IMG/VR virus record: IMGVR_UViG_3300036799_000154
Coordinates: 1-29,118 of that record
Length of the DNA stretch: 29,118 nucleotides
Strand: one strand, 5' to 3'
From: a virus
The notes below the pieces were generated by a model. The model worked only from the letters and a program-made list of their open reading frames with translations, made no database searches and had not been told where the DNA came from. A program made the translations under genes and the position numbers. Below, in pieces: positions 1-29,118 of this stretch (positions are counted from its first letter, which is position 1; the number at the start of each line of letters is the position of its first letter).

Positions 1-1324
1 GACCGTTCGTAAGCCGCCAATCGTCGGCTCGGTCGCGGTCCGGGCCGGGGAGCTGGGTATAGAGCTGAGGCCAGCGAATGGAGAATTCCCACTCGCGTAA
101 GGCGCCCTGAATCCTCGCCGCGTCGCCCGCCCGTCCGTTCGATCGGAGGTGGCTCTCGGCCACGAGAAGACACGTCTTCGCCGCTTGCTCTTCGTACCAT
201 GCCCACGCGCCGCGCCGCCCTTCCACCCATTGCAGGAGCGGGAGCTGCTCGGCCTGGATCGCGATGCCCGAGGCGCTCGCCTGCTGCACCATTCGAATCA
301 GGGACGGCGGTACGCCGTGCATTTCGAGCGAATGGTCCAGGAAGTTATTGAGGTCGGTCCAGTCGGCGTCGATGTATGCGAGCTCGGGAGCGAGGTAGAA
401 GAGCGTGGGGAGCTGGCCGTTTCCGGCCGCGTCCACGCCGCCCGCGGGGAGGGTAATGAAGTCGCCGGGCTTGATCTGGGCCGGGGGCCGCCAATTGGTG
501 TCGACGCCCTGCGCGATGCCGATCGGCCGCGCGTTGTAGGGGATCGAGTCGCCCAGGCGGTCAAGCCGCTCGTTCACCGATTCGTTGAGCTGGCGGAGCG
601 AGTCGCCGGGCCCGTCCTGCTCGAAGACTTGCGTTGGAAAATACCAATGCGTGAACGTGAATGGAAGGATTCCCGCCTCTTGCTCATCTTCGTCCGGGTC
701 GCTGACCTTGCGATAGGGATTATCCTTCTTGCCCTTGAACTTGTAGGCCGCGCCGCCCATTCCGGGATGTCCTGCGCTCTTCTCTGTCTCGAACGTGAGG
801 ACGCTTTCCTTGGTCCAGAGCCGGAGCCGCCGGCCGCTGTCGTAGTGGTCGATGACGGCGACCGCGTAGGGCTCGGTGGCTTCGTCCGGGTCGGTCCACA
901 CGACGGTCTCATGAGCCGCCCACTGGAGGACCTTGACCGGGCTTCCGGGGTCTTCATCGCCCGCGAACTGGAGGCCGCTGAATCCGCCGATCAGGGTGAG
1001 CTCGTCGGCCGCTTTCCACTTCGCCCACATGGCCGTGCGCTTGTAGAGCTTATTGAAAAACTCGGTAGCCAGCGCATCGGAGAGCCGGCGGGTAGGCTGG
1101 TTCTTGTACAGGTTCGCGGTGAGGATCTCGACGCACCGCTTGAAGATCGGCGAGGTGCGCCGCGTCGCGAGACTCGTGTATCGCGCGTCCCTCGATTTCG
1201 TCGGGAATTCCTCGAAATGGGACCGGGCGAAACGGTGGTTCTTCCGCGCGCAGTCGCGGAGCTGGTACGTGTTGTTGAGGCCGTTCTCGATCTCTTCCCG
1301 AATGTCTTTGATGTCGATGGACAT
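1..1324 (-). CDS. Phage portal protein (C-terminus beyond left edge)
   Basis: An open frame starts at ATG 1324 and stays open to base 1, giving at least 441 residues of an incomplete gene. The N-terminus is MSIDIKDIREEIENG. Portal proteins form the dodecameric ring at the capsid vertex through which DNA enters and leaves and to which the tail attaches. Support comes from position directly after the large terminase and from features typical of portals: a helical N-terminal part (residues 1-65), a beta-rich central clip/wing region with many Trp and Asp residues, and a late segment SGIAIQAEQLPLLQW, like the conserved Ser-Gly-Ala/Ile helix of SPP1/HK97-type portals. I do not recognise the exact subfamily. 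The start lies 3 bases after the stop of the preceding small gene. The long rightward frame at 149-1585 is its antisense shadow. Confidence 0.8.
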   Translation of the reverse strand, partial: MSIDIKDIREEIENGLNNTYQLRDCARKNHRFARSHFEEFPTKSRDARYTSLATRRTSPIFKRCVEILTANLYKNQPTRRLSDALATEFFNKLYKRTAMWAKWKAADELTLIGGFSGLQFAGDEDPGSPVKVLQWAAHETVVWTDPDEATEPYAVAVIDHYDSGRRLRLWTKESVLTFETEKSAGHPGMGGAAYKFKGKKDNPYRKVSDPDEDEQEAGILPFTFTHWYFPTQVFEQDGPGDSLRQLNESVNERLDRLGDSIPYNARPIGIAQGVDTNWRPPAQIKPGDFITLPAGGVDAAGNGQLPTLFYLAPELAYIDADWTDLNNFLDHSLEMHGVPPSLIRMVQQASASGIAIQAEQLPLLQWVEGRRGAWAWYEEQAAKTCLLVAESHLRSNGRAGDAARIQGALREWEFSIRWPQLYTQLPGPDRDRADDWRLTNG

Positions 1325-1327
1325 GGC

Positions 1328-1564
1328 TTAGCGGGTGCACTCGGCGAGACGGGGGTAACACAGATCACACACGGCATCCCCACAACCGGGGATCTCGACG
1401 CCGGCCGCCTCGAGGCGCTCGAGCAGCGCGTCGCGCTCGTGCTTGAGGGCCGCCATCTGCTTGAAGTACGAGTCGGCCAGGCGCTCGGAGGCCGCCAGGG
1501 TGCGGCGGAGCTCGGCGTTTCGTACCTTGAGATCGGCGATCATTTCGATGTGGTCTTTAGGCAT
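1328..1564 (-). CDS. Small coiled-coil protein with C-terminal cysteine cluster
   Basis: A 78-residue protein starts at ATG 1564, overlapping the last 8 bases of the large-terminase gene. A TTG at 1576 is possible but less likely. Residues 1-55 are charged and heptad-like (DLKVRNAELRRTLAASERLA and on), predicting one long helix or coiled coil. The tail has four cysteines within 16 residues (CGDAVCDLCYPRLAEC), a possible small metal-binding knuckle. It lies between terminase and portal and ends 3 bases before the portal start, so it is surely co-transcribed. A role in packaging or portal assembly is only suggested by position. I do not recognise the family. Confidence 0.7.
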   Translation of the reverse strand: MPKDHIEMIADLKVRNAELRRTLAASERLADSYFKQMAALKHERDALLERLEAAGVEIPGCGDAVCDLCYPRLAECTR

Positions 1565-3002
1565 GAGGATAAGCAAACGTCATGATGAGAGCGTCGAGGA
1601 AGTTGGGCGACCGCTTGATCCGTCGCACGAAATCCTCTTTCCGCTCCAAGGCGATTCGCCCCGCGTCGTCGAGGTCGTAGCGGAGGCCCTGGAGCTCGTT
1701 GCGATACTTGGCGAGGATGGGAGCGGGGAGGGCGAACCCGGCTTGAGGCACGTACAGGCCGCTTTCGGCTTGCTGGGTGTTTCGCGAGGGGTCGAGCCGC
1801 CGCCGGAGCTGCCAGCCGCTCGCGCTGCGCAGGTTGGCATATTTCTCGCCACCTGGCCGGCTGCCAAGGTAGTCCTTGGCGCCGTGAAGACCGACGGAGT
1901 TGAGGCGATTGGCGAAGTCGGTCCCGATGCCGGCCGCGTCGTAGGTGATGCGATTCCCTTCGACGCCGTACTCGAGGGCGCGGAGCTTGCACTCCTTGGC
2001 GAGACGTTCGAGATTCCATCGGTTGCTGGCCCACTCGCCGAGGACGCCGTTGTCATCCCGAATGACGATTTGCGAGTCGTCGCCCTGGTTGCCCTTGGCG
2101 ATGTCCACGCCCATACGCCGCGGGGAAGGGCCGCGCACGTAGACGAGCCGGGCCGCCTGGTGCAACCAGGGTATCGGCAGGAGGGCCTGGCTGAGCTCGC
2201 TGGGGAACTTGCCCAGGACGTGGCAGAGCCACCACAGGCTATCCTCGCCGTACTCGTAGCGAGCGTTGGCGATCCATGTGCGGTCGGCCATCCCGTAGGG
2301 GGATCGCTCGAGGTGCACGTGGGGAGAATCAAGCGAGCTGATCTCGATGACGTTGACGTGGGGGTTGTCGCGCGAGAGTTCGCAGAGCTCGAAAAACTTG
2401 CCTTCCGGGCGCAGGGGGTTTCCCGTGTACAGTCGGCGCGAGGGGTTGAGGCTGTCAACGGCTTCGTGCACGTCCTTGTGAACGCCGCTGGCTTCGTCGA
2501 TGACGGCAAGCAAATCGGCCGCGTGACGCCCGGACTTGGACTCGATCGAGCCGGAGCCGAACCCTTCCACTCGCCAGTTTTCGCCGAGCGTCCAGGTAAG
2601 ACCCACAAAGCGACCGCCCAGAGGACGGCCGTTCTCAGCAGCGCACTTGGCCGCGCTTTGCAATTCGGACCAGAGCACGCCGGAGAGCTGGGCATTGGTG
2701 GGCGCGGCAACGACGGTCTTGCTGCCGGGGTGGAGGGTCGCAAACCAGGCGACGATGCCGGCATCGACGTAGGACTTGCCGACGCCGTTACCAGTCTTGA
2801 CGCATGTGATGGGATACTTAACAACACTTCGACAAATTTCTTTTTGTTTATACCAGTATGGCCCGCGGCAGAGGATCGTCTCATTGAACCGGGCCGGGTC
2901 CGTCTTGCACTTCCGGAGCTCGGTCCGCACCGTCCGGAGGAGTTCCGGCGGGATCTCGTGTGAGCTCTTCCTCGGCTTCCCTAGCGTCGTATTCCTCGCC
3001 AC
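1557..3002 (-). CDS. terL: Terminase large subunit (packaging ATPase/nuclease)
   Basis: A 481-residue protein of normal length for TerL, the motor that drives DNA into the prohead and cuts the concatemer. The Walker A motif TGNGVGKS is at residues 70-77. Walker B is LLAVIDEA with the acidic pair at 169-170. The C-terminal RNase H-like nuclease shows its three acidic positions in MGVD (Asp300), TYDAAGIG (Asp355) and NFLDALIM (Asp470). The GVDIAKGNQGDDS stretch is typical of TerL nuclease strand 1. The coding start used (ATG 3002) lies 122 bases inside the upstream terS-like gene, an unusually long overlap. No other ATG occurs before Walker A, so a later GTG start is the alternative. It is followed directly by the small coiled protein and the portal. 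Confidence 0.95.
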   Translation of the reverse strand: MARNTTLGKPRKSSHEIPPELLRTVRTELRKCKTDPARFNETILCRGPYWYKQKEICRSVVKYPITCVKTGNGVGKSYVDAGIVAWFATLHPGSKTVVAAPTNAQLSGVLWSELQSAAKCAAENGRPLGGRFVGLTWTLGENWRVEGFGSGSIESKSGRHAADLLAVIDEASGVHKDVHEAVDSLNPSRRLYTGNPLRPEGKFFELCELSRDNPHVNVIEISSLDSPHVHLERSPYGMADRTWIANARYEYGEDSLWWLCHVLGKFPSELSQALLPIPWLHQAARLVYVRGPSPRRMGVDIAKGNQGDDSQIVIRDDNGVLGEWASNRWNLERLAKECKLRALEYGVEGNRITYDAAGIGTDFANRLNSVGLHGAKDYLGSRPGGEKYANLRSASGWQLRRRLDPSRNTQQAESGLYVPQAGFALPAPILAKYRNELQGLRYDLDDAGRIALERKEDFVRRIKRSPNFLDALIMTFAYPHA

Positions 3003-3510
3003 GTCGTTGCATGTCTTCCGAGAGATGGCTTATCGAGCTGGCCTGATCCTGGCTTGCCGGGAGCACTTCAAGGCCCCAAAGCTGGGCCTGATTCTTCATG
3101 GCCGCCATGCCGGTATGGAGGTAATTCACGTCGCCCGTACGCTCGGTGACCTCGGTGGAGCTGATCTCTTCCTGGCAGTCGTCGTCGTCGCCGGAGGGGT
3201 TGACGTTCACGCCGCCTTTTACCCGCCGCTGGGCCCGCTTGAGAGGCTTCTTGGACGCATGCCATGCGTCAAAGGTCTCTTCGACCACATGCTCGTAACG
3301 ATGGTGATGTGTGACCTTGTGGCGAGCGATCCGCTTCGAGAGCTTTTTGAGCTCGCGCCGCTCGAGCCGCGCCAGGATGGCCTCGACGCCTTGCCGCGTC
3401 ATGCCGAGCTGATCGGCTATGGTCTGGGTCGACTTGCCGCGTACCCTGAGCCGCCACGCGGTAATCTCGCGCTCGAGTTGCAAGGTGCTATTGGGTCGAT
3501 TGGCTGGCAC
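2881..3510 (-). CDS. terS: Probable terminase small subunit (HTH protein)
   Basis: A 209-residue protein starting at GTG 3510; an in-frame stop lies a short way upstream and there is no ATG between. Residues 10-50 carry a clear helix-turn-helix, with IADQLGMTRQGVEAILARLE as turn and recognition helix, preceded by a helix rich in Arg. Next comes a basic stretch with a His cluster (HKVTHHHRYEH), then an acidic, Asp/Glu-rich C-terminus. A DNA-binding N-terminus, a helical middle and a position immediately before terL are what a small terminase looks like. Small terminases recognise the packaging site and load the motor. The C-terminal 40 residues are read from DNA that also encodes the TerL N-terminus in another frame. 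A plain transcription regulator is possible but less likely here. Confidence 0.7.
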   Translation of the reverse strand: MPANRPNSTLQLEREITAWRLRVRGKSTQTIADQLGMTRQGVEAILARLERRELKKLSKRIARHKVTHHHRYEHVVEETFDAWHASKKPLKRAQRRVKGGVNVNPSGDDDDCQEEISSTEVTERTGDVNYLHTGMAAMKNQAQLWGLEVLPASQDQASSISHLSEDMQRRGEEYDAREAEEELTRDPAGTPPDGADRAPEVQDGPGPVQ

Positions 3511-3544
3511 ACGATACGCAAATGAATAGAGGCAAACAGCCTAA

Positions 3545-3922
3545 TTAAAATCCGAACGCCCGCTTGACGCCCGCCATCCTGCCCGCGATCCGGGTCATGA
3601 GCGAGGGTTTCGGGCCGCCCGAGGGTGCCGAATTAGACCGCTTGGGGAGCTGGACCGAGCCGAACCGGGCGCCGGCCGGGCCGCGGGGACCTGAGCGAAA
3701 GACCGGGCCCGTGGCCGCCGTCGGGCTCTTGACCCGACCCAGGCCCGCGAGCGTGCCGCGGTAACCCTTCTTCGAGCTCGAGCCGAGCGACATCTTTTGA
3801 TTCTGGTGGGCTTCGGGAGGACGGACGCGACCGCTCGAGACGGGGAAACTCGCGCCGGCCGGGCCCCTGGGATGAGCCGCGCCCGCGATGCCGCGCCGCG
3901 TCGGAATGGAAAATCTACTCAT
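3545..3922 (-). CDS. Basic Gly/Pro/Ser/Arg-rich small protein
   Basis: A 125-residue protein starting at ATG 3922 and overlapping the end of the ParB-DUF4417 gene by 8 bases, so translation is likely coupled. It is low in complexity and strongly basic (many Arg, Lys, Gly, Pro, Ser). It has motifs such as GSSSKKGYRG, a PRGPAGA-type sequence that occurs twice, and a hydrophobic/basic end, RIAGRMAGVKRAFGF. No domain, signal peptide or membrane segment is visible. Composition suggests nucleic-acid contact or a disordered virion or packaging accessory protein. That is inference; the family is not recognised. The overlap with its neighbour is the main reason to treat it as a real gene. Confidence 0.6.
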   Translation of the reverse strand: MSRFSIPTRRGIAGAAHPRGPAGASFPVSSGRVRPPEAHQNQKMSLGSSSKKGYRGTLAGLGRVKSPTAATGPVFRSGPRGPAGARFGSVQLPKRSNSAPSGGPKPSLMTRIAGRMAGVKRAFGF

Positions 3923-5030
3923 GACTTGATGTGGATGCTTTGCCGTGTGCGAACTGGATTTGTTCGGGGACCCATACCCAACCGTGATCTTTGGCGAGCG
4001 CCTTTACGCGCTTGCCGCCGCCCACTACCAGGAAGAGTGGGGACTCCACGCCCGACCATTCCTTGGCAACTTCCCACTCGCCAAGCAGAGCGTCCGGGTT
4101 ATTGGCGTGGGCTCGACTTGCGTAGGCGCGCCATCCGCGCGGCACTCCGAGGAGGTTGACGCGAACGCCGCCGAGATCATCGCGGCTGATGTTGAATTGA
4201 CTGTCGCAGTTGAGATCGACGAACAACCGAAGTCCGTTGGATTGCCAATAGCGACCGAGCCAACGTTTTCGGTAGACATGCCAGAGTGCCAATGCGAGGG
4301 GGGTTTGGTCGGTGGTCGAGAAATTGGGCTCGACGATGGCCGATGGCCGCGAGACGAGCACCCGCTGAGGGCGCTTCCAAAGGGGCTCAAACTTCGAATC
4401 GTCAACGTAGAAGTGCCACGTCCCGACCATCGGCCGCTTGTGTCCGACCGTGCCCCAGGTCGAGACGGGATGGGGAACCTGGTCAGCCTGGAGCTCGGGG
4501 AGCAGACTCGGCACGTCGTACGGGTTGTCACTCGGCCAGATGGAATCAAGCGGAATCGTGATCGCCGGGTCTAGGCCGTCCTTGGAATCGGGTAGGGCGC
4601 CGTCGCCCGCGGGCTTCTCTTCGTCGAGGAGCCGGCCCGTGGCCTTGACCGCATCCATCAGCTTCGCGAGGTCGTCCGATGCGATCCGGACTCCTTCCGT
4701 CGAAAGCAGAGCGTCAAAGGCTTTCCTGTCGGTCTCGGCCGTCCATCCCGTGGGGTCGAGGTGCAGGAGGATCTTGCGCTCTTGCTCTTCGGACCAGTTG
4801 CCGATGAGGACGGGGACGGGACCCTTGCCGCGGAAGAGCTTCTTCCGCCCGTGGCCGTCGAGGAGCCGGCGCGTGTTCTCGTTGAAGAGGAGGGCGCCCG
4901 CCCAGCCGACGTCAGACATGAACGCATCCAGCGCGCCGAGCTGGCCCGCGGGATGCGTCTTCCAGTTGGCCGGGTTGTCGTCGAGCTGCTCAGGGTCGAG
5001 GTACTCGAGCCGTAGCGGCTGGGTGCTCAC
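3915..5030 (-). CDS. ParB-like domain fused to DUF4417 domain
   Basis: A 371-residue protein. GTG 5030 is preferred because it overlaps the upstream stop as GTGA; a longer frame to 5090 would start inside the upstream gene. Residues 5-95 resemble the ParB/sulfiredoxin fold: LRLEYLDPEQLDDNPANW, then LLDGHGRKK at 56-64, the place of the ParB nucleotide-binding loop. Residues about 165-365 look like DUF4417: GTWHFYVDDSKFEPLWKRP, then VEPNFSTTDQTPLALALWHVY and GRYWQSNGLRLFVDLN. In other phages ParB-like proteins may act as CTPases, nucleases or regulators; the DUF4417 function is unknown to me. It lies upstream of terS in the packaging operon. The domain calls come from memory of family signatures, not a search. 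Confidence 0.75.
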   Translation of the reverse strand: MSTQPLRLEYLDPEQLDDNPANWKTHPAGQLGALDAFMSDVGWAGALLFNENTRRLLDGHGRKKLFRGKGPVPVLIGNWSEEQERKILLHLDPTGWTAETDRKAFDALLSTEGVRIASDDLAKLMDAVKATGRLLDEEKPAGDGALPDSKDGLDPAITIPLDSIWPSDNPYDVPSLLPELQADQVPHPVSTWGTVGHKRPMVGTWHFYVDDSKFEPLWKRPQRVLVSRPSAIVEPNFSTTDQTPLALALWHVYRKRWLGRYWQSNGLRLFVDLNCDSQFNISRDDLGGVRVNLLGVPRGWRAYASRAHANNPDALLGEWEVAKEWSGVESPLFLVVGGGKRVKALAKDHGWVWVPEQIQFAHGKASTSSHE

Positions 5031-5350
5031 TTGGCGGCGGGGGCCTTGGCGGGAGCTGGTGCGGGAGCCGGAGCCGAGGGAAGGAACCACGACGCGGGGA
5101 GCTCGTGGCAGACCGAGAACGGGTCATCCGTGGGTCGGAACTCTTCCGGCCGCCCCTCGCCGACGTTGCCGGGTATCCACTGGATGCGCCGGCGCACCGA
5201 TTCGAGGCTGAGAACCTCACTCGGCGGATTGGTGGGCTTCACCTTCTTGCCGGTCACCTTGTACTCGCCTTCGAACACCTTGCCCTTTTCGGGATTGGTC
5301 ACGGTGCCGAGGTCGCCGAGCTTGATGCTGTCAAAATGCTCAGTTGGCAT
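5027..5350 (-). CDS. Small hypothetical protein with Ala/Pro tail
   Basis: A 107-residue protein starting at ATG 5350 (MPTEHFDSIKLGDLGTV). The first 85 residues look like a compact, mixed domain with no motif I recognise: a small beta-like N-terminus (GKVFEGEYKVTGKKV), then SLESVRRRIQWIPGN. The end is a low-complexity Ala/Pro/Lys tail (APAPAPAPAKAPAAK). Its stop overlaps the GTG of the ParB-DUF4417 gene by 4 bases, and its start overlaps the membrane-peptide gene by 11 bases. It therefore belongs to the same translationally coupled chain. The function is unknown. A flexible Ala/Pro tail is common in small virion-associated or protein-tethering proteins, but that is weak evidence. Confidence 0.7.
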   Translation of the reverse strand: MPTEHFDSIKLGDLGTVTNPEKGKVFEGEYKVTGKKVKPTNPPSEVLSLESVRRRIQWIPGNVGEGRPEEFRPTDDPFSVCHELPASWFLPSAPAPAPAPAKAPAAK

Positions 5351-5459
5351 GCAGAAGCCTCACGAAGAGGTGGAGGACCGCCGCGACAAGCGGAGACGCG
5401 AGCGCGGTGAAGACGATCCAGAAGAGAATCCGGACCGCGAGGCGTACGTCTTGGGTCAT
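5340..5459 (-). CDS. Single-helix membrane peptide, holin-like size
   Basis: A 39-residue peptide starting at ATG 5459, which overlaps the stop of the previous gene as ATGA. A longer frame to 5552 exists but lacks that junction. One hydrophobic span covers about residues 11-33 (RILFWIVFTALASPLVAAVL). The N-terminus is short and polar, and the C-terminus ends HLFVRLLHAN. Small one-helix membrane proteins in phage operons can be holins, antiholins or lysis regulators. No endolysin lies next to this one, so the lysis role is only a possibility. Confidence 0.65.
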   Translation of the reverse strand: MTQDVRLAVRILFWIVFTALASPLVAAVLHLFVRLLHAN

Positions 5460-5782
5460 GCTGCCTGGGGTCGGGCCGGGCCGTCGCGATCGGAATGACA
5501 AACCATGCACACGAAAACGGATTGGCGGGAGATTAGCCCGTGGTGGGCACATTTCGACGTGGGAGTGAAGGACGTGACCGGGAAGAGGGGCACGCGATAG
5601 GGATCGGGGAGCTTGAGTTGAACGGCAAGGGTATCACTCACTCGCCGGTCTTCTCTGGCGCGCTTCAAAGCGAGTTGTACATTGCGACGTGATACCCTGA
5701 GCTCGGCCGCCAGAGCCGCCGTGGTCGCCCCTGCTTCGATCCGGTCTAGCCAGTAGTAATCGCGAGCGGAGACAGGTTGCAT
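5456..5782 (-). CDS. HTH protein with C-terminal zinc-ribbon-like half
   Basis: A 108-residue protein starting at ATG 5782. Residues 1-50 hold a helix-turn-helix: YYWLDRIEAGATTAALAAEL, then RVSRRNVQLALKRARED, like the region-4 or MerR/LuxR type of short HTH. The C-terminal half contains CAHHG and, 14 residues on, CMVCHSDRDG, a plausible Cys/His zinc site. It follows the sigma factor gene leftward (about 50 bases apart) and overlaps the membrane peptide by 4 bases. A regulator working with the sigma factor on the late operon is a reasonable inference. A protein that binds DNA during packaging is an alternative. Confidence 0.7.
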   Translation of the reverse strand: MQPVSARDYYWLDRIEAGATTAALAAELRVSRRNVQLALKRAREDRRVSDTLAVQLKLPDPYRVPLFPVTSFTPTSKCAHHGLISRQSVFVCMVCHSDRDGPARPQAA

Positions 5783-5831
5783 AGAGAGTTATTGTCCGGT
5801 CGGGGTCGTTTGTCCGCGGAATTCCCAAAAA

Positions 5832-6446
5832 TCACGCGACCGTGCGCCGATCCTCCCGCGCCCTGGCCTGTTGCGCCTTGAGGTCGTCATAGAGCACGCG
5901 CAACCGTTCCAGCGCCCGACCTTCGAGCCGGGCCGCCTGCTGGTGGGAGACGCCCAGCATGGCCCCCAGCTTGCGGAGCGTTTCCCGCGGGGAGCCGTCG
6001 AGGGGATAGCGGAGCCGGAGGACCACGGCATCCAGGCCGCCCAGCGCGCCTACGACCGGGCCGAGCTGGGGAGCCGCCTCGGGTTCGGCCGCCGCGGGAG
6101 CCGCCGCCTCGGGGATTGACTGGAGGGGGATCGTGCGCAGCCGTGGCTTGCGCTCGCATCCCTTGAGCGCCACCCTGGCCAGCACGGGATAGACGAACGT
6201 GGCGAACCGGACGCCGGGGTAGCTGTCCGGGTCGTAATACTGTGGCGCCTCGCAGAGCGCCACGAAAACCCGCTGCTCGAGGTCATCGCATTTCGGGCCG
6301 TGCTCCCAACACGGATGTTTGCGGCAAATCGACTTGGCCAGGCCGAGGTTAGCCGTAACGAGCTGGTTGCGCGCGGAGAGGTCGCCCGAGCGGGCGCGCC
6401 GGCCGAGCGCGGTCTCTTCCTCGGCCGTGAGGGAATGGGTGCGCAT
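5832..6446 (-). CDS. Phage sigma-70 family RNA polymerase sigma factor
   Basis: A 204-residue protein starting at ATG 6446. Residues 25-95 match sigma region 2: ARNQLVTANLGLAKSICRK, then DDLEQRVFVALCEAP and GVRFATFVYPVLARV, the core-binding and -10-melting helices. After an Ala/Pro/Glu-rich linker (about 110-132), residues 135-185 match region 4, with an HTH in LRKLGAMLGVSHQQAARLEG binding the -35 element. Region 1.1 and region 3 are absent, so it is a small alternative sigma. It is the first gene of the leftward packaging operon, a suitable place for a phage factor that redirects host polymerase to late promoters. A 404-base regulatory gap separates it from the divergent recombinase. Confidence 0.88.
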   Translation of the reverse strand: MRTHSLTAEEETALGRRARSGDLSARNQLVTANLGLAKSICRKHPCWEHGPKCDDLEQRVFVALCEAPQYYDPDSYPGVRFATFVYPVLARVALKGCERKPRLRTIPLQSIPEAAAPAAAEPEAAPQLGPVVGALGGLDAVVLRLRYPLDGSPRETLRKLGAMLGVSHQQAARLEGRALERLRVLYDDLKAQQARAREDRRTVA

Positions 6447-6747
6447 GGTTGTAGGTCCGTCACTGCGTCGTGAGGAGTGGGGGGGAAAGGGATTGCCTCT
6501 TCATCGAGGTTGCTACTTAAACAAGCGCGACGCCCTTTTGTGTCGCGAATTCGTGAGACAGATGACGAATTGCGCCGTTTAGGAAGATAGGGTCACATGC
6601 TCTCGTGATCGGCATAGGATACATAACACGGGTTTCGGCCCCTGGGCGATGATGCCCGATCGAGGACAGATAACGCACGCGCGACGCCGCGCGACGCCGC
6701 GAAACGGAGCTTGATGAGATCGGGGACTGCCGGGCTGCCCTGGCCGG

Positions 6748-6777
6748 TTGGACGTATAATATGTATTATGTGTCCAA
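6748..6777. other. dif-like palindromic recombination site or operator
   Basis: Arms TTGGAC (6748-6753) and GTCCAA (6772-6777) enclose ATAATA (6756-6761) and TATTAT (6764-6769), all centred on 6762.5. Read as 11+6+11 bases (6749-6776), it has the layout of a Xer/dif site. The inner ends, ATAA on the left and TTATGT on the right, match the conserved inner ends of bacterial dif. It lies 74 bases before a XerC/D-like recombinase gene. An operator for the same gene is the alternative. Confidence 0.55.
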
Positions 6778-6788
6778 TACCGCCCGGA

Positions 6789-6850
6789 TTGGACTGATAA
6801 TCGGCCCGTTCCGGGGTCATTATCCCTGATAATTTTGGACAGATAATCCG
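6789..6850 (+). repeat. Direct half-site repeats TTGGAC-N2-ATAATC
   Basis: TTGGACTGATAATCGG (6789-6804) and TTGGACAGATAATCCG (6835-6850) are direct repeats of the palindrome's left arm. The second ends at the base before the recombinase ATG at 6851. A weaker relative, GGACAGATAA, is at 6664-6673. A palindrome plus two direct half-sites recalls the layout of integron attI or of Xer sites with accessory arms. The copy touching the start codon could also repress the gene. Confidence 0.65.
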
Positions 6851-7822
6851 ATGGCGCGCAGCAAACCAGACGACGGCCGCTTCGAACCCGCCCTGGCGCG
6901 GTTCCTCGACTACCTCAAAACCCGCGAGCGATCCCCTAATACGGTGCGCGCGTACAGCGCTGATCTCGAAGCTTTCGCCGGCTGGTACGCCAGCGCGTTG
7001 AGCTGCCCCCTGGCGAACGTCCTCGAGATTTCCGCGGTTGAGCTCCGCGAGTGGAAACGGGACATGCTGGCGAGGGGGCTACGGCCCGCCTCGGTCAACC
7101 GCCGGCTGTCGGCGGTTCAGAGCTTCGAGCGCTGGGCCGCCGAGACGTCGCTGATACCCGGCGCGCCCGAGCGCCCGACGAGCTGCCGCCAGGAAAGGCC
7201 CGGGGCGCGGTGGCTGGATCGCAAGGAGCGACTGGCCTTGATGCGCGCCGTGGAGCGCGCCGGGTCGCCGCGGGATCGGGCAATCGCCGTCGTCCTGCTC
7301 AATACGGGTCTACGGGTCGCCGAGCTGGCCGCGCTCGAGTGGCCCGATGTGACGATTACCGATCGCAAGGGGGTCGTGACGGTTAAGCGCGGCAAGGGTG
7401 CCAAGTGGCGCGAGGTGCCGCTCAACGATGACGCCCGCAAGGCGTTCCAGTCGATCGGTTACCCTGGCGATGGTGGCCGGGTCTGGATCGGCAAGCGCGG
7501 CCCGCTGACCGTACAGGGGATTCAGAAGGTGGTGGAGACGTTCGGCGCCGCCGCGGGGATCGATCTTTCCTGTCACCTGCTCCGGCATACCTTCTGTCAT
7601 GATCTGCTGGCCGCCGGCATCGGTCTGGAGAAGGTCGCCTCCCTGGCCGGTCATGACTCGATCGAGACCACGCGCCGCTACGTGGAGCCGAGCCAATCGG
7701 ATTTGCAGGATGCCGTCGACGCCCTTGGCGACAATGAACGGGACGAGCCGAGGTCCAAAGCGCCGCCGCGCCGGCAAAGCAGTCAAACGCGGTCGAGCCG
7801 AGGCCGAGATCGTTCCGCCTAG
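6851..7822 (+). CDS. XerC/XerD-like tyrosine recombinase
   Basis: A 323-residue protein starting at ATG 6851. Residues 12-105 form the SAM-like core-binding domain (FLDYLKTRERSPNTVRAYSA). The catalytic domain has the full tyrosine-recombinase set: Arg155 in NTGLRVAEL, Lys182 in the GKGAKWREVPL hairpin, His242-x-x-Arg245 in CHLLRHTF, His268 in LAGHDSIETT and nucleophile Tyr277 in TRRYVEP. Length and motifs are closest to XerC/XerD rather than long lambda-type integrases. The C-terminal 30 residues are basic and disordered. It is rightward and overlaps the convergent zinc-finger gene by 4 bases. The dif-like palindrome just upstream is a candidate substrate. Likely roles are dimer resolution of a circular genome, or Xer-type integration. 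Confidence 0.9.
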   Translation: MARSKPDDGRFEPALARFLDYLKTRERSPNTVRAYSADLEAFAGWYASALSCPLANVLEISAVELREWKRDMLARGLRPASVNRRLSAVQSFERWAAETSLIPGAPERPTSCRQERPGARWLDRKERLALMRAVERAGSPRDRAIAVVLLNTGLRVAELAALEWPDVTITDRKGVVTVKRGKGAKWREVPLNDDARKAFQSIGYPGDGGRVWIGKRGPLTVQGIQKVVETFGAAAGIDLSCHLLRHTFCHDLLAAGIGLEKVASLAGHDSIETTRRYVEPSQSDLQDAVDALGDNERDEPRSKAPPRRQSSQTRSSRGRDRSA

Positions 7823-8100
7823 TTCCGGTCCGGGCTCATCACCATCGCCTGGTGTTGCGAGATGTGCTCGAGCAGGAGGCCCAGCGCCGCGCCCTGCATT
7901 GACCGGTATTGCGGGCCGCCGTCAAGGGCGGTGAACGACGTGGATCCACAGACCGGGCAAACCGGAACCTCGAGCCCGTGTTCCGCGGTTGCTTCCACCA
8001 CGAACACTCCGAGCCGGTCGCGCGCCTCGGCCACGCCCTCGCGGCGGTCATCCCAGGTGATGCCCGCATAACTGTGACTGCTCGGGCAAAGATAGCGCAT
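7819..8100 (-). CDS. Small protein with CPVCG zinc-finger motif
   Basis: A 93-residue protein starting at ATG 8100; a GTG at 8112 would add four residues. It begins MRYLCPSSHSYAG and contains CPVCGSTSF at about residues 47-55. Cys5/His9 with the CPVC pair could build one zinc site. The rest is a charged middle (GVAEARDRLGVFVVEATAEH) and a C-terminal His/Met-rich helix. No family is recognised. It is the last gene of the leftward accessory run and ends inside the last codons of the convergent recombinase. A small DNA- or RNA-binding regulator is plausible. Confidence 0.65.
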   Translation of the reverse strand: MRYLCPSSHSYAGITWDDRREGVAEARDRLGVFVVEATAEHGLEVPVCPVCGSTSFTALDGGPQYRSMQGAALGLLLEHISQHQAMVMSPDRN

Positions 8101-8172
8101 GATGTGGAACACGGGCCCCCCCTGCCCTGCCGGCTTCGTGCCCCTCGAAACTCATCGACGGATAGGCGCATC

Positions 8173-8412
8173 TTACCCGATGCGCACGGACAGTGCCGGA
8201 GCAATCCCCCCCTCCGTTTCGTTTTCCCCAGCTTGCCCCCGGATTGACACGACGATTTGCCTGAGTGCGTTACTCAGGAGTTCGCTGGCAAGCTCGCTGC
8301 GGGTCGTTCGCCCCCGGCGTGCCTGGATCGTAAGTTTCTCGTCGGCTTCCGCGCTCAGGGTCAGACTGACCTTGCGATGGGTTCGCGCCAGGGCCGCTTT
8401 TCGTCTTGCCAT
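8173..8412 (-). CDS. Ribbon-helix-helix (CopG/Arc-like) regulator
   Basis: A 79-residue protein starting at ATG 8412. After a basic N-terminal arm, RKVSLTLSAEADEKL forms the ribbon strand and first helix. TTRSELASELLSNALRQIVV gives the second helix with the turn. This is the standard RHH dimer fold that binds short repeats in operators. The tail (residues 57-79) is Gly/Glu-rich and probably disordered. It lies between the PAS and zinc-finger genes on the same strand. It is one of two RHH proteins in the window; the target is unknown. A partner toxin is not evident, so an antitoxin role is not supported. Confidence 0.8.
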   Translation of the reverse strand: MARRKAALARTHRKVSLTLSAEADEKLTIQARRGRTTRSELASELLSNALRQIVVSIRGQAGENETEGGIAPALSVRIG

Positions 8413-8488
8413 GATTCCCTCCGTGGTCTGAATGCACCTCGGTCCAGTGATCGCCTGGGCTACTTATCGGCCAAGGTCCGCCGGACCA

Positions 8489-9031
8489 TTACACGCCGTC
8501 AACCGGCACGATCCGATACCAGAAGCCCAAAGGATGGCGCTTGGCCGCCGGGTCATCGGGCCGGTCGTTCCACATGCCGACTTCGAGGAGCCGGAGCATG
8601 CCGGAATCATCGCGGAACGGGTAAATGTCCACCTTGGGCCGGAGCCCAGGCCGGAGGATGCGCGGCGCAACCGCCTCCAGAGGCGTGAGGACCCCATACC
8701 ACCGGAGGACCTCCCCGTTGGGGTCCTTCAGGGGCAAGGCCTCGCCGCGGAAACGCCCGTACTGGCCCCCGATCATCCTGATCCGGTGCTCGTGCCGGTA
8801 GAGCTGCCCGGTCGCTTTCGAGACCGCCCAGGCCGCCAGGACCGAGTCCAGGTCATCGGGATGGACCAGATCAGTCCAGGCGAACTCGTCGTCGGACACA
8901 AGCTGAATCCCGAAAACCTGCACGGCACGGACGTTCGCGAAGTCCATCCGGAAGTCAGGCGTCGCCGTGAGAATGATCGCCGGCAGCGCGTCGGAAAGGT
9001 TCCGGCGGATCGATTCGGGGTCGGTGGTCAT
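8489..9031 (-). CDS. Stand-alone PAS-domain protein
   Basis: A 180-residue protein starting at ATG 9031. Residues 12-120 read as one PAS fold: LPAIILTATPDFRMDFANVRA (strands A-B), a short helical part with LVHPDDLDSVLAAW, then RHEHRIRMIGGQYGRFRGEA and EVLRWYGVLTPLE, the closing sheet typical of PAS_3. The last 55 residues, with RPGLRPKVDIYPFRDDSG and FWYRIVPVDGV, match nothing I know. There is no kinase, GGDEF or HTH output domain. Such a protein could sense a ligand and act by protein-protein contact. A PAS module with no output domain is unusual in a phage. A leftward terminator lies 54 bases before its start. Confidence 0.78.
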   Translation of the reverse strand: MTTDPESIRRNLSDALPAIILTATPDFRMDFANVRAVQVFGIQLVSDDEFAWTDLVHPDDLDSVLAAWAVSKATGQLYRHEHRIRMIGGQYGRFRGEALPLKDPNGEVLRWYGVLTPLEAVAPRILRPGLRPKVDIYPFRDDSGMLRLLEVGMWNDRPDDPAAKRHPLGFWYRIVPVDGV

Positions 9032-9084
9032 GAGGCGCCCCCACGCGAATATTTGGACGCCTTCATCTTAGCCGGAAGCGCAAG

Positions 9085-9115
9085 AAAAAACCCCCATGGC
9101 AACGAGCCACAGGGG
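9085..9115 (-). terminator. Rho-independent terminator (leftward)
   Basis: Read leftward, CCCC-TGTGGC-loop-GCCA-GGGGG is followed at once by six T (AAAAAA at 9085-9090 on the plus strand). The stem is strong and GC-rich, and the U-tract is uninterrupted. It ends the secreted-protein cassette (9189-10113) and separates it from the PAS gene. Confidence 0.85.
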
Positions 9116-9188
9116 AAACGAATTACCCATCCCTACCACTCGGCAGGGACCGCGTCAGTTTATCACCGGCCGGGCAAGTCTTCCACCG

Positions 9189-9416
9189 TCACTCCCTGCC
9201 CTCCAGCCGATCCCACAACATCGGCACCGCTTGGCGCGGTGCCGGCTTCGGCCGCTTGGGTGGCGAAGGCTTCAATTCGTCGTTCGCCCAGGCCTGAAAG
9301 ACGGCCTTGAAAGCCTTCCGCACCTGCCGCTCAATCTCCAGCCGTTCGCGCTCGAGGTTTGCCGCCGCCTCGATCGATGCCGCTTGCTTGTCCGTCGTCA
9401 CTGCGTCGTGTGTCAT
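9189..9416 (-). CDS. Small charged helical protein
   Basis: A 75-residue protein starting at ATG 9416. Residues 8-50 are rich in Glu, Arg, Lys and Ala (AASIEAAANLERERLEIERQ) and predict a long amphipathic helix. A Pro/Lys-rich stretch (KPSPPKRPKPAPRQAVP) follows, then a short WDRLEGRE end. No known domain. It is the last gene before the terminator at 9085-9115 and starts 12 bases after the secreted-protein gene, so the two are co-transcribed. Confidence 0.6.
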   Translation of the reverse strand: MTHDAVTTDKQAASIEAAANLERERLEIERQVRKAFKAVFQAWANDELKPSPPKRPKPAPRQAVPMLWDRLEGRE

Positions 9417-9428
9417 GGTCTCACTCCT

Positions 9429-9875
9429 TCACTTCGCTGCCTGAGCCTTGCGGCGCACCGCCCACGCCGGATCTGGAGCGCCATCAGCACGAAGCCGCCT
9501 CATTGGCACCCAGAAGGCGATTCCTCTGAGGGGACCCTGTGCAATCTTGACGAAGGCCAGCTCAACGGGTGGATCCACGTCGTCCGCCATCATGGAAGTC
9601 TGGAAAGTCGCCAGGGTGTTGTGTCCCACCGAGACGAGGCCCGCGGTGTTAACTCGCTTCCATCCCTGCGCCGCGTCCTCGTATTCCAACAGGAAGGCTC
9701 GAGCCTCCTCGAGCGTCGGGATGATGGCCGTGGGACCGGGCGTGCCGTACCCGTCAACCGCGGTGAACCGGACTTTGTCGCCGGCGTTAAAGGACTTGGA
9801 ACGTTCGGGAGCCTGCGCTCGCGCTCCCATTGGCAAAACAATTAGACACGTCAGTGCAAAAACCAAACGCCTCAT
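9429..9875 (-). CDS. Secreted protein with signal peptide, possible moron
   Basis: A 148-residue protein. ATG 9875 is preferred because it has a GGAG ribosome site about 9 bases upstream and begins a clean Sec signal peptide: MRR basic start, hydrophobic LVFALTCLIVLPMG, then ARAQA-type cleavage near residue 21. The mature part includes KSFNAGDKVRFTAVDGYGTP (SH3-like beta feel), LEEARAFLLEYEDAAQGW, and a C-terminal basic tail. The function is unknown; the product should act in the periplasm or outside. It has no structural-gene neighbours and is bracketed by its own promoter (10177-10205) and terminator (9085-9115). This is the hallmark of a cargo gene expressed from the prophage. Confidence 0.78.
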   Translation of the reverse strand: MRRLVFALTCLIVLPMGARAQAPERSKSFNAGDKVRFTAVDGYGTPGPTAIIPTLEEARAFLLEYEDAAQGWKRVNTAGLVSVGHNTLATFQTSMMADDVDPPVELAFVKIAQGPLRGIAFWVPMRRLRADGAPDPAWAVRRKAQAAK

Positions 9876-9906
9876 CGCATTCTCCGAAGGTGAACGGGAA
9901 AAGAGT

Positions 9907-10113
9907 TTATCGCTCAGGGGGTGGCTTGAACCCCCTCGTGCGGGCGTAATCCGCGAGGGCCAGGTCAATCATGCCGGACACGCTCTGGCGGTTCGCCTTA
10001 GCAAGATCCTCAAGCCAGGTCTTCCACTCTGGGGTGCCACGGATTGAAGCTACGATAGGGCTTGCCACTCCGAGCGACACCGTCGCTTTCGGCCGCTGGT
10101 TCTTCCGTCCCAT
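9907..10113 (-). CDS. Ribbon-helix-helix-like small regulator
   Basis: A 68-residue protein starting at ATG 10113. A basic N-terminus (MGRKNQRPKATVSLGV) supplies the strand. TPEWKTWLEDLAKANRQSV and SGMIDLALADYARTRGF give the two helices of an RHH-like fold. It sits first in the leftward cassette, next to an intergenic region with GCGTATTG iterons spaced 12 bases apart overlapping a rightward promoter. RHH proteins commonly bind such arrays, so autoregulation and control of the rightward operon is a good inference. The C-terminal KPPPER is a short tail. Confidence 0.7.
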   Translation of the reverse strand: MGRKNQRPKATVSLGVASPIVASIRGTPEWKTWLEDLAKANRQSVSGMIDLALADYARTRGFKPPPER

Positions 10114-10176
10114 CGAGAGCCCTCCGGGAGCGCGCAGGCGCCCAATACAGATTAAGGTCTATCTTCCCTAGATACC

Positions 10177-10205
10177 ATCGTATTGCTTTTTTTCCACATT
10201 GTCAA
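10177..10205 (-). promoter_or_regulatory. Leftward sigma-70 promoter for RHH/secreted cassette
   Basis: On the minus strand, TTGACA (10205-10200) is followed after 17 bases by TACGAT (10182-10177). The -35 is consensus and the -10 matches 4 of 6 positions. It lies about 65 bases before the ATG at 10113. A CGTATTGC copy at 10179-10186 overlaps the -10. Confidence 0.65.
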
Positions 10206-10209
10206 GTCT

Positions 10210-10241
10210 GCGTATTGACAGGCGTATTGCCTTGCGTATAT
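10210..10241 (+). repeat. GCGTAT iterons, 12-base period (operator array)
   Basis: GCGTATTG at 10210-10217, GCGTATTG at 10222-10229 and GCGTATAT at 10234-10241 are spaced exactly 12 bases apart. A further CGTATTGC is at 10179-10186. The array overlaps the -35, spacer and -10 of the rightward promoter, so a bound protein would repress it. The adjacent RHH protein (9907-10113) is the natural candidate. Confidence 0.7.
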
Positions 10242-10242
10242 A
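10215..10242 (+). promoter_or_regulatory. Rightward sigma-70 promoter of early-type operon
   Basis: Consensus TTGACA (10215-10220) and TATATA (10237-10242) are separated by 16 bases. Transcription would begin near 10249, leaving about a 100-base leader before the ATG at 10348. It drives the small rightward genes leading to the replication-initiator-like gene. Confidence 0.72.
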
Positions 10243-10347
10243 CTTTGTATGTCAGGCTTGAGCGTCAAGCCGGGCGCAAAGAAAGGGCCGACGAGTGCGG
10301 TAACACCCGCCGGCCTGGCACTAGACCCCCCCCACAGAGGAGATCCG

Positions 10348-10683
10348 ATGAGCACTGTAACAACTTCCGTACCCGACGTCTTCGCCGAGTCGTTCGAGGG
10401 CTTCCCCGACGAGCTGCCGGTCGCCGTTTCCAACTTCTGCGCCGGTGATCGGGTCGTGTACGCCGATCGCTGGCAGGGTGAGCTCGACACCCCCGAGCCC
10501 GCTTTCGAGCCCTCGGCCGCGGACTCGGAATGGATCAACGAGAACCCCCCGGCCGAGCCCTTCGAGCCCACGGCCGCCGACTGGGCCGACTATCACGACT
10601 ATTGCCGCGAGATGGAGGCCCGCGACGAACTGCGCCGCATGGAAGACGCCGAGTACGAGGCCCGTTGCCGCTACGCCCTTTGA
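10348..10683 (+). CDS. Acidic early-type protein of unknown function
   Basis: A 111-residue protein. ATG 10348 follows an AGAGGAG ribosome site at 10336-10342 and is preferred. An in-frame ATG at 10249 coincides with the predicted transcript start, so a leaderless 144-residue form is possible. The protein is rich in Glu, Asp, Pro and aromatic residues: FAESFEGFPDELPVAVSN, then EPAFEPSAADSEWINENPP and EPFEPTAADWADYHDYCREM. The FEPSAADSEW/FEPTAADWAD segments look like an internal repeat. The acidic character could mimic DNA, as in anti-restriction or anti-host proteins, but that is speculation. It is the first gene after the strong rightward promoter, a usual place for host-takeover or copy-control genes. 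Confidence 0.7.
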   Translation: MSTVTTSVPDVFAESFEGFPDELPVAVSNFCAGDRVVYADRWQGELDTPEPAFEPSAADSEWINENPPAEPFEPTAADWADYHDYCREMEARDELRRMEDAEYEARCRYAL

Positions 10684-10732
10684 CCCGCACCAGGCCTCAC
10701 GGACGAGGCCCCTTTCCCCACGAGGTTTCCCC

Positions 10733-10807
10733 ATGATCCTGATTTGGCTCATCACCGTTGCCGCCGCCATGTTCGCCGTCGCACAATCCGGAAAGGACGT
10801 CCGTTGA
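10733..10807 (+). CDS. 24-residue membrane micropeptide
   Basis: MILIWLITVAAAMFAVAQSG followed by KDVR: one hydrophobic helix covering nearly the whole peptide. GAGG lies 11 bases before the ATG. The stop overlaps the next TTG start as TTGA, which supports translation. The function is unknown; small phage membrane peptides can affect holins, transport or superinfection. Confidence 0.55.
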   Translation: MILIWLITVAAAMFAVAQSGKDVR

Positions 10808-11328
10808 ATATCGTCATCACCTTCACCGAGCAGCGCGACGTCATCGACGGCGGCCGGCAATGCTCGATTTCGGCCGAGCTGGATACGCTCCTCGAGGGCG
10901 AGCCGTCGCTCGAGGCCGTGATTTTCCGCCTCCGCGCCGCGGCCGCGGCCGCCCTGGCTGAAGAGCCGCGCGTGCCCCCGCCGCCACCGGGCGACAAGCC
11001 CGAGGCCGTGCACGCGCTGGGCGCGCCCGAACGTCCCAGGCTGGCCTCACCGAAGCGCCCGAGCTCGAGCGCAAACCATGCGCGATCTGTCGCTACCGAG
11101 ACGCCAGCGGCGGCCGCGCCCCGCGAGCGAACCGGCCGCGAGTTGTGGGAGGAGGTCAAGGACGCCGGGCCGAAACTCGACTGGTTCGTTGCCCTGGGCA
11201 AGCGCAGGGGATGGCCGCCCTTGCTTGTGAATTGGAGCCCGCTCATGGTCCGCGAGGCCCGCGCCCAGTGGTACGCACCCGATCGGCCCTTACCGACGGA
11301 TCGGCGCGCCGATGCAGCGCGGGCTTGA
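10804..11328 (+). CDS. Hypothetical early-operon protein (TTG start)
   Basis: A 174-residue protein. TTG 10804 is chosen because it overlaps the micropeptide stop by 4 bases and begins a sensible domain (NIVITFTEQRDVIDGGRQCS). The N-terminal 50 residues look like a small alpha/beta unit; the middle is a Pro/Ala/Arg-rich linker. The end, RTGRELWEEVKDAGPKLDWF then KRRGWPPLLVNWSPLMVREA, predicts a helical domain with many Trp residues. No family recognised. It lies in the rightward operon before the replication-initiator-like gene and is followed by a large hairpin at 11349-11399. Confidence 0.65.
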   Translation: MNIVITFTEQRDVIDGGRQCSISAELDTLLEGEPSLEAVIFRLRAAAAAALAEEPRVPPPPPGDKPEAVHALGAPERPRLASPKRPSSSANHARSVATETPAAAAPRERTGRELWEEVKDAGPKLDWFVALGKRRGWPPLLVNWSPLMVREARAQWYAPDRPLPTDRRADAARA

Positions 11329-11348
11329 TCGGATCATCAGACGTGGAT

Positions 11349-11399
11349 AGCGTAAAGGCCGATTGGAGCGCCTGGCGCACTCCGATCGGCCTTTACGCT
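11349..11399. other. Very strong 20-bp stem hairpin (dyad)
   Basis: Arms 11349-11368 and 11380-11399 are complementary over 20 bases with one T/G position; the loop is 11 bases (11369-11379). There is no U-tract on either side, so it is not a standard intrinsic terminator. It lies after the 10804-11328 gene and 298 bases before the replication-initiator-like gene. A processing site, cruciform at an origin, or protein-binding dyad are options. Confidence 0.8.
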
Positions 11400-11435
11400 T
11401 CCGTGCTAAGTAAGGAGCTTGAACAGCCGCCTTCA

Positions 11436-11499
11436 CAGCCTTTTTCGAGCCTAATCCGTGCAAAGAGAAGCTCGAAAGAAGGCCTAAAACCGGGAAACA
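11436..11499 (+). ncRNA. Conserved-loop hairpin, copy A (candidate structured RNA)
   Basis: The 19-base loop CTAATCCGTGCAAAGAGAA (11451-11469) is closed by CGAGC/GCTCG plus five more T/A-type pairs and, after a bulged A, three G-C pairs, about 13 pairs in all. CCGGGAAACAG follows at 11490-11500. A second copy with a different stem lies at 12550-12613. The element sits just before an ATG at 11503 and upstream of the small rightward gene at 11560. It could be a leader RNA, an sRNA, or a single-strand DNA signal. Confidence 0.6.
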
Positions 11500-11559
11500 G
11501 CCATGAGACCGTTCCCCTCACGCGGGACTAAGCCCGCTGTGTCCGATCGTGGTCCTTGC

Positions 11560-11700
11560 ATGACCCGCGATCAGATAGCCACATCTTACGCAGACGCAAC
11601 CCCGCAAGCAAGGGCGGACGTGGCCGGAGACTGCCTCCAGGCCCGCGTCCTGGCCTTCATCGCCGTCGCTCATCGCGGCGGAGAGGAGGTGCGCCCATGA
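11560..11700 (+). CDS. Small protein upstream of replication initiator
   Basis: A 46-residue protein starting at ATG 11560 (MTRDQIATSYADATPQARAD); an in-frame ATG at 11503 would add 19 residues. It reads like one or two helices (DCLQARVLAFIAVAHRGGEE). Its stop overlaps the next ATG as ATGA, and GAGAGGAGG near its end serves as ribosome site for the next gene. Translational coupling to the initiator gene suggests a leader or regulatory role. The family is not recognised. Confidence 0.55.
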   Translation: MTRDQIATSYADATPQARADVAGDCLQARVLAFIAVAHRGGEEVRP

Positions 11701-12497
11701 GTGCGCCCTACTTCGCACCCGGTGGCTATGCCTGGCGCGCCATGCCTGGCCTGGAGTTGCTCCCTTGGGGACGCGCCCGCCATGTGTATGAATGGTTGAT
11801 TTGGAAGTCTGGAAATCGCCGCTTCGAGTTGCGGTACACGGACGCCCAGATCGCCGAGGGTATCGGCCGATCGCGCCGTTACGTGCAATTCGGCCTGGCT
11901 GAGCTGACGCGCCTCGGGCTGATCGTGCGGGACTTTGCGCGCAAGGTGAACCGATGGGGAAACACGCTTTACCACCGGGTCATTAGAGTGCTCGGTAGAG
12001 CGGCGGGTTCCGAGCCCAAGTCGAAAGACACCATTGACTTGAACCCTAAAAAATTGGACCCCCACCGCGCAAATACAGGCGACATCCAATCGCAGCCGGG
12101 TGCGCTTCCTTCCTTAGTGGAAGAGTTAAAACTTGAAGACAACAAAGGGGTCGTCGTCGGCGAGGCGGATGGGACCGCCCCTCCTCCGACCCCTGGGGAG
12201 GCCGAGGCCCCCGATCCCGAGCGCACCTCTGAGGCCCTGGCCGACTTCACCGCTCGCTTTGGCTCCAAGGCCCCTGAGCCGCCCCCAGTGGCATCGGTGG
12301 CCGCGCGCCCGGTAGTTCTGACGTCGCCTGCGGAGCGGCTGCCCAAACTGGCTGAGCAACGCGAGCAATTGCTGCGGTTGATCGAGGCTGCGAGCGCTCG
12401 GGATGACACGATCACGCTCGATGAGATGGGACCGAGACTGCTCAGACTGGAGGCTGAGATCCGCGAGTGCCAAAGGGCTGCTGAACCGCCGCCTTGA
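11697..12497 (+). CDS. Winged-helix replication-initiator-like protein
   Basis: A 266-residue protein starting at ATG 11697 with a good ribosome site (GAGGAGG). Residues 25-85 form a winged helix: RHVYEWLIWKSGNRRFELRY, then DAQIAEGIGRSRRYVQFGLA and LTRLGLIVRD, with NRWGNTLYHR as wing. This HTH style is seen in phage and plasmid replication initiators and DnaD/helix-turn-helix_36 proteins. The rest is a Pro/Ala-rich linker and a helical C-terminus (PAERLPKLAEQREQLLRLIE). It ends the rightward operon and is flanked by two related hairpins (11436 and 12550), which would suit origin or copy-control elements. A transcription regulator is the alternative. Confidence 0.65.
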   Translation: MSAPYFAPGGYAWRAMPGLELLPWGRARHVYEWLIWKSGNRRFELRYTDAQIAEGIGRSRRYVQFGLAELTRLGLIVRDFARKVNRWGNTLYHRVIRVLGRAAGSEPKSKDTIDLNPKKLDPHRANTGDIQSQPGALPSLVEELKLEDNKGVVVGEADGTAPPPTPGEAEAPDPERTSEALADFTARFGSKAPEPPPVASVAARPVVLTSPAERLPKLAEQREQLLRLIEAASARDDTITLDEMGPRLLRLEAEIRECQRAAEPPP

Positions 12498-12549
12498 ATC
12501 TGATTCGAACCCGCTGATCGTGCGCGCCGAGCGGAGAGTGAAAAGGAAA

Positions 12550-12613
12550 AACCGCCCCTGGGCTAATCCGTGCAAGAGAAACCCAAGGAGCGGCCGGGAA
12601 AACAGCGGTCCTC
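12550..12613 (+). ncRNA. Conserved-loop hairpin, copy B (candidate structured RNA)
   Basis: The loop CTAATCCGTGCAAGAGAAA (12563-12581) is again 19 bases and differs from copy A only by moving one A. The stem is unrelated in sequence: TGGG/CCCA next to the loop, then a bulged A, two C-G pairs, one mismatch and four G-C pairs. CCGGGAAAACAG follows, as in copy A. Different stems around a constant loop imply selection on the folded form. Confidence 0.6.
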
Positions 12614-12709
12614 ACGTGTGCGATTGTGCACAGGGTAACCCCGATGTCAACTGCACCCGAAGCACCACAGGTCCACGCCCACGGCCCCCCGGCGTCCGGG
12701 AAGAGCCGA

Positions 12710-12753
12710 TATGCCCGGCAGGATTTGAACCTGCAACCTTTAGCTCCGGAGCC
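12710..12753 (-). other. attP: attP core: 3' half of tRNA-Arg(CCG)
   Basis: Read on the minus strand from 12753: an anticodon loop with CTCCGGA (anticodon CCG), then AGGTT, a perfect T arm GCAGG-TTCAAAT-CCTGC (12734-12718) and acceptor strand CGGGCAT. Sequence beyond 12753 does not form a 5' tRNA half: the anticodon stem fails to pair and there is no GG in a D-loop. Such a half-tRNA next to a tyrosine integrase is the classic identity block of tRNA-targeting phages. The integrase start is 110 bases away. The exact core ends are uncertain. Confidence 0.8.
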
Positions 12754-12862
12754 ATATGCTCATTCGTTTAAGATTAAGCAATTACGCAATCTGTGCATGG
12801 CGGCCCCGGCTTCGTGTGATAGAGTTTCTCGCTTCACCCCATCACACCAAGCCGAGACCATC

Positions 12863-13786
12863 ATGCCCAAAAGAAAGAGTTGGGCCTCCTTCTCCGAGGA
12901 GGTCGTGAGCCTGTACGCGCCCCCGGTTCGCCGTCGTGGCACACAACGATTGATCAAGTCCGTCCTGGATGAGTTCGCGCCCCGATGCCGGTGGGTTTCC
13001 GACCTGGGACCCGCGGCGATCGCCGGCTGGATCGCCGATCATCCGGGCCGGAGGCCTGAGTCGGTGTACAGCAAACTGCGCAGTCTCAGAGCCGCGGTGA
13101 CCTATGCCCTGGTCCGCGGGTATCTCCGGGTTTCCCCGTTCGCCTTTCGGTCCGCGCGAGCCTGGTCGTCGTGGGAGGCGCCCGAGCTGCCGGCGCCGGT
13201 TTGCTCCAGCGCGCAGGTCCGCGCGATCCTGGCACTCGCCGATCGGGAAGCCCAGACCGGCCACTGGCGCACCCACTGGCGACGCCAACGGCTGCGGGCG
13301 CTGGTCTACCTGCTAGCCTATACCGGGGTCAGACCGGCGGAAGCGCTCGGCCTGGAGGTGGCTGACGTGGATCTGGGGAGGGGCCTGGTGTCGATCAAAA
13401 GCAATCAGGGCCGATCGCTCAAGACCCGCGCCTCGGCCGCGTCCGTGCCCATCCCGGAGCCCTTGCGGCCGGTCCTGGCGCACTGGATTCCCCAGACCGG
13501 CGGTGAGTGGCTTTTCCCTGGCACGCGCAAACGGGGTGCGTGGCTGACGGGAGGGCCCGGGGTCAGGGCACTTGACCAGGTGAGGGACCTGGGGGAGAGG
13601 GCCGGGGTCAAGGGGCTGACGCTCGTCTCGTTCCGGCACACGTTCGCCAGCATGGCCGAGCTCTGGGGACTGGGGGAGCTCGCCTTGCAGCGGCTCTTAC
13701 GCCACACGAGGCTGAAAACCCAGCTCCATTACCGGCACGAGATGCCGGCGATGCTGGCCGATGCGGCGGGGAGAATTCGGTTCTGA
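12863..13786 (+). CDS. int: Phage integrase (tyrosine recombinase)
   Basis: A 307-residue protein starting at ATG 12863; upstream in-frame codons run through the tRNA remnant and are rejected. The core-binding domain spans about residues 5-100. Catalytic positions are Arg157 (AYTGVRPAEAL), Lys187 (SLKTR), Arg258 with His259 (LVSFRHTFAS), His281 (LLRHTRLKT) and nucleophile Tyr290. The usual first His of the H-x-x-R motif is Val255, a departure that may still allow activity. It is clearly different in sequence from the recombinase at 6851-7822. Adjacent to the half tRNA-Arg, it is the likely integrase for insertion into a host tRNA-Arg(CCG) gene. Confidence 0.88.
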   Translation: MPKRKSWASFSEEVVSLYAPPVRRRGTQRLIKSVLDEFAPRCRWVSDLGPAAIAGWIADHPGRRPESVYSKLRSLRAAVTYALVRGYLRVSPFAFRSARAWSSWEAPELPAPVCSSAQVRAILALADREAQTGHWRTHWRRQRLRALVYLLAYTGVRPAEALGLEVADVDLGRGLVSIKSNQGRSLKTRASAASVPIPEPLRPVLAHWIPQTGGEWLFPGTRKRGAWLTGGPGVRALDQVRDLGERAGVKGLTLVSFRHTFASMAELWGLGELALQRLLRHTRLKTQLHYRHEMPAMLADAAGRIRF

Positions 13787-13815
13787 GAGGAGGGGGGGTG
13801 TCGAGGTGACCGGCG

Positions 13816-14085
13816 TTAAGCCGCTTGAGCGGCGGCACAGTCCCGCCGGCTGATCCGGCCGAGCCGCTCGAGGATCGCCACCAGCGCCCGCCGGGCCTCA
13901 TAGGTCACCCGATCGCAAACCGCGCTACCCATCAGGTCCTGGAGGGTGGCGATCACCACGGGAGCTCCCTTGTAGATCGCCTGGTCCAGCGCGTCGCGGT
14001 CCATGGTGGCCGCCAGCGCCTCGGCATCCAGCGCCACGCCCTCGGCCGCCCCGTCTTCAATCTGTCCGTCCCAGGAATCGCTCAT
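13816..14085 (-). CDS. Small acidic distal-operon protein
   Basis: An 89-residue protein. ATG 14085 overlaps the upstream stop as ATGA and is preferred over a start at 14103. It begins acidic (MSDSWDGQIEDGAAEGVALD) and continues as helices: AIYKGAPVVIATLQDLMGSA, then VTYEARRALVAILERLGRIS. It is the last gene of the leftward structural operon, converging with the integrase 29 bases away. A short palindrome GCCGCT/AGCGGC at 13821-13834 covers its final codons and may help stop transcription. The function is unknown. Confidence 0.65.
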   Translation of the reverse strand: MSDSWDGQIEDGAAEGVALDAEALAATMDRDALDQAIYKGAPVVIATLQDLMGSAVCDRVTYEARRALVAILERLGRISRRDCAAAQAA

Positions 14086-14285
14086 CCGCCGCATCCTCCG
14101 CACCCATGCCGGGCCACATAAGCCCGGAGTTGTTCGTCTTCGTCCCGCGCCGCCGCGAGGCGCATCACCATCCCCCGGTATCCCTCACGCTGCGCGGCGT
14201 TGGGATTCTCTTCGGCACACAACCAGCGAAAACGCTCGTGTCCTGTGCGCGTGATTACCAATGCCAGCGCTTCGAGCCAGGTCAT
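14082..14285 (-). CDS. Small protein with Gly/Cys tail
   Basis: A 67-residue protein starting at ATG 14285, 3 bases after the upstream stop. The body is helical (MTWLEALALVITRTGHERFR, then AAQREGYRGMVMRLAAARDE). It ends in RHGCGGCGG, two cysteines set in glycines; Cys23 is a third. No family is recognised. It overlaps the next gene by 4 bases, so it is an integral member of the tail operon's distal end. Confidence 0.65.
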   Translation of the reverse strand: MTWLEALALVITRTGHERFRWLCAEENPNAAQREGYRGMVMRLAAARDEDEQLRAYVARHGCGGCGG

Positions 14286-14288
14286 AGG

Positions 14289-14699
14289 TCATTCCGTGAT
14301 CGTTGCCGTATAGAGATCGCCACCAGCCATCGAGCAACTACCGATGATCAACAGTGGGCCGGTCGTGAACGTGGTGATGGTTGCCGTGCAACTGGTCGGG
14401 AACAGGCCCGCAAGGTCCAGATAAAGACTCGGTGCCGCCCCACCCTCGCATGCAAGCGTTACGGTCAGATTCTGCCGCCCCGCGGCGCATTCGACGATCG
14501 GCGCATTCTGCCACGTAGACGGATGAATGACTGTATCCGCGTCAGGGGTAAACAGGAGCGTGACCGGCCCGATGTCGCAATCCACTGCGGGAATCGGCCC
14601 CGGCTGCGCAGGCCTGTGAAAATGGATCGAGCATGTGAGATCCTTGCCGGGGACTCCGCAATGCGTCGATGTGCAACAACACGGCACGATGCCTTGCAT
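14289..14699 (-). CDS. Cysteine-rich distal tail-region protein
   Basis: A 136-residue protein; ATG 14699 overlaps the upstream stop as TGATG. The N-terminus is packed with cysteines (CCCTSTHCGVPGKDLTC), followed by a beta-rich domain: GPVTLLFTPDADTVIHPSTW, then QNLTVTLACEGGAAPSLYLD and TATITTFTTGPLLIIGSC. It looks like an immunoglobulin- or jelly-roll-like structural unit, perhaps disulfide- or metal-stabilised. Located after the hub and a linker protein, it may form part of the tail tip. The family is not recognised. Confidence 0.65.
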   Translation of the reverse strand: MQGIVPCCCTSTHCGVPGKDLTCSIHFHRPAQPGPIPAVDCDIGPVTLLFTPDADTVIHPSTWQNAPIVECAAGRQNLTVTLACEGGAAPSLYLDLAGLFPTSCTATITTFTTGPLLIIGSCSMAGGDLYTATITE

Positions 14700-15100
14700 C
14701 AGGTGCAGTCCAGCGGTGAGCACCAGTAGGTGCCGAACGGGTCGAGCTCGACCCAGCACCAGGTGCCCGAGTCAACGCCATTGCCGGCCGCCGTCGTGCG
14801 ACTGACCGAGCAACGTGCAATCACATTGGTTCCGACCGCGCCCAGGGTGCCGCCCGCATCATGGTAGACATCGACCTGGCCGCCGGCCGCGAGGCTGGTG
14901 CCGGTCCGGGCGCCGATGTTCACGGCCGCCTTGCCGATGAAACCCTGCTGGCCGCCGCCGCCGCCGCCCGGGCCGCCCGCGGGCGACATTTGCACCATCT
15001 GCGCAGCCTGCGCGGCAACGTCCTCGACCCGCGCGAGCCGCCGCCGCATGTCGTTGACCATCTGGATCAGGGATTGGAGCTGCGCGGCCAGATCAAACAT
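14699..15100 (-). CDS. Coiled-coil plus beta-domain tail-tip protein
   Basis: A 133-residue protein. ATG 15100 overlaps the hub stop as TGATG; GTG 15103 directly before it is an alternative. Residues 1-40 form a trimer-type coiled coil (LAAQLQSLIQMVNDMRRRLA). Next is a Gly-rich hinge (about six consecutive Gly), then a beta domain with NIGARTGTSLAAGGQVDVYH and CWVELDPFGTYWC. A stalk, hinge and C-terminal head layout suits a small fibre or tip protein. It follows the hub gene directly. Confidence 0.65.
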   Translation of the reverse strand: MFDLAAQLQSLIQMVNDMRRRLARVEDVAAQAAQMVQMSPAGGPGGGGGGQQGFIGKAAVNIGARTGTSLAAGGQVDVYHDAGGTLGAVGTNVIARCSVSRTTAAGNGVDSGTWCWVELDPFGTYWCSPLDCT

Positions 15101-17565
15101 CACTCACCGCCCCCGGCCAGGTTACCCGTCGTGTCGTCGTCTTCGCGGAGGTTGTGGAAAGCCGCGTCGGGCTGCGGGATGCCGTTCTCGCGGTGCATCC
15201 GCGCCGCGAAGGCCGCATCGCCCTTGCGCTGGCCCTGGGCCTTGACCCGCGCCGAGGTCAATTGCTGCTGCCTTGCCTTGCGGAGACCCTGGGCCTTGAC
15301 CCGGGCCGACTCTTCAACCTGGGCAGCCGCTTTCTGCTGGCCCTGGTCGATGACCGCCTCGGCTTCATAGGCCTGATCCTCGGCTTCGCCGCGGAGCTGA
15401 GACTCGCTCTTGGTCGTCTCGCGGTCGTAGGTGCCCTGTTGCCGCTGCTGTTCATGCAGCCGCTCGCGCCGCTTCTTCTGGCTGGCGTTCTTGCCAGGAC
15501 CCGCGAATCCGAGCCCAAGGCTTTCTCCCTGGTCGACCTGATAATCCATCAGGTGCGATGTCGAGTCGTTGGCCGCCGCCATAGCCCGCATATCGGCGAA
15601 GCCTGGCTGAGCGACTCCGAACGGGTTGAAGTAGTCACCGAAGGCGCTCTGGCCGCTGCCGCGCTGGCTGAGGTGCATGTAGAAAGAATCGCCCGTGCGC
15701 GGGTCGCGCCGCGTGTCACAATTCATGGTGGTGATGTAGTTGACGCCGGCGCCGCCCTCGCAAACATACTGGACCTGGAGCGAGCGCACGGGGATGTTGA
15801 GCGCCTCATCGCCCGTGGTGTAGCCGTTGCCGGCGAAGTTCAGGAGGTGGCCGCCCGCGGGGTCGTAAACGGCCGTGAGAGCGCCCTTGTACACCACCTT
15901 GCCCGAGACCACGGTATCGCGGAGCGCTTGCTGCTGGTTGGCCGCGTAGTCAACGACGATCGAGCTATTTCCCTCATAGGCGAAGTTATCGAGGTCGCCG
16001 TATCTGGTGCGCTCGAGGCCCGAGTCCGTGAAGGCCGTCCCACTGTAGACAGGCAGCCCGCCCGAGTCGGGCGGGTAGGTGGCCGTGAGGGCGCCCCGCG
16101 AATAGGCGAGCATCGCGTAGATATTCGAGGGGCCGACCACACTGGAGCCGCCGGCCGCCAGGACCGAGAGTGAATTGAGCTGCTCGCACACCGGCCGATC
16201 AAAGAGGATTTGTCCGGTCTGGGGAATGACTTTGAAAGTCGCGTTGAAGGCGTCCGATGGCGTGATCACCTGGGCGATGGGGTAGAGCGTGTTGACCGCG
16301 GCGATATTGTTCAAAAATTGAAATGGGAACGCCACGGGGAACTTCTTGACCAGGTGATGAGCAATCTGCAAACCCGGGTCGGTCACATCGAAGAGCCGCC
16401 AGACGCCATTGAGGCCGCCATCGGCCAGGGTGGGCGCGGTGCCGGTAAGTTTGTAGCTGTCGAAAGCACCCGATGCCGAGTTATCCAGCGCGTAGCCCAG
16501 GGTGAGCGTTGCCACGCCGCCCGCGGAGAGACTCGTGCATGCGGTGACCGGACGCGATTCCTGGTAAGTGAGCGCCCCGCCGCCCGAGGATTTGAAGAGC
16601 TGGACCCACGCCCCGATGCCGTTCCAGAAATTGGTCGCCCAGGTTCTCGAGCCGTCGGCGCTCTGGACGTTGACCGTGGTTGCCGAGGTGACTGATGCCA
16701 CGGTGCCCGTATCGGTGGCGCCGCTGGGATTACTGAACTCGGAGAACTTCCAGGCGTTTTGCTGGGCCAGACTCCAGCTTGGAGTGAGGGTGTTCTTGAC
16801 CAGGTCCACATAGCCCGGATAAATCTTGCCTCTGCCGCGGGCCACGTAGCGCGTAGCGCAGTTTTCCCACGCGCGGGAGAACAGCGGCGGGTCAACCGGA
16901 TCGGTGCCCAGGGTGAGGGTATGGGCCGCGCCGAGAGTCACATCGACGACGCGGACCTTGCCCGTGGGCAGGATGATGAGGCGGAGGTTCTTCTGCCACC
17001 TTTGCAGCACGGTCTCGAGCGCTTGCCAGAGCCGCGCACCCTCGATGTAAACCGGGTCGCTGGGGACAAGCGTGATGGCCGCAAGCTGACTGGCCGTGGT
17101 CGCGTCGGTCGTGATGCCGGCGGCCGTCAAAGCGGTGGCGTGATCGGTGAGGACGGTGGCGAGGATCGTGCCGACCGAAAGCCCCGAGTTGGCCGCGATG
17201 TAGTTCTCATCGGAAAAAGGCAGGTTGTAGACGATGGTGCCGGAGCCGTCGATCGCGGTGACCGGAACCTGGTTGGCGCGGTACTTGAGCCCGAGGCAGC
17301 GATAGCCCCAGGAGCGCCCCACATCGGTCCAGGTGGGATAGACGCCGACGATATCGCCCGTGAACCGAAGCGTGCCCGAGGGATCGGCGAGGCTGACCGC
17401 GTAGGGCGCCTGGAACTTCGGTTGCGGACCCGCGGAGTATTCGTGGAAGTCGAGGGTATAGTCGCCGTCGACGTCCCAGCCCCAGCCATCCACCAGCAGC
17501 GAGTTGGTTTTGCGCGCGGACTGGTTGTAGGCCGTGCCGTTTACGGTAAGGACGCTGAACGCCAC
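15100..17565 (-). CDS. Tail hub / tail-associated structural protein
   Basis: An 821-residue protein starting at GTG 17565, 3 bases after the tape-measure stop. Position after the tape measure and size suggest the distal tail hub (gp27/gpD-like or Tal). N-terminal beta domains with GWGWDVDGDYTLDFHEY and LRFTGDIVGVYPTW resemble hub layers, followed by EGARLWQALETVLQRWQ and VRVVDVTLGAAHTL, typical of hub proteins. From about residue 690 the chain becomes a charged coiled coil (KKRRERLHEQQRQQGTYDRE). Two 18-residue repeats beginning ARVKAQG are encoded by a 54-base duplication near 15233 and 15287. A protease or lysozyme motif was not seen. Confidence 0.75.
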   Translation of the reverse strand: MAFSVLTVNGTAYNQSARKTNSLLVDGWGWDVDGDYTLDFHEYSAGPQPKFQAPYAVSLADPSGTLRFTGDIVGVYPTWTDVGRSWGYRCLGLKYRANQVPVTAIDGSGTIVYNLPFSDENYIAANSGLSVGTILATVLTDHATALTAAGITTDATTASQLAAITLVPSDPVYIEGARLWQALETVLQRWQKNLRLIILPTGKVRVVDVTLGAAHTLTLGTDPVDPPLFSRAWENCATRYVARGRGKIYPGYVDLVKNTLTPSWSLAQQNAWKFSEFSNPSGATDTGTVASVTSATTVNVQSADGSRTWATNFWNGIGAWVQLFKSSGGGALTYQESRPVTACTSLSAGGVATLTLGYALDNSASGAFDSYKLTGTAPTLADGGLNGVWRLFDVTDPGLQIAHHLVKKFPVAFPFQFLNNIAAVNTLYPIAQVITPSDAFNATFKVIPQTGQILFDRPVCEQLNSLSVLAAGGSSVVGPSNIYAMLAYSRGALTATYPPDSGGLPVYSGTAFTDSGLERTRYGDLDNFAYEGNSSIVVDYAANQQQALRDTVVSGKVVYKGALTAVYDPAGGHLLNFAGNGYTTGDEALNIPVRSLQVQYVCEGGAGVNYITTMNCDTRRDPRTGDSFYMHLSQRGSGQSAFGDYFNPFGVAQPGFADMRAMAAANDSTSHLMDYQVDQGESLGLGFAGPGKNASQKKRRERLHEQQRQQGTYDRETTKSESQLRGEAEDQAYEAEAVIDQGQQKAAAQVEESARVKAQGLRKARQQQLTSARVKAQGQRKGDAAFAARMHRENGIPQPDAAFHNLREDDDTTGNLAGGGE

Positions 17566-17568
17566 GGC

Positions 17569-18945
17569 TTACCAGGCCTCCGGGAGCTGGGTAAACCCGC
17601 CCGTGGGAGGGCCGGCGAGCTGGCTACTCATGCGCCGCTGGAGCGCCTGGAGCTTCTGGTGCAGCTCCATCATGCCGGGCCGGAGCATCTGGGCGGATTG
17701 CTGGTCGGTCTGGACGGTGGCCGCGTCGAGCATCCCGTTGACCTGCTGATGGGCTTGCATCACGTCCGGGTCATAGACGCCGGTTTGCTGGTAGTTGTGG
17801 CGACCCTTGCGACGCCGGCGCCCTGGAGCCGCGTCGGAGATCAGCGGACCCGCCCGCCCCTCGCCGAGCGCCCTTTGCCGCGTCTCTCGGTTGGCGTGCA
17901 TCTCCGCCTTGGCTTCGGCGGTGTCATCGGGGACCACGGGAGCGCCGCCGCCCAGCACGCGCGTTCCCGTCATGAACTCCGGAGGCTTGAGCCCGTTCCA
18001 ATCCATTTCCATTCCCTCCGCTTGATCGGAGGGAAAGTTGGCCGCTTCGAGCGCCGCAAGTGCGCCCTGGGGGAACCGGCCGGGGTTGGCCTGGATGATC
18101 TGTTTGATCCGCTCGCGTGCCGCCGCGCCCTCAGCGCCGGGCTTGACGGCTTGCGTCATCAGCCTTGCCACTTCTTCCTTGGCGCCCTTGGCCCGATCCG
18201 CGGACTCCGCCGCATTCATGGCCGTGTCGTAGTCGGCCGCATTGCCGTACTTGGCGATATTGGCGATCCCCCACTTGCGTTTTTGCTCATTGCTCCACCC
18301 GGCGCCGGTGTTGGCGAGGACTTGCTCGAGATTCTGCTGGACCTTGGCGCCGCCCAGCACGCCAAAGGCCGCCCCCGCGCCCTCGGCTGCGCCCTTCTCT
18401 GCTGCGGTGTGGGCGCCCGTGATGCCCGCGAGCTCTTCCTGCCGCTTCTTCTGCGCATCGGCCTTGGCCTTGAGCTCTTCCGGGCTGGGTAAATCGCGCA
18501 GCCATGCGTCGATCTTGTCCCAATTATTGGCGAAGAGCTGGAGCGCCTGGACCGCCGCGGTGATGCCGATGAACCAGCCGCCGCCGACGCCCAGGGATTG
18601 CGCCACCATCTGAAGGTTGTTGGTGATGCTGTTGAGTTTCTGGGGGAATCCGCCGCTCGCGCTGGTGAAATCCTGGAGCGCGTAGCCGAGCTGTTGGAGC
18701 CCTTGCGAATTGAAGGCCGAGCGGGTCGGCATGGTCTTGGTCACATCGGCGATTTCCTTGTTGAAATCGCGCATCCGCTTGGTGGCGTTGTCGATGTCCA
18801 CGGGGTTGACCCCGACAACGCCCTGCTTCTGGATGCTGATGAGCTTTTCGAGGTGCTCGCGCTCCTTGGCAAGCTCGGCATTGAGGCGCTTGAGCTCGAG
18901 TTCGCCCTTGACCTGGAGGACTATATTCTGAAGTTCGTCAGCCAT
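17569..18945 (-). CDS. Short tape measure protein
   Basis: A 458-residue protein starting at ATG 18945. Residues 1-75 are coiled coil (GELELKRLNAELAKEREHLE). A segment QQLGYALQDFTSASGGFPQKL is typical of tape measures. One hydrophobic stretch (GGGWFIGITAAVQALQLFA) lies near residues 120-140, followed by Ala/Lys-rich helices. Tape measures set tail length and assist DNA ejection. At the usual 1.5 A per residue this predicts a tail near 70 nm, short for a siphovirus; that number is a rule-of-thumb inference. No lytic transglycosylase or peptidase motif is visible. It sits between the tail completion protein and the hub. Confidence 0.8.
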   Translation of the reverse strand: MADELQNIVLQVKGELELKRLNAELAKEREHLEKLISIQKQGVVGVNPVDIDNATKRMRDFNKEIADVTKTMPTRSAFNSQGLQQLGYALQDFTSASGGFPQKLNSITNNLQMVAQSLGVGGGWFIGITAAVQALQLFANNWDKIDAWLRDLPSPEELKAKADAQKKRQEELAGITGAHTAAEKGAAEGAGAAFGVLGGAKVQQNLEQVLANTGAGWSNEQKRKWGIANIAKYGNAADYDTAMNAAESADRAKGAKEEVARLMTQAVKPGAEGAAARERIKQIIQANPGRFPQGALAALEAANFPSDQAEGMEMDWNGLKPPEFMTGTRVLGGGAPVVPDDTAEAKAEMHANRETRQRALGEGRAGPLISDAAPGRRRRKGRHNYQQTGVYDPDVMQAHQQVNGMLDAATVQTDQQSAQMLRPGMMELHQKLQALQRRMSSQLAGPPTGGFTQLPEAW

Positions 18946-18949
18946 GAGT

Positions 18950-19369
18950 TTACTTATCCATCAGAAATTCGCGGACCGCGACGGCCGCTTTTTGCTTGTC
19001 TTGCTCGCGGAATCCCGACGGGTCGCGCCGAGGGAGCCGCCGCCCGCCCGTGACGTGGTGGCGCACCCAATCGAGGCCGGGCCAGCCGGCGGAGACCTTG
19101 ATCCTGGTCGGCGAGACCGTGGCCGTGGCCACGTATCCCGATTCGATCCGCGAGGCCGCCCGCCGCGGTGCCAGAGGTGGGCCCGTGCCGCCTCGGCTCT
19201 TGAGCGTGGACTCGGCCAGAGGCGCGAACGGGGAGCCGTGGCAATCCACGCCGCGCTCGAGCTGCTCGCGCTTGCCGGCTACGAAGATTTGCTCGACCTG
19301 GGGTCGGACCGCGGAGAGGTCCTGAATCCGCGCCAGGATCAGCTTGGTTCGCTCGAGGATTGTTGGCAT
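18950..19369 (-). CDS. Tail completion / virion morphogenesis protein
   Basis: A 139-residue protein. ATG 19369 (MPTILERTKLILARIQDLS) is chosen; a frame to 19441 adds a disordered start. The motif GSPFAPLAESTLKSRGGTGPPL, then a Gly-Tyr strand and a late basic His segment (WVRHHVTGGRRLPRRD), matches the phage virion-morphogenesis / Mu gpG-like family (Phage_tail_S). Its members finish the tail or link head and tail. It ends 4 bases before the tape-measure ATG. A hairpin separates it from the tail-tube candidate upstream. Confidence 0.75.
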   Translation of the reverse strand: MPTILERTKLILARIQDLSAVRPQVEQIFVAGKREQLERGVDCHGSPFAPLAESTLKSRGGTGPPLAPRRAASRIESGYVATATVSPTRIKVSAGWPGLDWVRHHVTGGRRLPRRDPSGFREQDKQKAAVAVREFLMDK

Positions 19370-19464
19370 CGGTGGTATTCTTGCGGTTGTGGCGAGGTTC
19401 TTACTGGATTCCTGGTGCGTTGCCGGGGTCTTTCCTTCCATGCGAACCGCGTCACTCCTGGCCG

Positions 19465-19512
19465 GTGGCGGGTGGTCATCCGGATCGCGTGGAATTGCTG
19501 ACCACTCGCCAC
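19465..19512 (-). other. 14-bp stem hairpin after tail-tube gene
   Basis: Arms 19465-19478 and 19499-19512 pair at 13 of 14 positions around a 20-base loop, starting 11 bases after the tail-tube candidate's stop. There is no T-tract, so it is not a full terminator. It may stabilise or attenuate the transcript so that the abundant tube protein is made in excess. The remainder of 19370-19522 shows no gene. Confidence 0.6.
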
Positions 19513-19522
19513 TCGCCGTGAA

Positions 19523-20476
19523 TCAAGTGAAGCTGATCGCGAAGTCCGTGCCCGCCGCGGCGTCGAGCTGGTTGACCAGGGTGATCGTGGCGTAGTGCTC
19601 CTCATCGATGGGCGCTTCTTCATCGATGGGGTTGATGTAGCACTTCGATTTCATGTCCAGAGCAATGGTGTGGGTGCCGTTGTCGAAGGTGAAAGACGCG
19701 CTGGACTGCGTCCCCTGCTCGTAAGCCGCCCAATCGTCCGGGCTGCCTTTGAGCCGCATGCGAAGTTGTACGGTGAGGGTGCGACCGCCCATCCTGATCG
19801 AGTTGGCGAAGTGGCCCTCGTCAAAGTAGGGTTTGCACTTGTTGGTGAGGCTCAGCGAGAAGCTGTCGAAGTTGGTCCGGGAGCTGCCCAGGACGGTCAC
19901 ATGGCCGGCGAGGTGCTGGAAGAGGTACACATCCGAGGGGAAGACGGTCAGTGCCGGCTCGGGGAAAACGGTTGCGTTGGGGTCGCTCGAGGAATCGTAG
20001 GCGTTGCCCTGGGGGATCGCTCCCACCATGCCGAAGGTGCCCATCAGCTTGGGGCTGTCCTTCGAGCACTGGAGACTACAGGACGTGCCCTTCACGCCGA
20101 GGTAGCGCCTGCGGCGGAGGGTGGCGTCGAAGTTGGTCCGGGCATAGTCGACCGTGCAACTCGCCAGGTCGTTGGGGAGCTCGGTCGTGGTCCAGGGGAC
20201 GGTCCCGGCGCCGTTGACGCGCTGGAAGTACCAGCCCAGGAGGAATTGAGCCTGGGTGGCCGTGACTTCCGTGGTGAGCGAGCCGGCAAGCCCCATGGTG
20301 CTGGTGCCCGCCAAGGCCTGGACGCCCAGGCCGGAGCCGTCCATCACGGTCCAGTAGTCGGGCGAGGCCATGACCTTGAACGCGCCCGAGGAGCTCAGCC
20401 GCGGCCAGATGAGGCTGCCGCCACTGGCGTAGGTTCCGAAGGCGGCTTCCTGAGTGATGCGAAGGAATCTTTTCAT
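19523..20476 (-). CDS. Major tail tube protein candidate
   Basis: A 317-residue protein starting at ATG 20476 (MKRFLRITQEAAFGTYASGG); upstream in-frame codons cross the repeat and are rejected. The opening, an early conserved Gly-Thr-Tyr pattern and rich beta content (AGSLTTEVTATQAQFLLGWY, then SCTVDYARTNFDATLRRRRY) match phage tail tube proteins, which polymerise as hexameric rings. C-terminal FTFDNGTHTIALDMKSKCYI and EEHYATITLVNQLDAAAGTD fit the same fold. It is followed by a hairpin and lies two genes before the tape measure, the standard place for the tube. A long structured inverted repeat sits directly before its start. Confidence 0.75.
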   Translation of the reverse strand: MKRFLRITQEAAFGTYASGGSLIWPRLSSSGAFKVMASPDYWTVMDGSGLGVQALAGTSTMGLAGSLTTEVTATQAQFLLGWYFQRVNGAGTVPWTTTELPNDLASCTVDYARTNFDATLRRRRYLGVKGTSCSLQCSKDSPKLMGTFGMVGAIPQGNAYDSSSDPNATVFPEPALTVFPSDVYLFQHLAGHVTVLGSSRTNFDSFSLSLTNKCKPYFDEGHFANSIRMGGRTLTVQLRMRLKGSPDDWAAYEQGTQSSASFTFDNGTHTIALDMKSKCYINPIDEEAPIDEEHYATITLVNQLDAAAGTDFAISFT

Positions 20477-20506
20477 GATGTGTATTGCCTTGGAGGGGAC
20501 GGGGGA

Positions 20507-20625
20507 TTTCACGCCAAGACGCCAAGGGAACCCGCCAAGACGCAAAGAAGAAAAGAGAAATCAATCTAGATTTGTTTTAGTCTTCTTTGCGTCTTTGCGT
20601 TATTTCTTTGCGTCTTTGCGTGAAA
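20507..20625. repeat. 44-base inverted repeat of CGCAAAGACGCAAAG type
   Basis: Arms 20507-20550 and 20582-20625 are both 44 bases and pair with few mismatches around a 31-base loop. Each arm holds two CGC(A/C)AAGACGC(A/C)AAG units. Such units are common between genes on chromosomes of planctomycetes and some other bacteria (from memory). The right arm encodes the last residues of the upstream protein, so the repeat has invaded or replaced that gene's end. Confidence 0.85.
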
Positions 20626-20818
20626 CATCTTTGATTGATTTCTTTGAGTCGTAGCACGATTGGCAGGTGGGCACGAAGCCCGCGAGCTGGCCGTCGGGCA
20701 AGATGCCGTCGGCGACTTTCTCGGTAGGGTTGACGCCGCAAAGAGCGCAGGTGGGTGTCTGCTGCGCGCCGTGCGGTCGGAGGCCGGTGAGTCGCCCGAG
20801 CTTGGTGAGGTCGGTCAT
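20600..20818 (-). CDS. Small zinc-finger-like protein with repeat-derived tail
   Basis: A 72-residue protein; ATG 20818 overlaps the upstream stop as TAATG. Two CxxC pairs, CALCG (residues 24-28) and CQSC (52-55), predict a four-cysteine zinc ribbon. The last residues, VSRKDAKK, are read from the CGCAAAGACGC repeat arm, so the original C-terminus is probably lost or changed. In the structural operon this position could hold a small chaperone or capsid/tail accessory protein. The function is unknown. Confidence 0.7.
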   Translation of the reverse strand: MTDLTKLGRLTGLRPHGAQQTPTCALCGVNPTEKVADGILPDGQLAGFVPTCQSCYDSKKSIKDVSRKDAKK

Positions 20819-21288
20819 TACGAGATATCCACGTTCAGGCTAAGGGTGATGGTGCCGCGGCCGGAAAGACCCTGCGCGCCGTCGAAGAGCTGGGGGGAGA
20901 GGGCGGGAGACGTCATCGTCACCTGATAGCAACCGAGCGAGATCATGACGCCCAGGAAAGAGGTGGTCGGTGCGATGGCGTTTTTGATCGCTTCCCAGAA
21001 GTCGAACAGATCGGCCGCCCGCGTCGAGGGGACGCCGATGTCGAACGTCATCACAAACGGGCCCGCGTAGCGTGTTTCATCCGTCCATGCGAACCCGCCG
21101 GCCGAGGGGGTGAGACGGAGGAGGGGGAGCATATCGTAGGACACGTCGGCCGTGTCTTCCTCGTTGCCGTCCCACATCTGCCACGTCGCGACGCCCGAAG
21201 CTAATTCCGGGTCGCTCTGGAGCTGGAGCTTGAACCGCTCCCAGAGGGCCGAGATCCGGCCGGGCTTGAATCGTGTTTCGCCTACCAT
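20818..21288 (-). CDS. Tail terminator / minor tail protein candidate
   Basis: A 156-residue protein starting at ATG 21288. It starts with a helix (FKPGRISALWERFKLQLQSD). A mixed sheet follows: GPFVMTFDIGVPSTRAADLF, then NAIAPTTSFLGVMISLGCYQ and GRGTITLSLNVDI, where a measured strand ending closes the fold. Tail terminators (gpU-like) have this size and alpha/beta arrangement and lie between head-completion genes and the tube gene, as here. Identification is by position and shape only. Confidence 0.6.
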   Translation of the reverse strand: MVGETRFKPGRISALWERFKLQLQSDPELASGVATWQMWDGNEEDTADVSYDMLPLLRLTPSAGGFAWTDETRYAGPFVMTFDIGVPSTRAADLFDFWEAIKNAIAPTTSFLGVMISLGCYQVTMTSPALSPQLFDGAQGLSGRGTITLSLNVDIS

Positions 21289-21294
21289 GATTAT

Positions 21295-22125
21295 TTAGCG
21301 GAAACTCATCACAGAGAGGTTGATTGCCTGATCAATGACGCCATCGGCGTTGGTGTCGAATTCGGCCGTGATGCTGGCGACACGTTGCAGCCATTTCGTG
21401 TAGTAAAAGCGCGACCGCTCAAAGAACGAATCGCCCTTGTCGAAAGTGATTTGTTTCTCACAGATTTTGTGGAGAGCGAGGTAGCAATTGGCTTCCTTGA
21501 TCTCTTCCGTGACGATCAGGCTGTTGGCGTCCAGCAAGCCCTTGAAATAGGTGTCGTACTGATCGGCGAGGAGCTGACCGCTGGTGTATCCGCTGGCCAG
21601 GTACGCGCCCATGTCCCACGATGCCGGCCGCACGCGCGCCAGGATGACCCGATCGAACCACACGCGCGCCCGCGCCCGTTCGGCGAGGAATGAGGTTTCG
21701 CCGGTCTTGGCCTGAAGTTTCGGCAGCCATGCGCCGGCCGCGTCGAGGAGGTCCTGGTAACTGATGTAGGTCGCGGGGACCGGAGCGGAGCCGGCCGAGG
21801 CGGTGAGGGAGAGGTAGCCTTGCCAGTAGGGCAGGATCAGCGAGCCGACCGTAATATCGAGCTCCACCGAATAGACCGCCGGAGCCAATCCGGCCGTGGC
21901 CGCGCCCGCGATCGTGGCCGTGGTGAGCGCCGTGGCGGGGTCCGTGAAGACGAGCGAGACGATACCGGGGATGAGCTGCTGATCGTCGCCCATCCACACC
22001 TTGGCGGTGAGTGGTTCGTCGCCCGCGTAGGTCGTGATGGGCTTGTCGCTCGAATCGTAGAGGAAGGCCGCCCACTGCGCGTCATCGCCCAATGGGACTT
22101 CCCAGACCGTGCCGGAGGGATTCAC
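21295..22125 (-). CDS. Structural protein: beta domain plus head-tail adaptor-like helices
   Basis: A 276-residue protein starting at GTG 22125, 3 bases after the preceding stop. Residues 1-115 are beta-rich (VWEVPLGDDAQWAAFLYDSS, then YSVELDITVGSLILPYWQGY), like a BppU-type or baseplate N-domain. Residues 115-276 are helical (DLLDAAGAWLPKLQAKTGET and EEIKEANCYLALHKICEKQI), like gp6/gp15-type head-tail adaptors that form a ring under the portal. The combination in one chain is unusual. A link between head and tail is the likely place, from position. Confidence 0.6.
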   Translation of the reverse strand: MNPSGTVWEVPLGDDAQWAAFLYDSSDKPITTYAGDEPLTAKVWMGDDQQLIPGIVSLVFTDPATALTTATIAGAATAGLAPAVYSVELDITVGSLILPYWQGYLSLTASAGSAPVPATYISYQDLLDAAGAWLPKLQAKTGETSFLAERARARVWFDRVILARVRPASWDMGAYLASGYTSGQLLADQYDTYFKGLLDANSLIVTEEIKEANCYLALHKICEKQITFDKGDSFFERSRFYYTKWLQRVASITAEFDTNADGVIDQAINLSVMSFR

Positions 22126-22128
22126 GTT

Positions 22129-23652
22129 TTAGATGCCTTGTCGTTTGATCTTGCCGAAGTGGGGATCGGGACCGAGCCGGGTCGCCCGGGCTAGCCGCGG
22201 GTTGGGCCCGTCGTGACGTGTCTTGCCGAAGTTGGGATCGGGACCGAGGCGAATGATGTGCGTGTGGGTCGGGTCGGGGACCGTGACAAGGAGCGTCAAG
22301 GTGGTGGTTGAACCGAGGACCGGGCCGCCGCCGGTGGCGCCGGAATCGAGGGTCCAATCGGCGCCGGGGTTGGTGGTGCCGCCCAGGAGGACGCCGCCCG
22401 AGGGTGCCGCGGTGAATTCGAGCGGGCCCGCGAGAGTGGCACCACCTACGACCGGGCCGCCCGAGGGTGCCGCGGTGAATTCGATGATCGGTTGAGGCGG
22501 GTCGGTCGTGTGGCCGCCCAGCACGACGCCGCCGCCGCCCGCGACCACGGAGAAGAAAAGCGAGCCCTGCGCGGCACCGCCTACGACCGGGCCGGCGGAG
22601 CTGGTGGCCGTGAAGCTAACCGAGGGTGCGAACGTGCCGCCTACGACCGGGCCGGCGGAGCTGGTGGCCGTGAATTCGATGATCGGTTGAGGCGGGTCGG
22701 TCGTGTGGCCGCCCAGCACGACGCCGCCAGAGGACGAGCGGAAGAAATCGATATCAGGCTGAGCGGCCAGCCCGCCGGCCATTGGGCCGCCGCCGGAGCT
22801 GCCCTGAAAACCGGCCGAGGGAGTGCTTGCGCTCGAGAGCACCAGGCCACCACCGCCCGCGACGGTGAAGGTTGGAGCGCCCAGCAGGAAGACGCGTAGC
22901 CGCGGCGATTCAAAGACCTTCCATCGCGTGGCCGGGTCGTAGAGTTCCGGGCCGAGTTCCGGCCGCGGGTAGTTGTAGATCCGAAAGTCGTAGAAGCTGC
23001 CGACGGCCGCGTTGAAAGCCGAGAAAAAGCGGTTGCCCGTCGCCCCGAAACCGGAGTCGCCGCCAGCGATCACCGTTTGTTCGACACCATCAATCCAGCA
23101 TCGAGCATTAACTCCGTCCCAGGTCCAAACGAAGACCGAGAACCGCGCCATCGGCAACGCGATTGTGGCACTGATTTTCTTGAGACAAACCTCGGTGCCC
23201 GCGCTATTCGCAGCCACAAGAAAGGGCTGATAGGTGCTCGAACTGGTGCTTGCCGTGGTGCACTGGAAACCCGCTTGACCCGAGTTGCGGCACGAGAGCA
23301 CGCCCTTGTAGCCGCCGCCCGCGTCGAGACGAGCCCGGTAGGAGACCGTGAACGTGGGCAGGTTCAAAAGGCCCGATTGCGGAAAGGTCGGGTAATCCGT
23401 CGCCCCAGCCTGGCCCAGCGCGTTGGGTACATAGGGAGCCGCCCAGAGTTCGCCCGCCGCGAGCTTGACCGAGTTCGGATGTCCCGCCGGCACCACGGCA
23501 TTGAGGCCGTTTGCGACGTCCTGGAAAGACTGGCCGCCCCCCTCCCACATCGGCCACAACGCCACCAGGCCCGCGGCGTGATCCGAGCCCCAATGAATCG
23601 GGGTGCCCGGCTCGACGCCGCACTGCCAGGGGTCGGCGCGCGAGAGCCTCAA
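22129..23652 (-). CDS. LamG-domain fibre-like protein with Gly-rich repeats
   Basis: A 507-residue protein. TTG 23652 overlaps the upstream stop as TTGA and is preferred to a frame reaching 23739. Residues about 18-240 resemble a concanavalin/LamG sandwich: DHAAGLVALWPMWEGGGQSF at the start, LPTFTVSYRARLDAGGG and SFYDFRIYNYPRPELGPELY near the end. Residues about 265-440 are Gly/Ser/Val repeats of the form FTATSSAGPVVGG and GGVVLGGHTTDPPQPIIEF. The end repeats RLGPDPNFGK/RLGPDPHFGK. LamG folds bind sugars or proteins, so receptor or surface binding is plausible. It lies among head/tail genes, so a capsid-surface adhesin or fibre are both possible. Confidence 0.72.
   Translation of the reverse strand: MRLSRADPWQCGVEPGTPIHWGSDHAAGLVALWPMWEGGGQSFQDVANGLNAVVPAGHPNSVKLAAGELWAAPYVPNALGQAGATDYPTFPQSGLLNLPTFTVSYRARLDAGGGYKGVLSCRNSGQAGFQCTTASTSSSTYQPFLVAANSAGTEVCLKKISATIALPMARFSVFVWTWDGVNARCWIDGVEQTVIAGGDSGFGATGNRFFSAFNAAVGSFYDFRIYNYPRPELGPELYDPATRWKVFESPRLRVFLLGAPTFTVAGGGGLVLSSASTPSAGFQGSSGGGPMAGGLAAQPDIDFFRSSSGGVVLGGHTTDPPQPIIEFTATSSAGPVVGGTFAPSVSFTATSSAGPVVGGAAQGSLFFSVVAGGGGVVLGGHTTDPPQPIIEFTAAPSGGPVVGGATLAGPLEFTAAPSGGVLLGGTTNPGADWTLDSGATGGGPVLGSTTTLTLLVTVPDPTHTHIIRLGPDPNFGKTRHDGPNPRLARATRLGPDPHFGKIKRQGI
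22476..22728 (-). repeat. 58-base direct repeat within the fibre gene
   Basis: Bases 22476-22533 and 22671-22728 are identical, 195 bases apart. Inside this span, a further unit around CCGCCTACGACCGGGCC near 22578 and 22638 repeats at 60 bases. In-frame duplication produces the GHTTDPPQPIIEF repeats. Such identity invites recombination that adds or removes repeat units. Confidence 0.85.
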
Positions 23653-24287
23653 GCCGAGGACTCCGAGTCGTAAGTGGTCGCCAGCGCCTCGACGTAGACC
23701 GAACTGCCGGTTGTGCTTGCTCCATAGTCGAAAATACACTCATAGACCGAACCGCCCGCGAGCCACACAGGGGCAAAGCAATCGGCTCCGTTGACCACCG
23801 TATCGCTCGATGCATGGGCCTTTTTCATGGGCGCGTCGAGCGTCAGCGTGGTCGTGGCGAACTTGCTCACCCGCGCCCACTCGTAATTGCTCACCGTGCC
23901 GCTGTTGCCGCCGATAAAGACGACCGACCCATGAATGCCCACGGTCGTCCAGTTTGACGCCGAGCTGAGCGTGGTATCGGCGATGCTCGAACTGGCGTTG
24001 GTGGCCTGGCTGGTGAGGGTCGAGCCCGATCCCGTGGAAGTCTGGCGAGCCACCACGGCACCCGGATGCCCCACGCCGTTGTTATTGATCGTCCGGCGCA
24101 CCAGCAGGTCAAGGGCCGCCGTGCCGGGTGCCGTCGTGCCGAGCCAGCCCACGCGCAGGAAAACCCAGGCGCCGAACTTGCCCCGCAAGTCGATCGTGCC
24201 GCGTGCGCTGGCCCCGGCCGCTACGGTCGTAGCGGCAACGACGGCGGTTGCGGTATCGGTAAATAATGGGGTTGTCGTGGTTGCCAT
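23649..24287 (-). CDS. Beta-rich structural protein (head or fibre region)
   Basis: A 212-residue protein starting at ATG 24287 (MATTTTPLFTDTATAVVAAT); the longer frame to 24407 adds a basic, unlikely start. It is rich in Thr, Ser, Ala and Val with strand patterns: GTIDLRGKFGAWVFLRVGWL, then SVVFIGGNSGTVSNYEWARV and SSVYVEALATTYDS. There are no charged helices. It looks like a decoration, spike or adhesion domain. It lies directly before the LamG protein with a 4-base overlap, so the two may assemble together. The family is not recognised. Confidence 0.68.
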   Translation of the reverse strand: MATTTTPLFTDTATAVVAATTVAAGASARGTIDLRGKFGAWVFLRVGWLGTTAPGTAALDLLVRRTINNNGVGHPGAVVARQTSTGSGSTLTSQATNASSSIADTTLSSASNWTTVGIHGSVVFIGGNSGTVSNYEWARVSKFATTTLTLDAPMKKAHASSDTVVNGADCFAPVWLAGGSVYECIFDYGASTTGSSVYVEALATTYDSESSA

Positions 24288-24321
24288 TGGGTGATCGGTC
24301 CTCTGATAAGTAAGTGGCCGC

Positions 24322-24705
24322 TTAGGCGAGCCTGTCCCCGGGCTTGTGCAGTCCGTCCGCGATCGGACCGGCCTTGCGACCCTCGGGCAAGTGGTCGAAC
24401 GCGACAAGCCGCTCGAGGTCAGGGCAATCCTCGGGGGAGAGCTCTACCCGCTGCACGCGGTTCTCGTTGACCGTGCAAAGGTCGTGTCCGTCTTCGCCCT
24501 GGGGGACGAGCGCCGGCCGGGCAATGGTGCGCATGCCGCCCACAATCGAGCCGGGCCCGCCCGCGTCGAAGACGAGGACCGCCTTTCCCTCGGGGGTGAG
24601 GTGAGGCTTGCCCAGGGTGAGAGTCTTGGAGAGCACGCCGACGGCCGCCGCCGACGTGTACCAGAGACCGCCGAAAAGAAGTGTTGGCGTTGTCGAAGTT
24701 GGCAT
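24322..24705 (-). CDS. Hypothetical head-region protein
   Basis: A 127-residue protein starting at ATG 24705, one base after the upstream stop. The N-terminal 25 residues are hydrophobic/Thr-rich (TPTLLFGGLWYTSAAAVGVL), perhaps a buried strand pair. The rest contains LTPEGKAVLVFDAGGPGSIV and an acidic helix (LSPEDCPDLERLVAFDHLPE), ending in a basic-Gly tail. No motif I recognise. Conserved spacing in the operon supports a real gene; a head or neck accessory role is inferred from place. Confidence 0.65.
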   Translation of the reverse strand: MPTSTTPTLLFGGLWYTSAAAVGVLSKTLTLGKPHLTPEGKAVLVFDAGGPGSIVGGMRTIARPALVPQGEDGHDLCTVNENRVQRVELSPEDCPDLERLVAFDHLPEGRKAGPIADGLHKPGDRLA

Positions 24706-24706
24706 G

Positions 24707-25150
24707 TCAGGCGCTCCCGAGCTCGAGGACGGGGGTGAGGTTGAGCGTGGAGGGATTCACGAGCGCGATGGACGAACCCCATTGCTCGGCCAGAAGGCCG
24801 ACGCCCGACGTATTGCCCTTCCAGAAGTGGCCGTACACGGTCTGCGCCGAGGTGGCGCTCCATGACTGTTGCGTTCCGTAGGTCGAAATGGCGTTGTGGT
24901 TCACGCCGTCGATCGTCGAGCCGGTGAGCGCGACCGTGCCCCAGGTGCCCGCCGCGATGGTGCGGGTGAGCGTCTTCTGCGAGTAGCCCGTGAAACTCGC
25001 TTCAATCGCCGTGTACGTGCTAAGCGTGTCGGTGACCGCGGGAGTGTGCGACGTCGAGAAGAGGCCGAGGAGGATGCTTTCGAGCGTGCCGCCGCCCAGG
25101 AGATCAGTGAGCCATTGAGACTGGCCCGTCTTGAGAACTTTGGCCGCCAT
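24707..25150 (-). CDS. Head decoration or structural protein candidate
   Basis: A 147-residue protein starting at ATG 25150. After a short helix (LKTGQSQWLTDLLGGGTLES) it is a beta protein rich in Thr and Ser: ASFTGYSQKTLTRTIAAGTW, then WSATSAQTVYGHFWKGNTSG and WGSSIALVNPSTLNLTPVLE. This pattern is common for phage structural proteins of unknown family located after the capsid. A terminator-like hairpin precedes it (25172-25210), so its level may be lower than that of the capsid. A decoration or neck role is inferred. Confidence 0.65.
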   Translation of the reverse strand: MAAKVLKTGQSQWLTDLLGGGTLESILLGLFSTSHTPAVTDTLSTYTAIEASFTGYSQKTLTRTIAAGTWGTVALTGSTIDGVNHNAISTYGTQQSWSATSAQTVYGHFWKGNTSGVGLLAEQWGSSIALVNPSTLNLTPVLELGSA

Positions 25151-25171
25151 GAGTCGGTCCTTTCCAAGTGG

Positions 25172-25210
25172 AAGAGAAGAAAGGCCGGCGAGCGCATGGG
25201 CCCGCCGGCC
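25172..25210 (-). terminator. Partial terminator after capsid gene
   Basis: Read leftward, GGCCGGCG (25210-25203) pairs with CGCCGGCC (25190-25183) around a 12-base loop, followed by TTTCTTCTCTT. The stem is strong and the T-tract interrupted, so some read-through is expected. This gives extra capsid transcript relative to downstream genes. Confidence 0.72.
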
Positions 25211-25238
25211 CTGAATCGAATCAACTCAAGAGCGGGGG

Positions 25239-26162
25239 TCAGGCAGACTCGATCAGCGAGCCGAGCTCGGGACGAGCAACAACGACGCCCCAGAAGCAAT
25301 GGAGGTGTACGATGGTCCCCTGATCCTTCAGGCTGTACTGCATCTGCATCTGGACCGGGAGCACGTTCTTTACCTTGAAGATGCTCTCCTTCACCGAAGG
25401 GTCATTGCTCGGCGGGGGAGGACTCGTCACAGCCGCGATGGCGTAGCGGTGCATCAGAATGCCGGGCTCTTTGCCCGCATTGTAGGCCGCAAGGTGCTGG
25501 TCGTAGCGCACCTCGCAACCATACTGAGTGACGAGCTTGGCGCGCTGCTGGGCCTGCACGGCCGCGTTTTCGCCGACCACGTACTGATTGATGAAGTTGG
25601 AATCGGCAACCTGATTGCCGTAGCTCTTCACCGATTCGATGAGGAACATATTTCCATCATCTTCGGTGGGAGCACCAGCCGCGGCGAGGTTCTGCCAGGC
25701 CAGGCCGATGTCGGCGCGCACGATCTCATCGGCGCCGGCGCCGGAGATCAGCGAGTAGGTGGAAAAGTTGCCCGTGGTGACGAGAGCCGCGATGGTGCGG
25801 TTCACCTTCCGCATGAGGCCCTCGAGCTTGGGCTTGAGGTACTTCTGCGCGAGCTGGACCGGGGTTCGGGCCTGGTCCCACGTCGGGAGCAGGAAGGACG
25901 TGCTGAAATGCTTGTTGAACGGGACCGCCACGCTGTTGTGCTTGGCGTCGCTGGTCGCGATTGCGCCGGAGCCAATGTCGGTCACATCGGCTTCGTTCAC
26001 GGTCGGGATGATCACGTTCAATGATGTGAATGGTTGGACCGGATCGGGCCGGTGCTCCCAATACACGCCGTCGAGGAAAGCGTTCTGGTACTTGAGGGAC
26101 TCGGCCGCGGTGGAGGCCGAGGCCACGAGTGTCTGGAACAAGCCGGTTGTGTCGTTGCCCAT
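25239..26162 (-). CDS. Major capsid protein
   Basis: A 307-residue protein starting at ATG 26162. It follows the scaffold gene and precedes a partial terminator, as capsid genes do. Features fit the HK97-fold: an early helical arm, an E-loop-like segment (VIIPTVNEADVTDIGSGAIA), spine helix KYLKPKLEGLMRKVNRTIAA, and a P-domain/A-domain with VADSNFINQYVVGENAAVQ and YDQHLAAYNAGKEPGILMHR. The C-terminal VLPVQMQMQYSLKDQGTIVH and HCFWGVVVARPELG resemble closing strands of P22-like and related coats. It assembles the icosahedral shell. The upstream region holds a 65-base purine tract. Confidence 0.82.
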   Translation of the reverse strand: MGNDTTGLFQTLVASASTAAESLKYQNAFLDGVYWEHRPDPVQPFTSLNVIIPTVNEADVTDIGSGAIATSDAKHNSVAVPFNKHFSTSFLLPTWDQARTPVQLAQKYLKPKLEGLMRKVNRTIAALVTTGNFSTYSLISGAGADEIVRADIGLAWQNLAAAGAPTEDDGNMFLIESVKSYGNQVADSNFINQYVVGENAAVQAQQRAKLVTQYGCEVRYDQHLAAYNAGKEPGILMHRYAIAAVTSPPPPSNDPSVKESIFKVKNVLPVQMQMQYSLKDQGTIVHLHCFWGVVVARPELGSLIESA

Positions 26163-26179
26163 TGGAGATAGTGTCCTGG

Positions 26180-26245
26180 GTGAAGGGAGAGGGGAGAGGA
26201 GAGGGAGAAGGGAGAGATGCAGAGGCAGAGGCAGAGGCAGAGGTG
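26180..26245 (-). repeat. Polypurine/polypyrimidine tract with CAGAGG repeats
   Basis: On the plus strand, nearly all bases here are purines. GGGAGAGG-type units end in four tandem CAGAGG copies (about 26220-26243). On the coding strand it is a CT-rich leader just before the capsid ATG. Such tracts can slip, vary in length, or form triplexes. No gene is present. Confidence 0.8.
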
Positions 26246-26257
26246 AGGCCTGGAGGT

Positions 26258-26821
26258 TTACTCGTCAACGATCTCGAAATTGTCCTCGAGGGAGGCCGCC
26301 GCGATCTTCGATTGGTTCCGTTCCATGAACGTGGCGTCGTTAAGCTGCTTGCTCGTCACGCGGAACTTGCCATCGCCGCCGGGGTTCTTGGCGCCGTGAC
26401 TGGCGCCCTCGCCTTTGGGGAGCTTGGTTTGGCCGCTGGAGCCCTTGGAGCTTTCGCCGGTGTAGTGGCCGCGCGTCTCGAGGAACTTGCCCAGGTGCTC
26501 GCGAATCGCCTTGCCATCGGGCTCGGTGGCGTCTTCCTTGGCTTCATAGCCGGCGAGCTTCCACACGTCGTCGCGGAACTCGGGCCGGATCTTGAGCTCA
26601 TCGGCGAGCTTCTCGTACTCGCGCTGGTGGGTCAGGCCGCGGAGCTTGGCGCCGGTTTCCCTGGCTTGCGACTCGAACGGTTCGAGCTCGGCAATGCGCG
26701 CGTCGCGCTCATCCACAACGGAGAGCTGTTCCTCGAGCGCCGCCTGCATGGCGTCGAAGTCGGCGCGCAAACGGTCGTAATCAGCGCGGGAGACATAATC
26801 TCCCTCTTTCGGTTCTGGCAT
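26258..26821 (-). CDS. Capsid scaffolding protein
   Basis: A 187-residue protein starting at ATG 26821 (MPEPKEGDYVSRADYDRLRA). Residues 10-60 are coiled coil (FDAMQAALEEQLSVVDERDA). A Lys/Glu-rich middle follows with KLADELKIRPEFRDDVWKLA, a Ser/Gly/Lys-rich loop, and a C-terminal helix-turn (FRVTSKQLNDATFMERNQSK, then EDNFEIVDE). The helical, highly charged, small scaffold next to the capsid gene is the common arrangement. It guides coat assembly and then leaves or is cleaved. No protease signature was seen, so maturation by a separate protease is not indicated here. Confidence 0.8.
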   Translation of the reverse strand: MPEPKEGDYVSRADYDRLRADFDAMQAALEEQLSVVDERDARIAELEPFESQARETGAKLRGLTHQREYEKLADELKIRPEFRDDVWKLAGYEAKEDATEPDGKAIREHLGKFLETRGHYTGESSKGSSGQTKLPKGEGASHGAKNPGGDGKFRVTSKQLNDATFMERNQSKIAAASLEDNFEIVDE

Positions 26822-26965
26822 CGGTGCTCTCTGGCCCGGCGTCGGGCCGCGGGGGGAGGTGTGAGGCCGGCGCGACATCGCGCCGCTTGCTGCCTGGGGA
26901 AAGGTTGGCGGGCGCTTCCCCCGCCGTGCGGTATAAGCCCCGCCTGGCATTTCAGCGTGATTTGC
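26822..26965 (-). other. Structured leader before the scaffold gene
   Basis: This 144-base gene-free stretch carries three GC-rich hairpins: GCCCG/CGGGC within 26834-26847, GGCGCGA/TCGCGCC at 26869-26884, and GGCGGG/CCCGCC at 26907-26912 and 26920-26925. No consensus promoter is seen. It could hold a late-promoter for the phage sigma factor, or RNA processing sites. Confidence 0.6.
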
Positions 26966-27076
26966 TCAGCACTCGTCGGACTTGTAACGGAGATTGCCGG
27001 CCGCCATCTCGCCCAGGAGATGGTCTAGCAGCGAATCGGGGTCCGGCCCTTGCGAGCCGTCGCCGTTCTCAGTCAA
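26966..27076 (-). CDS. Small acidic ORF overlapping the ParB-domain gene end
   Basis: A 36-residue peptide starting at TTG 27076 and overlapping the last 8 bases of the ParB-domain gene. It is acidic and helical (DPDSLLDHLLGEMAAGNLRY). The same frame also continues upstream as antisense-like, low-confidence coding. It may be a separate small protein or the end of a frameshifted longer ParB-domain protein. There is no ATG at the junction. Confidence 0.45.
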   Translation of the reverse strand: MTENGDGSQGPDPDSLLDHLLGEMAAGNLRYKSDEC

Positions 27077-29118
27077 ACGCGCCGAGCTTGCCGGAGAGGA
27101 TGTCCTTGACGACTCGCGCGAGGTGCTTGTGAGTTTCCGCGGTAACGGTCTTTCGGTTTTCGCCATTGGCGATTCTCTCCGCTGCTTCATTGAGGGGTTT
27201 GCTGATTCGTGGGTCGCGGTTGCGGAGCTGGTCAAAGAACTTGAGGAATTGCTCGCTCTCGGTGGCGACGTGCCCGGTTGTGTCGGTGTCGATCGAGGTT
27301 TCGCCGCCGCGCTCGGCCAATTTCTGGGCCGCCTTGGACTTGCTCACTGCCTTGAACAGCCGCTCATCCTCGGCGAGACTCCGCTTGATGCTGTCGGCGA
27401 CTTGGGCCCGATGCACGAAGAGCGCCTGTTCCTCTTGCGAGGTGCCGAACAGGTCCCGGACTTCCTTGGTGGTCGAGCCGGCCGCCCTGGCGTCTTCCAC
27501 CATGTTCTTGATCGTGCCGTCCGTGACGTTCTTGAATCGTGGCTGATCGAGGACCTTCACAAGCGCGTCTTGCTGAGCATGGCTGAGGCCGCCGCCGCCC
27601 AGGATGGCCGCCCGGTTGTGGTTGATCTGGCCGTCTACCACGCGGTGGAAGATGGGATCGGAGAGCGTGGACATCGCGAGTCCCTGGCGCGCCGTGTGTT
27701 CCTTGAGACTGACGCCCTTTGCCTTGACGTGTTCGGGGGTGAGCTTGGTGTCGCGGAAGAACTTCGCCGCGTCGAGAGCCGAGCCGCGTCCCTCGGCAAT
27801 GTTCACCAGCGCGCCCTTGGCTCTTGCCGCCTCGGCGGTGGGCGCGTCGAGATACTTGACGTGAATCGTCTTCTCGCCGAGCCTGTTTGCCAGATCGAGG
27901 CGATGGTGGCCGTTCACGACGTAGGTTTTCCCGTTCGCGGGATCGCGCCACACGCTGATGCTGCCGGCTAATTCGTGATCGAACTTCTGGACGTCCGATA
28001 GTGCGTCGGTGACGCCGTGATTGCCCTGCGCGGCAAGTTTGTATTGAAACCGCTTGGGGTCAAAGTGAATCTTGTCCGTGCCCATCTGGTAGGCTTTGCC
28101 GGGCTTGCCGTACTTGTGTGGCTCGGCTTGCTCGAGGTGCTCGGCGCGGTAGGTCTTCACCTTGGCGGCCGTGGTCGATCGCTGCTTCGCGAGCACTTCC
28201 CGCGGGGAGAGCCGCCGGGGTGCCTGGAAGGCTTTCTCGGTGGTTTTTACCCCAGCCGTTCCCCCTCGGTTTGTGGGTCCGGGGGCAGGCCGCCGCGTCG
28301 ATGAGACGGCCGCCGGCTGGGGTTTCACGCCCGCTCTGACTCTGGCGACGATGGCCGCCGCCGCGGATTGCTCCGAGGCCGGCGCCATGTTCCAGCCGCC
28401 TTGCTTGGTGTAGCTTTTGCCCTTGGCCGCGGCCTTGAGAATCTTGTGATGTTCGAGCCAGCGCTGGGCGCCGATGAGGTCGCCCGCCCTGGTGGCGTGG
28501 CCGTGCTGGCGGAGTGCGGAACCCGCCATAATCTTGTAATCCGAGCGGGTGAGCTTCTTGGCCTTTTGCGCCTTGGCGGGCTTGGCCGCGGCCGGTTCGC
28601 CGAGCTTGCCCGGTGTCTTGCGGAGCTGGCTGACCGCCTTCACCGCGGCCGCCATCTTGGAGGTCTGGCGCGAGACGACTTTGCCCTTGGCCGCCGCCTT
28701 GTAAATGTCGATGGCTCTTTGTTCGCGAGCCCGATTCGCCGCAGATTGTTGGCGTAGCTTGCCCATGTCTGCGTTGCGCGACTGCATCCGCGCCATGAGT
28801 TCCGAGTTGCGAACGGACGCCTTGCCTCGGATGCGTATCAGACGTTCCGCAATCGTGCCCTTGCTGGCTCGCTTGGCCGCCGCTTGCTCTTTCAGGCTTG
28901 GCCCCGCCGGCTTCGCTTCGAGCTTGCTGGCCGCCGCTTTCTCCCGCGCAATAGCGCCGAGGGATCGGTTCATTGTCGTTGCCGCGCGTTCTCTGGCCGC
29001 CTTGAGCTGCCCTTCCCGCGCGCCGACTTGCTCATTCTTGCCGTACAGCTTGCTGGATGGGGTGCCCGTCCTTGTCGCGAGTTCAAGCCGGTGTTTGGGG
29101 ATGCGGAGAAGTATTCGC
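27069..29118 (-). CDS. Head morphogenesis-type protein with ParB-like domain (N-terminus beyond right edge)
   Basis: The frame stays open from the right edge (first residues RILLRIPKHRLELATRTG) to the stop at 27069, at least 682 residues; the ATG at 28973 is internal or an alternative start. The first 250 residues are Lys/Ala-rich helices. Near residues 295-420 counted from that ATG is a ParB/sulfiredoxin domain: KIHFDPKRFQYKL, then WRDPANGKTYVVNGHHRLDL and IHVKYLDAPTAEAARAKGAL. This ParB layout is frequent in phage head proteins following the portal. The C-terminus is helical. Its place before the scaffold fits the order portal - head protein - scaffold - capsid. Confidence 0.75.
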   Translation of the reverse strand, partial: RILLRIPKHRLELATRTGTPSSKLYGKNEQVGAREGQLKAARERAATTMNRSLGAIAREKAAASKLEAKPAGPSLKEQAAAKRASKGTIAERLIRIRGKASVRNSELMARMQSRNADMGKLRQQSAANRAREQRAIDIYKAAAKGKVVSRQTSKMAAAVKAVSQLRKTPGKLGEPAAAKPAKAQKAKKLTRSDYKIMAGSALRQHGHATRAGDLIGAQRWLEHHKILKAAAKGKSYTKQGGWNMAPASEQSAAAAIVARVRAGVKPQPAAVSSTRRPAPGPTNRGGTAGVKTTEKAFQAPRRLSPREVLAKQRSTTAAKVKTYRAEHLEQAEPHKYGKPGKAYQMGTDKIHFDPKRFQYKLAAQGNHGVTDALSDVQKFDHELAGSISVWRDPANGKTYVVNGHHRLDLANRLGEKTIHVKYLDAPTAEAARAKGALVNIAEGRGSALDAAKFFRDTKLTPEHVKAKGVSLKEHTARQGLAMSTLSDPIFHRVVDGQINHNRAAILGGGGLSHAQQDALVKVLDQPRFKNVTDGTIKNMVEDARAAGSTTKEVRDLFGTSQEEQALFVHRAQVADSIKRSLAEDERLFKAVSKSKAAQKLAERGGETSIDTDTTGHVATESEQFLKFFDQLRNRDPRISKPLNEAAERIANGENRKTVTAETHKHLARVVKDILSGKLGAFD

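Follow-up and report, generated by a model that had tools for sequence, protein, structure and literature searches.

Plasmid copy-number antisense RNAs are classically encoded opposite their target. In the temperate phage lambda, the OOP RNA is a leftward RNA of about 77 nt that lies next to the replication genes, has a promoter and a terminator of its own and is antisense to the 3′ end of cII. In size and location, OOP is the phage RNA that comes closest to the predicted RNA described here; our locus differs by its complementarity to a second, upstream site. Among plasmid RNAs, RNAII of pMV158 is 48 nt long, lies opposite the repB leader and is fully complementary to it, and its 6-nt loop is of secondary importance (PMC4485353).

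The DNA that we analysed is the complete IMG/VR virus record IMGVR_UViG_3300036799_000154, and this whole stretch of 29,118 bases is referred to below as the window. Two hairpins, their stem covariation, promoter and terminator signatures and complementarity between the two copies can be read directly in it. We consider it about an even call that the second copy of the hairpin gives rise to an antisense RNA of about 74 nt and that the first copy is the target of this RNA in the leader of the initiator mRNA.

Paired hairpins around the initiator gene

The window contains two hairpins with near-identical 19-base loops at the positions where the sequence-only reading had placed them, one on either side of the predicted replication-initiator gene. 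The corresponding features are the following:

11438–11483, plus strand: copy-1 hairpin, a 13-bp stem with one bulged G and no T-run on either strand; predicted target in the initiator mRNA leader
11451–11469, plus strand: copy-1 loop CTAATCCGTGCAAAGAGAA = CUAAUCCGUGCAAAGAGAA, from sequence reading and the shuffle test
12563–12581, plus strand: copy-2 loop CTAATCCGTGCAAGAGAAA, which on the minus strand reads UUUCUCUUGCACGGAUUAG and is antisense to the copy-1 loop
11697–12497, plus strand: replication-initiator gene (266 aa), weakly matching phrog_391 "replication initiation O-like" (E 4e-4), with an N-terminal match to the initiator of the related phage L003

The two loops have 13 bases exactly in common and 18 in common when one 1-nt gap is allowed. 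The stem arms of copy 1 (GCCTTTTTCGAGC/GCTCGAAAGAAGGC) form 13 pairs. Those of copy 2 (CCGCCCCTGGG/CCCAAGGAGCGG) form 11 standard pairs on the minus strand and 10 Watson–Crick pairs on the plus strand, where the stem also has a bulge and a C-A mismatch. The earlier description of stems that are unrelated in sequence yet both paired is thereby borne out (13 pairs versus 10 pairs); the bulged A that it assigned to the 3′ arm of copy 1 is in fact a G. The joint event of a loop match of at least 18/19 with both stems of at least 6 bp occurred in none of 250 shuffles (observed stems, 13 and 10). The 13-mer loop match by itself is not decisive, as two of 100 shuffles hold two such sites, and the raw 74-mer similarity between the copies is unexceptional in this codon-repetitive genome, in which other, coding, stretches match it.

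Similarity is also present next to the hairpins. The CCGGGAAA(A)CAGC match reported to follow each of them has a P of about 0.009 (174 of 20,000 random pairs), and the 35 bases 3′ of the hairpins match better than in 99% of random pairs. The GAAC-GCCGCCTT sequence that had been noted before each hairpin does show the likeness, but its significance is doubtful because its distance to the loop differs (about 30 nt versus 82 nt), the copy-2 instance falls within initiator codons and 66 of 1000 shuffles reach the extended alignment. A duplication of ~150 bp around both hairpins was considered and rejected, since the similarity is not significant past the hairpin and tail (66/1000 on the left, 354/1000 on the right). 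No third copy of the loop was found within the 29,118-nt window, which holds two copies only.

The aligned helix has 12 stem pairs, and when the minus strand is read every one of them is standard in either copy. In seven of the 12, both sides have changed, and such compensatory double changes support the earlier proposal that stem covariation around a fixed loop reflects a selected nucleic-acid structure. Two further pairs are changed from U-A or C-G to U-G on the minus strand; on the plus strand these become C-A in copy 2 and break. The isolated hairpins fold with −21.1 and −26.3 kcal/mol on the minus strand and with −17.9 and −15.9 kcal/mol on the plus strand, the copy-2 fold of the latter being weak (z −0.26). 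These observations, which are modest evidence from two sequences only, point to the minus strand as the more informative strand of the hairpins, whereas the sequence-only reading had been made on the other strand. We also considered a plus-strand pseudoknot between loop and tail (UCCG with CGGG), both parts of which are invariant.

The supposition that the hairpins lie outside known RNA families agrees with the Rfam covariance models, which gave no match in the window at the gathering score and, at E ≤ 10, no meaningful hit near the elements whichever strand was used. The exact loop pattern had no match in viral contigs and six in genome contigs, none of them with a stem. The loop core followed by a T-run gave five matches without stems, and the two matches to the loop-plus-tail pattern were both coding and were dismissed as chance. 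The sequence-only reading had staked its case on a covariance search yielding further copies and on covarying stems, and the outcome was mixed: the search returned the window's two copies only, but the stems do covary. Searches for relatives by initiator, terminase and integrase identified one related record only, L003, and named phages gave neither a DNA match nor an initiator match.

Several other features of this phage were recorded. The region 12711–12760 (minus strand) corresponds to the 3′ part of a tRNA gene, with the anticodon loop CTCCGGA, the T arm GCAGGTTCAAATCCTGC and a weak Rfam tRNA match. This is probably the phage attachment site, in a tRNA-Arg(CCG) gene and directly before the integrase gene (12863–13786); the tRNA fragment was absent from 145 genomes of the phylum of a Verrucomicrobiales match (L005). 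The 29-kb phage carries two tyrosine recombinases (6851–7822 and 12863–13786, both on the plus strand), only the second of which is localised at the attachment site. A sigma-70-like factor is encoded at 5832–6446 on the minus strand (PHROG 351, E 4e-18; Pfam regions 2 and 4 just below cut-offs). An exactly repeated hairpin-forming sequence at 22504 and 22699 is a coding repeat in the repetitive structural gene 22129–23739 (minus strand).

The predicted RNA and its predicted target

On the minus strand, copy 2 is accompanied by signals that would delimit a short transcript:

12544–12617, minus strand: predicted small antisense RNA of about 74 nt, with a promoter upstream and a terminator at its end; fold −31.9 kcal/mol
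12623–12650, minus strand: promoter TTGACA-16-CACAAT of the predicted RNA, with 10/12 consensus matches
12552–12593, minus strand: copy-2 hairpin doubling as an intrinsic terminator (−23.6 kcal/mol, all pairs standard on this strand)
12594–12608, minus strand: 5′ tail CCGCUGUUUUCCCGG of the predicted RNA, antisense to 11490–11501 (−20.0 kcal/mol)

Judged by this arrangement, which had escaped the sequence-only reading, copy 2 has the appearance of an entire small-RNA gene on the minus strand. The predicted RNA would be composed of a 5′ tail with a small hairpin, the terminator hairpin with its 19-nt loop and a U-rich 3′ end. Its promoter has a perfect −35 element and four of six matches in the −10 element, measured against a consensus that may not match the promoter preferences of the host. 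Three positions in the 29-kb window have at least 10/12 promoter matches, the other two being the divergent pair 10205/10215. This number is unremarkable because shuffles average 1.25 per window; the notable point is the position of the promoter, about 30 bases before the minus-strand copy-2 hairpin. Directly after this hairpin lies TTTTTCCTTTT (12551–12541), T-runs start at 0.2% of window positions, and no other intrinsic terminator on the minus strand of the window is as strong as this hairpin. No minus-strand gene served by this terminator is evident there. Neither of these minus-strand signals, promoter or T-run, is present at copy 1.

The region of copy 1 that would be recognised by this RNA, together with the presumed source of its transcript, comprises the following:

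11490–11501, plus strand: CCGGGAAACAGC, second conserved segment, common to 12594–12606 and ending 1 nt before ATG 11503
11516–11522, plus strand: CCUCACG, a possible third pairing segment, 7 nt shared with 12616–12610 (the RNA 5′ end); marginal, not significant alone
11503–11700, plus strand: leader ORF of 65 codons, a candidate gene (open frame) whose stop overlaps the initiator start (ATGA)
10215–10244, plus strand: early rightward promoter TTGACA-18-TATACT, with 11/12 matches; presumed source of the target mRNA

Because the two copies are direct repeats, a minus-strand RNA of copy 2 is complementary to a plus-strand RNA of copy 1, and copy 2 is therefore a candidate antisense regulator of copy 1. 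Such complementarity is not independent proof, since it is automatic for any direct repeat read on opposite strands. Predicted loop-on-loop pairing between the copy-2 RNA and copy 1 comprises 18 bp and a single bulged base (−25.9 kcal/mol); the outermost 5′ bases of the RNA would pair with 11516–11522 at −13.0 kcal/mol. The cofold of the small RNA with the leader reached −101.6 kcal/mol versus −79.4 kcal/mol for the two apart, which is 22 kcal/mol better. If the strand opposite the RNA itself is set aside, the loop has its best partner within the window in copy 1, which also ranks first by alignment; for the tail segment taken alone, several sites elsewhere in the window are equally good or better. 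The copy-1 loop is mostly unpaired in the leader fold. By inspection, the YUNR U-turn motif is matched in the RNA loop by CUUG and UUAG and in the target loop by CUAA, but this motif often occurs by chance.

Neither Pfam nor NCBIfam gave a match for the leader ORF, and its 65-aa product shows no long hydrophobic stretch by inspection. Coupling between leader and initiator may be weak, because a clear Shine-Dalgarno sequence is lacking before the leader ORF, whereas the initiator gene has a strong one of its own (GGAGAGGAGG). Just upstream of the first hairpin, at 11349–11399 (plus strand), we identified an inverted repeat of 23 bp that is 91% paired, with a 5-nt loop and without a T-run; it lies in the same leader and is possibly a site for RNase III or a protein. 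The early rightward promoter belongs to a back-to-back pair at 10177–10244 (TTGACA-17-TACGAT leftward, TTGACA-18-TATACT rightward), which we presume to be the early switch. The leftward promoter leads to a 68-aa ORF (10113–9907) that resembles a ribbon-helix-helix regulator by eye and has no significant family match.

The related phage L003 (IMGVR_UViG_3300017649_000011), whose TerL is 64% identical to that of the window phage, encodes an initiator in which HTH_36 was detected together with a DnaB_2 match below threshold. Two signals are localised at the start of this gene:

1140–1168 of L003, plus strand: promoter-like site TTGACT-17-TAGTAT, the only one in the first 4.8 kb
1191–1221 of L003, plus strand: terminator (−22.5 kcal/mol, T6), the second-strongest of the record

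The promoter-like site is on the strand opposite the initiator and ends at its start codon, and promoter and terminator together bracket this codon in antisense orientation. The region 1140–1226 (plus strand) is thus predicted to encode a cis antisense RNA of about 50 nt, at 1175–1226, opposite the initiator leader. This suggests that control of the initiator by antisense RNA may recur among these phages and that the form present in the window may be a duplicated and split one. A GTAATCCGTGCGA site in L003 was rejected as a further copy of the element; it is located inside the L003 initiator gene and lacks a stem.

Proposed mechanism and alternative readings

Under the mechanism that we propose, the RNA would start near 12617 and end in a hairpin serving both as terminator and as recognition element. 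The 19-nt loop of this RNA would form 18 bp with the copy-1 loop, and the tail at its 5′ end would bind CCGGGAAACAGC beside ATG 11503. This pairing would block translation of the leader ORF and, via the ATGA overlap, less initiator would be made, so that the antisense RNA would restrain phage replication, in a lysogen for instance. The stems would be free to diverge while still paired because recognition needs the loop and tail only. We infer the transcription of the copy-2 RNA, its pairing in trans, the translational block and its role in replication from the features described above; a function is argued for by the retention of the pairing segments, the compensatory changes in the stems and the placement of opposite-strand signals exactly around copy 2. 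The pair likely originated from a duplicated cis-antisense/leader unit of the L003 kind, followed by a division of labour.

The full form of this proposal is a trans-acting antisense RNA on the initiator that derives from a duplicated and split cis unit, one copy being the regulator with promoter and terminator and the other the target. The loop and start-codon tail would be held identical as the stems drift compensatorily, and the loop would function as an immunity or incompatibility code that changes in both places at once. We put this forward tentatively and rate it clearly below even. The pair is held by one phage only, and a second example with co-varying loops was not found in database searches.

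The copy-2 RNA could be real and act in cis only, as lambda OOP does: antisense to the initiator–integrase junction, it would affect 3′ processing of the initiator mRNA or expression of the integrase, and copy 1 would be a relic of the duplicated unit. The promoter and terminator at copy 2, complementarity that is complete in cis and the absence of a minus-strand promoter or T-run from copy 1 all fit this explanation, but one would not expect a relic to have retained CCGGGAAACAGC beside the ATG, a 13-bp stem and a loop match of 18/19 when everything else diverged, and we regard this explanation as unlikely. We rank below it the explanation that both hairpins are protein-binding sites in the plus-strand early mRNA, for autoregulation by the initiator or for an antiterminator as with the HK022 put sites, where the fixed loop and tail are read and the stem sequence is ignored. 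Covariation around a fixed loop that is mostly unpaired in the leader fold would be expected of such sites, as would their same orientation in one presumed operon downstream of promoter 10215; however, the two plus-strand pairs that break in copy 2 and the weak plus fold (z −0.26) argue against them, and the minus-strand promoter and terminator at copy 2 would be left unexplained.

That the pair goes back to an old duplication or to chance and has no present function is in keeping with its presence in one genome only and with the raw similarity of the copies, which other, coding, stretches equal. We consider it improbable, given the outcome of the loop-and-stem test (0/250 shuffles), the seven compensatory changes and a promoter and terminator placed to fit. 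Least probable is that the elements act as DNA, for instance as single-stranded hairpins that serve in priming, or in recombination around the initiator module and attachment site. The hairpins do flank the initiator gene and lie near the tRNA-derived attachment site (12711–12760) and the integrase gene, but the strand-specific G-U versus A-C pairs and the transcription signals favour RNA. Integron attC sites have conserved RYYYAAC/GTTRRRY ends on an imperfect hairpin, and no such ends flank either hairpin in the sequence that was read.

Comparison with characterised antisense systems

The predicted RNA resembles pMV158 RNAII, a short counter-transcript in which a 5′ tail is followed by a single terminator hairpin that has a 1-nt bulge and a U-rich end; the tail of RNAII pairs just upstream of an initiator start, and translation of the initiator is blocked (PMC4485353). 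Unlike RNAII, it would be encoded separately, 1.1 kb away, with the loop and tail alone complementary. The layout in L003, where the RNA would be opposite the initiator leader itself, is closer to pMV158 RNAII than that of the window (PMC4485353). In common with plasmid-type antisense RNAs (RNAII, CopA), the region 12650–12541 (minus strand) has promoter and terminator signatures of a putative RNA antisense to the initiator gene, but the copy-2 RNA is not opposite the initiator 5′ leader, to which only the loop, the tail and perhaps the 7-nt segment are complementary.

The CopA/CopT-tap-repA system of R1 has a similar design of antisense RNA with a leader ORF, which is coupled in R1 (PMC12361487). 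CopA is encoded opposite CopT, whereas the candidate here is a diverged second copy, with a 65-codon leader ORF and putative coupling (PMC12361487). With respect to R1-type tap coupling, 11503–11700 overlaps the start at 11697 through ATGA, and the initiator also has its own Shine-Dalgarno sequence.

In RNA I/RNA II of par_pAD1, as proposed for the window, direct repeats read in opposite directions lead to complementarity over a translation start, and the terminator loop starts the pairing (PMC7472228). However, par_pAD1 is a toxin-antitoxin locus with convergent transcripts and a shared bidirectional terminator, whereas the hairpins here are two and separate (PMC7472228); we recognised no toxin-like ORF, and hairpin 1 has no T-run. 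The CI RNA of satellite phage P4 (seqA/seqC), much as proposed here, pairs with short complementary leader repeats of replication genes, which are thereby off in the lysogen (PMC4825925). CI RNA differs in being processed from a same-strand leader transcript and in causing transcription termination (PMC4825925); the predicted promoter of the window is on the opposite strand.

The system in the window is not a member of the pMV158 RNAII, R1 CopA, par_pAD1 or P4 CI RNA systems, because the predicted RNA is not opposite its leader target, no toxin is recognised, the predicted promoter is on the opposite strand and there is no Rfam match. If our proposal is correct, RNA-based control of lysis-lysogeny or superinfection becomes testable in a lineage for which no characterised close relatives were found, and the loop would provide a simple, readable specificity code to seek in other phages. 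A separately encoded, duplicated and split phage version of these systems would then represent a route from cis antisense to trans regulator.
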